Positions 1-64,000 of a stretch of DNA of 64,000 bases are shown here, in pieces. Source of the stretch: Anaeromyxobacter dehalogenans 2CP-C (GTDB taxonomy: Bacteria > Myxococcota > Myxococcia > Myxococcales > Anaeromyxobacteraceae). How positions within the stretch are numbered: the first letter of the stretch is position 1; the number at the start of each line of letters is the position of its first letter. Below the pieces are notes generated by a model. The model made no database searches. It saw nothing but the letters and a program-made list of their open reading frames with translations, and had not been told where the DNA came from. Location: the NCBI RefSeq assembly GCF_000013385.1, contig NC_007760.1:310001-374000 (forward strand), read 5' to 3'. The translations under genes and the position numbers were made by a program.

Positions 1-2
1 TC

Positions 3-896
3 GACCGGGCGCTCGCCGACGCGCTCGGCCTGGGCCGCGCCGCGGTGAAGCGCGCCTTCGCGCTGGGCGAGGTCCGGGTGCGGGGGCGCCGGGCCCGCGC
101 CTCGGACCCGGCCGCCCCGGGCGCGCTGGTGGAGCTCGACGTGGAGCTGCCGGCCGGCCCCCCGGAGCCCGAGCCGGACGCGCCCCTCGCGGTGCTGCTG
201 GAGCGGCCGCGGTACCTGGTGGTGGACAAGCCCGCCGGCGTGGCGGTCCACCCGCTCGCGCCGGGCGAGGGCGGCACCCTCGCGAACGCGGTCGCGGCGC
301 GCCACCCCGAGTGCGCCGGGGCGTCGCCGGAGCCGCGCGAGGGCGGGGCGGTGCAGCGGCTCGACCTCGAGACGAGCGGCTGCGTGCTGTTCGCGCGCGA
401 TCCGGAGGCCTGGGAGGCGCTGCACGCGCAGCTCGGCGCGCACACGGTGGACAAGGTCTACCTGGCGCTGGCGGTGGGGCGGGTGCCGGCCGGCGGCGTC
501 TGCTCCGTCCCGCTCGCGCAGCGCGGCGGCCGGGTGCTGCCGGCGCCGGACGCCGAGGCCGAGGAGCGGCTCCGGGCCCGCGGCCTGCGCCCGCGGCCGG
601 CCGAGACCCACTACGAGCCGGAGCGGCGCTTCGCGGGGCACACGCTGCTGCGCGTCCGCATCGTCACCGGCGTGATGCACCAGATCCGCGCGCACCTGGC
701 GCTGCTCGGCCACCCGGTGGCCGGCGACGCGCTGTACGGGGGCGCCGCGGCCGAGCTCGCCGGCCTCGAGCGGCAGTTCCTGCACGCGTGGCGGCTCGCG
801 TTCGACGATCCGGACGGCGGTGGCCGGGTGGCGGTGGAGAGCCCGCTCCCGGCCGAGCTCGAGGCGGTACTGGCCCGGCTGCCGGCGGCGCGCTGA
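3..896 (+). CDS. RluA-family pseudouridine synthase (5' end outside window)
   Basis: Isomerises uridine to pseudouridine in rRNA or tRNA. The open frame continues to the left edge. The codons before the GTG at 45 already read as the end of an S4-like RNA-binding domain, so the gene is truncated by the window rather than starting at 45. The catalytic motif RLDLETSG (general form RLDxxTSG, with the catalytic Asp) lies near codon 105 counted from the GTG, and the conserved HQIRAHLALLGHPVAGD segment follows. Which of RluA, RluC or RluD it matches, and therefore its target uridine, cannot be settled by eye. A strong hairpin just downstream separates it from the convergent exbD gene. Confidence 0.9.
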   Translation, partial: DRALADALGLGRAAVKRAFALGEVRVRGRRARASDPAAPGALVELDVELPAGPPEPEPDAPLAVLLERPRYLVVDKPAGVAVHPLAPGEGGTLANAVAARHPECAGASPEPREGGAVQRLDLETSGCVLFARDPEAWEALHAQLGAHTVDKVYLALAVGRVPAGGVCSVPLAQRGGRVLPAPDAEAEERLRARGLRPRPAETHYEPERRFAGHTLLRVRIVTGVMHQIRAHLALLGHPVAGDALYGGAAAELAGLERQFLHAWRLAFDDPDGGGRVAVESPLPAELEAVLARLPAAR

Positions 897-927
897 GCCG
901 CGCCGCGCCGCAGGGCCGGAAAACGAA

Positions 928-952
928 GAGGGCCGGCGTCCGGCCGGCCCTC
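928..952 (-). terminator. Hairpin terminator between converging genes
   Basis: A perfect 10-bp stem (GAGGGCCGGC at 928-937 with GCCGGCCCTC at 943-952) encloses a 5-nt loop. Read leftward it is followed by a T-rich stretch (TTCGTTTTCC), so it looks like an intrinsic terminator for the tonB-exbB-exbD operon. It may also stop rightward transcription of the pseudouridine synthase. Confidence 0.7.
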
Positions 953-978
953 CGCGAAACCTCTCGACCGCGATCGCC

Positions 979-1425
979 CTACTGCTGCTCGGGCGCCGCG
1001 CCGCCGGTGAGCGGCGGGTCGGTCATCATGCCGATGGTGTTCACGCCGGCGCCGTGGGCGGCGTCGAGCACCTTGACGGCCTGCTCGTAGCGGACGGAGT
1101 CCTCGGCGTTGAAGAACATCACCTTGGACGGGCGCCCGTCGTAGGCGACGTGCAGCCGCTGCATGGCGTCGTTGATCGTCATCTCCTGCTTGTTCAGGAG
1201 GACGTTGCCGTTGCCGAGCGCGGTGAGGACCGTCTGGTCCGGCGGCACCGAGTCGGGCGGGACCGGCTGCATCTCCGGCTGGTACTCCGGGACGCGGATG
1301 AACTTCTGCTTCTCCGCGAGCGGCGTGAGCACCATGAAGATGATCAGGAGCACGAGCACGACGTCGATGAGCGGCGTGACGTTGATGTCGGTGACGGGTC
1401 GCTTGGACCCGAGCCCCATCGCCAT
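979..1425 (-). CDS. exbD: ExbD/TolR-type proton channel subunit (second copy)
   Basis: Inner-membrane component of the ExbB-ExbD motor that uses proton-motive force to energise TonB. It has one N-terminal membrane segment (about residues 17-37) containing the family signature INVTPLIDVVLVLLIIFMV with the essential membrane Asp, followed by a periplasmic domain. The length, 148 aa, is typical. The ATG is preceded by AAGGAG, and the stop of the upstream exbD lies only 2 nt away, indicating translational coupling. It is the last gene of the tonB-exbB-exbD-exbD operon. Two divergent ExbD copies in one operon are common in myxobacteria and may form a mixed complex; that pairing is an inference. 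Confidence 0.93.
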   Translation of the reverse strand: MAMGLGSKRPVTDINVTPLIDVVLVLLIIFMVLTPLAEKQKFIRVPEYQPEMQPVPPDSVPPDQTVLTALGNGNVLLNKQEMTINDAMQRLHVAYDGRPSKVMFFNAEDSVRYEQAVKVLDAAHGAGVNTIGMMTDPPLTGGAAPEQQ

Positions 1426-1427
1426 GG

Positions 1428-1847
1428 CTACTTCTCCTTGTCCTTGATCTGGGACGCGGCGAGGGAGACGCCCATGAGGTGGGTCTTCGAGATCTCGAAG
1501 ATCATCTCGCGGATCGTCTTGTAGGTCACGTCGCGATCGCCCTTCACCAGCACCGGCGCGCCGGGCTGCATCTGCATCGCGATGGTGAGCATCTGGGAGA
1601 GGTCCGCCTTCTGGACCTCCTCCTTGTCGATCCAGATCTTCCCGTCCTTCGTCACCGACACGAGGATCGGGTCACCGCCCTGCTTCAGCGCCGAGACGTG
1701 CTTCGCGTCCGGGAGGACGACGGGCTTGCCGCGCTGGAGCATCGGGGTGATGACCATGAAGATGATGAGGAGCACCAGCACGACGTCGACGAGCGGCGTC
1801 ACGTTGATCTCGCTCTTCACCCCCTTGCCGCCAACGTCCATGGACAT
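1428..1847 (-). CDS. exbD: ExbD/TolR-type proton channel subunit (first copy)
   Basis: ExbD-family protein of 139 aa with a short cytoplasmic N-terminus, the transmembrane signature INVTPLVDVVLVLLIIFMV carrying the conserved Asp, and a periplasmic domain. It partners ExbB in the TonB motor. It lies between exbB and the second exbD on the same strand with very short gaps, so all are probably on one transcript. The ATG at 1847 has a GGAGACC element upstream, and an alternative in-frame ATG lies two codons in. It is clearly different in sequence from the neighbouring ExbD outside the membrane motif. Confidence 0.93.
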   Translation of the reverse strand: MSMDVGGKGVKSEINVTPLVDVVLVLLIIFMVITPMLQRGKPVVLPDAKHVSALKQGGDPILVSVTKDGKIWIDKEEVQKADLSQMLTIAMQMQPGAPVLVKGDRDVTYKTIREMIFEISKTHLMGVSLAASQIKDKEK

Positions 1848-1882
1848 CGGTCAGGTCTCCTTCGCGGGCCTCGGGGGGAGCG

Positions 1883-2641
1883 CTACTTCGCCTCGCCGCG
1901 GCCTTCCTTCATGAAGAAGTCCATCAGCTCGGTGGCCGAGTCGGTGATGTCCACCTGCATGTCCTCGACGCGGTTGGTGAGGTAGTTGAACATCATCACC
2001 GCGGGGATGGCGACGAGGAGGCCGAACGCGGTCGTCACGAGCGCCTCGGCGATGCCGGCGGACACCGAGCCGAGACCGCCGGAGCCGGTGGCGGCCATCG
2101 CCTGGAACGCCGTGATGATGCCGGCCACGGTGCCGAGGAGGCCGACGAACGGGGCGGTCGAGCCGACGGTCGCGAGCGCGCCCAGGCCGCGGCGCAGGTC
2201 GTTCACGGTGCGGAGCGAGCTGCGCTCCACCGCGCGGTTCACCGCCGCGATCACGTCGAACTGGCCGACGTCGCGCGGCCCGTGGGTGCGCAGCGCCTCG
2301 ACGCCGTGGCTGTACTCCTCGATCGCCAGGCCGAGCACCTTCGGCAGGTGGCCGCGCTTCAGCTTGCGGGAGAGCTCGACCGCCTCGCCGAACTTCGCGG
2401 CCGGGAGCAGGTCGCGCAGCGCGGCGGCGAACTGCCGGGAGGCCTTCTGCGCGCGGGCGAAGGTCACGAGGCGCTCGGCCATCACGCCGAGCGAGTAGAT
2501 GCTCATCACCGCCAGGACGCCCGCGATGAACTTCGCGAACGGGCCCATCGTCTTCCACATGTGCAGGAGGTCGAACGAGACCTCGGGGGTGGCCTGGGCC
2601 GAGGCCAGCTGCTGGAGCGTCTGGATCACCTGAAGCGACAT
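1883..2641 (-). CDS. exbB: ExbB/TolQ/MotA-family proton channel protein
   Basis: Polytopic inner-membrane subunit of the TonB energising complex, 252 aa. Three membrane stretches are visible: near residues 33-52 (FIAGVLAVMSIYSLGVM), and a pair in the C-terminal half containing the conserved TAPFVGLLGTVAGII motif and a second long hydrophobic helix (ALVTTAFGLLVAIPAVMMF). The start ATG follows AAGGAGAG. It is placed between tonB and two exbD genes, the standard order of a TonB-ExbB-ExbD system. The Oar-like receptor transcribed divergently is the obvious client. Confidence 0.93.
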   Translation of the reverse strand: MSLQVIQTLQQLASAQATPEVSFDLLHMWKTMGPFAKFIAGVLAVMSIYSLGVMAERLVTFARAQKASRQFAAALRDLLPAAKFGEAVELSRKLKRGHLPKVLGLAIEEYSHGVEALRTHGPRDVGQFDVIAAVNRAVERSSLRTVNDLRRGLGALATVGSTAPFVGLLGTVAGIITAFQAMAATGSGGLGSVSAGIAEALVTTAFGLLVAIPAVMMFNYLTNRVEDMQVDITDSATELMDFFMKEGRGEAK

Positions 2642-2693
2642 GAAACTCTCCTTGGAGGCAGAAGGACTTCGAACGGAAGACGCGTGCTGCGGA

Positions 2694-3440
2694 TCAGCCG
2701 GCCGTGAAGCGGAGCGGGAGGATCACCCAGATCGCGGTGGGGCGCCCCTGCGCGTCGGCGCCGGGGATCCACTTGCACGACTGCACCGCGTTCCAGATCG
2801 CGTCGCCGATCCGCTTGTCGGGGACGTTCGTCATCGCCTCGAAGCGGGACGGCTGACCGTCGCGGCCGATCGCGAACTTCACGGTGATCGGGCCGGAGAT
2901 GTAGCCCATCAGCTCACGGGGCAGGCGGACCGAGTTCTGGACGCAGTTGGGCTGCGCCATCTGCGGCTTCTTGTAGCCCGCGGTCGCGTAGGCCGGCGCG
3001 TCCTCGATCTGCGACTGCTGCGGGGCCGCGCCCACGACGCCGCCGACCACGCCCTCGCCCGCCGCGGCGTCGCCGTAGTCGTACTCCGGCTCGGGCGGCT
3101 CGTTCGGATCGGGCGGCTTCATCTCCGCCTGCACGTCCTTCGGCTGCAGGAGCGCGGTGGGCGGGGGCGGCTTGGGAAGATCGGTCCGCGGCTTCTCGTC
3201 CGGCGGCCGCTTGCGCGCGGCCGGCGGGGGAGGCGCCGGCGGGGGGGGCGGCGGCGGGGGGACCGCCTTCACGAACTTCACGTCCACCACCGGCTCGTCG
3301 ATGACCTTCGCCTTGATGGCGGCCGACGCCGTGATGATCGCGAACACGAGAAGGACTTGGAAGAGGGTCGACCCGAAGACGTAGCCGGCCCGCTTCGCAG
3401 CGTTCTTCCCGCCCTCTTGCTTGGTGACCTCGTCGAACAC
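2694..3440 (-). CDS. tonB: TonB family energy transducer
   Basis: Links the inner-membrane ExbBD motor to outer-membrane receptors. It has one N-terminal membrane anchor (VFGSTLFQVLLVFAIITASA), a long proline-rich periplasmic spacer with runs of consecutive prolines, and a C-terminal TonB domain ending in WVILPLRFTAG. I start it at the GTG at 3440 (about 248 aa). The longer frame would begin at the GTG at 3488, but a good -35 box with a plausible -10 at 3492-3520 would place transcription start near 3484, inside that extension. The extension also lacks recognisable family sequence. It is the first gene of the tonB-exbB-exbD-exbD operon. Confidence 0.88.
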   Translation of the reverse strand: MFDEVTKQEGGKNAAKRAGYVFGSTLFQVLLVFAIITASAAIKAKVIDEPVVDVKFVKAVPPPPPPPPAPPPPAARKRPPDEKPRTDLPKPPPPTALLQPKDVQAEMKPPDPNEPPEPEYDYGDAAAGEGVVGGVVGAAPQQSQIEDAPAYATAGYKKPQMAQPNCVQNSVRLPRELMGYISGPITVKFAIGRDGQPSRFEAMTNVPDKRIGDAIWNAVQSCKWIPGADAQGRPTAIWVILPLRFTAG

Positions 3441-3491
3441 GTTCCGCTCGCTGGTATTGACGGGAGAATCGGCTGGGAAAAGAAGCACCGC

Positions 3492-3520
3492 TACCTAGTC
3501 GTCCTCCAAGCCCTTGTCAA
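3492..3520 (-). promoter_or_regulatory. Candidate promoter of the tonB operon
   Basis: Reading leftward, a perfect TTGACA (-35, at 3515-3520) is followed after 17 nt by TAGGTA (-10, at 3492-3497). The -35 is excellent and the -10 is weak. Its position implies a start site within the first codons of the longest tonB frame. Confidence 0.45.
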
Positions 3521-3820
3521 TACTTGTCCATCGCCGCCTCGGGAGGGGGACGGCGTCGGCCGGGGCGCCGCGATCTCGATCTAAAGGATGGCGTTCGACC
3601 TTCGGTGCGGGATTGCGTCCGGCGGATCGCAATGGTGCCCGGTTTCGCGCCACCCGCCTGCGTGTTTCTGGTGCAACGCGCAAATTGACGCAGCTCGTCG
3701 CGATATCGCTGCCGGCGAAGTCGGATCCAGGCCGCCGGCGTCCGAAAAGTCCCGTGTCCGTGGGGTGTTGCGCCCCCGGCGGGGCGCGCACGACACAACC
3801 TTATAACAGCCGCCGCTTGC
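3521..3820. other. Intergenic region between divergent tonB and oar genes
   Basis: About 300 bases with no convincing gene. The short frames here have no family resemblance and overlap one another on both strands. Base composition is lower in GC than the neighbouring genes, as expected for a regulatory region lying between two opposing promoters. I recognise no specific operator, including no obvious Fur box. Confidence 0.6.
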
Positions 3821-3850
3821 TTGACATTCCTCACAGCGGAAGCCTAGAAC
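3821..3850 (+). promoter_or_regulatory. Sigma-70 type promoter of the Oar receptor gene
   Basis: TTGACA at 3821-3826 is followed after an 18-nt spacer by TAGAAC at 3845-3850, about 100 nt upstream of the ATG. The -35 is a perfect match to the housekeeping consensus and the -10 matches 4 of 6. The same TAGAAC -10 appears in the pcnB promoter in this window. Confidence 0.65.
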
Positions 3851-3951
3851 CATCAACCAATTGACCCGTCGGTCGGTCATCCGAGCGGAGTCCCTCCGCT
3901 CGGAGGTCAGGCCGTCAGGTGCGGCTGAGTGCTCTCTCCCTGGAGGAAGTC

Positions 3952-6900
3952 ATGAGGAAGAAGTTGCTGCGCCTCCTGCGGATCGCGCCGCTCGCGCTGT
4001 TGTTCGCGGGAGTCGCGTTCGCCCAAACGACCGGCACGATCATCGGTGTGGTGACCGATGCGTCGACCGGTAAGCCCGTCGCAGGTGCCGTCATCGTCGC
4101 GCGGAGCCCGAATCTCCAGGGTGAGCAGACGGCGGTCACCGACGCGAACGGCAACTACCGGATCACCCTTCTCCCCCCTGGCGCGTACTCCCTGGCGGTC
4201 CAGCTCGAGGGCTTCAAGCCCGCCGAGCGGTCGGACATCACGATGCGCGCGGACAAGACCATCCGCGCCAACATCGCGGTGGTCCCCGAGGCCGTGCAGA
4301 TGGAGGAGCAGGTCGTCCGGACGGGCGCCGCACCCGTGGTGAACATCGGCGCCGCCGAGAGCGGCGCGGTGGTCTCCCGCGAGTTCATGGCGAACATCCC
4401 GGTCGGGCGCTCGGTCGAGAACGTGGCGACCGTCGTCCCGACGGCGCAGGCCGACACCTACGGTGTCAGCTTCGCCGGCGCCCAGTCGCCCGAGAACTCG
4501 TACATCGTGGACGGCCTGAACGTGACCGACCCGGTGTACGGCACGTTCGCCGGCAACCCGAACTCCCAGACGCTCACGCCGACCCTGCAGAACAACTTCG
4601 TGCAGGAGATCGACGTCAAGACCGGCGGCTTCCAGCCGGAGTACGGCCGCACCACCGGCGGCGTGCTGAACGTCGTCACCCGCAGCGGCTCGAACGAGTA
4701 CCACGGGTCGGTGTTCACCGACTTCACCCCGCGCATGCTGATCGACCCGACCGGCAAGATCGCCGGCACGAACGGCGAGGCGATCGGCTGGCGCCGCAAG
4801 CCGAACGAGGGCGCGTACGACCTCGACTTCGGCTTCGAGGTCGGCGGTCCGATCATGAAGGACAAGCTGTGGTTCTACGCCGGCGTCGCGCCGATCGTGA
4901 CCCGCACCTACACCGAGCGCTTCCTCCAGCTGAACCGGCTGGCGGCGGACCCGGACACCGGTGAGATGGTCCCGGTCGTCAACGAGTCCTCCGGCCTCAT
5001 CGAGCAGGACATCGTCCCGGGCACTGAGAAGGTCTACCGCTCCGGCCGCACCACCTACCAGTACGTCGGCAAGCTGACCTACCTGCTCGACGAGAACAAC
5101 AACCTGACGCTGTCCGCGGTCGGCATGCCGACCAGCGCGACCAGCATCTCGATGGCCGGCGGCCCCAGCCGCCGCACGTTCGACGAGAGCGGCAACACGT
5201 TCGACGGCAGCCTGCGCTACGCCGGCAAGTTCCTCGAGAAGCGGCTCATCGTCGAGGCGCAGGCGGGCTGGCACTACAACAGCAGCGCCCCGAAGGACAA
5301 GACGCAGGCCGGCGTCGATCAGCTCAACACGCCGACCCTGCAGTTCCGCTTCCGGACGCCGGTCACCAACTTCGAGCAGCTCGACGAGTGCGCGAACGAC
5401 GGCAACCAGAACGCCCGCTGCGGCGTCAACCTCTACAACATCGGCGGCCTCGGCTACCTGAGCGACGCGGTGTCGAACCGCCTCGCCACCCGCGTGTCGG
5501 CGTCGTACCTGTCCGAGTTCCTCGGCTCGCACAACACCAAGGTCGGCGTGGACTTCGAGCGCTCCACGTTCGCGCAGGACAAGCGCTACGCGGGCGGCTA
5601 CTACTACGCCACCACCGGCAACGGCATCATCTACACGCGCCGCGGCTACGGCTACGTCAACACGCCGGACGTGCCCCCGGACGATCCGAACTACGGCCTG
5701 ATTCCGACCTCCCGCGGCACGATCACCGGCACGAGCACCGTTCCGGGCAACGTGGTGTTCGCCACCCGCGTGCAGAACACGGCCGGCACGAACAGCACGG
5801 CCGTCTTCGCGCAGGACAGCTGGCAGCTGCCGCAGAACGTGACCCTGAACTACGGCATCCGGTGGGAGGGGCAGTCGCTGAACAACATCAGCAACCCCTC
5901 GTCCAACGGGTTCACGATCAACAACAGCTGGGCGCCCCGCGTGCAGGCCATCTGGGACTTCACCGGCAGCGGCCGCGGCAAGGTGGCCGGTAGCTGGGGC
6001 CGCTTCTTCTACGCGATGCCGCTCGACCTCGGCGACCGTACCTTCGGTGCGGAGCGCTCGCTGCTCTACTACATGCCGACGAGCACCGTGGGCGGCGCGC
6101 CTGGCTGCGCCATCCCCGGGAACGCGACCCGCGGCGGCATGTCCAGCCCGACCGATCAGTCGCTCGTGAGCTACGACACCCGGCAGCTCAGCCCGTCCGC
6201 CTGCGGCGTGACGAACTGGGGCGGCAACTACGCGCAGGGCGGCGCCGACCTCCGGAACCGCAACTTCCTGTTCGGCACCTCCGGCACCGCTGCGTCGCCG
6301 GTGTCGCCGGACATCTCCCAGGCGTACGTGGATCAGTTCGGCGGCCAGATCGAGTACGAGGTGCTGTCCGACCTGTCCGTCGGCCTCGAGTACGCCGGCC
6401 GCCGCCAGGGCGACATCATCGAGGACATGTCCCCGAACGACGGCCTCGGGTACTACATCGGCAACCCGACCAAGGGCGGCGAGTTCACGGGCTCCGACGG
6501 CGTCGTGTACAACCCGTCTGCGCCGACGGCGACCGACACGGCCACCGGCCGCGTCATGGTCATCCCGTTCCCGAAGCCGGAGCGCAGCTACGACGGCGTC
6601 ACGCTCTCCGTCCGCAAGAACTTCTCTCGCGGCTGGCAGGCGTCGGCGTCCTACACGTACTCGGTGCTCCGCGGCAACTACGCGGGGCCGTACCGCCCCG
6701 AGGACGACCAGCTCGACCCGGGCATCACCTCCCAGTACGACATCCCGTCGATCATGACGAACCAGAAGGGCTACCTGTACGGAGACCGTCCGCACCAGAT
6801 CAAGCTCTTCGGGTCGTACACCTGGGCCGCGTCGCCGCGCTTCAGCCTCACCGGCGGCGCCGCGTACACCGGCCAGTCCGGCAACCCGGTCAGCGCGCTG

Positions 6901-7332
6901 GCCGGCTACAACGACTCGTACGACGTCTCCCAGACGTTCGTCGTGCCGCGCGGCATGGGCGGCCGGTCGCCCTGGACCAACAAGGTGGACCTTCGCGGCG
7001 CAGTCGAGTACGTCATCAAGGCGCCGTACGCGCTGAAGTTCACGGTGGACGTCTTCAACGTGTTCAACAGCGAGGACGCCGTGATCATGGACCAGGACTA
7101 CACGTTCGACATGACGCAGCCGATCAGCGGCGCGAAGTGCTCGAACAAGTCCTCGGTCGGCAAGGCCAACCCGGTGCAGGCGCTCCAGTCGGCCTGCCCC
7201 GATCTCAAGTACCTCAAGACGATCGACGGCCGTAACGTGACCGTCAATCCGAACTGGGGTCGGCCGGCTCCCGGCACGGCGTCGTTCATGATGCCGCTGT
7301 CGCTGCGCCTCGGCCTGTCGCTCAGCTTCTAG
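3952..7332 (+). CDS. Oar-like TonB-dependent outer-membrane receptor with carboxypeptidase-regulatory-like domain
   Basis: Large outer-membrane protein of 1126 aa. A signal peptide (MRKKLLRLLRIAPLALLFAG, cut near AQTTG) is followed by a CarboxypepD_reg-like beta domain (about residues 25-110, TGTIIGVVTDASTGKPVAGA), a TonB plug region (about 115-250, including YIVDGLNVTDP and EYGRTTGGVLNVVTRSG), and a long beta-barrel ending in the aromatic LGLSLSF. This is the architecture of Myxococcus Oar proteins, TonB receptors implicated in protein secretion or development. The ATG at 3952 has a strong GGAGGAAGT site; the frame is open further upstream but the signal peptide fixes the start. A dedicated TonB-ExbBD operon lies divergently. 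The substrate is unknown. Confidence 0.93.
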   Translation: MRKKLLRLLRIAPLALLFAGVAFAQTTGTIIGVVTDASTGKPVAGAVIVARSPNLQGEQTAVTDANGNYRITLLPPGAYSLAVQLEGFKPAERSDITMRADKTIRANIAVVPEAVQMEEQVVRTGAAPVVNIGAAESGAVVSREFMANIPVGRSVENVATVVPTAQADTYGVSFAGAQSPENSYIVDGLNVTDPVYGTFAGNPNSQTLTPTLQNNFVQEIDVKTGGFQPEYGRTTGGVLNVVTRSGSNEYHGSVFTDFTPRMLIDPTGKIAGTNGEAIGWRRKPNEGAYDLDFGFEVGGPIMKDKLWFYAGVAPIVTRTYTERFLQLNRLAADPDTGEMVPVVNESSGLIEQDIVPGTEKVYRSGRTTYQYVGKLTYLLDENNNLTLSAVGMPTSATSISMAGGPSRRTFDESGNTFDGSLRYAGKFLEKRLIVEAQAGWHYNSSAPKDKTQAGVDQLNTPTLQFRFRTPVTNFEQLDECANDGNQNARCGVNLYNIGGLGYLSDAVSNRLATRVSASYLSEFLGSHNTKVGVDFERSTFAQDKRYAGGYYYATTGNGIIYTRRGYGYVNTPDVPPDDPNYGLIPTSRGTITGTSTVPGNVVFATRVQNTAGTNSTAVFAQDSWQLPQNVTLNYGIRWEGQSLNNISNPSSNGFTINNSWAPRVQAIWDFTGSGRGKVAGSWGRFFYAMPLDLGDRTFGAERSLLYYMPTSTVGGAPGCAIPGNATRGGMSSPTDQSLVSYDTRQLSPSACGVTNWGGNYAQGGADLRNRNFLFGTSGTAASPVSPDISQAYVDQFGGQIEYEVLSDLSVGLEYAGRRQGDIIEDMSPNDGLGYYIGNPTKGGEFTGSDGVVYNPSAPTATDTATGRVMVIPFPKPERSYDGVTLSVRKNFSRGWQASASYTYSVLRGNYAGPYRPEDDQLDPGITSQYDIPSIMTNQKGYLYGDRPHQIKLFGSYTWAASPRFSLTGGAAYTGQSGNPVSALAGYNDSYDVSQTFVVPRGMGGRSPWTNKVDLRGAVEYVIKAPYALKFTVDVFNVFNSEDAVIMDQDYTFDMTQPISGAKCSNKSSVGKANPVQALQSACPDLKYLKTIDGRNVTVNPNWGRPAPGTASFMMPLSLRLGLSLSF

Positions 7333-7354
7333 CGTGAGCCAAGGAGAGACCAAC

Positions 7355-8146
7355 ATGAAGACGCTGACCAAGCTCGCGTTGACGCTGATCGCGGTCGCCG
7401 GCCTGCAGGCCTGCGATCCGTACGAGGACGAGAACAAGGGCGTGCCATCGGTCATCAACGTCATCTCATCCGACAGCGGCACCGCGTACGAGGGCACGAA
7501 CACGGGGACGAGCTGGACCATCTCGACCCCGTCCGCGTTCGTGCTGTTCGTGAAGGTGAACGCGGGCAAGCTGCTCGACGGCGCCTCGATCCAGGCGACC
7601 ACCGACGACTGCACGCCGGCCAACGACTGGCTGTCCGTCAACGGCGCCGGCCCCGGTAACTGGATGTCCTGCTACTACCCGCAGTCTCCGGCGGGGTTCG
7701 AGGGCGCCTCGGTCGTGCTGTACCCCGGCCCCTCGATCTCCACCGTGGACTCGTGGTTCAGCCTGTCCGAGCTCGAACCCGGCATCTTCAACCTCGCCGG
7801 GACGGTCTCGGACAAGCAGGGGCACCCGCTCGCCATCGACGTGAACGCGTTCGTGAACGATCTCGCGGCGGCGCAGTCGGACACCGCCGGGACGGAGATC
7901 ACGACCGAGTTCAGCGATGCGGGCGTCAACATGACCAACGTGCAGCTCTGGGAGGCGCCGGACGTCAGCGGCGCGCCCGGGACCTGGACGGCGGTCGCGA
8001 CGACGACGCCGTACGTCCACGCCGGCGTCGCGGTGGGCTCCACCTGGTGGTACAAGGTGACCGCCGACACGAACGGCTTCCCGGCCACCGCCGCCAGCTT
8101 CGAGACGGCCCCGGTGAGCGTCACGACGGAGCCGCCAGCGCCGTAA
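7355..8146 (+). CDS. Putative lipoprotein following the Oar receptor
   Basis: Unrecognised protein of 263 aa. It begins MKTLTKLALTLIAVAGLQAC, a lipoprotein signal peptide with lipobox LQAC, so it should be lipid-anchored. The mature part is acidic and rich in Thr, Ser and Ala, with a fibronectin-like or Ig-like stretch near the C-terminus (VQLWEAPDVSGAPGTWTAVA). It begins 22 nt after the receptor stop with an AAGGAGAG site, so the two are co-transcribed and the lipoprotein may be a surface partner of the receptor (inference). A strong terminator follows. Confidence 0.8.
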   Translation: MKTLTKLALTLIAVAGLQACDPYEDENKGVPSVINVISSDSGTAYEGTNTGTSWTISTPSAFVLFVKVNAGKLLDGASIQATTDDCTPANDWLSVNGAGPGNWMSCYYPQSPAGFEGASVVLYPGPSISTVDSWFSLSELEPGIFNLAGTVSDKQGHPLAIDVNAFVNDLAAAQSDTAGTEITTEFSDAGVNMTNVQLWEAPDVSGAPGTWTAVATTTPYVHAGVAVGSTWWYKVTADTNGFPATAASFETAPVSVTTEPPAP

Positions 8147-8170
8147 CCTCGTCGCCAGCCTGAAGCACCC

Positions 8171-8203
8171 GGGGAGCCGGCATTCGTGCCGGCTCCCCTT
8201 TTT
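8171..8203 (+). terminator. Rho-independent terminator of the oar-lipoprotein unit
   Basis: A perfect 11-bp stem (GGGGAGCCGGC at 8171-8181, GCCGGCTCCCC at 8188-8198) with a 6-nt loop is followed directly by TTTTT. It is the clearest intrinsic terminator in the window. Confidence 0.92.
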
Positions 8204-8301
8204 CGTGCCCGGCGCCCGCCTGCCGGCGGGCGCCTCGGCCACCGCGCCGTACGCGAGGCGCGGCCCGCGCCCGCGAGCCGCCCGTCCCCCGCAAACGACG
8301 A

Positions 8302-8331
8302 GGCCCCGGCCCGCGAACGCGGACCGGGGCC
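8302..8331 (-). terminator. Hairpin terminator of the rpsB-tsf operon
   Basis: GGCCCCGG (8302-8309) pairs with CCGGGGCC (8324-8331), and part of the 14-nt interior can pair further (CCCGCG with CGCGGA, imperfectly). Read leftward it lies just past the tsf stop and is followed by TCGTCGTTT, a weak T tract. Confidence 0.6.
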
Positions 8332-8358
8332 CCGGATGCCGACGAAGGAGCGCGAGGG

Positions 8359-9018
8359 CTACTTCTGCAGGCCGGCCGCCTTGGCGACCTCCTCGGCCAG
8401 GTTCTCCTGCTTCTTCTCCAGGCCCTCGCCCAGCACGAAGCGGGCGAAGCGGCGGATCTGGATGTTCTCGCCGATCTTCGCGACCGCGTCGGTGAGCACG
8501 TCCTGGATCTTCTTCTTGTCGTCCTTCACCCAGGCCTGCTCCATCAGGCAGAACTCCGAGTAGAACTTCTCCACCTTGCCGGTGGCGATCTTCTCGAGGA
8601 TGGCCTCGGGCTTCTTCTGCTCGCGGGCCTGCGCCTTCGCGATCTCCAGCTCCTTCGCGACCACGTCGGCGGGGACCTCCTCGCGCCGGACCCAGCGCGG
8701 CGAGGCGGCCGCGATCTGCATGGCGATCTCCTTCACCAGGCCCTGGAAGCCCTCGGTGCGCGCCACGAAGTCGGTCTCGCAGTTCACCTCGACGAGGACG
8801 CCGATCTTGCCGCCCATGTGGATGTAGCTCGCGACGGCGCCCTCGGTGGCGGCGCGGCCGGTCTTCTTGGCCGCGGCGGAGAGCCCCTTCTTCCGGAGGA
8901 CCTCCTCGGCCTTGACGAGGTCGCCGCCCGCCTCGGTGAGGGCCTTCTTGCAGTCCATCATCCCGGCCCCGGTCTTCTCCCGGAGCTCCTGCACCATCTT
9001 CGCGCTGATCTCGGCCAC
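8359..9018 (-). CDS. tsf: Translation elongation factor Ts
   Basis: Guanine nucleotide exchange factor that recycles EF-Tu-GDP. The N-terminal UBA-like domain carries the signature LREKTGAGMMDCKKAL (residues about 11-26), and the core contains CETDFVAR. I start at the GTG at 9018 (219 aa), which follows AGGAGACGG and gives the usual VAEISAKMVQ beginning. The frame is open further upstream into a low-complexity stretch with no family sequence. At about 220 aa it is the short form with one core subdomain, unlike the 280-aa E. coli protein. It lies downstream of rpsB, the near-universal order. Confidence 0.95.
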   Translation of the reverse strand: MAEISAKMVQELREKTGAGMMDCKKALTEAGGDLVKAEEVLRKKGLSAAAKKTGRAATEGAVASYIHMGGKIGVLVEVNCETDFVARTEGFQGLVKEIAMQIAAASPRWVRREEVPADVVAKELEIAKAQAREQKKPEAILEKIATGKVEKFYSEFCLMEQAWVKDDKKKIQDVLTDAVAKIGENIQIRRFARFVLGEGLEKKQENLAEEVAKAAGLQK

Positions 9019-9055
9019 GAACCGTCTCCTGTCTGTGCTCTTTACGTAAAAGGAT

Positions 9056-9082
9056 GGGGGCGGGCCTGGTGGGCCCGCCCCC
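9056..9082 (-). terminator. Attenuator-like hairpin between rpsB and tsf
   Basis: GGGGGCGGGCC (9056-9066) pairs perfectly with GGCCCGCCCCC (9072-9082) across a 5-nt loop. Read leftward it is followed by ATCCTTTTACG. It sits in the 100-nt gap between rpsB and tsf, so partial termination could set the ratio of S2 to EF-Ts, as proposed for the same gap in other bacteria. Confidence 0.55.
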
Positions 9083-9121
9083 GGGAAGCGAAGCACCCGC
9101 GCAGCGCGCGGGCGGGGGCGG

Positions 9122-10153
<1,032 letters not shown>

Positions 10154-10328
10154 GGTCTTCTCCGGTTGTTCCGCCACCCCGCCTGGAGCGGCGCGCCGTA
10201 CGCCCGCCGGACGCCGTGCGGGCCGTCTCGACGGAGCACCGGAGCGCGCCGATGCGGAGGGGTGTGTGAATTTGCTGCGTTTCCGCCCTCGCGGGCGCCC
10301 GCCGCCAACCCAGGCGACGGGGAGCGGT

Positions 10329-10357
10329 CATCTAACACAGAGCGGGGCCCGATTCAA
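10329..10357 (-). promoter_or_regulatory. Candidate rpsB promoter
   Basis: Leftward TTGAAT (10352-10357), a 17-nt spacer and TAGATG (10329-10334) lie about 175 nt upstream of the rpsB ATG. Both boxes are partial matches, so this is tentative. The long leader would leave room for S2 autoregulation. Confidence 0.35.
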
Positions 10358-10428
10358 GCTCGGCACGGTCCATGCCGGGCGGGCGCCCGGTCCCGAAAAG
10401 CCCGGTCAGGACGGGACCTTGCGGGCGG

Positions 10429-11493
10429 TCACCGCCGCGGCGGCGGGCCGGCGGGCCGCTTCCACCAGGTGAGCTCGATCCGCGCGCCGTCGTAGCCGCG
10501 CCAGGCGATCGGGCGCGTCGGCCGGCCGGGGCAGGGGTGGCGGGCGATCCGGGCGCCGAACGCGATCGCGCTGCCTCCGCAGTCCGGGCAGGCGAAGCGG
10601 GCGAGGAGATCCGCCCGCTCCGCCTCGGAGAAGGGCGCGTCGGCGGGCGGCGGGGCGTCCCCGGGGGCGGCCCCCGGGCCGGCGACGGCGGGGGCCCGGA
10701 GCGCGGGGCCGAGCAGCCCGCGCGCGCGGTATGCCTCGAGCTCCGCGATCTCCGCCGCCTCGCCGCCGAGCGCCCGGTCCGCGTCCGCGCGGGCGCCCGC
10801 CGCGCACGCAGGACACGCCGGGAAGCCGAGCGAGCGGACCGGGACGATGGCCACCGCGCCGTCCGCCTCCGCCCGCTCCCACTCCTCCCGCGCGTCGATC
10901 TCCACCGCCGGCACGCCGGCCGCGGCGAGCGCCGCCTCCTTCTCCGCCTCCACGGCGTGCGTGACCAGGACCTCGATCGCGAGCGCCGGCCGCCCGGCGC
11001 GCAGCACCAGCACGTCGGCGCGCAGCGGGCCGACCGCGCCCTCCGCGGCGGCGGCGTCCCCCTCGGCGGCGAGGTCGCGCGGCGCGAGGCGGCGGCACGA
11101 GGGGCAGCGCGCCAGCACGGTCACGGTGCGACGCCGCTCGAACGCCTCGGCGCAGAGCGCGAGCAGGCGCTCCTTCGCGTCGAGGTGGAGCGCCGTCTCC
11201 GGCGCGGTGAGCGGGCAGGCCGACCCGGGCGCGTGCGCGAAGTGGCGCGCCCGCACGCGGCCGAGGTGCGGGACGAGCGGCTCGCCGCAGCCGAGGCAGG
11301 TGAACGGGGCCAGCCGGCGCCGGTCGGCCGGGTCGAGCCGGCCGGCGTTCACCTTGCGGCCGTCGCGATCCCGCGCCCAGGCGAGCAGGACGTCCCCCCG
11401 CGCGCCGGCGCGCACCGGCGCGCGCACCTCGCCCGCCGCCGCGGCCGGATGGCCGGGGCGGGTTCGAGGCGAGGCGGGGCGGCGGCGCGGCAC
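10429..11493 (-). CDS. CoiA-like competence/nuclease family protein
   Basis: 354-aa protein resembling the CoiA family. The order of parts is an N-terminal zinc-finger-like segment (FTCLGCGEPLVPHLGRVR then HFAH), a central nuclease-like core (RADVLVLRAG followed by LAIEVLVTH, compatible with a restriction-endonuclease-like fold), and a C-terminal CPDCGG zinc ribbon. An additional CPSC pair sits in the middle. CoiA acts during transformation in Gram-positive bacteria; its role in this lineage is unknown. The proposed start is the GTG at 11493. No other competence gene is nearby, so function rests on domain resemblance only. Confidence 0.6.
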   Translation of the reverse strand: MPRRRPASPRTRPGHPAAAAGEVRAPVRAGARGDVLLAWARDRDGRKVNAGRLDPADRRRLAPFTCLGCGEPLVPHLGRVRARHFAHAPGSACPLTAPETALHLDAKERLLALCAEAFERRRTVTVLARCPSCRRLAPRDLAAEGDAAAAEGAVGPLRADVLVLRAGRPALAIEVLVTHAVEAEKEAALAAAGVPAVEIDAREEWERAEADGAVAIVPVRSLGFPACPACAAGARADADRALGGEAAEIAELEAYRARGLLGPALRAPAVAGPGAAPGDAPPPADAPFSEAERADLLARFACPDCGGSAIAFGARIARHPCPGRPTRPIAWRGYDGARIELTWWKRPAGPPPRR

Positions 11494-11619
11494 GGGACGA
11501 GAACCTAGCCGAGAACCGGGCCCGGATCCCCTCCCGGGCTCCTGCGGGCGCCGCGCCCGCGCGGTAGGGATGGCGCGGCGGCGCGCCCCGCGCCGGATGG
11601 TTCACGGAGGGAGAAATCC

Positions 11620-12075
11620 ATGGCACTCGAGGTCGGCAAGAAGGCGCCGGACTTCGCGCTGCCCGACGAGGACGGGAACGTGGTGAAGCTCTCGTCGTTC
11701 AAGGGCAAGCGCGTGGTGGTGTTCTTCTACCCCAAGGCCAACACGTCGGGTTGAACGCAGGAGGCCAGCGACTTCCGGGACGAAGTCGATGCGTTCACGA
11801 AGAAGAAGGTCGCGGTGGTGGGCATCTCGAAGGACGCGCCCGCCGCGCAGAAGAAGTGGAAGGAGAAGCTCGGGCTGCCGTTCCCGCTCCTCTCCGACGC
11901 CGACACGGCCGTGCAGCAGGCCTGGGGCGTCTGGAAGGAGAAGAACATGTACGGCAAGAAGGTGATGGGGACCGAGCGGACCACCGTCGTCGTCGGGCCG
12001 GACGGCAAGGTCGAGCAGGTGTTCCCGAAGGTCAAGGTGGACGGGCACGTGGCCAGCGTGCTCGAGAGCCTGTAG
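11620..12075 (+). CDS. bcp: Bcp/PrxQ-type peroxiredoxin, selenocysteine-containing (in-frame TGA at 11752-11754)
   Basis: Thiol-specific peroxidase of the AhpC/TSA (PrxQ/Bcp) family, 151 aa if the TGA at codon 45 is read through, exactly the family length. The motif PxxxTxxC appears as YPKANTSG then TGA, so TGA replaces the peroxidatic Cys. The frame continues with TQEASDFRDEVDAF and the conserved Arg motif GTERTTVVVG. The usual PrxQ resolving Cys five residues later is Ser. There is no other Cys in the protein, so without selenocysteine it would have no redox residue. A 7-bp hairpin begins 14 nt after the TGA. The ATG is preceded by GGAGGGAG. The alternative is a nonsense mutation or sequencing error, but the intact frame on both sides argues against a decayed gene. 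Confidence 0.8.
11769..11788 (+). promoter_or_regulatory. Putative bacterial SECIS hairpin
   Basis: Immediately downstream of the in-frame TGA, CGACTTC (11769-11775) pairs perfectly with GAAGTCG (11782-11788) around the 6-nt loop CGGGAC; A-U and C-G pairs can extend it below a G/A mismatch. The loop starts 22 nt after the TGA, close to the spacing in E. coli fdhF, and contains GG as SelB loops usually do. It lacks the canonical GGU, so this is a candidate only. Confidence 0.55.
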
Positions 12076-12138
12076 ATTCCGCGCGGCCGCGCCGCCTCCG
12101 TCCCGTGCGCGGGAGGGAGGCGCCCGCGGGCGCACGCC

Positions 12139-13452
12139 ATGACCCGGAAGCCCCATCCGCAGCGCCCGCCGCGCAACGACCTCGTGGACGCCCTGGTGCT
12201 CGAGGTGCACGGCCTCGTGCACGACCAGGGCTGGCTCGCCGACCGGGCGCTGGAGCGCGTGCTCCGGCGCGAGCGCGCGCTGTGGGCGAACGAGCGCCGC
12301 GCGGTGGCGGAGGCGGTCTACGGGATCCTGCGCTCGCAGGGGCAGCTCGACTTCCTGCTCGGCGGCAGCCCGCCGCTCGCCACCCGCTACGCCGCCTGGC
12401 TGGTGCGGGGGGCCGGGGTCGGGCCGGCCCAGGCGGCGGCGCGGCTCGGCGCCGCGCCCCGCGCGCTCGCCGGGCTCGCCGAGGCGGACGCCCGCATCGC
12501 GGCCATCGCGGATCCGCTGGACCGCTTCGCCGTGGAGGCGTCGCTGCCGCGCTGGATCGCCGAGCGGCTGGTGTCGGAGCTGGGCGAGGCCGAGGCGCGC
12601 GCGCTCGCGGCGGTGCTGAACCGCCGGGCCCCGCTCACCGTGCGCGCGAACGCGCTCGCCGGCGACCGGGAGGCGCTCCGCGCGGCGCTCGCCGCCGAGG
12701 GCGTGCCGGCGGAGCAGACCCGGTTCTCGCCGTGGGGGCTCACGCTGGACGGCCACCAGAACGCGTTCGCGCTGGAGGCGTTCCGCACCGGCGGGTTCGA
12801 GATCCAGGACGAGGGCAGCCAGCTCATCGCGCTCGCCTGCGGCGCCCGCCCGGGTCAGGTGGTGGTGGACGCCTGCGCCGGCGCCGGCGGCAAGTCGCTC
12901 GCGCTCGCCGCCGAGATGCACAACAAGGGCTCGCTCCACGCGCTCGACAGCGACGCGGGCCGGCTCGAGGACGCGCGCCGTCGCGCCCGCCGCGCCCACG
13001 TGCACAACCTCCGGACCCGCGTCCTCCCGGCCGGCCCGGAGGCCGAGGCGGCGCTGACCGACCTCGCCGGCAAGGCGGACGTGGTGCTGGTGGACGCGCC
13101 CTGCAGCGGCCTCGGCACGCTGCGGCGCAAGCCCGACGCGCGCTGGCGCCTCCAGCCCGGCGACCCGGAGCGCTTCGCCGCGATCCAGCGGGAGCTGCTG
13201 GGCCGGTTCGCGCGCCTGGCGCGGCCCGGCGGGCGGATCGTCTACGCCACCTGCGCCATGGGCCGGACCGAGAACGACGACGTCGCCGACTTCGCCGAGC
13301 GCGAGCTCGGCCTCGCGCCCGCGCCGCTCGCGCCGTTCCTGGGCGCGGAGCGGGCCCGCGCGCTCGGCGCGTCCGAGAGCCGCTGCGCGCTGTACCCGCA
13401 CCGCCACGGCACGGACGGCTTCTTCTTCGCGGCGTTCGCGAAGCGCGCGTAG
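12139..13452 (+). CDS. rsmB: 16S rRNA (cytosine-5) methyltransferase RsmB
   Basis: SAM-dependent m5C methyltransferase of the Sun/NOL1/NOP2 family, 437 aa. An N-terminal NusB-like helical domain (about residues 1-140) precedes a Rossmann methyltransferase domain with the SAM loop VVDACAGAGGKSLALA, motif IV VLVDAPCSGLGTLRRKPD (PC motif) and the catalytic-Cys motif YATCAMGRTEND. This two-domain layout with an NusB part is diagnostic of RsmB, which modifies C967 of 16S rRNA in E. coli. The start is the ATG at 12139. It is followed at 15 nt by mutM on the same strand. Confidence 0.92.
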   Translation: MTRKPHPQRPPRNDLVDALVLEVHGLVHDQGWLADRALERVLRRERALWANERRAVAEAVYGILRSQGQLDFLLGGSPPLATRYAAWLVRGAGVGPAQAAARLGAAPRALAGLAEADARIAAIADPLDRFAVEASLPRWIAERLVSELGEAEARALAAVLNRRAPLTVRANALAGDREALRAALAAEGVPAEQTRFSPWGLTLDGHQNAFALEAFRTGGFEIQDEGSQLIALACGARPGQVVVDACAGAGGKSLALAAEMHNKGSLHALDSDAGRLEDARRRARRAHVHNLRTRVLPAGPEAEAALTDLAGKADVVLVDAPCSGLGTLRRKPDARWRLQPGDPERFAAIQRELLGRFARLARPGGRIVYATCAMGRTENDDVADFAERELGLAPAPLAPFLGAERARALGASESRCALYPHRHGTDGFFFAAFAKRA

Positions 13453-13467
13453 CCGGGGACCTCGCGC

Positions 13468-14310
13468 ATGCCGGAGCTCCCCGAGGTCGAGATCGCGGCG
13501 CGGAACCTGCGGCGCTGGGCCGAGGGCCGCCGCGTCGAGGAGGTCGGCTGGGATCCCCGCGCGCGCCGGATCTTCCGCCCGGCGACGCCGGCCGCGTTCG
13601 CCCGCGCGGTGGAGGGCGCCCGCTTCGCCGGCATCCGGCGCATCGGCAAGCACCTGCTCGTCTCGCTCGAGCGCGGCGGCGCGCCGGTCGGGCTGCTCGC
13701 GCACCTGGGCATGACCGGCAAGTGGGTGCTCCGCGCCGCGGGCGATCCGGCGCCGCGCCACGCGCGGGCCTGGCTGCGCCTGGAGGGCGACGGGGTGCTG
13801 CACTTCCAGGACTCGCGCCTGTTCGGCCGGCTCCGCACCGTGCCGGGCGCGCGCTTCGACGAGGTGCCGGAGGTCGCGGCGCTCGGGCCGGATCCGCTGG
13901 AGGACGGCATCGACCCGGCCGCGCTCGCCGGCGCGCTCGCGGCGAGCCGCCTGCCGCTGAAGGTGAAGCTCCTCGACCAGCGGCTCCTGCCCGGCGTCGG
14001 GAACATCCACGCCAGCGAGGCCTGCTACCGGGCCCGCCTCGACCCGCGCCGGCCGTCGCGCACGCTGTCGCGCGCCGGGGCGAAGGCGCTCGCCGCCGGC
14101 ATCCTGGCCTCCTTCCGCATGACGCTCGACGCGGAGGACGGGCCGGAGATCACCTACGTCGAGGAGCCCGGGGCGGAGAACCCGTTCCTCGTGTACGCGC
14201 GCGAGGGCGAGCCCTGCCCGCGCTGCCGGAGGGCGGGCCGGACCTCGCCCATCCGGCGCATCGTGCAGGCGCAGCGCTCCACCTTCTTCTGCCCCCGCTG
14301 CCAGCGGTAG
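13468..14310 (+). CDS. mutM: Formamidopyrimidine-DNA glycosylase
   Basis: Base-excision repair glycosylase/AP lyase that removes 8-oxoguanine and formamidopyrimidines, 280 aa. It begins MPELPEVE, with Pro2 the Schiff-base nucleophile and Glu3 after Met removal. The helix-two-turn-helix and the [20 protein letters not shown] motif are present, and it ends in a four-Cys zinc finger (CPRC near residue 247 and CPRC near the C-terminus). It lies between rsmB and rnhB with short gaps, making a nucleic-acid maintenance operon. Confidence 0.95.
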
Positions 14311-14320
14311 ACTGCGGGCG

Positions 14321-15172
14321 ATGCGCCCCGAGGACCTCGCCCGCCTGTCCGTCGCCGAGCTGCGCACGCGGCTCCTCGACCGCGGCGAGGCGCTGGGCGA
14401 CGCGTGCGAGGCGGCGCTCGAGGCCGACCCGCGCGCCGGCGCGCGCGAGGTGCTGCGCCTCGTGCGCAAGCGGCGCCGCGAGAACCGGGCCGAGGGCCAG
14501 CGGCTCCGCCACCTGCTCCGCTACGAGGCGGAGCTCTGGGAGCGCGGCCTCGTGCACGTGGCCGGGGTGGACGAGGCCGGCATGGCCCCGCTGGCCGGGC
14601 CGGTGGTGGCCGGCGCCTGCGTGCTCCCGCGCGACTACCGGCCGCGCGGCATCGACGACTCGAAGCAGCTCGACCGCGCCGAGCGCGAGCGGCTGGCCGA
14701 GGACATCAAGCGGAACGCGGTCTGCTGGGCGGTGGCGCGCGCCGAGGTGGAGGAGATCGACCGGCTGAACGTCTACTGGGCGGGCATGCTGGCGCTGCGG
14801 CGCGCGGTGGACGGGCTCTCGGCGCGGCCGGAGCACCTGCTGGTGGACGCGCGCAAGCTGCCGGACCTGCCGTTCCCGCAGACGCCCATCGTGCACGGCG
14901 ACGCGCTCTCGCTCACCATCGCCGCGGCCAGCATCCTCGCGAAGACCGCGCGCGACGCGCTCATGGCGGAGCTGGACCTCGCGCACCCGGGCTACGGGTT
15001 CGCGCGGCACAAGGGCTACCCCACCGCCGAGCACTTCGACGCGCTCGGGCGCCTGGGCGCCTGCCCCATCCACCGGCGGTCGTTCGCGCCGGTGCGCGTG
15101 GCGCTCGGCCTCGAGCCGGCGCAGGGCGACCTGTTCGCGCTGGCGGAGGCGGCCGTCGCGGAGGACGACTGA
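14321..15172 (+). CDS. rnhB: Ribonuclease HII with altered GRG motif
   Basis: Cleaves RNA in RNA-DNA hybrids and single ribonucleotides in DNA. The protein is 283 aa with an N-terminal extension of about 75 residues, similar in size to that of the B. subtilis enzyme. The catalytic DE pair is at residues 84-85 (GVDEAG), followed by DSKQL and the third acidic motif LLVDARKLP. The usual GRG triplet after the DE pair, which contacts the RNA-DNA junction, reads GMA (residues 87-89). The remaining core ([14 protein letters not shown] and HKGYPTAEH) is intact, so it is probably active but may show changed junction recognition. Starts 10 nt after mutM. Confidence 0.92.
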
Positions 15173-15214
15173 GGGCGACGGGGCGCGGCCCGCCCGCCTC
15201 CGCCGGAACTGTAT

Positions 15215-15243
15215 TTGACGTAACCGCGGGTAATCGCTAGAAC
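15215..15243 (+). promoter_or_regulatory. Sigma-70 type promoter upstream of pcnB
   Basis: TTGACG (15215-15220), a 17-nt spacer and TAGAAC (15238-15243) lie about 90 nt before the pcnB ATG. Both boxes are good matches, the spacing is ideal, and the local sequence is less GC-rich than its surroundings. Confidence 0.68.
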
Positions 15244-15333
15244 CAGCCCCGAGGACGAGCCCGACGGTGCAGGCGCGCTTCCCTCCGACCCGGGATTTCC
15301 CCCGGCGAGGGCGCCCCCCGATCCGGCGAACGC

Positions 15334-16983
15334 ATGCACGAGCCATCCACGAAGAACGACCTTTTCCGTCCGGCGTACCCCGCAGAAGACCTCGAAGAGA
15401 ACCGAGACCGCCGCCCGCCGCCGGGCCTGGCGCTCGATCCCCCCGAAGCCCCGCCGCCGGAGCACCCGCCCGAGATCCCCGTCGATCGCCTCGACGGCGA
15501 CGCGCTGAAGGTGATCGCGCGGCTGCGGCACATGCACCACCAGGCCTACCTGGTGGGCGGCTGCGTCCGCGACCTGCTGCTCGGCGCGACCCCCAAGGAC
15601 TTCGACGTCGCGACCGACGCCCACCCCGGCGAGGTCCGCGCGATCTTCCGCAACTGCCGCCTCATCGGCCGCCGCTTCCGCCTGGCGCACGTGTACTTCC
15701 GCGCCGGCAAGGTGATCGAGGTCGCCACCTTCCGGAAGAACCCGACCGACGTCGCCGAGGACGTGGGCGAGGGCGAGGGCGACCTGCTCATCACCCGGGA
15801 CAACGTCTTCGGCACGGCCGAGGAGGACTCGGTCCGCCGCGACTTCACCGTGAACGGCCTGTTCTACGACGTCGCCACCGGCGAGGTGATCGACTACGTG
15901 GGCGGGCGCGCCGACCTCGAGGCGCACCGGATCTCGACCATCGGCGATCCCGAGATCCGCATGCGCGAGGACCCGGTGCGGGCGCTGCGCGCGGTCCGGT
16001 TCGCGGCGCGCCTCGGGTTCACCATCGCGCCGGACACGTTCGAGGCGATGCGGCGGACGGCCGGCGAGCTGGCGCGCTGCGCGCCGGCGCGGGTGCTGGA
16101 GGAGACGTTCAAGCTGCTCCGCTGCGGCGGGTCGGCCCGCGCGTTCGAGCTGTTGCGCGCCTGCGGCGCGCTGCCGGTGATCCTGCCCGCGCTCGGCGCG
16201 GCGCTCGAGACCTGGGACGACGGGCGGCGCCGCGCGTTCTTCGCGCACCTCGCCGCGCTCGACCGGCTGGTCCGCTCCGGCGCGGAGGTCTCCGAGGCGG
16301 TGCTGCTCGGCGCGCTGCTCATGCACCTCGGCGCCGACGCGCCCCGCGCCGGCCGCCCGGACGCGGACGCCGGCGCGCCGCGCTGGGACGAGGCCGACGC
16401 GTTCCTCGCCTCGCTCGTCCAGACGGCCCGGCTGCCGCGCAAGGTGGCCGAGCGCATCCGGCTCGCGCTGCAGGCGCAGCGGCAGCTCGAGGAGCCGGGC
16501 AAGCGCCGGCGGCGCCGCGGGCGCGGCCCGGCCGGCCAGACCTACTTCCAGGACGCGCTGCAGCTCCTCGAGATCCGCGTGCGCGCCACCGGCAGCGGCG
16601 GCGAGGCGCTGGAGCGCTGGACGGCCGAGGCGCCGCACGCCCATCCGGCGGCGGAGCGCCCGGGCCGCGCCGGCCCGCGCGAGGACCGCCGCGACCACCG
16701 CCGCGAGGGCGCGGCGCCGCGCCGGCCCGACCGCGACGAGGGCGCGGTGCGCGAGGTGGTGATCCCGGTCGAGGCCGCCGAGGCCGCCGACGAGGCGGGC
16801 GAGGAGGTCCGCGAGGTCGAGTCCTCGGCCGCCGGCGACGCCGGGGAGGGCGAGGCGTCGCAGGGCGGGCGCCGCAGGCGCCGCCGCCGGGGCGGGAAGC
16901 GCCGCCGCCGCCGCGGGGCCGGGGCGTCCGGGCCGGACGGGGGCGCGCAGGTGCCGCCCGCCGAGGCCGGCGGGCAAGGGTGA
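15334..16983 (+). CDS. pcnB: Poly(A) polymerase / CCA-adding enzyme family, PcnB type
   Basis: Template-independent nucleotidyltransferase, most likely poly(A) polymerase I, which adds 3' A tails and promotes RNA turnover. The head domain has [12 protein letters not shown] (about residues 73-84) and the metal-binding pair DFD at 89-91, then [12 protein letters not shown] and the neck motif [18 protein letters not shown]. Length is 549 aa. After the catalytic region (about 400 aa) comes a low-complexity tail of acidic segments and an Arg-rich end ([14 protein letters not shown]), likely for RNA binding. The ATG at 15334 follows a good promoter. CCA-adding activity cannot be excluded from sequence alone, although the basic tail favours PcnB. 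Confidence 0.88.
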
Positions 16984-17054
16984 GCGCGCGGGGGAATCCT
17001 CCGCAACACCGCCGCCTTGACCGACCCCACGGCACCCGGTACAACCCGCCGACC

Positions 17055-17810
17055 ATGGCGAGCGAGAAAGCCTCCAACCCGAAGGCCCGTTACCAGCGCA
17101 TCCTGCTCAAGCTCTCGGGCGAGGCGCTCATGGGCGACGGCAAGTACGGCATCTCGCCGAAGACCCTCACCTCGATCGCCCACGACGTGAAGGACGTGGT
17201 GGACCTCGGCGTCGAGGTCGCGCTCACCATCGGCGGCGGCAACATCTTCCGCGGCGTGTCGGGCGCGACCGAGGGGATGGACCGCTCCTCGGCCGACTAC
17301 ATGGGCATGCTCGCCACGGTGATCAACTCGATGGCGCTGCAGGACGCGCTCGAGAAGATCGGCGTGCCGACCCGCGTGCAGTCCGCCATCGAGATGCACC
17401 AGGTGGCCGAGCCGTACATCCGCCGCCGCGCCATCCGCCACCTGGAGAAGGGGCGGGTGGTGATCTTCGCCGCCGGCACCGGCAACCCCTACTTCACCAC
17501 CGACACCGCCGCCTCGCTCCGCGCCATGGAGATCCACGCGGACGTGCTGCTCAAGGCGACCAAGGTGGACGGCGTCTACACCGACGATCCGAAGAAGAAC
17601 CCGGCGGCGACCAAGTTCAAGCAGCTCAGCTACATCGACGTCCTGAAGAAGAACCTGAAGGTGATGGACTCCACCGCCATCAGCCTCTGCATGGACAACG
17701 ACCTCCCCATCGTCGTGTTCGACCTCACCCAGCGCGGGAACGTGCGCAAGGTCGTGCTCGGCGAGGAGATCGGGACCACCGTGGGGCGCCCCAGCGCCCG
17801 CAACGCGTAG
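17055..17810 (+). CDS. pyrH: Uridylate kinase (UMP kinase)
   Basis: Phosphorylates UMP to UDP in pyrimidine nucleotide synthesis; a hexamer of the amino-acid-kinase fold. The protein is 251 aa. It contains [13 protein letters not shown], the glycine loop [28 protein letters not shown] and the uridine-binding region [14 protein letters not shown]. The frame is open far upstream through pcnB, but family homology begins right after the ATG at 17055, so the long frame is not the gene. Paired with frr 19 nt downstream, the common pyrH-frr arrangement. Confidence 0.95.
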
Positions 17811-17829
17811 CCGCGGCAAGGAGACGGCC

Positions 17830-18396
17830 ATGGGCACCATCGCAGACGACATCCTCGGCGACCTGCACGGGCGAATCCTCAAGACGCTCGACCAGCTCCG
17901 CACCGACCTCTCGGCGGTCCGCACCGGGCGCGCCTCGCTCCACCTGCTCGACAACGTCCGGGTGGACTACTACGGCACGCCCACGCCGCTGAACCAGGTG
18001 GCGACGATGTCCGTGCCCGAGGCGCGGCTCATCGTGGTGAAGCCCTGGGAGAAGTCGATGATCCCGCCGATCGAGAAGGCGATCCGGGAGGCGAACCTGG
18101 GCCTCAACCCCATGAGCGACAAGGACCTCGTCCGCGTCCCGATCCCCGCGCTCACCGAGGAGCGCCGCAAGGAGATCGTGAAGCAGGTGAAGCACAAGGG
18201 CGAGGAGCACAAGATCGCCGTGCGCAACGTGCGCCGCGAGGCGAAGGAGCTCATCGAGGTCGCGGAGAAGGACGGCGACATCTCGGGCGACGACGCCGAG
18301 AAGGCGCTCGAGAAGATGCAGAAGGAGACCGACGACGGCGTGAAGAAGATCGACGAGATCGTCGCCGCCAAGGAGAAGGACGTCCTCCAGGTCTGA
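17830..18396 (+). CDS. frr: Ribosome recycling factor
   Basis: With EF-G it splits the post-termination ribosome. The protein is 188 aa, the standard size. It has the conserved LRTDLSAVRTGRASLHLLD start, the VRVDYYGTPTPLNQVA hinge region and the RVPIPALTEERRKEIVK motif of the three-helix bundle. The ATG at 17830 is preceded by AAGGAGACGGCC. Probably co-transcribed with pyrH. Confidence 0.96.
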   Translation: MGTIADDILGDLHGRILKTLDQLRTDLSAVRTGRASLHLLDNVRVDYYGTPTPLNQVATMSVPEARLIVVKPWEKSMIPPIEKAIREANLGLNPMSDKDLVRVPIPALTEERRKEIVKQVKHKGEEHKIAVRNVRREAKELIEVAEKDGDISGDDAEKALEKMQKETDDGVKKIDEIVAAKEKDVLQV

Positions 18397-18407
18397 GCGG
18401 GCGCGCC

Positions 18408-18611
18408 GTGGCCCGCTCCCCCGCCGCGCTCCTCCTGCTGCTCGGCCCGCTGCTCGCGCTCGGCTTCGCCGCGGGCGCGGTGCGCGCGCTCGCCGCCCGG
18501 CCCGACCTCCCGGCCCGCCGCCGGCGGGCGCTGTCCGCCGCCTGGGTGCTCCTGCTGCTCGCCGGCGCGCCGCTCTGGCTGGTCGCCGCGGCGCTGCTCG
18601 GGTTCTGGTGA
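18408..18611 (+). CDS. Small two-helix membrane protein, unknown
   Basis: 67-aa frame starting at a GTG 11 nt after frr. It has two hydrophobic helices (about residues 5-27 and 42-66) separated by a basic Arg-rich turn (PARRRRALSA), suggesting a hairpin membrane protein with the loop in the cytoplasm. I recognise no family. It could be a co-transcribed member of the pyrH-frr unit or a chance frame in GC-rich DNA; the clean hydrophobic-basic-hydrophobic pattern and tight spacing favour a gene. Confidence 0.5.
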   Translation: MARSPAALLLLLGPLLALGFAAGAVRALAARPDLPARRRRALSAAWVLLLLAGAPLWLVAAALLGFW

Positions 18612-18630
18612 GCGCGGCCCGGGGCGCCGG

Positions 18631-19059
18631 CTAGAAGACCATCCCCGCCAGCGCGATCGCCCACAGCGCGTGGCCGATGCCGCCGAGCATGGCGAGCCGC
18701 CGCGCCGGCGCGGTCGCGGCCGCGAGGTCGCCCGAGGCCACCGCTCCCTCCACCCGGCGCCAGGCCGGCATGGAGGCGAACCCGACCACCAGCAGGCGCG
18801 CCAGCGTGGCGGCGAAGCCGACCAGGATGCCGGTGCGCGGGTGGCCGCCGTCGACCCCGATGAGCAGCACGCCGGTCACCAGCACCGCGAAGCCGGCGTA
18901 CAGGTCGAGCTTGAGCGCGGGGCGGGCGCGGGCGGCGAGCTGCTCCACGAACGGGCGGCCCAGCGCGACCGTGCGCTTCACGTCGCCCGGGACCCACAGG
19001 GCGGCGCCGATCCAGGTGGCGGCGGACAGGATGTGCAGGAAGACCAGCAGCTCTCTCAC
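18631..19059 (-). CDS. Four-helix integral membrane protein (CopD/DUF2269-like)
   Basis: 142-aa polytopic protein. It begins VRELLVFLHILSAATWIGAALW, a first helix with a His and Trp pattern typical of CopD-like and DUF2269-like membrane proteins, followed by three more hydrophobic segments (about residues 50-72, 80-98 and 122-142). I choose the GTG at 19059 because GAGGAG precedes it by 9 nt; the open frame extends upstream through sequence without membrane character. The function is unknown. It converges on the small protein after frr. Confidence 0.65.
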   Translation of the reverse strand: MRELLVFLHILSAATWIGAALWVPGDVKRTVALGRPFVEQLAARARPALKLDLYAGFAVLVTGVLLIGVDGGHPRTGILVGFAATLARLLVVGFASMPAWRRVEGAVASGDLAAATAPARRLAMLGGIGHALWAIALAGMVF

Positions 19060-19163
19060 GATGGCGTTCTCCTCGCTGGCGCTGAACCTAGCGCGGGAGC
19101 GCGCCGCCGGCCGGTCCCAACCGGGATGCGTCACCGGGGGTCATCAACGGTCCGTGAAACGGA

Positions 19164-19206
19164 GGCGGCCCGCACCCGCCCCGCGAGCGGGGGAGCGCGG
19201 GCCGCC
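19164..19206 (-). terminator. Long hairpin, probable terminator of the 19230-19733 gene
   Basis: GGCGGCCCGC (19164-19173) pairs perfectly with GCGGGCCGCC (19197-19206). The 23-nt interior can itself fold imperfectly. Read leftward it is followed by GTTTCAC, only a short T run. Confidence 0.5.
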
Positions 19207-19229
19207 GGGCGCCGCGAGGACGCGGGCCG

Positions 19230-19733
19230 CTAGTCCCAGTAGCCGCCGATGCGGCCCTCCACGATCGTGAACGTCTTGTCGTGCGTCACGCCGGCCGCGT
19301 CGGGCACCTCGACGATGCGCGCGAGCACGCCCGCCTCGACGAACGCGCCCAGGCCCATCACGCCGAGGCGCACGCCGAGCGCGCCGCCGTAGCCGATCTT
19401 GACCGGCTCCTCGACGAGCGAGTTCACCGTCATGATGCCGCGCAGGTAGACCGGGAACAGCGGCGGCGACACCACCAGCATCGGGCGCAGGTCGACGTCG
19501 AACTTCGAGTCCTCGACGTCGCCCAGGTTCGCGACCGCGCCCAGCTCGAGCTTCAGCATGTCCGCGAAGCCGTAGCCGGCGGTGAGCATCACGTTGGTGG
19601 GGATCCGCTCGGTGGGCGACGGATCGATCCGGGCGCCGCTGCCGACCGACAGCTCGAGCAGGCCGCCGGCGCGGGCGGCCGCCGGCGCGCCGAGGAGCGC
19701 GAGCGCGAGGACGGACCAGGCGAACTTCGTCAT
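19230..19733 (-). CDS. Secreted or outer-membrane hypothetical protein
   Basis: 167-aa protein with a Sec signal peptide (MTKFAWSVLALALLGAPAAARAG, cleavage near ARA-GG). The mature part has alternating hydrophobic and polar residues (LLELSVGSGARI, VMLTAGYGFADMLKLELGAV) consistent with a small beta-barrel or periplasmic beta protein. The ATG at 19733 has a very strong AAGGAGGCTTC site. No family recognised. Confidence 0.75.
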   Translation of the reverse strand: MTKFAWSVLALALLGAPAAARAGGLLELSVGSGARIDPSPTERIPTNVMLTAGYGFADMLKLELGAVANLGDVEDSKFDVDLRPMLVVSPPLFPVYLRGIMTVNSLVEEPVKIGYGGALGVRLGVMGLGAFVEAGVLARIVEVPDAAGVTHDKTFTIVEGRIGGYWD

Positions 19734-19867
19734 GAAGCCTCCTTCCGCGGCCGCGACGGCGGCCGATCGGGCGGCCGAGTGTATGCCGGGCCTCGCGCGC
19801 GGCGAAGCGCCGCGCGCGGCGACGGTGCGGGGGGAGGTGGGTGCGACGCCGCCGCGGTGCGCGGCCG

Positions 19868-21577
19868 TCAGTAGCGGTAGCCCTGGGCGATGGGGAAGCG
19901 GCGCCCCTCGCCGAACGCCTTCTCGCTCACCTTCAGCACCGGCGCCGCCTGCCGGCGCTTGTACTCGCTCTGCACCACCATGCGCAGCACGCGGCGGACG
20001 GTGGCCTCGTCGTGCCCGCGCGCCACGATGGCCTCGAGCGGCCGGCGCTCCTCCACGTAGGCCTGCAGGATGTCGTCGAGCACGTCGTACGGCGGCAGCG
20101 AGTCCTGGTCGAGCTGGCCCGGCTTCAGCTCGGCCGAGGGCGGCTTCGTGAAGGTGCGCTCCGGGACGAGCGTCCGGCCGGCGCGCGCGTTCGCGGCGCG
20201 GGCCACCCGGTACACCAGCGTCTTCGGCACGTCGCCGATGGCGGCGAGGCCGCCGGCCATGTCGCCGTAGAGCGTGCAGTAGCCGACCGCGATCTCGCTC
20301 TTGTTGCCGGTGGTGAGCACCAGCGCGCCGGTGTCGTTCGAGATCGCCATCAGGATCTGGCCGCGGATGCGGGCCTGGACGTTCTGGTCGGCGAGGTCGC
20401 AGAGCGGCGGCGCGCCGTCGGCGGCGAGCGCCGCGAGGAAGGCGGCGTGCATCGGCTCGATGCCGATCTCGCGGAAGCCGACGCCCAGGTTGCGGGCCAG
20501 CTCGGCCGCGTCCTCGCGCGAGTGGCCGGAGCTGTAGCGGGAGGGCATCGCCACGCCGAGGACGTTCTCCGCGCCGAGCGCCTCGGCGGCGACGCAGGCG
20601 GTGAGCGCCGAGTCGATGCCGCCGGAGAGCCCGACCACGGCCTGCCGGAACCCGCACTTGCGCACGTAGTCGCGGACGCCCATCACCAGCGCGCGGAGCA
20701 CCTCGTCGGCCTGCGGATCCGCGGGCGGCGCCGGCGGCGGCGGCAGCGGGCGGCCGTCGAGGCCGAGCGCGAGCGGCGCGCCGCCGTCGAGGTCGCAGAC
20801 CAGCACCACCTCCTCGAACAGCGGCGCCCGCGCCAGCACCGCGCCGTCGCGCGCGAGGAGCATCGACCCGCCGTCGAACAGCAGGGCGTCGTTCCCGCCC
20901 ACCTGGTTCACGTAGGCGATGGGCGCGCCGTGGTCCCGCGCGCTGGCCGAGAGCATGCGCTCGCGCAGCGGCGCCTTGCCCATCGCGTACGGCGAGGCGG
21001 AGACGTTCACCACCAGCCCCGCCCCGGCGCGCACCAGGTCGGCGATGGGATCGCGCGCGTAGCGGGGGCGGTCCCAGAAGCGCTGGTCGTTCCAGATGTC
21101 CTCGCAGACCGAGAGGCCGAGCGGCACGCCCAGCCCCTCGGGCGCGGCGGCGGTCGTCGAGGCGCCGGCCGGGAGGAAGTAGCGGGTCTCGTCGAACACG
21201 TCGTAGGTGGGCAGCAGCGACTTTCGCCCCACCGCCGCCACCCGGCCCTCCGAGATCAGCGCCGCGGCGTTGTACACGCCGGGGGGCGGCGCGCCGGCGG
21301 GCGCCTCGGGGAAGCCGACCACGAGCGCGATGCCCTTCGACCAGGCGGCCGGGCGGGCGAGCTCCTCGAGCGCCTGCCGGGCGCGCTCGAGGAAGTCGGG
21401 CAGGTCGAGCAGGTCTCGCGGCGGGTAGCCGCACACCGTCAGCTCGGGGAACACGGCGAGGGCGGCGCCGGCGTCGCGGGCGACCTCGGCGGCGGCCCGC
21501 ACCCGGGCGGCGTTGCCGGCGAAGTCCCCCACCGTCGTGTTCACCTGCGCGAGCGCGATGCGTCCGGAACGGGCCAT
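19868..21577 (-). CDS. nadE: Glutamine-dependent NAD+ synthetase
   Basis: Last step of NAD biosynthesis: amidation of deamido-NAD using glutamine. The protein is 569 aa with two domains. An N-terminal nitrilase-fold glutaminase domain (about 1-270) has catalytic Glu45 (FPELTVCGYP), Lys119 (GRKSLLPTYDVFDE) and Cys158 (LGLSVCEDIW). A C-terminal synthetase domain has the PP-loop VGLSGGIDSALTA and TTGNKSEIAVGY. The ATG at 21577 gives MARSGRIALAQ, a typical start; longer frames upstream run into the divergent gene. There is only a 28-nt gap to the divergent GGDEF-like gene. Confidence 0.95.
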   Translation of the reverse strand: MARSGRIALAQVNTTVGDFAGNAARVRAAAEVARDAGAALAVFPELTVCGYPPRDLLDLPDFLERARQALEELARPAAWSKGIALVVGFPEAPAGAPPPGVYNAAALISEGRVAAVGRKSLLPTYDVFDETRYFLPAGASTTAAAPEGLGVPLGLSVCEDIWNDQRFWDRPRYARDPIADLVRAGAGLVVNVSASPYAMGKAPLRERMLSASARDHGAPIAYVNQVGGNDALLFDGGSMLLARDGAVLARAPLFEEVVLVCDLDGGAPLALGLDGRPLPPPPAPPADPQADEVLRALVMGVRDYVRKCGFRQAVVGLSGGIDSALTACVAAEALGAENVLGVAMPSRYSSGHSREDAAELARNLGVGFREIGIEPMHAAFLAALAADGAPPLCDLADQNVQARIRGQILMAISNDTGALVLTTGNKSEIAVGYCTLYGDMAGGLAAIGDVPKTLVYRVARAANARAGRTLVPERTFTKPPSAELKPGQLDQDSLPPYDVLDDILQAYVEERRPLEAIVARGHDEATVRRVLRMVVQSEYKRRQAAPVLKVSEKAFGEGRRFPIAQGYRY

Positions 21578-21605
21578 GGGAGAGGATGCTACATTAGGAG
21601 CCATC

Positions 21606-22511
21606 GTGCCGCGCCGCATCCTGGTCGCCGAGGCCTCCGCGCCGCTCCTCGCGCCGCTGCGCCGGCCGCTCCGCGCCGCCGGCGTGGAGCTGGACGCGAT
21701 CTCGCCCGCGGCGGCCTCGGGGCGGCTCGGGCCCGCCTCGCACGTCGCCGCCATCGTGCCTGGCGGCGCCGCCGGCGCCGAGGCGGTGCGCGCGATCCGG
21801 GCGGCCGATCCGCTGCTGCCGGTGATCGCGCTGTTCGCCGACGAGGCCGAGGCCGCCGCCGCGGCGCAGGGCGAGGCGCTGGGCGCCGACGGCGCGCTGG
21901 TGGCGCCGGTGGGGCCGGCCGCGGTGGTGGGGGCCTGCCGGCTGGCGGAGCGGCTCCGGGCGGCCACGGCGCGGGCGGTGGAGGCGGACGCGCGCCGCCT
22001 CGCGGCGGAGGCGCCGCGCCACGCCGCCGACCTCGAGTTCCTGAAGCGGCTGCTGCCGCTCGAGGTGAAGCGCTCGCGCCGCTACGGGTACCCGGTGTCG
22101 ATCGCGCTCGTGGCGGTGGACCGGTTCGCGGAGGTGGCCGGGCGGCTCGGCCCGCACGGCCGCACCGCGGTGCTGGCCGAGGTGCTCGGGCTGCTGGCCG
22201 CGTCGGTGCGCGACATCGACCTCGCCGCGCCGTTCGCCGGCGAGCGGTTCGTGGTGCTCATGCCGCACACGCGCGCCGAGGGCGGGCTGCAGGTGGCCCG
22301 GCGGCTCTGCGCGCGCATCCGCGAGCGCGGCGCCGGCGAGGGGATCACCGTGAGCGCCGGGGTGGCCGGGCACGACGGCGGCGGGACGGTCTCGTTCGCC
22401 GGCCTGGTGAAGCGCGCCGCCGAGGCGCTCACGCGCGCGCGCGCCGCGGGCGGGGACCGGGCCGAGCCGGCGGAGCCGCCCCGCCCCCGCGACCGCATCG
22501 TCATGGGGTGA
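21606..22511 (+). CDS. Degenerate receiver-GGDEF protein
   Basis: 301-aa protein with a receiver-like N-terminal domain (about 1-120) and a GGDEF-like domain (about 150-280). The GGDEF signature reads AGERF (within FAGERFVVLMPHT) and the receiver domain lacks the acidic pair and the phospho-acceptor Asp (ILVAEASAP, then HVAAIVPGG), so both domains appear degenerate. It may bind c-di-GMP or partners rather than make the messenger; weak cyclase activity cannot be ruled out. The start is the GTG at 21606, with AGGAG 5 nt upstream. Confidence 0.7.
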   Translation: MPRRILVAEASAPLLAPLRRPLRAAGVELDAISPAAASGRLGPASHVAAIVPGGAAGAEAVRAIRAADPLLPVIALFADEAEAAAAAQGEALGADGALVAPVGPAAVVGACRLAERLRAATARAVEADARRLAAEAPRHAADLEFLKRLLPLEVKRSRRYGYPVSIALVAVDRFAEVAGRLGPHGRTAVLAEVLGLLAASVRDIDLAAPFAGERFVVLMPHTRAEGGLQVARRLCARIRERGAGEGITVSAGVAGHDGGGTVSFAGLVKRAAEALTRARAAGGDRAEPAEPPRPRDRIVMG

Positions 22512-22515
22512 CCGC

Positions 22516-23610
22516 ATGCGCCGCTCGCTCGCCGCCGCCCTCGCCGCCGCCCTCGCCGCCGCCCTCGCCGCCGCCCTCGCCGCCGCCCTCGCGGCGCTAG
22601 CCTCCGCCGGCGGGCTGGCGGGGTGCCGCCGCGCCGGCCCCGAGCTGCCCGAGGTCCGCCTGCACGCCTCGCCCGACCTGCCGGGCGAGGTGGTGCGCGA
22701 CCTCGCCGCCCGCTTCGCGGTGGCGCGGGTGGTGCTCGTGCCCCGCGCCGAGGACGCGGAGGTGGCCTGGGCCTCGGATCCCGCGGCCCTCCTCGCGCTG
22801 GCGCCGAGGCTCGTGCCGGGCAGCGCCGCGCCCGATCCGGCCACCGCGCGGTTCGCCGATCCGCAGGGGCGCTTCGCGCCGGTGGCGGCGCGCGCGCGGG
22901 TGCTGCTCGTGGCCCGGGACGGGCGCCTGCCGGTGGATCCCGTCAACCTGCGCGACCTCGCCGATCCGCGCCTGCGGGGCCGCATCGCGCTCGCGCACCC
23001 ATCGCGCGGCGCCGGGCCGGCGACCTGCGCGGCCCTCTCGCTCGTCTACGGCGAGGCGAGCGTGGGACGCTTCCTGCGCCTCGTCGCGGCGAACGCGCCG
23101 GTGGTCGTGGGCTCGGACGCGGAGGTGCGCGCGGCGGTGGCGGCGGGGCGCGCCGCGGTGGGCCTGGCCGGCTCGGTGGACGGCGCCGCCGGCGCGGCGA
23201 GCGCGGCCGCCCTGCGCGTGGTCTACCCGGACCAGGCCGGGCGCGGGGCGGTGGTGCTGCCGACCGCGGCGGCGGCGCTCGCGCCGGCGGGCGGGGGCGC
23301 GCCCTCGCCCGCGGCGGCACGGCTGGTGGCCTGGATGGCGGGGCGGGACGCGGAGCGGATCCTGGTGGCGCGCGCGCCGGGGCTCCTGCCGCTGCGCCCC
23401 GAGACCCCGGTGCCGGTCGGCGTCGAGCCGGCCGGCAACCTGCGCGCGCTCTCGCTCGACTGGGACCGGCTCGCCGCGGAGGCGGCCCGGCTCGCGCCGC
23501 TGCTCGAGCGCTGGCCGGACGGGTTCGCCGCGGCGGGGCACGGGCGCGCGGGCGCGACGGAAGCGGCGTCCCCCGAGGGACGGCCGGGGCGCGCCGATCA
23601 CGCACCGTGA
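22516..23610 (+). CDS. Orphan periplasmic solute-binding lipoprotein (Fe3+/thiamine-type ABC binding fold)
   Basis: 364-aa protein. The signal peptide consists almost entirely of repeats of Leu-Ala-Ala-Ala, ends in the lipobox LAGC, and is encoded by a 12-bp tandem repeat. The mature part resembles type 2 extracellular solute-binding proteins of the Fe3+ or spermidine/thiamine class (VNLRDLADPRLRGRIALAHP, then AALSLVYGEASVGRFLRLVAANAP). No permease or ATPase gene is adjacent, so it may serve a transporter encoded elsewhere or a sensor. The ATG at 22516 follows the upstream stop by 4 nt, so the two genes are coupled. Confidence 0.7.
   Translation: MRRSLAAALAAALAAALAAALAAALAALASAGGLAGCRRAGPELPEVRLHASPDLPGEVVRDLAARFAVARVVLVPRAEDAEVAWASDPAALLALAPRLVPGSAAPDPATARFADPQGRFAPVAARARVLLVARDGRLPVDPVNLRDLADPRLRGRIALAHPSRGAGPATCAALSLVYGEASVGRFLRLVAANAPVVVGSDAEVRAAVAAGRAAVGLAGSVDGAAGAASAAALRVVYPDQAGRGAVVLPTAAAALAPAGGGAPSPAAARLVAWMAGRDAERILVARAPGLLPLRPETPVPVGVEPAGNLRALSLDWDRLAAEAARLAPLLERWPDGFAAAGHGRAGATEAASPEGRPGRADHAP
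22528..22587 (+). repeat. 12-bp tandem repeat inside the signal peptide coding region
   Basis: Five perfect copies of CTCGCCGCCGCC lie in tandem and are followed by a degenerate copy. Each unit adds four residues (Leu-Ala-Ala-Ala) in frame, so slippage would alter signal peptide length without a frameshift. Confidence 0.85.
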
Positions 23611-23964
23611 ACGTTCTCCGCGCGTCTGGACGGACGCAGGGTCTGGGTCAGGCTGGGTCGCCCGGACACCCTTCACGGAGTGTATGCGACCGAGTTTCGC
23701 GCCCCATAAGGGGCCTCGCGGTTCAGCCCGGCAGGGTTATCTCACCCGCCCCGGGTGGGATGAAAATCAAAAATCCACCTTGGGAACGCCTGCTTACGTA
23801 GCAGTCCCGTTTGGGGGCTAGAAACCATAGGGGGCGTTATTATCGTCGGGATCGCCAGCAACGGGCGACCAAGCAGGGGCGTGCGAAGGCCTCCCTGGTT
23901 CGGCCGACCGGGTAGATGCTGGGTGACATGCCCCACAGCGGGCACTTCCGGGGAAGGAATCACG
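23611..23964. other. Intergenic region with structured potential leader
   Basis: No gene is recognisable in about 350 bases of lower GC content. Features that can be seen: GCCCC-ATAA-GGGGC at 23701-23714; CACCCG-CCC-CGGGTG at 23743-23757; GGTGG(G)AT pairing with ATCCACC across an A-rich loop at 23754-23779; and GGGA..CTGCT-TACGT-AGCAG-TCCC at 23783-23808. A TATTAT (-10-like) lies at 23838-23843. These could form a folded 5' leader or terminators for the upstream lipoprotein gene. They match no riboswitch class that I know. Confidence 0.5.
23783..23808 (+). ncRNA. Candidate structured RNA element
   Basis: GGGA and TCCC enclose an inner perfect stem CTGCT/AGCAG (23790-23794 and 23800-23804) with loop TACGT. 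Together with the adjacent A-rich hairpin it gives a compact tandem-hairpin block about 155 nt before the HTH gene. No class assigned. Confidence 0.25.
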
Positions 23965-24309
23965 ATGGCTCAGATCGATATCGAGATCCTCACGCCGTTC
24001 GCCGCCAAGTTCATGGAGGGCACCAGCCTCACGCCGGCCGAGCGGGCCGAGGTGCTCCGCATCGCGCAGGGGTTCGCGTGCAAGGACTCGGCGGCCGCCG
24101 CCGGCGTCTCGCCCGAGACGATCCGCGCCCGCCGCAAGCGCATCTACCGCAAGCTCGACGTCCCCGGCTCCGGCGAGCTGCTCGCGAGCCTGCTCTCGCT
24201 CTCGCTGAAGATGCTGGCGAAGGGCGAGCGGATCGAGCCGCGCCCGGTGGCCCCGGCCCAGCCGCAGCCGGCCGCCGCGACGACCAGCAGCGCCGTCATG
24301 GCGCGCTAG
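23965..24309 (+). CDS. Stand-alone LuxR-type HTH protein
   Basis: 114-aa protein consisting of little more than a GerE/LuxR-like helix-turn-helix: LTPAERAEVLRIAQGFACKD, then AAAAGVSPETIRARRKRIYRKL (residues about 22-66). A helical stretch and a Pro/Ala-rich tail follow. There is no receiver or sensor domain. It probably acts as a DNA-binding regulator whose activity is set by abundance or a partner. The ATG at 23965 has an AAGGAATCACG site. The long structured leader suggests post-transcriptional control (inference). Confidence 0.8.
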   Translation: MAQIDIEILTPFAAKFMEGTSLTPAERAEVLRIAQGFACKDSAAAAGVSPETIRARRKRIYRKLDVPGSGELLASLLSLSLKMLAKGERIEPRPVAPAQPQPAAATTSSAVMAR

Positions 24310-24345
24310 CCGAACGCGCTCCCGACCCGGACGTCTCCAGCGTCT

Positions 24346-24374
24346 GGCGGGCCGCCCCAGCGTGGCGGCCCGCC
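24346..24374 (+). terminator. Hairpin between converging HTH and transketolase genes
   Basis: A perfect 11-bp stem, GGCGGGCCGCC (24346-24356) with GGCGGCCCGCC (24364-24374), and a 7-nt loop. There is no T tract on either side, so termination would depend on the stem alone or on Rho. Confidence 0.45.
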
Positions 24375-24452
24375 GGGCGCGTCTCACGCCTCACGCCGAC
24401 GGAGGGGCCCGCCCCGCGCGGCGCGGCCCCCGTCCCCCCCCGACCGCAGCGC

Positions 24453-26450
24453 TCACCCCGCCAGCCAGCGCGCCACGCGCCCGGCCACCTGCGCCGGCGT
24501 GAAGCCGTAGTCCTCGGCGAGCGCCTTCTCCGGCGCGCTCGAGCCGAAGCGCTCGATCCCGAGCACCAGGCCGTCGCGGCCGGCGAGCTGCCACCACTCC
24601 GTGCCCCGCGCCGCCTCCACCACCGCCACCCGCTGGCCGGGCGGCACCACCTCGTCGCGCCAGGCCTTCGGCTGCGCGAGGAAGCACTCCAGGCACGGGA
24701 TCGACGCGAGCCGGCCCACCACGCCCTGCTTCGCGAGCGCCTCGAGCGCGGCCTGCGCGAGCGGCACCTCCGAGCCGGTGGCGGCGAGCGTGAACGTGGC
24801 GCCCGCGGGCGCGTCCACCAGGTAGCCGCCGCGGAGGATCGCCTCCGGGTCGAGCGGCACCGACCGCTTCACCGGCGCGAGCTTCTGCCGGGTGAGGACG
24901 AGCGCGGTGGGGCCGTCGCGGCGCTGGAGCGCGTGGGCCCAGGCGGCGGCGGTCTCCTCCGGATCGGCGGGGCGGCAGACGTGCAGGTTCGGGATGGCCC
25001 GCAGCGCGGTGAGGTGCTCGATCGGCTGGTGCGTGGGGCCGTCCTCGCCGAGGAAGATCGAGTCGTGCGTCCAGACGTAGATCGCTTGCAGCTTCGAGAG
25101 CGCGGCGAGCCGGACCGGCGGGCGCATGTAGTCGGCGAACTGCAGGAACGTGCCGACGAACGGGACGAACAGGCCGTCGTACGCGAGGCCGTTCGCGATC
25201 GCGCCCATGGCGTGCTCGCGGATGCCGAAGTGGACGTTGCGGCCGGCGAAGCTGCCCGGCGCGACCGAGCCCGCGCCCTTGATCTCGGTGAGGTTCGACT
25301 CGGCGAGGTCCGCCGACCCGCCCACCAGGCACGGCACGAGCGGCGCGATCTTCTGCAGGATGGCCTGCGACACCTTGCGCGTCGCGTCCGGCGCGGGCAG
25401 CTCGGCGCGGGCGCGATCCAGGATCCGCTCCGGCACCCAGCGCTCCACGTGCGCGTCGAGCAGCGCCGCCTGCTCCGGGTTGGCGGCGCGCCAGGCGTGC
25501 TCGGCCGCGCTCCAGGCCTGCTTCTGCGCGGCCTTCTCGGCGCGGACCTCGGCCCAGTAGGCGCGGACGTCGTCCGGGACGAGGAAGCGCGGCTCGAGCG
25601 GCCACCCCAGCGCCTTCTTGGTGGCCTCCAGCTCCGCCTCGCCGAGCGGCGCGCCGTGCACGCTCGACTTGCCCGCCTTGCCGGGCGAGCCGAAGCCGAT
25701 GGTGGTGTGCACGCGGACGAGGCTCGGGCGGCCCAGCTCGGCCTTCGCCGCCTGGATGGCGCGGTCGATGCCGTCGAGGTCGCGGCCGTCCACCGACTGC
25801 ACGTGCCAGCCGTACGCCTCGAAGCGCTTCGTCACGTCCTCGCCGGAGAACGTGATGCTGGTCTTGCCGTCGATGGTGATGCCGTTGTCGTCGTACAGGT
25901 AAACGAGGCGGCCGAGCTTGTGGTGGCCGGCGAAGCTGGCCGCCTCGGCGGACACGCCCTCCATCAGGTCGCCGTCGGAGACGATCGCGTAGACGAACGC
26001 GTCCGCGACCGGGTTCGCGGGCCCGAGCTTCGCCGAGAGCATGGCGTGGCCGAGCGCGAAGCCCACGCCGTTCGCGAAGCCCTGGCCGAGCGGGCCGCTC
26101 GTGATCTCCACGCCGGGCAGGTGGCCGTACTCCGGGTGGCCGGGCGTGCGCGAGTGGAGCTGGCGGAACTTCTTCAGGTCGTCGAGCGTGCAGTCGAAGC
26201 CGGCCAGGTGGAGCAGCGAGTACAGCAGCATCGAGCCGTGGCCGGCGGAGAGGAGGAACCGGTCGCGGCCGAGCCAGCGCGGCTCGGCCGGGTCGAACCG
26301 CAGGTGGCGCGTCCAGAGGACGAAGGCCATGTCCGCGGCGCCCATGGGCATGCCGGGGTGGCCGCTGTTCGCCTGCTGCACGCCGTCGGCGGCGAGCATG
26401 CGGATGGTGTTCACGGCCTTCTCGACGAGCTCGGGGCGAGCGTTCGGCAC
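24453..26450 (-). CDS. tkt: Transketolase
   Basis: Thiamine-diphosphate enzyme that transfers two-carbon units in the pentose phosphate pathway. The protein is 665 aa. It contains the N-terminal [11 protein letters not shown] motif, the ThDP-Mg motif SDGDLMEG..N ([12 protein letters not shown]), the pyrimidine-domain segment [16 protein letters not shown] and the substrate-binding [20 protein letters not shown] start at the GTG at 26450, with GAGGAG 5 nt upstream. It is the last gene of a leftward cluster that starts with malQ, though a 70-nt gap separates it from the zinc-ribbon gene. Confidence 0.95.
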
Positions 26451-26520
26451 GGGGACTCCTCGCGGGGGTGGGAAGAGGTGCGGAACATCGCCCACCGCAC
26501 CGGCGAGATCAAGGGGGGCG

Positions 26521-27117
26521 TCAGCCCCGCCCGCCACCGCCCCGGCCCCAGCGCGCCCCGAGGGCGCGGAGGACGCGGGCGCCCAGCTCGAGCGGGCCCG
26601 GCCCGCCGCCCAGCCCCTCCGCCTCGAGCCGCCGCCGCTCGCGCTCGCCCACCTCCTGCGCCAGCGCCTCGCCGAGCGCGCGGCGGGCTCCTGCCTCCTC
26701 GGCCTCCTCCCGGGCGAACGCCTCCCGGCGCGCGGCGGCCGCGCGCGCCTCCTCGCCGGCCTGTCGCGCGCGCTCGACCCGGAGCCGCTCGTCGGCGGCC
26801 CGCTGCTCCGGGGTGTCGAGCGCGGCGCCGCAGCCCGGGCACTCCACCGCGAGCGCGTGGCTGTCCATGCCGCAGCGGAGGCACCGCGTGAACGGGAGGC
26901 GGTCGCCGCGGTCGAGGAGCTGGAGCGCGGGCTCCGGCTCCGCGCCGAAGCGCTCCAGCCGCGCGCCGGTGGCGGAGGGCCCGGCCGCCGCGGGCCCCGG
27001 GGGCTGGACCGCGCCGAAGCGCGCGGCGCGGTCCGCGGCGCCGGTCGCCGGGTCGGGCGCGGCGCCGCCGTCGCGCGGGCGCTCGAGGTGCAGGAAGCGG
27101 CGGAGGCGGGAGGGCAC
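26521..27117 (-). CDS. Zinc-ribbon protein of unknown function
   Basis: 198-aa protein starting at a GTG. The first half is Pro/Ala-rich with an Arg-rich N-terminus ([13 protein letters not shown]). A CLRCG..CPGCG zinc ribbon lies at about residues 79-97, followed by a long, highly charged Ala/Glu/Arg helix likely to form a coiled coil. It starts 9 nt after the stop of the AAA ATPase gene, so it is co-transcribed and may be an adaptor for that ATPase (inference). Confidence 0.65.
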
Positions 27118-27126
27118 GGGAGTCGG

Positions 27127-28665
27127 TCAGCCGGCGGCGGGCGCGGAGGCGGGGCGGGTGCGGGTGCGCGCCCACTCGCGCAGGCGCGCGATGTCCTCGC
27201 GCATGGTGGTGGAGAGCGGGAGCGACTCGCGCACCGCGCGCTCGACGTGCGCCTGCGCGAGGTCCACGCCCTCGGCGAACGCGTCGTACAGGCCGGAGAC
27301 CACCGCCTGCTCGATCTCGGCGCCGCTGAAGCCCTCGCTGGCGGCGGCCAGGGCGTCGAGGTCGAAGCGGGCCGGGTCGCGGCGGCGCCGCGCCAGGTGG
27401 ATCTGGAAGATCTCGCGCCGCTCCGCCGCGAGCGGGAGGTCGATGAAGAAGATCTCGTCGAAGCGTCCCTTGCGCAGGAGCTCGGGGGGCAGCTGCTCGA
27501 TGCGGTTCGCCGTCGCGACCACGAACACCGGCGCGGTCTTCTCCTGCAGCCAGGTGAGCAGCGCGCCGAAGACGCGCGCGGTGACGCCGCCGTCGCTCAC
27601 CCCCGACGACTGCGTCCCGGAGAGCCCCTTCTCGATCTCGTCCACCCACAGCACCACCGGCGCGACGCTCTCGGCCACGCGGATGGCGCGGCGCAGGTTC
27701 TCCTCCGACGAGCCCACCAGGCCGCTGAAGATCCGGCCCATGTCGAGCCGGAGGAGCGGCAGGCGCCACTGCGCCGCGACGGCCTTCGCGGTGAGGCTCT
27801 TGCCGCAGCCCTGCACGCCGAGGAGCAGCAGGCCCTTCGGCTCGGGGAGCCCGAACCGGCGGGCCGCCTCGGAGAACGCCGCCCCGCGGCGCCCGAGCCA
27901 GGCCTTCAGGCTCGCCATGCCGCCCACGCCCGCCAGCCGCGCGTCGGTCGCGAAGTACTCGAGCAGGCCGCTCTTGCGGATCACCTGCCGCTTCTCCTCG
28001 AGCACGAGCGGCACGTCGTCGCGCGAGAGCCGGCCGTCGGTGGCGATGGCCTTCGCGAACGCGCTCTCCGCCTCGGAGAGCGTGAGCCCGAGCGCGGCCT
28101 GGATCAGCTGATCGGCGTCGTCCTGGTTCAGCTCGACCTGGGCGCGCCCGCTCTGGCGCACCACCCCCACGATCTCCTTCAGCAGCTCGAGCAGGTCGCG
28201 GTAGCCGGGCAGCGGCACGTCGAGGACCGAGAGCTCCTTCTCGATCTCCGGCGGGATGACGAGCGTGGGCGAGAGCAGGATGACGGTGGTGTAGGTGGCC
28301 TTCAGCGCGTGCCCGAGCTCGCGCAGCCCCCGCACCACCGCCGGATCCGACAGGAACGGGTGGAAGTCCTTCAGCACCACCAGCGCCGGCTCGGCGAGCT
28401 GCTCGATCGCCGCGAGCGCCGCGAGCGGATCCTTCGCGTCCTCCGGCGCCGGGCCCCGGGTGCCGCCGAGCCGCCGGAAGCCGCGGGCGACGGACCAGCC
28501 GAGCAGGGCCTTCCCGTGGCGGTCGGCGAGGCCGTCGAGGATGGCCTCCAGGCGCTGCTCCTCGGAGGTGACGAGGTAGACGAGCGGGTAGCGGGCCCGC
28601 ACCAGCGTGTCGAGCTCCTGCACGAAGGCGGGCTGGGGGCGCGGCGCGGCGCCGGGGGCGGACAT
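27127..28665 (-). CDS. Ycf46-like AAA+ ATPase
   Basis: 512-aa ATPase. The N-terminal half (about 1-240) has a P-loop-lacking RecA-like fold typical of Ycf46 ([30 protein letters not shown]), followed by a classical AAA module: Walker A GVQGCGKS (283-290), Walker [11 protein letters not shown], sensor 1 [23 protein letters not shown], and a C-terminal lid. Ycf46 proteins in cyanobacteria have been linked to regulation of inorganic carbon and photosynthesis genes; the role here is unknown. Co-transcribed with the downstream zinc-ribbon gene. ATG start at 28665. Confidence 0.85.
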
Positions 28666-28692
28666 GCGCGCGAGTGTAGCAGCCGGCGCGCG

Positions 28693-29133
28693 TCAGGGCG
28701 CCTCGAGCCAGGCCAGCGCGGCGGAGGCCGGGCCGAGGTCCACCGCGGCGATGGTCCCGGGCCGCACCTCCAGGCCACGCCCGGCGGCGAGCGCCACCGC
28801 CTCGGCGACCTCGGGGTTGTGGCCCACCAGCGCGGCGCCGTCGCCGGCCGCGCGCGCCAGCGCCAGCAGCTCCGCGCCGCCGCAGGCGCCGGCGGCGAGC
28901 CGCGGGTCCTCCTCGACCGGCGCGCGCGCCGCCGCCGCGAGCAGGCCGGCGGTCTCGCGGGCGCGGACGAGCGGGGAGGCGAGCACGCCGCGGATCGCGA
29001 GCCGCGCGCGCAGGCGCGCCACCAGCGCGGCGAACCCCTCGCGCCCCTCGGGCGTCAGCCGGCGGGCGTCGTCGTCGCCGGCGCTCGCCTCCGCCCTGGC
29101 GTGGCGGACGAGGTAGACGCGGATGGGCGGCAT
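28693..29133 (-). CDS. sixA: SixA-type phosphohistidine phosphatase (histidine phosphatase superfamily)
   Basis: 146-aa protein of the phosphoglycerate-mutase-like superfamily. The catalytic motif is VYLVRHARAE (His11, with RHA in place of the usual RHG), with LTPEGREGFAALV, a SPLVRARETA segment and the second His in ALVGHNPEVAEAV. Short proteins of this kind remove phosphate from phosphohistidines on signalling or phosphotransfer proteins. It lies 13 nt after treY on the same strand and is probably in the same operon. A phosphohistidine target is inferred from family resemblance. Confidence 0.8.
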   Translation of the reverse strand: MPPIRVYLVRHARAEASAGDDDARRLTPEGREGFAALVARLRARLAIRGVLASPLVRARETAGLLAAAARAPVEEDPRLAAGACGGAELLALARAAGDGAALVGHNPEVAEAVALAAGRGLEVRPGTIAAVDLGPASAALAWLEAP

Positions 29134-29146
29134 GGCGGCTCCTGGT

Positions 29147-32100
29147 TCACTCCGAGGCGAGCAGCGCGACCGGGAAGTCCGCGAACAGGTCGGCGAGCGC
29201 CGGCGCGTCCCCGCGGTGCACGGTGCCGGTTACCACGTCCACCCACCGGGCCGCGAGCCCGCCGAGGGGGAGCCGCCCCTCCCACCGCGGCGCGCCGCCG
29301 CCCTGGTCCTGCAGCCGGAGCACCAGCCGCGGCACCGCGCACGCCACCGCCCGGCCGCCGAGCGTGCGCGCGAAGGCGACCACGTGCCCCGCCAGCGGTC
29401 CCTCCGCCGCGAGCGGGCGGTGGTCGCCCTCGAGGAGCAGCGTGCGCTCGCGGCGGCGCAGCCGGAGCCCCTCCGCGAGCAGGAGCAGCTTCGCCTCGCC
29501 GCCGGCGAGCGCGTCCGGCGCGGAGAGGCGGCGGGCCAGCGCGCGGCGCGCCTCCGGCCCGCGCGCGAGCTCGGCCTGGATGGCCTCGAGCGCGCGCGCC
29601 CGGCGGGCCCAGTCCACCGGCCGCCGGTTGTCGGGATCGACGAGCGAGAGGTCCCACAGCTCGGTGCCCTGGTAGACGTCGGGGATCCCGGGGGCCGCCA
29701 GCTTCAGCGCCACCTGCGCGAGCGACGAGATCCGCCCGGCCCGCGCCGCCCGCTCCGCCAGCGCGCCGAGGTCGCGCAGGAACGCGCGCGAGGACAGCGC
29801 GCCCGCCACGAAGCCGCGCACGCCGCCCTCGTAGTCCTCGTCCGGATGCGTCCAGCTGGTGTGGACCTTCGCCTCCCGGAGCGCCTTCTCCATGTAGGCC
29901 TGGATCCGGCCCACGTACTCGGCGTGCGCGGGCGTGCCCGGGGTGAGGCCGCCGTCGGGGAAGGTGCCGAGCAGCGTCTGGTACAGCAGGAACTCGTCGC
30001 GCCGGTCCGGCGCGGTGCGGCCCTCCAGGCGGCGGACGTGGGCGCGGTTGACCCGGGCCCAGCGCGACACCGCGGCCCGCAGCTCGCCCGGCAGCTCGGA
30101 CAGCGCCGAGATCCGCGCCCGGACGTCCTCGCTGCGCTTCGTGTCGTGGGTCGAGCTGGCGGAGAGCGAGCCCGGGAAGCGCGCGCGCCGCTCGGCGAGC
30201 AGCGCGTGCAGCTCGTCCGGCGAGGTGCCGAAGCGATCCGGGTCGGCGCCCACCTCGTTCAGCGAGACGAGCCGGACGAAGCAGTAGAACGCGGTGTCCT
30301 CGACGGCCTTCGCGGTCACCGGCCCGGTGGCCTGCTGCAGCTTCAGGGCGAACTCCAGCCACGCGGCGCGCGCCGCGTCGGGCAGGCCCTCCGGGTAGCG
30401 CTGCAGGAGCACGTCGCGGAGGAAATCGTAGATCGACGGATCCACCACCGGGCTGCGCCGCCGGGCCCGGGCGATCGTCGCCTCCACGTACGCCCGGTCG
30501 CGCGCGTCCACCTCGCGGCGGCGCGTGACGTAGGTGCGGTAGACCGGGAACAGCGCCACGTACTCCACCAGCGCGCGGGTGAGCTCGTTCAGCGTGAAGT
30601 CGCGGGTGCGCCGGTCGGTCTCGCTGATCCGCGACAGCCGGTGCGCGAGCATGTTGATCTCGCTCGCCATCGACGACGACATCACCAGCCGCTTCTTCTC
30701 CTCCACGGTGCGCCGGTAGTCCTGCCGCCCGCCGGCCACGCGCGCGTACAGCGCGTCGAAGGCCCGCTGCGCGGCGGGATCGACGAACAGCCCGTTCACC
30801 GCGGCCAGGAACTCGTAGCCGGTGGTGCCGTCCACGTCCCAGCCCTCCGGCAGCCGCTCGCCGGCCGCCAGCACCTTCTCGGCGACGACGTAGAGCGGCC
30901 GCGCCGGGAGCCCGCCCCCCTCCAGCGCCGCGAAGATCCGCTCCAGCAGCAGCGCCTCGGCGCCGTTCTCGAGCGCCGTCCCGCGCGCGCGCGCCAGGGC
31001 GCGGGCGCGCTCGGCGAGGTAGCACGCCTGCAGCCGCCGGAAGTAGGCCGCCGGGGCGTAGAGGCCGTCGGGGTGGTCGATGCGCAGGCCGGTGGCGTCG
31101 CCGTCGCGCAGGAGCGCCAGCACCCGCCGGTGCGCCTCGGCGAACACCCGGGGCTCCTCCATGCGCAGCGCCGCGAGCGCGTTCACGTCGAAGAAGCGCC
31201 GGTAGTTGATCTCCTCGCCCGCCACCCGCCAGAAGGCGAGCCGGTAGGCCTGCGCGTCGAGCAGGCGCTGGAGGAGGTCGAAGCTGCGCGGGTCGCCGGG
31301 CGTGCCGTTGAAGGCGGCCACGTTCTCGTCCACGAAGGCCCGCACCGCCGGGCTCGCGTCGTAGAGCGCGGCCAGCCGCCGCTTCGCGACCTCCTTCTCC
31401 CTCGCGCGCTCCGCCACCGCCTCGGGCCGGGTCTCGCTGCGCGGCGCCAGCTTGTCGAGCGCGGTGCAGATCGACTCCAGCTCCTGCAGGCTCGGGTCCT
31501 CCGGGCCGAGCGCCTCGCGCAGCCGCTCGATCCCGTGCCGCAGGACGAGCGGCACCGAGCGCGGCGCCACCGGGAACGCGTGGTCGAAGTAGCGGATCGC
31601 GAGCGCGCCGCCGTCGCGCGCCAGGCGCAGCTCGCCCCGCTCCAGCACCCGGCCGAACTGGTCGCCCAGCACCGGCACCAGCACCTTGTTGGCGAGCTCG
31701 GACTTGAGCGGCGTCCAGTCCACGTCGAACGCGGGGGCGTGCACCGAGGAGGGCCCGTTCTCGAGCAGGTCCATCCACCACGCGTTCCAGGGGCCGATGC
31801 CCATGTGGTTGGGCACGTAGTCGAGCAGGATGCCCATCCCGCGCGCGCGGCAGGCCGCGGCGAGCCGCGCGTAGCCCTCCTCGCCCCCGAGCTCCGGGTC
31901 GAGCCGCGCGTGGTCCACCACGTCGTAGCCGTGCGTGGAGCCCGGCGCCGAGGCGAGCACCGGCGAGAGGTAGAGGTCGGACACGCCGAGCGCGTCGAGG
32001 TAGGGCACCAGCGCGGCGGCGGCGTCGAAGCCGAAGCCGGGGTGGAGCTGCAGCCGGTACGTCGAGGCCGGCCGGGGCGTCACGCCCTCGCCGCGGGCGA

Positions 32101-32176
32101 GCGCCTCGGCGAGCGCGCCCAGGAGCTCCTCGACCTTCGCCGCGTTCGCCGCGCCCGCCCCGTTCTCCGCCCCCAC
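29147..32176 (-). CDS. treY: Maltooligosyl trehalose synthase
   Basis: GH13 enzyme that converts the reducing end of a maltooligosaccharide to a trehalosyl unit. The protein is 1009 aa, longer than many homologues. It has [34 protein letters not shown], the catalytic Asp in [11 protein letters not shown], the acid/base Glu in [16 protein letters not shown], and [15 protein letters not shown]. Start GTG at 32176. MalQ lies just upstream. The partner TreZ and the branching enzymes are not in this window, so completion of the TreY-TreZ pathway depends on genes elsewhere. Confidence 0.93.
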
Positions 32177-32212
32177 CCGCCCCCCTTCGCCGCGCCCTGC
32201 GGCCCGCGCCGG

Positions 32213-33772
32213 CTACCCCGGCGGCGCTCGCCCGGCCCGGACCGCGAGCTCTCGCAGCCGGGTCCGCGCCGCGGCGTCGGCCGCGAGCGCGCCCAGGTCC
32301 ATCGGGATCCGGAACGTCCAGTTCTCGCCCGTGACCGTGCCGGGCACGTTCACCCGGTCGCGCATCCCGAGCGCGTCCTGGAACGGCACCAGCGCGAGGT
32401 CGGAGGCGGCGCCGTACACGAGCGCCAGCAGCGCGTCGCGCACGCCGTCGTCCCAGCGCTCCGGGGCGCGGCCGCGGAGCGGCTCCAGCTCCGGCAGCGC
32501 GAGGAGCTGGCCGCGCTCCTCCCGCGAGAGCGCCTCGTACCAGTCCGCCACCGACTCGCTGTCGTGCGTGCCGGTGGTCGCGACCGACACCGGCGGCCAG
32601 CGCGCCGGATCGCGGAACGCGTTCCCGCCGGCCTCCCAGTTCTTCTCCCAGCGCTGCACCCGGTAGCCGGGGATGCGCAGCCGCTCCAGCGAGGCGCGCA
32701 CGAAGTCGGGGACGACGCCCAGGTCCTCCGCCACCACCCGCGCGCCCTCGGAGAAGATCCCGAGCACGCGCTCGCCGTTCGCGATCTGCGCGCCCTCCTC
32801 GGACGGCACGAACGCCGGCGGGCCGCCGTCGTTGGGGAAGTAGTACGTCCGGTACAGGCCCACCACGTGGTCCACGCGGTAGAGGTCGAACAGGTCGGCC
32901 ATGCGGCGCGCGCGCGCGGTGAGCCACGGGTAGCCCTCCCGCGCCATCACGTCCCAGCGGTAGACCGGCAGCCCCCAGTCCTGCCCGGTGGCGCTGAACG
33001 CGTCCGGCGGCACGCCCACGCGCGCGTCGAGCCGGAAGTCGCCGCGGCGGGCCCACACGTCGGCCGAGTCCGGCGCGACCATGAACGGGAGATCGCCGCC
33101 CAGCTCCACGCCGGCGCCGTTCGCGGCGGCGCGGGCGCGGCGCCACTGCTCCTCCGCCTGCCACTGCACCCACGCCTGGAACAGGATCTCCCGCGCGTGC
33201 CGGGCCCGGGCGGTGGCGAGCGCGGCGGGGTCGCGGTCGCGCAGCGGCGCCGGCCACTCGGTCCAGGCGCGGCCGCCCGCCTCGTCGTGCAGCGCCACGA
33301 ACAGCGCGTAGTCGTCGAGCCAGCCCGCCTCCTGGCGCGCGAACGCCTCCAGCGCGCGGGCGCGGTCGGTGCGCCGGCTCCACTCGTCGCGCTCGAAGCG
33401 CGCGAACGCGATCTCGAGGGCGCGCCGCTTCAGCCGTCGCACCTCGTCCCACCGCACCGCCGGGGCGGCCCGCACCGCGGCGAGCAGGGCGCGCTCGTCG
33501 GGCGAGAGCGCGTCGAGGCCGCCCGCGGCCTGGAAGTCGGGGAGCGCCGAGGGCGCGAGGTACACCGGGTCGAGCGCGAACGCCGAGAGCGCGCCGTACG
33601 GGCTGTTCTGCCCCCGCGAGGCCTCGTTCACCGGCAGGAGCAGCGCCAGCGAGAAGCCCGCGTCGGCGCACCAGCGCGCGAAGGGGACGAGGTCGGGGAT
33701 CTCGCCCACGCCCCAGTCTGCCTGGGAGCGGAGCGAGAAGAGGGGGAGGAGGACGCCTGCCTGGCGGGACAT
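32213..33772 (-). CDS. malQ: 4-alpha-glucanotransferase (amylomaltase)
   Basis: GH77 disproportionating enzyme that transfers maltooligosyl units between glucans. The protein is 519 aa, the usual short form. It has VLLPLFSLRSQADWGVGEI near the N-terminus, the nucleophile Asp in YRVDHVVGLYRTYYF, the acid/base Glu in VVAEDLGVVPD and the third Asp in TTGTHDSESVADWY. First gene of the leftward malQ-treY-sixA-AAA-zinc ribbon cluster. Supplies and reshapes the maltooligosaccharides that TreY acts on. Confidence 0.93.
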   Translation of the reverse strand: MSRQAGVLLPLFSLRSQADWGVGEIPDLVPFARWCADAGFSLALLLPVNEASRGQNSPYGALSAFALDPVYLAPSALPDFQAAGGLDALSPDERALLAAVRAAPAVRWDEVRRLKRRALEIAFARFERDEWSRRTDRARALEAFARQEAGWLDDYALFVALHDEAGGRAWTEWPAPLRDRDPAALATARARHAREILFQAWVQWQAEEQWRRARAAANGAGVELGGDLPFMVAPDSADVWARRGDFRLDARVGVPPDAFSATGQDWGLPVYRWDVMAREGYPWLTARARRMADLFDLYRVDHVVGLYRTYYFPNDGGPPAFVPSEEGAQIANGERVLGIFSEGARVVAEDLGVVPDFVRASLERLRIPGYRVQRWEKNWEAGGNAFRDPARWPPVSVATTGTHDSESVADWYEALSREERGQLLALPELEPLRGRAPERWDDGVRDALLALVYGAASDLALVPFQDALGMRDRVNVPGTVTGENWTFRIPMDLGALAADAAARTRLRELAVRAGRAPPG

Positions 33773-33852
33773 GGGTGGAGTAGTGTGGCGGTTCCCCCGC
33801 CCTCACAAGTTTTCGACGCGCGGGGGCCAAGGGGCAGCGGATATCATCGCAG

Positions 33853-33880
33853 CGCCCAACCGGCACCGCCCAACCGGCAC
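33853..33880. repeat. Perfect 14-bp tandem duplication
   Basis: CGCCCAACCGGCAC occurs twice in direct succession, about 20 nt before the gluQ start and within the divergent malQ-gluQ control region. It could be a duplicated regulatory site or a recent slippage event. Confidence 0.7.
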
Positions 33881-33898
33881 CTTTCTCCCGGGGCACCC

Positions 33899-34870
33899 GT
33901 GTCCAGCCGCGGCCGCTTCGCTCCTTCCCCCACCGGACCCCTGCACCTCGGCAACGCGCGCACCGCGCTCCTGTCGTGGCTGGCGGCGCGCACCGCCGGG
34001 TCGGCCTACGTCATGCGGGTGGAGGACCTGGACGGCCCGCGCGTGCGGCCCGGCCTGGAGGCCCGGATCCTGGAGGAGCTGCGCTGGCTCGGGCTGGACT
34101 GGGACGAGGGCCCGGACGTGGGGGGGCCGCTCGGCCCGTACCGCCAGTCGGAGCGGCTGCCGCGCTACGCCGCCGCGCTGGAGCGGCTCCGCGCCGCAGG
34201 GCTCGCCTACCCGTGCTTCTGCTCGCGCGCCGAGATCGCGGCGGCCTCGCAGGCGCCGCACGGCGCCTCGGACGAGGGGCCGCGCTACCCCGGCACCTGC
34301 CGCGAGCTCTCCCCCGCAGAGGTGGCCCGGCGCTCGGCGAGCCGCCGGCCGGCCTGGCGCCTGCGCGTGGAGCCGGGGCCGGTCGCGTTCGAGGACGGGG
34401 TGCACGGCCCGGTGGCGCACGACGTCGCGGCCGAGGTGGGCGACTTCGTGGTGGCGCGGGCCGACGGCGTGCCGGCCTACCAGCTCGCGGTGGTGGTGGA
34501 CGACGCGGCCATGCAGGTGGGGGAGGTGGTCCGCGGCGACGACCTCCTGCCGTCCACGGCGCGCCAGCTCCTCCTCTACCGGGCGCTCGACCTCGCGCCC
34601 CCGCGGTTCGCGCACGTGCCGCTCGTGGTCGGCCCCGACGGCGCGCGGCTCGCGAAGCGGCACGGCGCGCTCTCGCTGGGCGAGCTCCGGTCGCGCGGCG
34701 CGGACCCGCGCGCGGTGGTCGCGCTGCTGGCCGGGCTCTCGGGCCTGGCGGCCGGCCACCCGCACGATGCGTGCACCCCGCGGGAGCTGATCGGCCGCTT
34801 CTCGCTGGCGCGGCTCCCGCGCGCACCCGCGGTCCTCTCCCCGGAACGGATCGCGGCGCTCCTCCCGTGA
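33899..34870 (+). CDS. gluQ: Glutamyl-Q tRNA(Asp) synthetase
   Basis: Truncated GluRS paralogue (YadB family) that attaches glutamate to the queuosine base at position 34 of tRNA-Asp. The protein is 323 aa, with the catalytic domain but no anticodon-binding domain. The HIGH-like motif is SPTGPLHLGNART, a zinc-binding region is CFCSRAE..YPGTCREL, and the KMSK-like motif is degenerate (ARLAKRHGAL). The GTG at 33899 begins VSSRGRFAPSPTG. The next gene, miaE, also modifies tRNA, so the pair forms a small tRNA modification unit. Confidence 0.9.
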   Translation: MSSRGRFAPSPTGPLHLGNARTALLSWLAARTAGSAYVMRVEDLDGPRVRPGLEARILEELRWLGLDWDEGPDVGGPLGPYRQSERLPRYAAALERLRAAGLAYPCFCSRAEIAAASQAPHGASDEGPRYPGTCRELSPAEVARRSASRRPAWRLRVEPGPVAFEDGVHGPVAHDVAAEVGDFVVARADGVPAYQLAVVVDDAAMQVGEVVRGDDLLPSTARQLLLYRALDLAPPRFAHVPLVVGPDGARLAKRHGALSLGELRSRGADPRAVVALLAGLSGLAAGHPHDACTPRELIGRFSLARLPRAPAVLSPERIAALLP

Positions 34871-34887
34871 TCGCGTACACTGCGCGC

Positions 34888-35460
34888 GTGCGCCTGCTCC
34901 GCTCGCCCACCGACCCGCGCTGGACCGCCGTCGCGCTCGCCGAGCTGGACCGCACGCTGCAGGACCACGCGCATTGCGAGAAGAAGGCGGCGGCGAGCGC
35001 GCTGAAGCTGGTGGCCGATCACCCCGAGCGCGCCGCGATGGTGCGGGCGCTCGCGAAGCTCGCGCAGGAGGAGCTGCAGCACTTCCTGGCGGTGCTGGCC
35101 GAGCTGGGCCGGCGGGGCACGGCGCTGCCGCCCGACGAGGGCGATCCGTACGCGCAGGCGCTCCTGCGCCACGTGCGCGGCGGCCCGCGGCCCGAGGACC
35201 GGCTGGTCGATCGGCTGCTGGTGGGCGCGCTCATCGAGGCGCGGAGCTGCGAACGCCTGTCGCTGCTCGCCGGCGCGCTTCCGGACCCGCGGCTGCGGGA
35301 GCTGTACGCGCGGCTGGCGCAGTCGGAGGCCGGCCACGAGCGGCTGTTCGTGGACCTGGCGCGCGAGGTGGACCCCGCCGCCGACGCGCGGCTCGAGGCG
35401 CTCGCCGCGGAGGAGGCGCGGGTGGTGGCGGCCCTGCCGCTCCTGCCCCGCATCCACTGA
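34888..35460 (+). CDS. miaE: tRNA-(ms2io6A37) hydroxylase MiaE family
   Basis: Ferritin-like di-iron monooxygenase that uses O2 to hydroxylate the isopentenyl group of ms2i6A37 in tRNA. The protein is 190 aa. The iron ligands appear as EELQHF (ExxH), E in LIEARSCERL and SEAGHERL (ExxH). The GTG at 34888 gives VRLLRSPTDPRW, a typical start, and lies 17 nt after gluQ. The stop overlaps the ATG of the hybrid kinase gene (TGATG), so translation of the two is coupled. Because the reaction needs O2, the gene offers a link between oxygen and translation. Confidence 0.9.
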   Translation: MRLLRSPTDPRWTAVALAELDRTLQDHAHCEKKAAASALKLVADHPERAAMVRALAKLAQEELQHFLAVLAELGRRGTALPPDEGDPYAQALLRHVRGGPRPEDRLVDRLLVGALIEARSCERLSLLAGALPDPRLRELYARLAQSEAGHERLFVDLAREVDPAADARLEALAAEEARVVAALPLLPRIH

Positions 35461-37595
35461 TGGCGCCCGACGCGGCAGCGCCGGCCGCGGTCCCTGGCCC
35501 TGGCCCCGGCCCCGGTGACGCGCCGCGCCGCGGGCGCAGGGCGCCATGGGGCGGGGCCGCGGCGGCCGCCGCGGTGCTCGTGGTCGGCGGCGCGCTGCTG
35601 CAGCAGCACGAGATCGCCGAGGAGCGGGGGCGCCGGCGCGCGGTGCTCGAGCGCGCGGACCTCGCGGCCCGCGCCATAGAGGACGACCTCTCGCGCAGCC
35701 TCGCCGCGGCGCACGCGCTCGCCGCGCTGGTGCGCCACGCCGACATCGACCGCTTCGAGGAGGTCGCCGACGACCTGCTCGCCCACTACGGCGGCATCAG
35801 CAGCCTCCAGCTCGCGCCGGGCGGCGTGCTCACCCGCATCCACCCGCTCGCCGGCAACGAGGCGGCGCTGGGCCTGGACCTGCTCGCGGATCCCGGGCAC
35901 CGCGCCTCGGCCGAGCGCACGATCCAGTCGCGCGAGCTCACCGCGGAGGGACCGTTCGAGCTGCGCCAGGGCGGGCAGGGCGTCGTGGGCCGGATCGCGG
36001 TGTTCCGCCCGGCGCCGGGCGGCGGCGAGGCGTTCTGGGGCTTCGTGGCCGTGGCGGTGCGGCTGCCCGAGGTGGTGAGCCGGACGCGCGTGGCGGCGCT
36101 GTCGGCGGCCGGGCTGGACTGGGCGCTCCGGCGCGACGGCGCGGCCCAGCCGTTCGCGTCCTCGGGCGGCGCGCTCCCGCGCCTCGCGGTCGCGGTCAAG
36201 GTCCGGCTGCCGGGCGAGGCGTGGGAGCTGGACGTGGCGCCGCGGGAGGGCTGGGTGCGCTGGGGCGGGCTGGTCATGCCGGCGGCGCTGCTCGTGCTGG
36301 TGGCGGCGGCGATCGGGCTGCTCGCGCAGCGGCTCCTGCGGCTGCCCGAGGAGCTCCGGCGCGCGGTGGACGAGCGGACCGCGGCGCTCGCGCTCGCGAA
36401 CCGGCGGCTCGCCGCCGAGCTGGTGGAGCGGCAGCGCGCCGAGGAGGCGCGGCAGGCGGCGGAGGCGCAGGCGCGGCACGGGCAGAAGATGGAGGCGGTG
36501 GGGCTGCTCGCCGGCGGGATCGCGCACGACTTCAACAACCTGCTCACCGGGATCCTCGGCTACGCCGAGCTGCTCGGCGAGCCCGGCACCGCCGCGGACG
36601 AGGCGGCCGCCGGGATCCGCCAGGCCGCGCGCCGGGGCGCCGCGCTCACCCGGCAGCTGCTCGGGTTCGCGCGCCGGGGCAAGTACCAGCAGGTGCCGGT
36701 GGACCTGCACGCGCTGGTGCGCGAGGTGTCCGAGCTGCTCGAGCGCACGCTCGACAAGCGCATCGCCATCCGGCACCAGCTCGCCGCCGGGACCGCGGTG
36801 GTGCGCGGCGACCCCGACCAGCTCCAGCAGGTCGTGCTCAACCTGGCCGTGAACGCGCGCGACGCCATGCCGTCCGGCGGCACGTTGACGTTCGAGACCG
36901 CCGAGGTGGAGCTCGACGCCGAGGGCACGCGCGCGCGCCCCGGCCTCGCGCCCGGCCGGCACGTGGCGATCACGGTGGCGGACACCGGCGTCGGCATCCC
37001 CGCGGCGGTGCGCGAGCGCGTCTTCGACCCGTTCTTCACCACCAAGCCGGCCGGGCAGGGCACGGGGATGGGCCTCGCCATGGTCTACGGCATCGTCCAG
37101 AACCACGGCGGCTGGGTCGGGTTCGAGAGCGAGGAGGGGAGGGGGGCGCGGTTCACCGTGCTCCTGCCCGAGGCGCCGGCGGCCGAGCGCGACGAGGGCG
37201 TGCCGGCGGGCGCGCCGGAGCACGGCGCCGGGCGCGTCCTGGTGGCGGACGACGAGCGCGGCGTGCGGGAGACCACCGCGCGGCTGCTGCGCCGGCTCGG
37301 CTACGACGCGCTCCCCGCCGCCTCGCTGGCGGAGGCGCTCGAGGTCCAGGGGCGCGGCGCGCTGGACCTCGCGCTGGTGGACCTGGCCATGCCGGCCGGC
37401 GACGGCCCCGAGACGCTGCGGGCCCTGCGCCGCGCCCAGCCCGAGCTCCCCGCCGTGCTGATGACCGGGTACGGGCTCGACGCGCGCGTGCGCGACGCGC
37501 TCCAGGGCGGGTTCCGCGGGATCCTGCACAAGCCCTTCAGCGTCGAGGAGCTCGCCGCCGAGGTGGCGCGCGCCGTCCGCCGCCGCGGCGCCTGA
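35460..37595 (+). CDS. Hybrid sensor histidine kinase with extracytoplasmic CHASE-type domain
   Basis: 711-aa membrane-bound kinase. An N-terminal helix (about 31-48) is followed by a CHASE-like sensor (about 70-270; [19 protein letters not shown]), a second helix (about 276-295), a coiled coil, HisKA (GGIAHDFNN, phosphorylated His356), HATPase_c with VADTGVGIP and [13 protein letters not shown], and a C-terminal receiver with Asp641 (LALVDLAMP) and the KP motif (ILHKPFS). The ATG at 35460 overlaps the miaE stop. The signal is unknown; CHASE domains sense small extracellular ligands. No cognate output regulator is adjacent. Confidence 0.92.
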
Positions 37596-37658
37596 CGCGG
37601 GCCCCCCGGCGGGCATCCGTGCCCGCACGCGGTGCCCTCGCTCGGGCCTTCTCCTTCC

Positions 37659-37716
37659 CGACCCAGAGTCGTTTCCCCCGACCCAGAGTCGTTTCCCCCG
37701 AACCCAGAGTCGTTGG
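37659..37716 (+). repeat. Tandem array of three REP-like elements
   Basis: Three copies of CGACCCAGAGTCGTTT with 20-bp period start at 37659, 37679 and 37699. The third has one inserted A. Each contains the imperfect palindrome CGACCC-A-GAGTCG. The array lies in the 277-bp gap between the kinase gene and the convergent M16 peptidase gene. The same element recurs at several sites up to 57.8 kb. Confidence 0.85.
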
Positions 37717-37870
37717 CGGTGAGCCCCGAACCGGGCGTCACCGGCAGGCACCCGGGGGTGGCGCCCGCCGCGCGCCCCGCCGTCCGAAGCGCGGCCGCTC
37801 ATTTGCGGGGACTCCTGCGCAAGCGGACGCGAAACGAACGTTCCGCGCCCTCCCCGCGCCCCGTCCCGAA

Positions 37871-37888
37871 AATTACTCTGGGTCGGGG
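37871..37888 (-). repeat. REP-like element overlapping the M16 peptidase stop codon
   Basis: Reading leftward, CCCCGACCCAGAGTAATT contains the element core. Its GAGTAA supplies the last Glu codon and the TAA stop of the peptidase gene, so the element forms the extreme C-terminus (PDPE). Confidence 0.8.
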
Positions 37889-40584
37889 ATGGGGGTGCCG
37901 TCGGGGTCCACCGCCGCCGGCCGCGGGAACCCGGCCTTCTCGAGCTGGGGGACGACGGTCTTCCGGTCGCCGACCAGCACGACCGTGAACCCGCCGAAGG
38001 CGTACGGGCCGGCCTTCGCCTCGGCGGCGGCGCGGGCGGGCTCGACCGCGGTGAGCGCCTCCGCCTCGCGCCGGAGCGCGTCGGGGGGGCGGCCTTCCAG
38101 GACGGCCGCGGCGAGCGCCTCGGCGAGCCCGGCGGTGGTCTGGATCTCCTCCACCGTCCGGTGCCGCGCCGTCTCGCGCGCTTTCGCGGTCTCGGCCGCG
38201 TCCACGCCCGCGGCGGCGAGCCCGTCGAGCTCCCGCCGCAGCTCCACCAGCGCCGCGCCCGTCACCTCGGTCTGCACCGCCGCGCCGGCGGTGAACAGCC
38301 CCTGCCCGCCCTCGGTCGCGAACGCGCTCCGCGCGCCGTAGGTGTAGCCGTGCTTCTCGCGCAGGTTCTGGTTGAGGCGCGAGGTGAAGCTCCCGCCCAG
38401 CACCACGTTCACGAGCTCGCGGAGCGCGCGCGCCGGCTCGGGCGCGGGAGCGACCGGTCGCGCCAGCAGGATGCGGGTCTGCGGGGCGCCGGGCCGGTCC
38501 ACCAGCAGGATGCGCCCGCCCTGGGCCGCGGTCAGCGCGGCCGGGCTCGCCGCGGGCGCGGGACCGGCGCCGCGCCAGGCGCCGAGCCGCGGCGCGAGCA
38601 GCCGCCGGAGCGCCGCCGGATCGACGTCGCCCGCGACCACCAGCGTCGCGCCGCGCGGGTCGAGCAGCCGCGGCGCGAGGCGTCGCACGTCGTCGAGCGT
38701 GACGGTGCGCACCGTGGCGGCCCAGCCGTCCACCGGGCGGCCCCGCGGATCGCCCCGGCCGAAGATCGCGGCCGCGGCCACCACCGGAGCCACCTTGCGC
38801 GGATCGTCGGGCCGGGCCTCCACGCGCGCCAGCGCCAGCGCGGCCTCGCGCTCGAAGTCGGCGCGCGCCAGGTTCGGGCGCAGCACCGCGTCCGCGAAGA
38901 GATCGAGCGCCGGGGCGAGGTGCGCGGAGAGCCCGCTCACCGACACCTGCAAGGACGCGGGCCGCGCCTCGGCCTCGACGCTCGCGCCGAGCGCGCGGAT
39001 CGCGTCGGCGTACTCCGCGGCGCTGCGCCCGCCGGCGCCCGAGGTGAGCAGCTCGGCGAGGATGGGCGCGAGGCCGGCCTTCTCGGCCGGGACCGCCGCG
39101 GCCCCGCCGGGCAGGAGCAGGTGCGCGGCGAACAGCCCGGTGCCCGGGCGCGGGGCGACCCGCACCTCGAGGCCGTTCGCGAGCCGGAACACCTCCGGCG
39201 CGGGCGGGTCGAACGGGCGCGTGGCCAGCGGCGGCGGCGGCGCGTCGGGGATCTCCGCCTTCGCGGCGCCGGCGCCGGCGCGGGCGGGGAGGACGCGCAG
39301 ATCGAGCCGGCCCTCGCCGAGCCCGCGGGCGGCCTCGCGCAGCCCGCCGGCGGTGGCGGAGGTGACGCGGGCGAGGTCGCGGGCGAAGCCGTCCGGCTCG
39401 CCGTAGTAGGCGAGGTACTCGTTCAGCTTGTCGGCACGGTGGACGAGGTGCTCGCGCTCCTCGCGCCGCCGCCGCTCCGCCTGCGCGCGCACGCGGGCCA
39501 GCTCGCGCGCCTCGGGCCCCTTCGCCTGGAGCTCCGCGACCACCGCGAGCGCCTCGCGCTTCACCCGCTCCAGGTCGGCGCCGGGCGTGGCGGTCACCTC
39601 GACGCGGAAGAGCGAGCCGAGCCGCCCGGGGTCGAGGTAGGCGGTGACCGACTCGGCGAGCCGCAGCTCCTGCACCAGCCGACGGTCGAGGCGCGACGAC
39701 GGCCCCTCCGCCAGGACGTCGGCGAGGAGCTCCAGCTCCGCCGAGCCGTCGGCGTAGGCGGCCGGCGCGTGCCACACCAGGATGAGCTTCGGCAGCTCCA
39801 CCCGGTCGGACAGGATCCGGCGGACCTCGCGCTCGAGCCGCACCGGCGCGGCGCGCGCGGGCGCGGGCGGCGCGCGCAGCGGCACCGCGCCGAACATCCT
39901 CTCGACGAGCGGCCGCACCTCGTCGGGCCTGAAGTCGCCCGCCACCACCAGCGTCGCGTTCGCCGGCACGTACCAGGTCCGGAAGAAGCCCTTCACGTCC
40001 TCGAGCGTGGCCGCCTCGAGGTCGGCGTGGCTGCCGATCACCGGGTGGTGGTACGGGTGGCCCTGCGGGTACATGACCTCCGGGATCACCAGCTCGGCCG
40101 CGCCGTACGGCGTGTTCTCGTAGCTCTGCCGCCGCTCGTTGCGCACCACCCCGCGCTGCAGGTCGAGCTTCTCCTGCGTCATGGCGTCGGCGAGCGCCTG
40201 GAGCCGGTCCGCGTCCAGCCAGAGCAGCGTGGGGAGGAGCTGCGACGGCCCCACGCTGAAGTAGTTGGTGCGGTCCGACGAGGTGGAGGCGTTGTTGGAG
40301 CCTCCCCCCGACTCCATGATCACGTCGAAGCGGTTCCCGGGGACGCGGTTCGTCCCCATGAACATGAGGTGCTCGAACAGGTGCGCGAACCCGGTGCGCC
40401 CGGGCGCCTCGTCCTTCGAGCCCACCTGGAACCAGGTGTCCACCGCCACCTGCGGCAACCGGTGGTCGGGCGCGAGCACCACCGTCAGCCCGTTCGGCAG
40501 CGAGAACGTGGTGAGCTCGAGCGGCGGCGCGGCCGGGCCGGCGGCGAGGGCGAGGGCGGCGAGCGTGGCGAGCGGCGCGAGCAT
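37873..40584 (-). CDS. M16 family metallopeptidase with two fused halves
   Basis: Pitrilysin-type zinc protease, 903 aa. A signal peptide (MLAPLATLAALALAAG) is followed by an active N-terminal M16 half with the inverted zinc motif HLFEH (His68, Glu71, His72) and the distal NERRQSYEN Glu region, and a C-terminal half (from about residue 470) lacking the motif but keeping the M16 fold (LREKHGYTYGARSAF). Fused bilobal proteins form a clam-like chamber that degrades peptides. The start ATG at 40584 follows GGAGGAACCCGC; the longer open frame upstream has no homology. The stop codon lies inside a REP-like element. Confidence 0.92.
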   Translation of the reverse strand: MLAPLATLAALALAAGPAAPPLELTTFSLPNGLTVVLAPDHRLPQVAVDTWFQVGSKDEAPGRTGFAHLFEHLMFMGTNRVPGNRFDVIMESGGGSNNASTSSDRTNYFSVGPSQLLPTLLWLDADRLQALADAMTQEKLDLQRGVVRNERRQSYENTPYGAAELVIPEVMYPQGHPYHHPVIGSHADLEAATLEDVKGFFRTWYVPANATLVVAGDFRPDEVRPLVERMFGAVPLRAPPAPARAAPVRLEREVRRILSDRVELPKLILVWHAPAAYADGSAELELLADVLAEGPSSRLDRRLVQELRLAESVTAYLDPGRLGSLFRVEVTATPGADLERVKREALAVVAELQAKGPEARELARVRAQAERRRREEREHLVHRADKLNEYLAYYGEPDGFARDLARVTSATAGGLREAARGLGEGRLDLRVLPARAGAGAAKAEIPDAPPPPLATRPFDPPAPEVFRLANGLEVRVAPRPGTGLFAAHLLLPGGAAAVPAEKAGLAPILAELLTSGAGGRSAAEYADAIRALGASVEAEARPASLQVSVSGLSAHLAPALDLFADAVLRPNLARADFEREAALALARVEARPDDPRKVAPVVAAAAIFGRGDPRGRPVDGWAATVRTVTLDDVRRLAPRLLDPRGATLVVAGDVDPAALRRLLAPRLGAWRGAGPAPAASPAALTAAQGGRILLVDRPGAPQTRILLARPVAPAPEPARALRELVNVVLGGSFTSRLNQNLREKHGYTYGARSAFATEGGQGLFTAGAAVQTEVTGAALVELRRELDGLAAAGVDAAETAKARETARHRTVEEIQTTAGLAEALAAAVLEGRPPDALRREAEALTAVEPARAAAEAKAGPYAFGGFTVVLVGDRKTVVPQLEKAGFPRPAAVDPDGTPIPDPE

Positions 40585-40673
40585 GCGGGTTCCTCCGGAG
40601 CGGGCAGGAAAGCACGCCTGCGGCACGGCGTCACGCAGCGCGAACGGCCGCGCCGCGGTGGTAGAACGGGGCC

Positions 40674-40772
40674 GTGCGCCAGAAGCTCGCGCTGCTCGCC
40701 GCGCTGGCGGTGGGGGTGATCCTCCTCGCCGCGGCGGCGCTGTTCGCGCTCGCCCGGAGCCTCGCGCCATGA
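40674..40772 (+). CDS. Small membrane peptide coupled to the ferric reductase
   Basis: A 32-codon frame from a GTG, MRQKLALLAALAVGVILL and on to SLAP, is one hydrophobic helix flanked by basic residues. Its stop overlaps the ATG of the ferric-reductase-like gene (ATGA). It resembles the small single-helix subunits that accompany membrane oxidoreductases, but no family is recognised. Coupled translation and clean topology argue for a real gene. Confidence 0.5.
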   Translation: MRQKLALLAALAVGVILLAAAALFALARSLAP

Positions 40773-42106
40773 GGGCGGTCCGCCTCCAGGACCTGACGCG
40801 CGTCGGCCTCTGGATCGCGCTCTACGTGCTCCTCGCGCTGTACCCGCTGCTCTGGCTCGCCGCGGTGCCCGCGCCCGGCGGCGGCGACTTCCGGCAGGAG
40901 CTCGCCGCGGCGCTCGGGTTCCTGGGCCTGTCGATCATGGCGATGCAGTTCCTGCTCACCGCGCGCTTCCAGTGGCTCGCGCCGCCGTTCGGTACCGACG
41001 TCGTCTACGCGTTCCACCGCCACGTCACCGCGGTCGCCCTCGTCTTCGTGGCCGCCCACCCGCTGGTGCTGCTCGGCCCGGAGCTGGGCGTGGGTGGCAT
41101 GGCGGCGTGGCTCCTCCCCTGGCGCGCCCCGGGCGCGGTCGGCGCCGGGGTCTGGTCGCTGTACGCGCTGGTCGTGCTCGCGGTGACGTCCTACGGCAGG
41201 CGGCGCCTGCGCCTGCCGTACGAGGCCTGGCGCGTGCTGCACGGCGTCGCCGCGACGGCGGCGGTGCTGCTCGGCCTGTGGCACGCGGCCGCGGCGCGGC
41301 GGCTCCTCGCCGGCCCGGTGACGCGGGTGATGTGGATCGCCTGGACGCTGGCCTGGGTGGCGCTGCTCCTCCGCGTGCGCGTGGCGAAGCCGCTCGCGCT
41401 GCGCGCCCGCCCGTACCGGGTCAGCGAGGTCCGGCCCGAGCGCGGCGACGCGGTGACGCTGGTGCTCGACCCCGACGGTCACGAGGGCTTCCGCTTCCGC
41501 GCCGGCCAGTTCGCCTGGCTCGCGCTGGGCGCGTCGCCGTTCGCGGCGCGCGAGCACCCGTTCTCCATCTCCGGCAGCTCGCAGCGCGCCCCGCGCGTCG
41601 AGCTGACCGTGAAGGCGCTCGGCGACTTCACCCGGCGCGTCCAGGCGACGCGGCCCGGCGCGCGCGCCTGGGTGGACGGGCCCTACGGGACCATGAGCGT
41701 GGACGCGTTCCCGGACGCGGACGGGTACCTGTTCGTCGCGGGCGGCATCGGCATCGCGCCCTGCCTGTCGATGCTGCGCACGCTCGCGGACCGCGGCGAT
41801 CGCCGCCCGCACCAGCTCGTGTTCGGCACCGGCCGCTGGGAGCGGACCCCGTTCCGCGAGGCGCTGGCCGAGCTCGCGACGCGGCTCGACCTCACCGTGG
41901 TGCACGTGCTCGAGCACCCGCCGGACGGCTGGACCGGAGAGGTGGGCGTGGTGGGCGAGGACGTGCTGCGCCGCCACCTGCCGCGCGGGCACCGCGGCTG
42001 CTTCGTGTGCGGGCCGCCGGCCATGATGGACGCGGTGGAGAAGGCGCTGGTCCGGCTCGGCGTCCCGCTCCGCGACGTCCACTCCGAGCGCTTCGATCTC
42101 GTGTGA
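40769..42106 (+). CDS. Ferric-reductase-like transmembrane ferredoxin/flavin oxidoreductase
   Basis: 445-aa membrane flavohaem protein. The N-terminal half has about six transmembrane helices with His residues placed for haem (AFHRHVTAVALVFVAAHPLVLL and RVLHGVAATAAVLLGLWHA), matching the ferric reductase-like domain. The C-terminal half is an FNR-type module: FAD-binding HPFSISGSS, NAD(P)-binding GGIGIAPCLSML and CGPPAMMDAV. It likely passes electrons from NAD(P)H through flavin and haem across the inner membrane to a metal or other acceptor. ATG at 40769 overlaps the stop of the small membrane peptide gene. Confidence 0.88.
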   Translation: MRAVRLQDLTRVGLWIALYVLLALYPLLWLAAVPAPGGGDFRQELAAALGFLGLSIMAMQFLLTARFQWLAPPFGTDVVYAFHRHVTAVALVFVAAHPLVLLGPELGVGGMAAWLLPWRAPGAVGAGVWSLYALVVLAVTSYGRRRLRLPYEAWRVLHGVAATAAVLLGLWHAAAARRLLAGPVTRVMWIAWTLAWVALLLRVRVAKPLALRARPYRVSEVRPERGDAVTLVLDPDGHEGFRFRAGQFAWLALGASPFAAREHPFSISGSSQRAPRVELTVKALGDFTRRVQATRPGARAWVDGPYGTMSVDAFPDADGYLFVAGGIGIAPCLSMLRTLADRGDRRPHQLVFGTGRWERTPFREALAELATRLDLTVVHVLEHPPDGWTGEVGVVGEDVLRRHLPRGHRGCFVCGPPAMMDAVEKALVRLGVPLRDVHSERFDLV

Positions 42107-42120
42107 CGCAGGGAGACGAA

Positions 42121-42156
42121 GGGCCCGCCGTCCGCGGCGGAGTGGACGGCGGGCCC
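42121..42156. terminator. Bidirectional hairpin between reductase and cupredoxin genes
   Basis: A perfect 13-bp stem, GGGCCCGCCGTCC (42121-42133) with GGACGGCGGGCCC (42144-42156), and a 10-nt loop. It lies between converging genes. There is no T tract, so it is a strong structure but not a classical intrinsic terminator. Confidence 0.6.
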
Positions 42157-42186
42157 GCGGCCAGGCGATCCGCCCGGCGACGCCGA

Positions 42187-42627
42187 CTACTCGACCACCA
42201 GGTTGCCGGCGATCATGTCCATGCCGCACGCGAACCGGTACGTGCCGGGCTGCTTCGGCTTCACCGTCACCGTCACCGCCTGGTCGAGCGGCAGCGGCTG
42301 GTTCACGCCGAAGTCCTTCATCACGATCTCGGTGGCGCACGTGCGCTGCACCTTGCGCGTCACCACGAGCTTCACCGTCTCGCCGGCCTTCGCCTTCACC
42401 TCGGCGGGCGTGAAGCCGTCGGACGTCACCGTGACCGGGATGGTCCGGACGCCCTTCTTCACCGTGCCCGCGGCGGCGGTCGCGGCGGCCGGCACCGCCT
42501 TCGCGCCGTGCTCGGCGTGCGCCTTGTGGGCCGGGCAGTTCTCGCACCCGCCCTCCTCGCCCGCGGAGGCGAGCGCGGGGGCGGCGAGGGCGAGCAGGGC
42601 GGCGGGGGCGAGCTTCCACAGGTTCAT
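42187..42627 (-). CDS. Periplasmic cupredoxin-domain protein
   Basis: 146-aa protein with signal peptide (MNLWKLAPAALLALAAPALA). A short Cys/His segment (GGCENCPAHKAHAEHG) follows, then a cupredoxin beta domain (about 60-146; TVTSDGFTPAEVKAKAG) ending in CGMDMIAGNLVVE, in which Cys and Met are candidate copper ligands together with a conserved Cys near residue 98 (RTCATEIVM). It resembles EfeO-type or copper-binding cupredoxins. The ATG at 42627 has an AGGAGACACG site. It converges with the ferric reductase gene, suggesting a shared metal or electron-transfer context. Confidence 0.82.
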   Translation of the reverse strand: MNLWKLAPAALLALAAPALASAGEEGGCENCPAHKAHAEHGAKAVPAAATAAAGTVKKGVRTIPVTVTSDGFTPAEVKAKAGETVKLVVTRKVQRTCATEIVMKDFGVNQPLPLDQAVTVTVKPKQPGTYRFACGMDMIAGNLVVE

Positions 42628-42744
42628 GCGTGTCTCCTGACAGGGTTCGGCCGATCACCACAGCATGGGGCGTGCCGGCCCGCGAAGGCGGCGAAGTGCC
42701 CGGGATCCGCCGTCTGCGGCCGGGCGCGAGGTGCCGCCGTCCGC

Positions 42745-42767
42745 TACACTGTGACCGGGGCGGTCAC
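42745..42767 (+). promoter_or_regulatory. Candidate -10 box with adjoining inverted repeat before the NtrB-like kinase
   Basis: TACACT (42745-42750) could serve as a -10 box and is followed immediately by the perfect inverted repeat GTGACC-GGGGC-GGTCAC (42751-42767) overlapping the likely transcription start. No good -35 is visible. The repeat may be an operator. Confidence 0.35.
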
Positions 42768-42854
42768 GGCTGCGGTGGCCGCCGTCGCCCGCGGCGCCCG
42801 GAAGGCTGCGCAGCAACCGCCGGTTCGGATCCTGCAGGGCGAGAGACCTCCGCG

Positions 42855-44314
42855 ATGATGCACGCCACCGGTACCGCCAAGCGGCTCGCCCTCGGGCTCG
42901 GGGCGCTCGTCCTCCTGCTCGCCATCGCGTCCGCCGCGGCGATCATCGGCTCCGCCCGCATCCACCGCGGCATCGCCGAGACCATGCGGCGCGAGGAGGG
43001 GGTGCGCCTCTCCCTCGAGCTCGCGAGCGCCGTGCGCGACCAGTACGCCCACCAGGCCCACACCATCATCATCGGCGACGCCAGCCACCTCGGCTTCTAC
43101 GCCGACGCGCGCGACACCGTGCTGCGCCTCACCCGCGCGCTCCGCGAGGCCGCCGACCGCCCCGAGGAGCGCTCGCTCGTGGACCGGATCGAGTCCGAGA
43201 GCGGGCGGCTCGACCGCATCTTCCGCGACTCGATCGTGCCCGCGGTGCTCCGCGGCGAGCGCCAGAGCGTGCAGGAGGAGCACGGGCGGGCGCAGCTCGT
43301 GGTGACGCACATCCAGGACCTCACGCAGGAGCTGGTCTCGCGGTTCGAGGCGCAGATCGCCCAGGCGCGCGCCGGGGCCGACCAGGCGGAGCGGCGCACG
43401 CTGGCGGTGCTGGTGGCGATCCTGGTGGCGGCCCCGCTGGTGGCCGCGGCGGTGAGCCTCGCCATCGGGCGGTCCATCGCGGTGCCGGTCGCCCAGCTCC
43501 AGGCGGGCGCGGCCCGGATCGCGGAGGGCGACCTCGAGACGCGCATCGAGGTGCGCGGCGCGCCGGAGCTGGTCTCGCTGGCGCGGCGCTGGAACGAGAT
43601 GACCGCGGCGCTGCGCGATCACCAGGAGCAGCTCGTCCGCTCCGAGAAGCTGGCCGGCATCGGCCGGCTGGCCGCCGGCGTGGCCCACGAGATCAACAAC
43701 CCGCTCGGCGTGATCCTCGGGTACGCGAAGCTCCTGCGGAAGAAGGCGGACGGCACGCTCGCCGAGGACCTGGCGGTGGTGGAGGAGGAGGCGCTCCGCG
43801 CCAAGCACATCGTGGACGGGCTGCTCGACCTCTCCCGGCCGCTCCCGCCGCCCTCGGAGCAGGTGGACCTGCGCGCGCTCGCGGAGGACGTGGTGGCGCG
43901 GCTGCGCGAGGCGCGGCTCCTGGACGGCGTGTCGGCCGAGGTGGAGGGGGCGGCGACCGCGCCCGGCCACGCCGAGAAGCTGCGGCAGGTGCTCGTGAAC
44001 CTGGTGCGGAACGCCGGCGAGGCCGCCGGGCCGGGTGGGCGCGTGGCGGTGCGGCTCCGCGAGCGCGAGGGCGTGGCCGAGCTGACCGTGCAGGACTCCG
44101 GCCCCGGCATCCCCGCGGCGGCCCGCGGGAAGATGTTCGAGCCGTTCTTCACCACCAAGCCGGGCGGCACGGGGCTGGGGCTCGCGGTCTCGCGCGCCAT
44201 CGCGCGCGCCCACGGCGGCGAGCTGGCGGTGGCGGCCGCCGCGGAGGGCGGCGCCTGCTTCGCGCTCACGCTGCCCGGGGCGGTCCGGCGGCGAGCCGCG
44301 GGAGGAGCGAAGCC

Positions 44315-44318
<4 letters not shown>
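42855..44318 (+). CDS. Membrane sensor histidine kinase (NtrB-like)
   Basis: 487-aa kinase. Two transmembrane helices (about 8-31 and 180-201) bracket a helical periplasmic sensor (LASAVRDQYAHQAHTIIIGD) of four-helix-bundle type. A HAMP domain (VPVAQLQAGAARIAEGDLET), HisKA with GVAHEINNPLG (phosphorylated His278), and HATPase_c with VQDSGPGIP and GGTGLGLAVSRAI follow. The stop overlaps the start of the sigma-54 response regulator gene (ATGA), so they form a coupled two-component pair. Start ATG at 42855; another ATG is next to it. The signal is unknown. Confidence 0.92.
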
Positions 44319-45712
<1,394 letters not shown>

Positions 45713-45791
45713 CGAGTCCTCCGGGCGCACCGCGCGGCCGTGCCGGTGGACGGCGGGGCCGCGGCGCGGCATACCGGGGGCGGAGGTGGCG

Positions 45792-46271
45792 ATGGAGATC
45801 CTGCTCTACGCGCTCGGCGCCGCCGCGCTCGTCGCCGGCGTGGCCGGCGTGGTCCTGCCGGTGCTGCCGGGGTCGCTGCTGCTCGTGGCGGGCGCCGTGC
45901 TGGTGGCCTGGGCCGGGGACTTCCAGCGCGTGGGCTGGGGCACCGTGGCGGTCGCGGCGGTGCTCTCGGTCGCGATCTGGGCCGTGGACTGGCTCGCGAG
46001 CGTGCTCGGCGCGAAGGCGTTCGGCGCGTCGGGCTGGGCGGTGGCCGGCGCGGGCGTGGGGCTGCTGGTGGGCTTCTTCCTCGGGCTGCCCGGGATCGTG
46101 CTCGGGCCCGCCGTGGGCGCGATCGCGTTCGAGTACGCGCGGAACCCCGACGTGAAGCGGGCGCTGAAGGCGGGCGCGGGCGCGTTCCTCGGCTTCGTGC
46201 TGGGGAGCGCCGTCAAGGTGGCGCTCGCGTTCGCCGTGGTCGGCGCCGTGGCGCTCGCGCTCATCTGGTAG
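45792..46271 (+). CDS. DUF456 family membrane protein
   Basis: 159-aa protein with four or more hydrophobic helices and the DUF456 pattern of glycine-rich loops (GVAGVVLPVLPGSLLLVAGA near residue 15, FLGLPGIVLGPAVGAIAFEY near 100). Function unknown for the family. The ATG at 45792 sits 4 nt after a GGAGGTGG site. Located 79 nt after the NtrC-like gene on the same strand. Confidence 0.8.
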   Translation: MEILLYALGAAALVAGVAGVVLPVLPGSLLLVAGAVLVAWAGDFQRVGWGTVAVAAVLSVAIWAVDWLASVLGAKAFGASGWAVAGAGVGLLVGFFLGLPGIVLGPAVGAIAFEYARNPDVKRALKAGAGAFLGFVLGSAVKVALAFAVVGAVALALIW

Positions 46272-46289
46272 CCGCGCGCTCCCGGCGCA

Positions 46290-46976
46290 TCACGGCGCGG
46301 GCGCGGGGAACCGCCGGGCCGGGGGCGCGTCCGCGGTGTGCGCGCACGCCGGGCCTGCCGCGGCCGAGGCGTTGCCGGCGGCGTCGCGGGCGCGCACGGA
46401 CCAGCAGTGCTCCCGCCCCGGCGCGAGCCCCGCCTCCAACGCGTGCGTCACGCCGGCGCTCGCGCGCGCCACCACCGCGCCGTCGCGCAGGAGCTCGTAG
46501 CCCGCCACCGCGACGTCGTCGTGCGACGGCGACCAGGAGATCACCGCGCTCTCGGTTCCCTGGGCGCTCGCTGCCGGCGCGCCGGGGGCGGTGGGCGCGA
46601 CCAGGTCGGGCGTCCGCACGCACGCCGCCGGCGTGGCCGGCGAGCGGTTCCCGGCGGCGTCCACCGCGCGCACCGCGTAGCAGTAGGCGCGGGCGGGGCC
46701 CACCCCGCGATCGTCGAGCGGCGGCGCGTCGGCGGGGAGCACGCGATCTCCGACGAGGACCTCGTAGGCGGCCGCGCCAGCCGCGGGCTGCCAGCGCAGC
46801 ACCACGTGACGGTCGGTGACCGCGCGGGCGTCGAGCTCGCGCGGTGGCGCCGGCGCGCGCGGCGCGGCGGCCGGCGCCACCGAGGCGGCGGATGGGCCGG
46901 GCCGCGGCGCGGCGCGCTCGCAGGCGAGCGCGGCGGCGAGCACGGACGCGAGGACGGCGACACGCGAGCCGATCAT
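46290..46976 (-). CDS. Fibronectin type III-like lipoprotein or secreted protein
   Basis: 228-aa protein. The short signal peptide MIGSRVAVLASVLAAALAC ends in a Cys compatible with a lipobox. Two fibronectin type III-like domains follow: residues about 50-125 (HVVLRWQPAAGAAAYEVL, YCYAVRAVDAAGNRSPA) and about 133-215 (SAVISWSPSHDDVAVAGYEL, HCWSVRARDAAGNASAA). Each has a Cys next to the Tyr/Trp and a DAAGN turn. The ATG at 46976 has GGGGAGGC upstream. Likely a surface or periplasmic adhesin-like protein. Confidence 0.75.
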   Translation of the reverse strand: MIGSRVAVLASVLAAALACERAAPRPGPSAASVAPAAAPRAPAPPRELDARAVTDRHVVLRWQPAAGAAAYEVLVGDRVLPADAPPLDDRGVGPARAYCYAVRAVDAAGNRSPATPAACVRTPDLVAPTAPGAPAASAQGTESAVISWSPSHDDVAVAGYELLRDGAVVARASAGVTHALEAGLAPGREHCWSVRARDAAGNASAAAGPACAHTADAPPARRFPAPAP

Positions 46977-47180
46977 TGCCTCCCCCCAGTGCGGCGTCCC
47001 GGGCCGGGAGCGCCGCTGCGCGGCGAGGCCACCGCGCGACGGGGGGCACGTTAGCACGCCTCCTTCGGCCCGCCCTGACACGGGGGCGGGGGACGGGCTC
47101 GCGCCGACGGGTGCGACCCGGCGTGCCATCCGCGCGCGGCACCGCGCCGGCGGCGCCGGCTCGGCTACCATCTCCGGCCC

Positions 47181-48320
47181 ATGCCGCGCCGCCCACGCCT
47201 CGCGCGCCTCCGCGCGGCCGCGCTCGCGTCGCTCCTGGCGGCGCTCGCACCGGCCGGCGCGGCGGCCCTGGCGCCGGACGCGCCGCTGGGCGCCTGGACG
47301 CCCGGACCGCTGCGCGGGCTGTCGCTCGACATGCCGCTCGAGGACGCGCGCGGGGTGCCCTCACCCATCGTGGACGTCCGCTGGGTCGCCGCGAACGCCT
47401 GGTCCGTGCCCACGGTGCTCGAGCGCGGCGGCGACCGGGTAATGGTCCGGCTCGACGCCCAGACCGACGTGCTGCAGGCGTCGGTCGCGCTCCCGTGGCG
47501 GCGCGCCTGGGTCGGCGCCGTCGCCGAGCGCCTCGGCACGCGCGTGGAGGCGCGCCTGCTGCGGACGTGGGGAGGCTGGACCGACCGGCCCATCGAGGCG
47601 TGGCACGGCCTGGTGGGGAGCTGGAACTTCCAGCGCGAGGCGTGGTCGCGCGACGTGGTGGACGTGCGGCTCGGGCGGGACGACGGACGGGGCATCGCCG
47701 TCGCGGGGCCGCGCACCGCGCTCGGTGACGTGGCGGTGCGGACGGCCCTGCGGATCGCGGGCGACGGCGCCGGCGGCCCGGGGCGGCTGGCGCTCGCGCT
47801 GCGCCTCGACGTGAAGCTCCCCACCGGCGCCCCGTCGCGGCTGGGCGGCTCGGGCTCGCCGGACCTCGGCCTGGGCCTCGCGGCGACCTGGACGCCGGCG
47901 CGCTGGCTCACCGGGCACGGGATGGCCTCGCTCCGCGCGGTCGGCCCGTTGCCCCGCGGCGCCGCGCTGCGGCCGCGCCCGCTGCAGGCCGGGATCGAGG
48001 CGTCGCTCGTGGCGCGCCTCGGGGATCACCTCGCGCTGATCCTGGAGGACCGGCTCCTCGCGCCCTCGCTCGGCAGCCACCGCTGGACGCTCTCGCCGGA
48101 GGTGGAGCGCCCGCAGGCGAGCGCCTGGTACGCGCTGTTCCGTGCGCACGACCAGATCTCGGCGGGCCTGCGCGCGGGCGAGGTGACCGTCTACTTCTCG
48201 GAGGACTTCACGCCCGGCACGCGGCACGCGCGCGACGCGCGCGAGGGCGGGCAGGCCTGGTTCTACGACTCGAACGCGCCCGACCTGGCGCTCGGGGTGG
48301 CCTGGACCCGACGGCTATGA
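47181..48320 (+). CDS. DUF3187-like outer-membrane protein
   Basis: 379-aa protein with an Arg-rich N-terminus and signal peptide (LRAAALASLLAALAPAGAAA). The mature part carries the DUF3187 hallmark GGWTDRPIEAWHGLVG (about residue 130) and amphipathic beta strands ending near the C-terminus in LALGVAWTRRL, suggesting an outer-membrane beta-barrel. Function unknown. The ATG at 47181 is close to the divergent FN3 gene's control region. The stop overlaps the convergent MocA-like gene by 6 nt. Confidence 0.75.
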   Translation: MPRRPRLARLRAAALASLLAALAPAGAAALAPDAPLGAWTPGPLRGLSLDMPLEDARGVPSPIVDVRWVAANAWSVPTVLERGGDRVMVRLDAQTDVLQASVALPWRRAWVGAVAERLGTRVEARLLRTWGGWTDRPIEAWHGLVGSWNFQREAWSRDVVDVRLGRDDGRGIAVAGPRTALGDVAVRTALRIAGDGAGGPGRLALALRLDVKLPTGAPSRLGGSGSPDLGLGLAATWTPARWLTGHGMASLRAVGPLPRGAALRPRPLQAGIEASLVARLGDHLALILEDRLLAPSLGSHRWTLSPEVERPQASAWYALFRAHDQISAGLRAGEVTVYFSEDFTPGTRHARDAREGGQAWFYDSNAPDLALGVAWTRRL

Positions 48321-48935
48321 GCCGCCGCCCATGAGGCGGGCGCGCCGCCAGTCCTCCGGCGTGTCCACGTGGCACCCGCCGTGCGCGAGCGGCACCGGCG
48401 CGACGCGGGCCGGATCGCGGGACAGGAGGCGCTCCGCGCCCTCGTCGCCGTCGAGCGCGCGCAGCTCGGGGAAGAGCGCGGCGGAGAAGAGCGCCGGCAC
48501 CATGAGCGCGCCGCCGTCGGCCGAGGCGGCCACCGGCCGCCCGGTGACGCGGAGCGCGCCGGCGAGCGCCGCCACGTGGGCCGCGTCCACGCCCGGCTGA
48601 TCGCAGGCGAGGATCACCGCGCCGGCCAGCGACGGCGCGCACTCGCCGAGCCGGGACAGCCCGCGCCGCAGCGAGCCCGAGACCCCGGCGGCGTGGTCCC
48701 GGTTCAGGACCGTCGCGACCGGCAGGCCGGCGAGCGCCGCGCGGACCTCCTCCGCGCACGCGCCCACCACCACCACCACCGGCCACAGCCCGGCCTCGAC
48801 CGCCGCGCGCGCGGCCCGGTGCACGAGCGGCTCGCCGCGCCAGAGGAGCAGCTGCTTCGGCTCGCCCATGCGGACCGAGGGCCCCGCGGCGAGGACCAGC
48901 CCGCCGAAGCCCAGCGTCTCGGCGGTCTCGGTCAC
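48315..48935 (-). CDS. MobA/MocA-like nucleotidyltransferase
   Basis: 206-aa NTP transferase of the GT-A fold. The nucleotide-binding loop is LAAGPSVRMGEPKQLL (residues 15-30), with GPS in place of the common GxSxRMG spacing. The metal-binding region is ACDQPGVDAAHVAAL (about residue 100), and HVDTPEDWRRAR is at the C-terminus. Family members make molybdenum cofactor dinucleotides (MocA, CTP) or act on purine-degradation enzymes; no molybdoenzyme gene is adjacent, so the product is uncertain. Start GTG at 48935. Confidence 0.8.
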   Translation of the reverse strand: MTETAETLGFGGLVLAAGPSVRMGEPKQLLLWRGEPLVHRAARAAVEAGLWPVVVVVGACAEEVRAALAGLPVATVLNRDHAAGVSGSLRRGLSRLGECAPSLAGAVILACDQPGVDAAHVAALAGALRVTGRPVAASADGGALMVPALFSAALFPELRALDGDEGAERLLSRDPARVAPVPLAHGGCHVDTPEDWRRARLMGGGS

Positions 48936-49180
48936 GGGCGATCCGGCGCCGGGGATCGACGGGGCGCGGCGGAGGGACGACCGGGGTAGGGACGCAGAGC
49001 GTGGGGGTGGGGCGAGGACATGGTGCGGCGCGATCTCTTGTCGCCGCCGAGGCCGCGCGGCCGTTCGAATCGACGCCGGCCCCACCTGGGAACGCGTCCT
49101 CGCGGCGCGTGCGCCCGCCCGCGCGTGCGCCCGGTGGGGCGGGATGCTAGCGTCGGCGGCTCCACCGCCGGAGGGATCGG

Positions 49181-50164
49181 ATGTCCCACCTGCCCGCCTG
49201 CCGCCTCCTCCTCGCGCTCGCCTGCGCGCTCGCCGCCGGCACCGCCGTCGGCGGCACGCCGCGCGAGCCCGTCGCCACCTTCTCGATCGCCGCTCGCGAT
49301 CCCGCCACCGGCGAGCTCGGCGTGGCGGTGGCGTCGCGCTTCTTCGCGGTGGGCACGGTGGTGCCGTGGGCCAAAGCCGGCGTCGGGGCGGTGGCCACGC
49401 AAGCGTTCTGCAACACGAGCTACGGCCCGCGCGGCCTGGACCTGCTCGCGAAGGGCGCCACGCCCGCCGAGACGCTCGGGATCCTGCTGCGATCGGATCC
49501 GGAGCGCGACCTGCGGCAGGTCGGGATCGTCTCGGCGGCCGGCGCGTCGGCGACGTACACCGGCAAGGGCACGAACGCATGGGCGGGCGGGCGGAGCGGG
49601 CCCGACTACGCGATCCAGGGGAACATCCTGACCGGCGAGGCGGTGGTGGCGGCGATGGAGCGCGCGTTCGTCGGCGGGAAGGGTTCGCTCGCCGACCGCC
49701 TGTACGCCGCGCTCGCCGCCGGGGACGCGGCCGGGGGCGACTCGCGGGGACGGCAGTCGGCGGCCCTGCTGGTGGTGAAGGAGGGCGCCGGGTACGGCGG
49801 GTTCGACGATCGCGAGATCGACGTGCGGGTGGACGACCACCCCAGGCCGTTCGAGGAGCTGAAGCGGCTGCTCGACTACGCGCAGATGAACGCCGCGTGG
49901 AACGAGGGGTGGACCGCGTTCCGGCGCAAGCAGCTCCCGGCGGCGCTCGCCGCGCAGGAACGCGCCGCGGCCCGGGCGCCGGCGAACGGGGAGGTGCTGT
50001 ACGACCTCGCGGTGATCCGGCTCGCCGCCGGGCAGCGGGCGGGGGCGCTGGAGGCCCTGCGCCGGGCGCTCGCGGCGAACCCGAAGCTCGGTGCGCAGGC
50101 GCGCACCGACGCCGACCTGGCCGCCCTGCGCGGCGACGCAGCGTTCGAGAAGCTGGTCCGGTAG
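49181..50164 (+). CDS. DUF1028 protein with signal peptide
   Basis: 327-aa secreted protein. The signal peptide ([20 protein letters not shown]) precedes a DUF1028 domain (about 26-235; [24 protein letters not shown], then [10 protein letters not shown]), thought to adopt an Ntn-hydrolase-like fold with unknown activity. A C-terminal helical region (about 240-327) contains one TPR-like repeat ([25 protein letters not shown]). The ATG at 49181 follows a GGAGGGATCGG site. Followed closely by the MFS gene. Confidence 0.85.
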
Positions 50165-50165
50165 C

Positions 50166-51359
50166 TTGGGCGCCGCCGCACGCCGCGCGCTCGCCGGCGC
50201 GCTCGCCCTCGCCGCCGCGATGGGGATCGGACGGTTCGCGTACACCGCGCTCCTGCCCGGCGTGCAGCGCGGGCTCGGGTTCGACGACGCCGCCGGCGGG
50301 GCCATCGCGTCGGCCAACCTGGTCGGCTACCTCGCCGGCGTGCTCTGGGCGCGGCGCCTCGCCGGGAGCGCGCGGCGCGGCGCGGCGCTGCGGCTCGGCC
50401 TGGCGGCGACCGCCGTGCTCACCGCGGCCGTCACCGCGGTCGGCTCCGAGATGGGGTGGGCCGCCGTGCGCTTCGGCTCCGGCGTCGCGAGCGGGCTCGT
50501 GTTCGTGCTCGCGTCCGCCGCCGCGCTCGAGGTCGCCCCCGGCCACCTTCCCCGACCCGGAGTACTTTACGGCGGGGTGGGGGTCGGGATCGCGCTCGCG
50601 GCCGTGGTCGCGGCGGTGGCGCCCCCTGCCGGGGGTTGGCGCATCCCGTGGTGGGTGCTGGGGGGCGCGGCGGCTGCGCTGGCGGTGCCGGGGTGGAGGG
50701 ATCTGTCCGCGCCGCTCGCGCACGACTCTGGGTCGGGAGGAGCGGGGTCGGGAGGAGCGGCGGTCGCGAGCGGGAGGGGCCGCCCAGCGGTCGGCTTCGG
50801 GCGGCTTGCGACCGCGTACTTCCTCGAGGGGCTCGGCTACATCGTGAGCGGGACGTTCGCGGTGGCGGCGGTCCGGCGGACGCCCGGGCTGGAGGCGCTC
50901 GCGCCGTGGACGTGGGCCATGGCGGGCCTCGCGGCCGCCCCGTCCGCGCTGCTCTGGGCGTCGTTCGGGCGCCGGGTCGGCGTTCGGTCCGCGCTGGTCG
51001 CGGCGCACCTCGTCCAGGCGGCGGGCATGGCGCTGCCGTCGCTGTCCTCGGCCGCCTGGGCCGCCCTCGCGGGCGCGGCGCTGTTCGGCGGAACGTTCAT
51101 CGGGATCACCACGCTGACGGTGGCGGCCGCGCGCGAGATCCGGCCGAACGCGCTCGGGCGCGCCGTGGGAACGCTCACCGCCATCTACGGCGTCGGCCAG
51201 ATCGTCGGCCCGCTGGCCGCCGGAGCCGTCGCGCAGCACCTCGGCGATCCGAGGCCCGCCGTGCTCGGCGCCGCCGCCGCGGTCGCCCTCGGCGCGGTCG
51301 TCCTCCTCATGCCCTCGCGTCCGTCCGTGATGGCCCCGGCTCCGGATCGGGGACGCTGA
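50166..51359 (+). CDS. YbfB/YjiJ-family MFS transporter
   Basis: 397-aa transporter with twelve predicted hydrophobic helices. The family motif MGIGRFAYTALLPG is in the first helix, and PNALGRAVGTLTAIYGVGQIVGPL is near the last helices. I choose the TTG at 50166; an ATG at 50219 would cut the first helix, and upstream codons overlap the previous gene. The segment HDSGSGGAGSGGA in the central cytoplasmic loop (about residue 190) is encoded by a REP-like element, and a second, weaker copy lies in helix 5/6 (LPRPGVLYGG). Substrate unknown. Confidence 0.8.
   Translation: MGAAARRALAGALALAAAMGIGRFAYTALLPGVQRGLGFDDAAGGAIASANLVGYLAGVLWARRLAGSARRGAALRLGLAATAVLTAAVTAVGSEMGWAAVRFGSGVASGLVFVLASAAALEVAPGHLPRPGVLYGGVGVGIALAAVVAAVAPPAGGWRIPWWVLGGAAAALAVPGWRDLSAPLAHDSGSGGAGSGGAAVASGRGRPAVGFGRLATAYFLEGLGYIVSGTFAVAAVRRTPGLEALAPWTWAMAGLAAAPSALLWASFGRRVGVRSALVAAHLVQAAGMALPSLSSAAWAALAGAALFGGTFIGITTLTVAAAREIRPNALGRAVGTLTAIYGVGQIVGPLAAGAVAQHLGDPRPAVLGAAAAVALGAVVLLMPSRPSVMAPAPDRGR
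50551..50568 (+). repeat. Variant REP-like element inside the MFS gene
   Basis: CCCGACCCGGAGTACTTT matches the dispersed element at 14 of its first 16 positions. It encodes part of a membrane segment of the transporter, so it may be coincidental or an adapted insertion. Confidence 0.5.
50722..50737 (-). repeat. REP-like element inside the MFS gene
   Basis: ACGACTCTGGGTCGGG is the exact complement of the dispersed core, followed by GGAG and a second partial copy (GGGTCGGGAGGAG). It codes for a Gly/Ser-rich stretch in the central loop of the transporter, where an in-frame insertion would be tolerated. Confidence 0.75.
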
Positions 51360-51373
51360 CCTCGCGCGAGGCG

Positions 51374-52267
51374 TTACCCGGGCGCGCAGCGCACGCCGTG
51401 TGCCACGCGGAGCCGGTACGTGCCGCTCGGGAAGACCACGTCGCGCAGCCCGGCGCGCAAGGCCTTCAGCGCCTCGCGGTAGTCGTCGAGGAAGGTCCGG
51501 AGCCGCCCGAGCGCCTCGATCCGCTTCCACTTGTCGCGCGCGCCCACCCTCGGCTTCGGGCCGCGGCGCGGCGCCACGGTCGCGGGGCGCGCGTTCGGGC
51601 TCTGCGCGAGCACGCGGCGCACGCCGAGGAAGGTCCGCCCTTCGGCCTTCAAGCGCTCGGTGGCGACGAGCTCGCGCCGGGTGCTCGCATCGACGAGGCG
51701 ATCCCGGAACTGCACCACGTCGTCGAAGCCGGGCGGCAGCGTGAGCTCGAGCTCGACCGACTCCGGCATGCTGCCGTTGCGACGGAAGAAGTGCTCCGGC
51801 CGCCTCGCGACGATGGGGCCGGCACCGATCCGCTCGGGCGACGACCAGAGCCCTGGCCACTCCGACCCCCTCGAGACCAGCCCCGCCGACACGGGGTTCG
51901 CGAGCGCGTAGGCGAGGGTGTCGACCACGTCGTCCGGCGTCGCGAGCGCCACCGCGCTGTAGCTGCCGGAGGCCCAGAACGCCTCCCAGCGGCCCAGCGC
52001 CGCGTTGATCGACCGCGCCACCAGGGAATCGAGGTACTGCTCGAACGCGGGCAGGCGCGCGCCGGGGTCGGTCAGCACCAGGTGGAAGTGGTTGGAGAGC
52101 ACGCAGAAGCCGTGCAGGAGCAGCCCGTAGCGTCGGAGGGCGACCCCGAGCACGTACAGGAAGGTCTCGTTCACGAGCTCCGACGGACGCAGGAGCAGGT
52201 CGCGCTGCGCGCAGCGGCGCGTGACGTGGTAGGTGACACCGGAGAGAACCTGGCGCGGAGCGGTCAT
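51374..52267 (-). CDS. REP-associated tyrosine transposase (RAYT / Y1_Tnp family)
   Basis: 297-aa protein with an IS200-like Y1 transposase domain. It begins MTAPRQVLSGVTYHVTRRCA and has the HUH metal-binding motif His60-Phe-His62 in CVLSNHFHLVLTD, followed by the helical core (ALANPVSAGLV) typical of RAYTs. The extension after about residue 170 is basic. RAYTs are single-copy relatives of IS200 transposases that bind and mobilise REP elements. There are no terminal IS ends or target duplications here, but REP-like elements flank it on both sides. ATG at 52267. Confidence 0.88.
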   Translation of the reverse strand: MTAPRQVLSGVTYHVTRRCAQRDLLLRPSELVNETFLYVLGVALRRYGLLLHGFCVLSNHFHLVLTDPGARLPAFEQYLDSLVARSINAALGRWEAFWASGSYSAVALATPDDVVDTLAYALANPVSAGLVSRGSEWPGLWSSPERIGAGPIVARRPEHFFRRNGSMPESVELELTLPPGFDDVVQFRDRLVDASTRRELVATERLKAEGRTFLGVRRVLAQSPNARPATVAPRRGPKPRVGARDKWKRIEALGRLRTFLDDYREALKALRAGLRDVVFPSGTYRLRVAHGVRCAPG

Positions 52268-52367
52268 GCCTCGCCCCGAGGCACACGCCGTGCCGGCGAA
52301 AAGGGCGCCCGGTTCGCCTGCTTGCGGCTGGCGACCGTCCGAATCGCGGACGCACCGGCCGAAACGC

Positions 52368-52384
52368 ATTACTCTGGGTCGGGG
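52368..52384 (-). repeat. REP-like element upstream of the RAYT gene
   Basis: ATTACTCTGGGTCGGGG, read leftward CCCCGACCCAGAGTAAT, is nearly identical to the copy at 37871. It lies 100 nt upstream of the RAYT start, between this gene and the divergent tautomerase gene, where REP elements bound by a RAYT are often found. Confidence 0.8.
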
Positions 52385-52430
52385 AGAGCGGGGAGAGGCG
52401 GGGTCGGGGGCGCGAGGCGAGGAGGCACGG

Positions 52431-52634
52431 ATGCCGTACGTCAACATCAAGATCACCCGCGAGGGCGCGACCGCGGAGCAGAAGGCCACCCTCATCCGCA
52501 AGGTGACCGAGCTGCTCCGGGACGAGCTCGGGAAGAACCCCTCCACCACCGTCGTGGTCATCGACGAGGTGGACACCGACAACTGGGGCATCGGCGGGGA
52601 GTCGGTCACGGTCCGCCGCAAGCGCGGGAGCTGA
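52431..52634 (+). CDS. 4-oxalocrotonate tautomerase family protein
   Basis: 67-aa enzyme of the tautomerase superfamily. After Met removal, Pro1 of PYVNIKITREG is the catalytic base, and Arg10 (ITREG) is the expected substrate-binding residue. Active as a hexamer in the family. The physiological substrate is unknown, as no aromatic meta-cleavage genes are nearby. The ATG at 52431 has GGAGGCACGG upstream. Confidence 0.9.
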   Translation: MPYVNIKITREGATAEQKATLIRKVTELLRDELGKNPSTTVVVIDEVDTDNWGIGGESVTVRRKRGS

Positions 52635-52683
52635 CGCGCGCGGCGGCGCATCCGCCGGTCACGCGCCGCGAGGAATTCCAGCC

Positions 52684-53454
52684 ATGCAACCCTGGGAGAC
52701 GGTCGAACGCGCCCACGCGCCGGACGGGACCGAGCTCGTGCTCGCGCGCCGCGGGGGCGAATGGGTGGTCCGCGCCGCGGGCCACGTCCTCATGTCCTCG
52801 CGCGCCCACGGGTCCGAGGAGGCGCTCGCCGCGCTCGCGCTCGAACGCTGCGCCCGCCCGCGCGCGGTGCTGCTCGGAGGCCTGGGGCTCGGGTTCACGC
52901 TCCGTGCGCTGCTCGACCGGCTGCCGCCCGACGCGAAGGTCGTCGTCGCCGAGCTGCTCCCGGAGCTCGCCGCCTGGAACCGCGGTCCGGTGGCGGACCT
53001 CGCCGGCCGACCGCTCGAGGACCCGCGCGTGCGCGTCCAGCACGGCGACGTGCTCGCCCGCATCTCCGAGGCGCGCGGGGCGTACGACGCGATCCTCCTC
53101 GACGTGGACAACGGCCCGTCCGCGCTCGCGCACGCCGGCAACCACCGGCTCTACGGCGACGCGGGGGTCCACGCGTGCCGGGCGGCGCTGCGCCAGGGCG
53201 GCACGCTCGCGGTCTGGTCGGCGGGGCCGGACGAGCGGTACCTGTCGCGGCTCGAGCGCGCCGGCCTGGAGGCGCGATCGGTGACCGTCCCGGCGCGCGG
53301 GCGTGCGACGCAGGGCGGCGGCGGCGTGCGCCACGTGGTGTTCCTCGCGACCGCGCCGGCCCAGGGCGGCGCGCGCAGGCCGGTCACCCCGCCCCGCGCC
53401 GGCGGCGCCGGACGCGGTCCTGGACCTCACGCGCGCGGCGCGCGCGGGCGCTGA
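52684..53454 (+). CDS. Spermidine-synthase-like methyltransferase-fold protein
   Basis: 256-aa protein with a SAM/dcSAM-binding Rossmann fold resembling spermidine synthase: AVLLGGLGLGFTLRALLDRL as the glycine-rich loop, VVVAELLPELAAWNR as the acidic strand end, and YDAILLDVDNGPSAL as motif IV (DVDNGP in place of the spermidine synthase DxxDP). The C-terminal 30 residues are low-complexity and overlap the convergent oxyR gene by 28 nt. Polyamine-synthase activity is uncertain, as the aminopropyltransferase Asp pair is changed. Confidence 0.75.
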   Translation: MQPWETVERAHAPDGTELVLARRGGEWVVRAAGHVLMSSRAHGSEEALAALALERCARPRAVLLGGLGLGFTLRALLDRLPPDAKVVVAELLPELAAWNRGPVADLAGRPLEDPRVRVQHGDVLARISEARGAYDAILLDVDNGPSALAHAGNHRLYGDAGVHACRAALRQGGTLAVWSAGPDERYLSRLERAGLEARSVTVPARGRATQGGGGVRHVVFLATAPAQGGARRPVTPPRAGGAGRGPGPHARGARGR

Positions 53455-54398
53455 CGCTCCGGCCCCGCCGGCCGGCCCGCGGGCGCCGGGTACGCCGTCT
53501 TCACGGTGCCGGCGAGCCGCCGCAGCGCCTCGGCGATGGGCGAGCTGCGGCGCCACACCAGCGCGATCGTCCGGAACGGCGCCGGGTCGGCGAACGGGCG
53601 CAGGCGGAGGTCCGCCCGCCGGGTCTCGGTCGGCACCGCCAGCTCGGGCAGCAACGTCACGCCCGCCCCGCCCGCCACCATCTGCGCGAGCGTCGAGAGG
53701 CTGGTCGCCCGGTACTCCAGCTCGCGGGTGCGCGCGCGCGAGCAGAACGCCAGCGCCTGCTCGCGCAGGCAGTGCCCGTCCTCGAGCAGCAGCACGCTCG
53801 CGTCGCGCAGCTCGGCCGCCGAGGCCGGGCCCCGCGCCGCGCCGAGCGGGTGGCCCGGGGGCGTGGCGAGCACGAACGCGTCGCGGGCCACCGGCGCCAC
53901 CTCGACGTCGCCGAGCTCCGCCTCGACCGCGAGCAGGGCCGCGTCGAGCGTGCCGGCGTGGAGGCTGCGGACCAGCTCGGCGGTCCGGTCCTCGAGCCAG
54001 GTGAGGCGGAGCGCCGGGTACGCGTCGCGCAGGGCGGGCGCGATCGCCGGCAGCAGGTAGGGCGAGATGGTGGGGATGACCCCGACCCGCAGCGCCCCGG
54101 CGAGCGGATCGCCGGCCTGCCGCGCCGCCTCCTGGAGGTCGTCCGCCTGGAGCAGCAGCCGGCGCATCAGCTCGAGCAGCGGCCGGCCGGCGCCGGTGAC
54201 GAGCACGCGGCGGCGGTCGCGCTCGAACAGGCGGACGCCGAGCGCCGACTCGAGCTGCGCGACCTGCGTGGAGAGCGAGGGCTGGGCCACGCGGCAGCGC
54301 TCGGCCGCGCGGCGGAACGAGAGCGTGTCCGCGACCGCGATCGCGTACTGCAGCTGCCGCAACGAGAAGGGGTGCGGGGGCAGGCGGGTGATAGCCAT
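53427..54398 (-). CDS. oxyR: Peroxide-sensing LysR regulator OxyR
   Basis: 323-aa LysR-family activator. The N-terminal winged HTH (about 12-72; FSLRQLQYAIAVADTLSF) is followed by an effector domain with the redox pair Cys210 (EDGHCLREQAL) and Cys219 (AFC), nine residues apart as in E. coli Cys199 and Cys208. Peroxide would form a disulfide and activate it. It is transcribed divergently from ahpC-ahpD, its usual target in many bacteria. ATG at 54398. Confidence 0.94.
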   Translation of the reverse strand: MAITRLPPHPFSLRQLQYAIAVADTLSFRRAAERCRVAQPSLSTQVAQLESALGVRLFERDRRRVLVTGAGRPLLELMRRLLLQADDLQEAARQAGDPLAGALRVGVIPTISPYLLPAIAPALRDAYPALRLTWLEDRTAELVRSLHAGTLDAALLAVEAELGDVEVAPVARDAFVLATPPGHPLGAARGPASAAELRDASVLLLEDGHCLREQALAFCSRARTRELEYRATSLSTLAQMVAGGAGVTLLPELAVPTETRRADLRLRPFADPAPFRTIALVWRRSSPIAEALRRLAGTVKTAYPAPAGRPAGPERQRPRAPRA

Positions 54399-54430
54399 GG
54401 ACTAACAATCTAATCGAAACGATGTAATGG
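54391..54430. promoter_or_regulatory. Candidate OxyR operator in the oxyR-ahpC gap
   Basis: The AT-rich patch includes ATAGCCATGGACTAA and the inverted repeat ATCG-AAA-CGAT (54413-54423). OxyR sites are degenerate ATAG/CTAT quarter sites, so a binding site here is plausible. It overlaps the oxyR start, consistent with autoregulation. Confidence 0.4.
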
Positions 54431-54514
54431 CTCAATCAGCACGCCCCGGCCATCTTGTCTCCCGTCGCGGCGATGGACGCCGCGCCCGAACCGATTCGAC
54501 GAGGAGAGACACCG

Positions 54515-55051
54515 ATGCTGACCGTGGGCGACCGCTTCCCCGAGTTCTCGCTGCAGGCCGTCACCAGCCTGGAGAGCGGCAACGAGTTCGAGACGATCAC
54601 GCAGGCGAGCCACCCGGGCAAGTGGAAGGTGGTCTTCCTCTGGCCGATGGACTTCACCTTCATCTGCCCGACCGAGATCGCGGAGTTCGGCCGCCGGAAC
54701 GGCGAGTTCCAGGACCGCGACACGCAGGTGCTCGGGGCGAGCATCGACACCCACTACGTCCACCTGGCCTGGCGGAAGAGCCACCCGGACCTGAAGAACC
54801 TGCCGTTCCCCATGCTCGCCGACACCCGGCGCGAGCTCTCCGGCGCGCTCGGCGTGCTGCACCGGGACGGCGTGGCGCTCCGCGCGACGTTCATCGTCGA
54901 TCCGGAGGGCGTCATCCGGCACGTCTCGGTGAACGACCTCTCGGTCGGGCGGAACGTGGACGAGGTGCTCCGCACGCTCGACGCCCTGCAGACCGACGAG
55001 CTCTGCCCCTGCAACTGGAAGAAGGGCGAGTCCACGCTCCAGGTGGCCTGA
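54515..55051 (+). CDS. ahpC: Alkyl hydroperoxide reductase subunit AhpC (two-Cys peroxiredoxin)
   Basis: 178-aa peroxiredoxin reducing H2O2, organic hydroperoxides and peroxynitrite. Peroxidatic Cys51 lies in DFTFICPTE; the C-terminal CPC (Cys164 and Cys166 in ELCPCNWKKGE) provides the resolving Cys, the mycobacterial/AhpD-linked pattern. The conserved Arg is in VALRATFIVD. The ATG at 54515 has a GAGGAGAGAC site. It is followed 3 nt later by ahpD, which should supply electrons in place of AhpF, and is under OxyR control by position. Confidence 0.95.
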   Translation: MLTVGDRFPEFSLQAVTSLESGNEFETITQASHPGKWKVVFLWPMDFTFICPTEIAEFGRRNGEFQDRDTQVLGASIDTHYVHLAWRKSHPDLKNLPFPMLADTRRELSGALGVLHRDGVALRATFIVDPEGVIRHVSVNDLSVGRNVDEVLRTLDALQTDELCPCNWKKGESTLQVA

Positions 55052-55054
55052 GCC

Positions 55055-55615
55055 ATGGCGGCCCTCGACGCGATCCGGGAGGCGCTCCCCGAGCCGGCCC
55101 GGGACATCAAGCTGAACCTGCAGGCGGTGCTGCAGCCGGGGCCGCTCACGCCGGCGCAGCGCTGGGGCGTGGCGGTGGCGACCGCCGCGGCGGCCCGCAA
55201 CGAGCGGCTGCTCGCGGCGATCCTGGCCGACGCGCGGGCGGAGGTCGAGCCCGCCGTGGTGGAGGACGCGCTCGCGGCCGCGGCCGTGATGGCGATGAAC
55301 AACGTGTACTACCGGTTCCGGCACATGGTCGGGAAGCCGTCGTACTCGGAGAAGCCGGCGCGCCTGCGCATGAACCGGCTCGTGAAGCCGGCCGCGAGCA
55401 AGCTGGACTTCGAGCTGTTCGCGCTCGCGGTGAGCGCGGTGAACGGGTGCGAGACCTGCGTACGCTCGCACGAGCAGGTGGTGGTCGGCGGCGGCGTGTC
55501 CGAGGACCAGGTCCACGACGCCGTCCGGATCGCCGCGGTGGTGCACGCGGCGGCGGTGGCGCTCGAGCTCGCCGGGCACGCCGCGGCCCCGTCCGCGGCG
55601 GCCGCGGCCGGGTAG
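55055..55615 (+). CDS. ahpD: Alkylhydroperoxidase AhpD
   Basis: 186-aa carboxymuconolactone-decarboxylase-like protein with the catalytic CxxC motif GCETCVRSH (Cys132, Cys135, His139), preceded by the conserved EKPARLRMNRL segment. In mycobacteria AhpD passes electrons from dihydrolipoamide systems to AhpC. Adjacent to ahpC with a 3-nt gap, so they form one peroxide-defence unit. Confidence 0.95.
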   Translation: MAALDAIREALPEPARDIKLNLQAVLQPGPLTPAQRWGVAVATAAAARNERLLAAILADARAEVEPAVVEDALAAAAVMAMNNVYYRFRHMVGKPSYSEKPARLRMNRLVKPAASKLDFELFALAVSAVNGCETCVRSHEQVVVGGGVSEDQVHDAVRIAAVVHAAAVALELAGHAAAPSAAAAAG

Positions 55616-55616
55616 C

Positions 55617-57563
55617 CTAGGCGGCCCGGAAGTACCCCGCCGCCTCCGTCGCGAGCAGGGTGGTGCGGGCGGCGGACTCGGCCTCCCGACGGCAGGCGTC
55701 CGCCCGGATCGGATCGCCGGCGCGCTCCCAGTGCGCCGCGATCCGGCCCGGCGCGCCGTCGGTCGCGGCGAGCACCTCGGCGGCGCGGCGGTGCAGGAAG
55801 CTCCGCAGCGGCGCCGGGGTGGCGGCCACCACCGCCTCGGCGAGCAGGTCGTGGCCGAAGGCGGTGCCGCGGACGAGCTGCGCCGCCTCGAGCTCGCTCC
55901 ACCCCACCGCCACGTCCATCGCGCGCGCCTCCACCACGGCGGCCGCGCGCTCCAGCGTGAAGTCGGTGCCGAGCACCCCGAGCGCCCGCGCGAGCTGCAG
56001 CGCCGGCGCGGAGAGCCGCTCGAAGCGCGCGCGCAGCAGCGCCTCCAGGCGCGGCGGCGTGCGATCCGGGATCCCGCGCTCGACCGCGCCGGTCTCCACC
56101 AGGTGCTTCACGGTCTCGAGCGCGAACAGCGGGCTCCCGCCGGCGTACCGGGCCACCTCGGCCGCCACCCGCTCGATCCCGGGCACGTCCAGGCTGCGCA
56201 CCAGCTCCTCCACCGCGTCGTCCGCCAGCGGCTCGAGCTCGAGGTACAGCGCGCGGCCCGCCTCGGCGAGCGCCCGGATGTGCGCGAGCACGTCCGGCGG
56301 CATCTCCGCCGTCCGGAAGCAGTGCACGGTCCGGAGCGGCGTCTCGGTGTCGCGCAGGAGCTGCTCCAGGACGTAGGTCCCCGCCGCGGCGCTGGCCGGA
56401 TCGACGAACTGCGTGTCGTCGAAGCCGAGCGCGTCGAACCCGGCCCGGAACGCGACCCGCATCGCCTCGAGCTTCGCGTTCCAGAAGCGGACGCGGTCCG
56501 CCTCGGTCGCGAGCGGACCCGGGGACGGGCCGAGCTCGGGGAGCATCCGCGCCAGCTCCGCCCGGACCCACGGCGGCAGCGCCACACCGGCCGAGGAGAG
56601 CGCGCCGAGCGTCTCGCGGAACGTGCGCGCGTGCGTGCCGTACGGCACCGCGCGGTCGCCGGGCCGGCCCTCGAAGAAGAGCGGGCGGGCGTGCGTGGAG
56701 AGGAAGTCCTGCATGAGCCGGCTCTTGCCCACGCCGGGCGCGCCGCCGAGGGCGATGCCCTTGCCGGCGGCCCACGCCTCCTCCATGAGCGCCCACTCGC
56801 GCTCGCGGCCGGCGAGCGCCGGCGGCCGGGTCACGGACAGCGGAAGCGAGGCCGCGCCGGCGGGCCGGGCCGGGACGCGCCGCCCGCGCGCCACCTCGTC
56901 CGCGAGGCGGGACGTCTCCGACGAGGGCTCGACCCCGAGCGTGGCGCGGAGCGTCGCGCGGCAGCGCTCGTACGCGGCGAGGGCCGCGGCCCGGTCGCCG
57001 CCGAGGTAGCGCAGCCGGATCTCGCGGCGGTGCGCCTCCTCCGAGAGCGGCTCGAGCGCGAGCGCGCGCTGGACCTCCGCGAGCGCCGCCCCGAGCCGGC
57101 CCGCCGCCTCGAGCCGGGCCGCGGCCGCGAGCGCCGCGTCGAGCCGCGCGGCGTCGAGCGTCCGGCGCGCGCCGGTCAGCCACTCCGACAGCTCCGGCGC
57201 CTCCTCCAGATCCACGCCGTCGAGGAGCCGTCCGTCCGGCCAGGCCTCCTCCGGGCGCGGCCCGCCGCGGACGTCCACGCTCACCGCCGGCGAGAGCTCG
57301 AGCGGGTCGCCGGCGCCGACCAGATCCCCTCCCGCGGCCTCGCGAAGCCGCCGGAGCAGCTGGCGAAGGTTGGCGCGGGCCGTCTTCTCCGGCGACTCCG
57401 GCCACAGCAGCCCCGCCGCGCGCGAGCGCGGCTGCGGACCGTCGATCGCGAGGAGCGCGAGCAGCGCCGCGGTGCGGCGATCCAGCCGGACCATCGCGGT
57501 CGCCCCCGCGAGCCGGGGCGCGCCGAGCAGGTGAACGGTCCAGTTCGGTGAGGGGTGCATCAT
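55617..57563 (-). CDS. BTAD/SARP-like transcriptional regulator with ATPase domain
   Basis: 648-aa regulator. N-terminal OmpR-like DNA-binding domain (about 1-90; WTVHLLGAPRLAG, then AGLLWPESPEKTARANLRQLLRRLRE), bacterial transcriptional activator domain (about 90-250), then an AAA ATPase with Walker A GGAPGVGKS (273-281) and a degenerate TPR-like tail. Such proteins usually integrate metabolite or nucleotide signals. Two ATGs in a row (57563, 57560) follow AGGAAGAG. Converges on ahpD. Confidence 0.85.
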   Translation of the reverse strand: MMHPSPNWTVHLLGAPRLAGATAMVRLDRRTAALLALLAIDGPQPRSRAAGLLWPESPEKTARANLRQLLRRLREAAGGDLVGAGDPLELSPAVSVDVRGGPRPEEAWPDGRLLDGVDLEEAPELSEWLTGARRTLDAARLDAALAAAARLEAAGRLGAALAEVQRALALEPLSEEAHRREIRLRYLGGDRAAALAAYERCRATLRATLGVEPSSETSRLADEVARGRRVPARPAGAASLPLSVTRPPALAGREREWALMEEAWAAGKGIALGGAPGVGKSRLMQDFLSTHARPLFFEGRPGDRAVPYGTHARTFRETLGALSSAGVALPPWVRAELARMLPELGPSPGPLATEADRVRFWNAKLEAMRVAFRAGFDALGFDDTQFVDPASAAAGTYVLEQLLRDTETPLRTVHCFRTAEMPPDVLAHIRALAEAGRALYLELEPLADDAVEELVRSLDVPGIERVAAEVARYAGGSPLFALETVKHLVETGAVERGIPDRTPPRLEALLRARFERLSAPALQLARALGVLGTDFTLERAAAVVEARAMDVAVGWSELEAAQLVRGTAFGHDLLAEAVVAATPAPLRSFLHRRAAEVLAATDGAPGRIAAHWERAGDPIRADACRREAESAARTTLLATEAAGYFRAA

Positions 57564-57965
57564 CTCTTCCTGGGGCGGTGAAGCGTGGGTTTCTCGCCTA
57601 CGTCTCGCCGGACCCGAACGGGCCATTGGGGCTGTGCCCGAGCAGGGGGCGTCCGGCGCTGCCTTGGCGCTGCTCTCCTCCTCCTCCTCCCGACCCAGAG
57701 TCGTTTGGTGTTCACCCGGAGTCGTTTCATCCGGGCCCGCGCCCCGCCCGAGGCCTCCCGCTCCTGACCCAGAGCCGTTGGCAGCCCGCCGGCACCTCAC
57801 CCAGAGTCGTTCGACGCCCGGCGCATCTCGGCTCCCGCCCCATCCGGTCCCCCCACACCACCCCCGCCCCTCCCGGCGCCCGTCACGCGCCGGTCACGCC
57901 CCCGGTCTTATGACCCGCACTGGCCGGGCCCCGTGGCCCGCGCCGTTCCCTGGGGGGGAAACCGC
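57564..57965. other. Intergenic region with REP-like element cluster
   Basis: About 400 bases between divergent regulator genes. Short frames on both strands have no family resemblance. Apart from the four REP-like elements at 57691-57812 I see no convincing promoter boxes or hairpins. Confidence 0.6.
57691..57812 (+). repeat. Cluster of four REP-like elements
   Basis: Copies of the dispersed element lie at 57691 (CGACCCAGAGTCGTTT, exact), 57713 (CACCCGGAGTCGTTT), 57765 (TGACCCAGAGCCGTT) and 57798 (TCACCCAGAGTCGTTC). All have the same orientation and irregular spacing of 22 to 52 nt. Confidence 0.82.
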
Positions 57966-58991
57966 ATGATCCGCAGTCCCGAGGCTCACCCGCGCCGCGC
58001 CCTGCCGGCGCAAGGCGCCACGTCCGCGCGGCGATCGCTCCTGCGGCTGATCTCGGCGGACGCGCCGGACGCGGCCGCGTCGGCAGGACGCGCCCCGGCC
58101 GGCCCCGCGCCGGCGGCGGTGGCGCGCGCCATCGCGGGCGCCGAGCGCCGGCCGCTGGCGTGGGTGGACCGCGACGGCGTGCTGCGCCTCGCGAACGCCG
58201 CCTTCGCGGCGCTGCTCGGGGCGGAGCCGCCCTCCCTGGAGGGCCGCAGCGCCTGCGACCTGCTCTGCGCGGACGCGCCGGGCCGCGCCCAGGCGCTGCT
58301 TCGCGCGGCCTTCCGCGGCGCGCTGCACCGGACCGAGCTCACCGCGGTCCGCGGCGGCCGCACGTACGGGCTCAAGGTCGAGCTCGCGGCGGTGGGCCGC
58401 GGCGCCTCGGCGGCGCTGTGCATCGACGTGCACGAGGTGGTGGAGCGGGCGGCGGCGCCGGTGGCGTGCGCCACCGCGGGCGACCTCGACTACCGGATCT
58501 CGGCGGGCGCGTCGGACTTCGGCCGCCTGCTGGCGCTCTCCGGCGCGGGCGCCGAGGCGGCGCTGCGGGTGGGGCGCCGCTGCCACGAGGTGCTGCACGG
58601 CCGGCCGTCTCCGTGCCCCGGCTGCCCGGCGCTGCGCGGCGGCGGCGAGGCGTGGCCGCGGGTGGAGGTGCGGCGCGCGCCGCGGACCGGCGGGTTCCAG
58701 GTGGCGACCGCCACGGCGCTGCCCGGCGACGAGGTGCTGATCTCGGTCCGCCGGGTGGACGACGCCGCGCTCGCGGCGGTGCGGGAGGCGCGCACGGCGG
58801 AGCTGGTGCGCCGCTTCGAGCTCTCCCCGCGCGAGGAGGAGGTGCTGCGGCTGCTCCTCATCGGCCGGCAGGCCGCGGACATCGGGACGGCGCTCGGGAT
58901 CACGCCGCGCACCGCGAAGTTCCACCAGGCGAACGTGCTCCGGAAGCTCGGCGCGTCCTCGCGGCGGGACCTGCTGGGGCTGGCCTCGTGA
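57966..58991 (+). CDS. PAS/LuxR-type regulator with Cys-His motif (first paralogue)
   Basis: 341-aa regulator. A PAS-like domain (about 60-150; LAWVDRDGVLRLANAAFAAL), a second domain with the motif CHEVLHGRPSPCPGC (Cys206 onward), and a LuxR HTH at the C-terminus (LSPREEEVLRLLLIGRQAAD, then ITPRTAKFHQANVLRKL). The Cys-His cluster could hold a metal, haem or redox disulfide. The ATG at 57966 is near a GGGGGGAAACCGC site. The gene overlaps by 4 nt a second, similar regulator gene. Confidence 0.82.
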   Translation: MIRSPEAHPRRALPAQGATSARRSLLRLISADAPDAAASAGRAPAGPAPAAVARAIAGAERRPLAWVDRDGVLRLANAAFAALLGAEPPSLEGRSACDLLCADAPGRAQALLRAAFRGALHRTELTAVRGGRTYGLKVELAAVGRGASAALCIDVHEVVERAAAPVACATAGDLDYRISAGASDFGRLLALSGAGAEAALRVGRRCHEVLHGRPSPCPGCPALRGGGEAWPRVEVRRAPRTGGFQVATATALPGDEVLISVRRVDDAALAAVREARTAELVRRFELSPREEEVLRLLLIGRQAADIGTALGITPRTAKFHQANVLRKLGASSRRDLLGLAS

Positions 58992-59845
58992 CCCGCGCCC
59001 GCAGCGAGCCGGACTGGGGCGCGATCGCGCTCGCCATGCTGGAGCGCGGTCGCGAGCCGGCGGCGTGGGTGGACGCGGCCGGGACGGTGCGCCTGGCGAC
59101 GGCCAGCCTGGAGCGGCTGCTCGGCGCGGCGCCGCGCGCGCTGGAGGGGCGCCCGGTGGCGGCGGTGCTCACCGGCGCGCCCGCCCTCGCGGACGGCCGG
59201 GTGGAGCGCGAGGTGACCACGGCGGCGGGGCGGCGGCTGCGCGTCGCGCTCGAGCCGGGGTGCGAGCCGGCGTGCGAGCCGGGCGCCCTGCTCCGCGTCC
59301 TCGAGGTGCTCGGCGATCTCCCCGGGCTCGGGGCGGGGGAGCTCGACTACGCCATCGAGACCGCGCCGGGCGCGTTCGGCCGGCTGGCCTGGGTGAGGCC
59401 GCTCGGCGGGGCCGCGCTCGAGCCGGTGCCGGCGGCCCGCTGCCACGAGGCGCTCCACGGCCGGAGCGAGCCCTGTGCCGACTGTCCGGTCCGCGGCGGC
59501 GGCACCTGGCCGCGCGTCCACGCGCGCACGCTCGCGCCCGCCCCTGGTTACGAGGTCGTCACCGCCGCGCCGGAGGGCGCCGAGCGCGTGCACCTCACCG
59601 TCCGGCGGCTGGCCGAGGCCGCGGTGCACGGGCTGGTGGAGGCCCGCGCCCGCGCCCTGGCGCGCGGGGCCGGGCTGTCGGAGCGCGAGGAGGCGGTGCT
59701 GAACCGGCTGCTGCAGGGCGAGGGACTCGCCGACATCGGGCGGGCGCTCGGGATCACGCTACGCACCGTGAAGTTCCACCAGGCGAACCTGCTCCGCAAG
59801 CTGGGCGCAGAGTCGCGCGCCGATCTGGCCCGTGTGCTGATGTGA
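58988..59845 (+). CDS. PAS/LuxR-type regulator with Cys-His motif (second paralogue)
   Basis: 285-aa paralogue of the preceding gene, beginning at a GTG that overlaps its stop (GTGA). PAS-like domain (about 18-100; PAAWVDAAGTVRLATASLERL), the motif CHEALHGRSEPCADC (Cys152 onward) and LuxR HTH (LSEREEAVLNRLLQGEGLAD, then TVKFHQANLLRKL). The two proteins likely heterodimerise or sense related signals. It lies 114 nt upstream of a c-type cytochrome gene, a plausible target (inference). Confidence 0.82.
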   Translation: MTRARSEPDWGAIALAMLERGREPAAWVDAAGTVRLATASLERLLGAAPRALEGRPVAAVLTGAPALADGRVEREVTTAAGRRLRVALEPGCEPACEPGALLRVLEVLGDLPGLGAGELDYAIETAPGAFGRLAWVRPLGGAALEPVPAARCHEALHGRSEPCADCPVRGGGTWPRVHARTLAPAPGYEVVTAAPEGAERVHLTVRRLAEAAVHGLVEARARALARGAGLSEREEAVLNRLLQGEGLADIGRALGITLRTVKFHQANLLRKLGAESRADLARVLM

Positions 59846-59931
59846 GCTCCCGCCCGGGGCCGGACGCTCCGCCGCGCGACCCCGGACCGCGTTGATCGAC
59901 CCTGCGTCCGCCCGTACGGTGCGTGCCCGTA

Positions 59932-59945
59932 GTTGGGGGCCCAAC
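59932..59945 (+). promoter_or_regulatory. Inverted repeat overlapping the cytochrome leader
   Basis: GTTGGG-GG-CCCAAC, a perfect 6-bp inverted repeat, sits 15 nt before the cytochrome ATG. It could be a regulator site or an RNA hairpin near the ribosome binding site. Confidence 0.3.
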
Positions 59946-59959
59946 CAACGGAGCGGAAC

Positions 59960-60739
59960 ATGCGAGACGAGAGCATCGGGCGCAGGGGCTGGATCAAGCT
60001 GGTGGGCGGCGCCGCGGGCGCGGGCGCGGCGCTGGTGGTGGCGAGGCAGGCGGGCGCGGCCCCTCCGGCCGCGGGCAAGGGGCTGCAGGCGATCCCGTGG
60101 CCGTACGCGCCGCTCGATCCCGACGCGACCGCGGAGCGCGCGTTCAAGGGCTACCTCGAGGGCCACTGCATGTACGGCGCCTTCGACGCGCTCGCCGGCC
60201 AGGTGGCCGACAAGCTGGGCGCGCCGTACACCTCGTTCCCCACGAAGCTGTTCACCTACGGCGCGGGCGGCGTCGCCGGCTGGGCCACGCTCTGCGGCGC
60301 GCTGAACGGCGCGGCGGCGGCCTTCCAGCTCCTGTCGCCGAAGCCGGAGCCGCTGGTGGACGCGCTGTTCCGCCAGTACGAGCAGGCGTCGCTGCCGGAC
60401 TGGGTCCCGGCGTCGGCCAAGTTCCCCAACGTGAAGTCGGTGGCGGGCTCGGTGCTCTGCCACGCGTCGGTCTCCGCCTGGTGCAAGGCGTCCGGCAAGA
60501 AGGCCTACTCGCCCGAGCGCAAGGAGCGCTGCGGCGTGCTCACCGCCTCGGTGGCGCGCCACGCGGCCATCATCCTCAACGCGCAGCACGCCGGGAAGGC
60601 GTTCCCGGTGCTGGAGGACAAGGCCACCGCCGAGTGCGTCTCGTGTCACGAGAAGGGCGGCGTCCTCGAGAACACCCGTGCCAAGATGGCGTGCGGAGGG
60701 TGCCACTTCAACCTGGGCACCAAGCACCCGGCCATCTGA
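59960..60739 (+). CDS. Split-Soret-like di-haem c-type cytochrome
   Basis: 259-aa exported protein. The N-terminus MRDESIGRRGWIKLVGGAAG has a twin-arginine-like motif (R8R9), so a folded, possibly cofactor-bearing product may use Tat. The N-terminal domain resembles the C_GCAxxG family (EGHCMYGAFDALAGQ) and the C-terminus has two haem c sites, CVSCH (226-230) and CGGCH (245-249), as in Desulfovibrio split-Soret cytochrome c. Periplasmic electron transfer is expected. The ATG follows GGAGCGGAAC. Upstream of a porin gene. Confidence 0.85.
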   Translation: MRDESIGRRGWIKLVGGAAGAGAALVVARQAGAAPPAAGKGLQAIPWPYAPLDPDATAERAFKGYLEGHCMYGAFDALAGQVADKLGAPYTSFPTKLFTYGAGGVAGWATLCGALNGAAAAFQLLSPKPEPLVDALFRQYEQASLPDWVPASAKFPNVKSVAGSVLCHASVSAWCKASGKKAYSPERKERCGVLTASVARHAAIILNAQHAGKAFPVLEDKATAECVSCHEKGGVLENTRAKMACGGCHFNLGTKHPAI

Positions 60740-60762
60740 TCCGACGCCCGAGAAACGACACC

Positions 60763-61896
60763 ATGACGCTGACACCATTGCTCCTCGCACTCTCGCTCGC
60801 ACAGACCCCCCCCGCCGCCGATCCGGCCGCGGCCGCCGCACAGCCGGCGCCCGCGCCGGTGAAGGCGGCGCCCACCCTCGCGGGCGCGCTCGCGAACGCC
60901 CCGAAGCCGACGTTCTGGGGCTTCATCAACGCCCAGTACTCGCGCACCGAGGGGCTGAACGGCGCCGACGACACCTCCACGTTCGAGATCCGCCGCGCCC
61001 GCATCGGCGCGCGCGGCAAGGTCCACGACCTCGTCGGCTACAGCGTGCTGTTCGACGGCGCCGACTCCAAGCTGAAGGACGCCTACGTCTCGGTGTTCGC
61101 CCTGCCCGGCGTGGAGGTGCGCATGGGCCAGTGGAAGACGCCGTTCGGCTACGAGCAGTACGAGTCGGACACGAAGCTCCTGTGGGTGAACACCTCGTAC
61201 GTGGTCGGCTCGCTCGCCCGCGGCCCGGACTCGCGCGACCTCGGCGCGGGGCTCCTCGTCCAGACGCCGAAGCTCGGGCCGGTGTCGGCCGAGGTGCTGG
61301 GCTCGTTCGTGAACGGCGCGGGGCCGAACAAGAAGGACGACCTCGAGACGAAGAACTTCTGGGGCCGCGCCGGGCTGACGCTGAAGCTCCCCTCCATCAC
61401 GCTGAAGGCGGGCGGCTCGTACGGCACCGGCCAGCAGATCCAGGCCACCGGCGCGAACGGCACGTTCGACGGCGTGGGCACGCCGATCGACGACACGTAC
61501 TTCTACTTCCACACGTACGGGGCCGACGCGACGCTCGACACGCCGTGGTTCTTCGCGGCCGCCGAGCTCATCCAGTCGGAGCGCGACCTGTCGCGCTACA
61601 CCACCACCGCGCCGATCACCGCGGCCACGCGCTCGAGCCGCACCGCGCGCGGCTGGTACGCGGGCGCGTACGGCAAGACGCCGTGGAACCTGGGCCCGAT
61701 CTTCCGCGCCGAGCGCTTCGACGCGGACCGCACCGCGGCCGGCGGGCGCCTCGAGCGCTACACCATCGGCGCCTACGTGGACGTGATCCCGGTGAACGCC
61801 CGGCTCATCCTCAACCACGAGCTCGACCAGGGCCAGACCGGCGCGGCGGGCCGCACCGGCGACCGCACCACGCTCTTCGCCCAGGTGATCTTCTAG
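60763..61896 (+). CDS. OprO/OprP-type porin
   Basis: 377-aa outer-membrane protein. The signal peptide (MTLTPLLLALSLAQ) and a Pro/Ala-rich linker precede a beta-barrel of the phosphate-selective porin family (FEIRRARIGARGKVHDLVGY, VEVRMGQWKTPFGYEQYES). It ends in an aromatic Phe (LFAQVIF) as required for outer-membrane insertion. Begins 23 nt after the cytochrome gene, so they are probably co-transcribed. Substrate unknown; family members transport phosphate, polyphosphate or other anions. Confidence 0.85.
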   Translation: MTLTPLLLALSLAQTPPAADPAAAAAQPAPAPVKAAPTLAGALANAPKPTFWGFINAQYSRTEGLNGADDTSTFEIRRARIGARGKVHDLVGYSVLFDGADSKLKDAYVSVFALPGVEVRMGQWKTPFGYEQYESDTKLLWVNTSYVVGSLARGPDSRDLGAGLLVQTPKLGPVSAEVLGSFVNGAGPNKKDDLETKNFWGRAGLTLKLPSITLKAGGSYGTGQQIQATGANGTFDGVGTPIDDTYFYFHTYGADATLDTPWFFAAAELIQSERDLSRYTTTAPITAATRSSRTARGWYAGAYGKTPWNLGPIFRAERFDADRTAAGGRLERYTIGAYVDVIPVNARLILNHELDQGQTGAAGRTGDRTTLFAQVIF

Positions 61897-61903
61897 GCGC
61901 GGC

Positions 61904-61939
61904 GGCGCCCCGGCGGGCTCGCTCCGCCCGCCGGGCGCC
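61904..61939. terminator. Bidirectional hairpin between porin and hydrolase genes
   Basis: GGCGCCCCGGCGGGC (61904-61918) pairs with GCCCGCCGGGCGCC (61926-61939), 14 bp with one bulged C and a 7-nt loop. Located between converging genes; no T tract. Confidence 0.55.
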
Positions 61940-61947
61940 GTCGTTCC

Positions 61948-62703
61948 TCAGGCGGGCTCGTCGGCGGACGCCGCGCGCAGCGGCGCGGTGGCCGCCGGCG
62001 AGCGCGCGAGGAACCCCTCCACCGCGCGCATCGCCTCGTCGGGCCGCCGCTGCAGGACGAGGTGCGGCGCGTCGAGCATGCGGATCTCGGCGTCCGGGCG
62101 CACCAGCCGGATCTCGATGGCGAGCCCGGTGCGGAGCAGCCGGTCCTGCCGCCCGCCCAGGAACAGCACCGGCGCCGGGCAGTCGCGGAGCCAGCCGGTC
62201 GCGTCCACGTGCAGCGCCTCGTGCGCGCGGCGCGCCATCACCCGCGGCTGGACCGACGCGACCGCGGCCTGCACGTCGGCCACCAGCGCGTCGGGCGCGT
62301 CGTGCCCGGCGAGCAGCACCCGCACCGCGTGCGCAGGCAGCGGCAGCCGGAAGAACGCGGGCGAGAGCGGCCGGAGCGCCGACACCAGCCGCGCCGCCGG
62401 GCGCCGGTGGAAGCTCGCCGCCAGCACCACCCCGACCAGCCCCGGCGGCCGCCCTGCGGCGACGCGCAGCGCGAGCGGTCCGCCGAAGGACTCGCCGAGG
62501 AGCGCGAAGCGCCGCCCGCGCGGCAGCTCGGCGCGCACGAGCTCGGCGAGCTCGGCGTACGAGCGCACGCGGTCCGGCGGGTACGACAGGGTGCGCAGCT
62601 CGAGCGTGCCGCTCGCGGCGGCCACGAACCGTTCGAGGAGCCGGCCGGTGCCGTCCAGGCCGGGCAGGAGCAGCGTGAGCAGCGGTCCGTCGGAGGCGGT
62701 CAT
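61948..62703 (-). CDS. Alpha/beta hydrolase
   Basis: 251-aa hydrolase. The nucleophile elbow is GESFGG (about residue 78) after LLPGLDGTGRLLERF (oxyanion region). The likely acid is Asp in FLGGRQDRLLR and the His in DAPHLVLQRRP. The substrate cannot be judged. ATG at 62703; a GTG at 62721 is possible but less likely. Confidence 0.82.
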   Translation of the reverse strand: MTASDGPLLTLLLPGLDGTGRLLERFVAAASGTLELRTLSYPPDRVRSYAELAELVRAELPRGRRFALLGESFGGPLALRVAAGRPPGLVGVVLAASFHRRPAARLVSALRPLSPAFFRLPLPAHAVRVLLAGHDAPDALVADVQAAVASVQPRVMARRAHEALHVDATGWLRDCPAPVLFLGGRQDRLLRTGLAIEIRLVRPDAEIRMLDAPHLVLQRRPDEAMRAVEGFLARSPAATAPLRAASADEPA

Positions 62704-62914
62704 GGTGTGACACGGTGACACGGCTGCCTGACGCGGCGCGTCTGCCGGTCGTCATAGGCCGGAGGCAGGGCGCCGTGGGCGGCCACCGCGGGCTCCGCCG
62801 TCCGCCGCACCCCGTGCGGCGTCGCGGCCGTTGGCGGGCGCCCGGGATCCTGCGAGGTTGGATCGGGCGGTGGCGCGGCGGTGACGGCGCCGGCCGCCGG
62901 AACGGGGGAGGTCG

Positions 62915-63748
62915 ATGATCGGGTGGATCAGCGCGCTCGCGCTCGCCGCCGCCGTCGCGCTCGTGGGCGTGCGGCGCGCCCGGTTCGCGCGGGAGGTCGC
63001 GGCGGAGGCGCGATCGCTCTGGGCGGTCCGGGAGGACGCGCCGCCGTCCCGCCTCGATCCCGGGACCCTGCCCGAGCCGGTGCGGCGCTACCTCGGGTTG
63101 GCCGGGGCGCTCGGGGCGGCGCCGCTCACCGCGGCCCGGCTCCGCCACGGCGGCACCTTCCGGCCGGCGCTCGAGGGCGCGTGGCGGCCGATCCGCGGCG
63201 TGCAGTACCTCGCCGCCGAGCCGCCGGGCTTCGTGTGGTGGGGACGCGTGCGGCTCGCGCCCGGGCTGGAGGTCGCGGCGCGGGATCGCTCGGCCGGCGG
63301 CGAGGGCGGCATGCGCATCGCGCTCGCCTCCGCCCTGGTGGTGGCCGACGTCACCGGTCCGGAGATCGACGCGGCCGCGCTGCAGCGGCTGCTCGGCGAG
63401 CTCGTGTGGCTCCCGACGGCGCTGCTCGACGCGCGGCACGTGGCGTGGCTGCCGCGCGACGCCTCGAGCGCGCGGGCGCGGCTGCGCGTGGGCGGGCGGG
63501 AGGTGGAGGCGACCTTCCACTTCGGCGGCGACGGCCTCCCGGAGCGGATCACGGCGCTGCGCTACCGCGACGTGAAGGGCCGGGGCGTGCTCACGCCGTG
63601 GACCGGGCGCTGCGCCGACTGGCGCGAGGTGGGCGGCGTGCGCGTCCCGTTCCGGATGGAGGCGAGCTGGGAGCTCGACGGCCGCGACCGTCCGTACGCG
63701 CGCTTCGAGCTGGAGCGGCTGGAGCACGGGGTCCCGCGACCGTTCTAG
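62915..63748 (+). CDS. DUF6544-like membrane-anchored protein
   Basis: 277-aa protein with one N-terminal helix (WISALALAAAVALVGV) and a soluble domain of beta strands rich in Trp and Arg (FVWWGRVRLAPGLEVAARD, EATFHFGGDGLPERITALRY), ending in GVRVPFRMEASWEL. It resembles DUF6544, of unknown function. The ATG at 62915 follows GGGGGAGGTCG. Confidence 0.7.
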   Translation: MIGWISALALAAAVALVGVRRARFAREVAAEARSLWAVREDAPPSRLDPGTLPEPVRRYLGLAGALGAAPLTAARLRHGGTFRPALEGAWRPIRGVQYLAAEPPGFVWWGRVRLAPGLEVAARDRSAGGEGGMRIALASALVVADVTGPEIDAAALQRLLGELVWLPTALLDARHVAWLPRDASSARARLRVGGREVEATFHFGGDGLPERITALRYRDVKGRGVLTPWTGRCADWREVGGVRVPFRMEASWELDGRDRPYARFELERLEHGVPRPF

Positions 63749-63752
63749 GCCG

Positions 63753-63771
63753 CCGCCCCTCGCCGGGGCGG
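63753..63771 (+). terminator. Hairpin after the DUF6544-like gene
   Basis: CCGCCCC (63753-63759) pairs with GGGGCGG (63765-63771) over a 5-nt loop, directly after the stop codon. No T tract. Confidence 0.4.
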
Positions 63772-63947
63772 GAGCGACGCCACGTTCGACGCACCCACGG
63801 TCCGGGCGTGGGGCGCGATGCCTCGACGGCTTTCCGGGCGTCGCACGACGTTCGGGTTCCGCCCTTGGGGCGCGGCGATGCCGGCGCGAAGTGGGGAACA
63901 CTGACAGCTCGCCTCACCCACACGCACGTTCACTCGGGGGAAATCCG

Positions 63948-64000
63948 ATGCGCACCACAGGCACCACCACGCTGGCCCTGCTCGCGGCGCTGGCGCTCGC
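63948..64000 (+). CDS. Start of a secreted protein (3' end outside window)
   Basis: The last 53 bases encode MRTTGTTTLALLAALAL, the beginning of a Sec signal peptide, from an ATG preceded by CGGGGGAAATCCG. The rest lies beyond the window, so identity is unknown. Confidence 0.6.
   Translation, partial: MRTTGTTTLALLAALAL

Follow-up and report, generated by a model that had tools for sequence, protein, structure and literature searches.

A terminal repeat tip of a Y1 transposase family as the probable source of the stop codon of an M16 peptidase gene in Anaeromyxobacter dehalogenans

Introduction

TIRtrons are RAYT-like genes that are flanked by TIRs (terminal inverted repeats), and TIR families also occur as dimers and in clusters. 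The motif GGGGWSAS is common to part of the published TIRs, not to all of them. The termini of GTAG REPs often provide a TAG stop codon to flanking ORFs (Di Nocera et al. 2013, PMC3733652). Anaeromyxobacter does not occur in the main text of that paper. The classes of Y1 transposases, including class 2 with TnpA-REP, have their own signatures, and a large survey found no REP for subclasses 2.1 and 2.3 of Y1 class 2 (PMC6006769).

Here, we analyze a repeat at the 3' end of a gene for an M16 peptidase. The gene lies in a stretch of 64,000 nucleotides (the window) from A. dehalogenans 2CP-C (G000), which belongs, with G001 and G004, to the three closest strains of our comparison. A published description of this repeat in Anaeromyxobacter was not found in the literature searched, which left out most subscription journals.

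Results and Discussion

The last codons of the M16 gene

According to the original prediction, the last four codons (PDPE) and the TAA stop codon of the M16 gene are formed by a mobile-like element. The assignment is exact. The plus strand at 37873-37888 is TTACTCTGGGTCGGGG, which reads CCCCGACCCAGAGTAA on the minus strand (37888-37873) and is in frame with the ORF at 37873-40770(-). Both M16 Pfam domains are present in the product, which ends in ..VDPDGTPIPDPE directly before the stop codon. With up to three mismatches, the repeat has seven matches in the window, where 0.36 are expected. The copy at the M16 end faces outward and forms a pair with three inverted copies (37657-37710) that follow the stop codon at a distance of about 160 bp (Table 1). 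No further full copy of the spacer between them was found among 9 genomes.

Table 1. Features of the window (positions are window coordinates)
Feature	Position	Strand	Remark
M16 peptidase gene	37873..40770	-	ORF of 965 aa; true start possibly further in
Element tip at M16 end	37873..37888	+	on minus strand CCC GAC CCA GAG TAA, i.e. PDPE and stop
Tip copy, inverted relative to 37873-37888	37657..37669	-	
Tip copy, inverted	37677..37689	-	
Tip copy, inverted	37698..37710	-	ACTCTGGGTTCGG
Spacer between outward-facing tips	37711..37870	.	kept in G001 and G004
Tip copy behind transposase gene, inside MFS_4 gene	50551..50563	-	also in G004 and G001
Tip copy inside same MFS_4 gene (50166-51359)	50725..50737	+	
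Y1/HUH tyrosine transposase gene	51374..52267	-	297 aa, RAYT-like
Full transposase-side end (tip and GTCCG...CGGAC inverted repeat)	52330..52384	-	tip 103 bp before transposase gene
Tip copy in divergent intergenic region	57689..57701	-	

The repeat as the end of a transposase unit

The genome codes for four full Y1/HUH transposases, one of them in the window. A gene of this type at 4.604-4.605 Mb is flanked by two outward-facing tip groups. We compared 30 gene copies from 13 genomes of the family, which include orthologs and near-identical copies and hence are not independent: the tip GACC[C/G]AGAGT (GACCSAGAGT, at most one mismatch) is found upstream of 29 of them, usually at a distance of 101-117 bp from the start codon (set by eye in some cases), and an inverted copy follows within 900 bp behind 27 of the 29 that could be tested. 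Tips in the wrong orientation are rare (1/30 upstream, 4/29 downstream). Three of four further family members also carry the tip upstream. For transposase L185, from a different family within the class, 3 mismatches to the tip were counted, and for six distant homologs (L186-L191) 3-4; this would be expected of a tip that belongs to this transposase subfamily.

A profile was built from 17 ends of other species. Its best hits in this genome are the five transposase-side ends (E 3.4e-10 to 1.4e-6); the M16 copy is second best among the remaining sites, over the 17-nt tip only (E 0.25). G017 has two copies of a transposase unit of 1,283 bp (99.2% identity); both edges coincide with tips, and the flanks are unlike; the second copy starts 3 nt past an apparent TAG stop codon. 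In G004, a truncated transposase copy starts at a tip and breaks off within the gene where the next tip begins. The variant that is dispersed in a genome varies with the one at the transposase ends of that genome. ACTCTCGGTCNGG has 20, 47, 14, 20 and 18 copies in G002, G003, G005, G006 and G012, and 0 to 1 in G000, G001 and G004; for ACTCTGGGTCGGGG, the counts are 3, 2, 2, 2 and 0 in the former five and 17, 19 and 12 in the latter three. Because of the fixed place around transposase genes, the recovery by the profile, the tip-bounded duplicate in G017 and the truncated copy in G004, the tip is, on sequence grounds, the end of a mobile unit, namely the terminal inverted repeat of a Y1/HUH transposase family.

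A conserved hairpin beside the tip is not claimed. The GTCCG-CGGAC repeat is 83% paired, but its covariation is as in shuffles (171/500). An alternative pairing has weak covariation (15/500 shuffles), and RNAalifold yielded no structure for the ends next to the tip.

The transposase has the H-x-H motif and the catalytic tyrosine (H60, H62 and Y120), which are invariant in 15 aligned proteins. All 15 also contain Y...NP, as in TnpA-REP class 2. Six members match NF047646 (REP-associated tyrosine transposase) at E 3.7e-17 to 1.9e-11, the window protein being the weakest, with scores of 44-63 that are all below the curated cut-off of 80. The E-value for Pfam Y1_Tnp is 0.036 for one member, scanned with that profile alone, and profile matches to the solved TnpA chains 2xm3 and 2f4f are marginal (E 0.007 and 0.024). 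An AlphaFold model from the single sequence reached a pLDDT of 38. A transposase match at E 1e-40 or better is present in 24 of 195 genomes of the phylum, 17 of them in this family. G003 appears to be an expanded relative, with at least 12 matches at this threshold besides its 47 ACTCTCGGTCNGG tips. In G007, transposase copies that are truncated to the first ~120 residues plus the end recur every ~3.3 kb at 96-99% identity, with long flanking repeats, and form a local amplification array.

The M16 gene in related genomes

The M16 tails are PIPDPE in G000, PVPDPE in G004 and PVPAIPVPE in G001, and CCAGAGTAATTTTCG is found in all three strains; the G001 tip differs in one base (GTCC instead of GACC). 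Tails without the motif are PIPADRAAAR in A. oryzae, EGRPAGR in G012 and one MAG, and EGNIQHETKQ and others elsewhere. An ending common to all orthologs was looked for and is not seen: beyond the three closest strains, the orthologs end differently and lack the motif. As the motif is also the end of a transposase family, the proposed origin of PDPE and the stop codon from a mobile-type element is supported. Since the three closest strains share the ending and the other orthologs, which are devoid of the motif, end otherwise, a single event in the ancestor of these strains, in which the element provided the stop codon, is the most likely history. A syntenic empty site at the M16 3' end was not found, and A. 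oryzae has a different neighbor downstream of M16; we thus infer the insertion from the shared ending and not from an observed presence and absence. The three inverted tips downstream of M16 are present in G000 and G001 and absent from G004. G004 keeps the M16 tip without these partners, so that the stop codon can be explained without the tip pair.

The gene might have ended at this place anyway, its native PDPE-TAA tail resembling the repeat by drift or chance. The tail of the A. oryzae protein, the nearest outgroup (73% identity), is also rich in proline and acidic residues, and the M16 copy has only the tip (16-23 nt matched) in common with the transposase ends, without the rest of the 55-nt end. 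However, the copy is an exact 16-base match to a repeat for which only 0.36 matches are expected in the window at three mismatches, the alignment with the A. oryzae ortholog breaks off at the first bases of the motif, and three inverted copies stand nearby in two strains. We consider a native tail improbable.

The element was also predicted to have altered the C-terminus. The ending does differ from that of the other orthologs, but the tails diverge directly after the DxxGxP region in all orthologs with a readable end. The change thus touched a freely varying tail, and this part of the prediction is weak. A functional effect of the changed tail is doubtful because the tail varies in every ortholog read to its end; presumably, the change was neutral.

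Distribution of the tip in the genome

The 14-mer ACTCTGGGTCGGGG has 17 occurrences in the genome, whose sequence does not contain its reversal. The pattern NACTCYGGGTYNGG has 42 sites, tandem copies among them not being independent, versus 2 for the reversed pattern. The sites form 20 clusters (226-260, 347-368 and 417 kb; 2.41-2.44, 4.60 and 4.73 Mb). By a crude, home-made gene call, 35 are intergenic, though 88% of the DNA read is coding. Selection for positions at gene ends, which had been offered as another explanation, is not established: 13 of the 35 intergenic sites are between convergent genes, not clearly above the convergent share of intergenic DNA (5,448 of 24,141 bp). The form TTAC/CTAC, which gives TAA or TAG, accounts for just 12 of the 42 sites; the commonest form, CGAC (22 sites), has no stop codon at that place. 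This commonest form, CGACTCTGGGTCG, is an imperfect inverted repeat (CGAC/GTCG) and is at none of the transposase-side ends of this genome, which carry TTAC or CTAC.

Such a distribution could also be that of binding sites for a regulator or a nucleoid protein, with a secondary link to the transposase. Some copies closely precede a start codon (the one at 52371-52383, for example, is located 47 bp ahead of a tautomerase gene), and 11 of the 42 sites are between divergent genes. Binding sites do not account for the fixed position and inverted order of tips at transposase genes throughout a family, for motifs that change between genomes together with the transposase ends, or for the tip-bounded duplication in G017. 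Nor are the motif columns better kept between G000 and G004 than the rest (276/338 versus 2659/3388 matched, p 0.19; 12 intergenic stretches, including the array at 347657 of the genome, which is absent from G004), and constraint on the motif is not claimed. This explanation is highly improbable.

Several tip arrays have a tandem unit spacing of 20-21 bp. Between G000 and G004, most tip positions are common, and copy numbers differ by tandem units, which suggests that these strains may have little activity at present. The tips may thus have spread mainly by slippage and recombination of ~21-bp units, without transposase activity today, and most dispersed copies indeed share just the tip with the transposase ends. 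Slippage does not, however, bring a tip to a new location such as the M16 end, and it leaves the tip-bounded 1.28-kb duplicate unexplained. As a general account, we rate it as rather unlikely, but it can hold for the arrays while transposition holds for the founding copies. Near 2.424-2.435 Mb, tip clusters fall where synteny between G000 and G004 breaks or the order changes.

Of the 13 site clusters in G000 at a distance of >1 kb from any transposase gene, 9 have such a gene within 20 kb, compared to 3.3% of the genome (binomial p 2.7e-11, clusters being treated as independent). Local spread as a rule was rejected: the G006 sites away from its transposases (1.64, 4.29-4.35 and 4.61 Mb) are not near one, so that local spread is not general.

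Other genes at tips

Further genes that end in PDPE from the same DNA were sought, as had been proposed, and two additional gene families were found. A DUF4032/Kdo-like kinase gene by the 2.44-Mb transposase has an element-made PDPE and stop codon in G000, G004 and G001. The same holds for an ORF in G017, which we take to be nitroreductase-like from its sequence; a part translation of it gave no match in Pfam. Three gene families stop at the tip in frame 0, and others read through it in frames 0, 1 and 2 (coding score >25). A frame preference for the stop was considered and dropped, the three stopping families being too few to test.

Tips are also found within genes. Those in the MFS_4 transporter gene face outward, and the one at 50725-50737 codes for a stretch rich in Gly and Ser, which might be a linker derived from element DNA. 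A WecG/TagA glycosyltransferase gene (about 252.2-252.3 kb in G000) reads through three tips, so that its product has a C-terminal tail containing NDSGFG and NDSGSG. In this product, the Pfam domain stops at residue 222 of 294, and the tail is similar in G004 and G001.

A proposed origin of the stop codon

We consider it likely that the TIR of a TIRYT/RAYT-type element has the motif as its outer tip and that a copy landed at the M16 3' end before the three closest strains diverged from one another. The tip would be the outer part of the TIR of the Y1 transposase that is encoded at 51374-52267 and at three more places in the genome. It may have arrived alone or as the end of a small non-autonomous pair. 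Read from outside, it is GAC CCA GAG TAA/TAG, and a gene entering in that frame gets D-P-E and a stop codon at once. The transposase would cut a single strand near the tip and join it elsewhere, as described for TnpA-REP (PMC8266576). Both arrival of the M16 copy by transposition, judged from sequence comparison, and cleavage of single-stranded DNA at the tip or close to it, by analogy, are presumed; neither a target-site duplication nor movement of the tip was seen.

The tip might even be kept as a portable stop codon. Ends in D-P-E and stop would make a landing in the last codons harmless, and short hops around the transposase gene on single-stranded DNA would cap neighboring genes. We regard this as decidedly improbable.

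Comparison with known systems

A so-far unexplained repeat of Anaeromyxobacteraceae is tied to a defined transposase and tip, which makes these short repeats annotatable. The case adds gene families with an element-made stop codon, in a genus whose sister genomes might reveal how such ends are acquired. The Y1 subclasses 2.1 and 2.3 (PMC6006769) may merit a second look for short TIR tips.

The HUH motif and catalytic tyrosine core are shared with IS200/IS605, but Y...NP replaces Y...Q, and true terminal inverted repeats are present. RAYTs with REP/REPIN (TnpA-REP) share the class-2 signature (NHuH and Y...NP), the NF047646 match and cognate outward-facing repeats that are mostly intergenic, and GTAG REP termini often provide the TAG stop codon of flanking ORFs (PMC3733652). 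Unlike in REPs and REPtrons, a GT[AG]G foot is in just 5 of 29 ends, and NF047646 scores are below the cut-off. For the hairpin, covariation is at the level of shuffles or weak. TIRYTs/TIRtrons, as far as the same source describes them, also have a RAYT-like Y1 transposase flanked, at a similar distance from the gene, by TIRs that are unrelated to GTAG REPs, with TIR copies elsewhere as singles, dimers and clusters (here, 42 sites in 20 clusters). The tip differs, being GACCSAGAGT, and GGGGWSAS is in 0 of 29 ends (55 nt, either strand). As GTAG foot and GGGGWSAS both fail, we place the element, from its sequence features, among the TIRYTs, with a new type of TIR, and not among the REPs. It would thus belong to an already described kind, stop-giving REP termini and TIR-flanked transposases both being known from PMC3733652, to which the M16 gene adds a modest further example.
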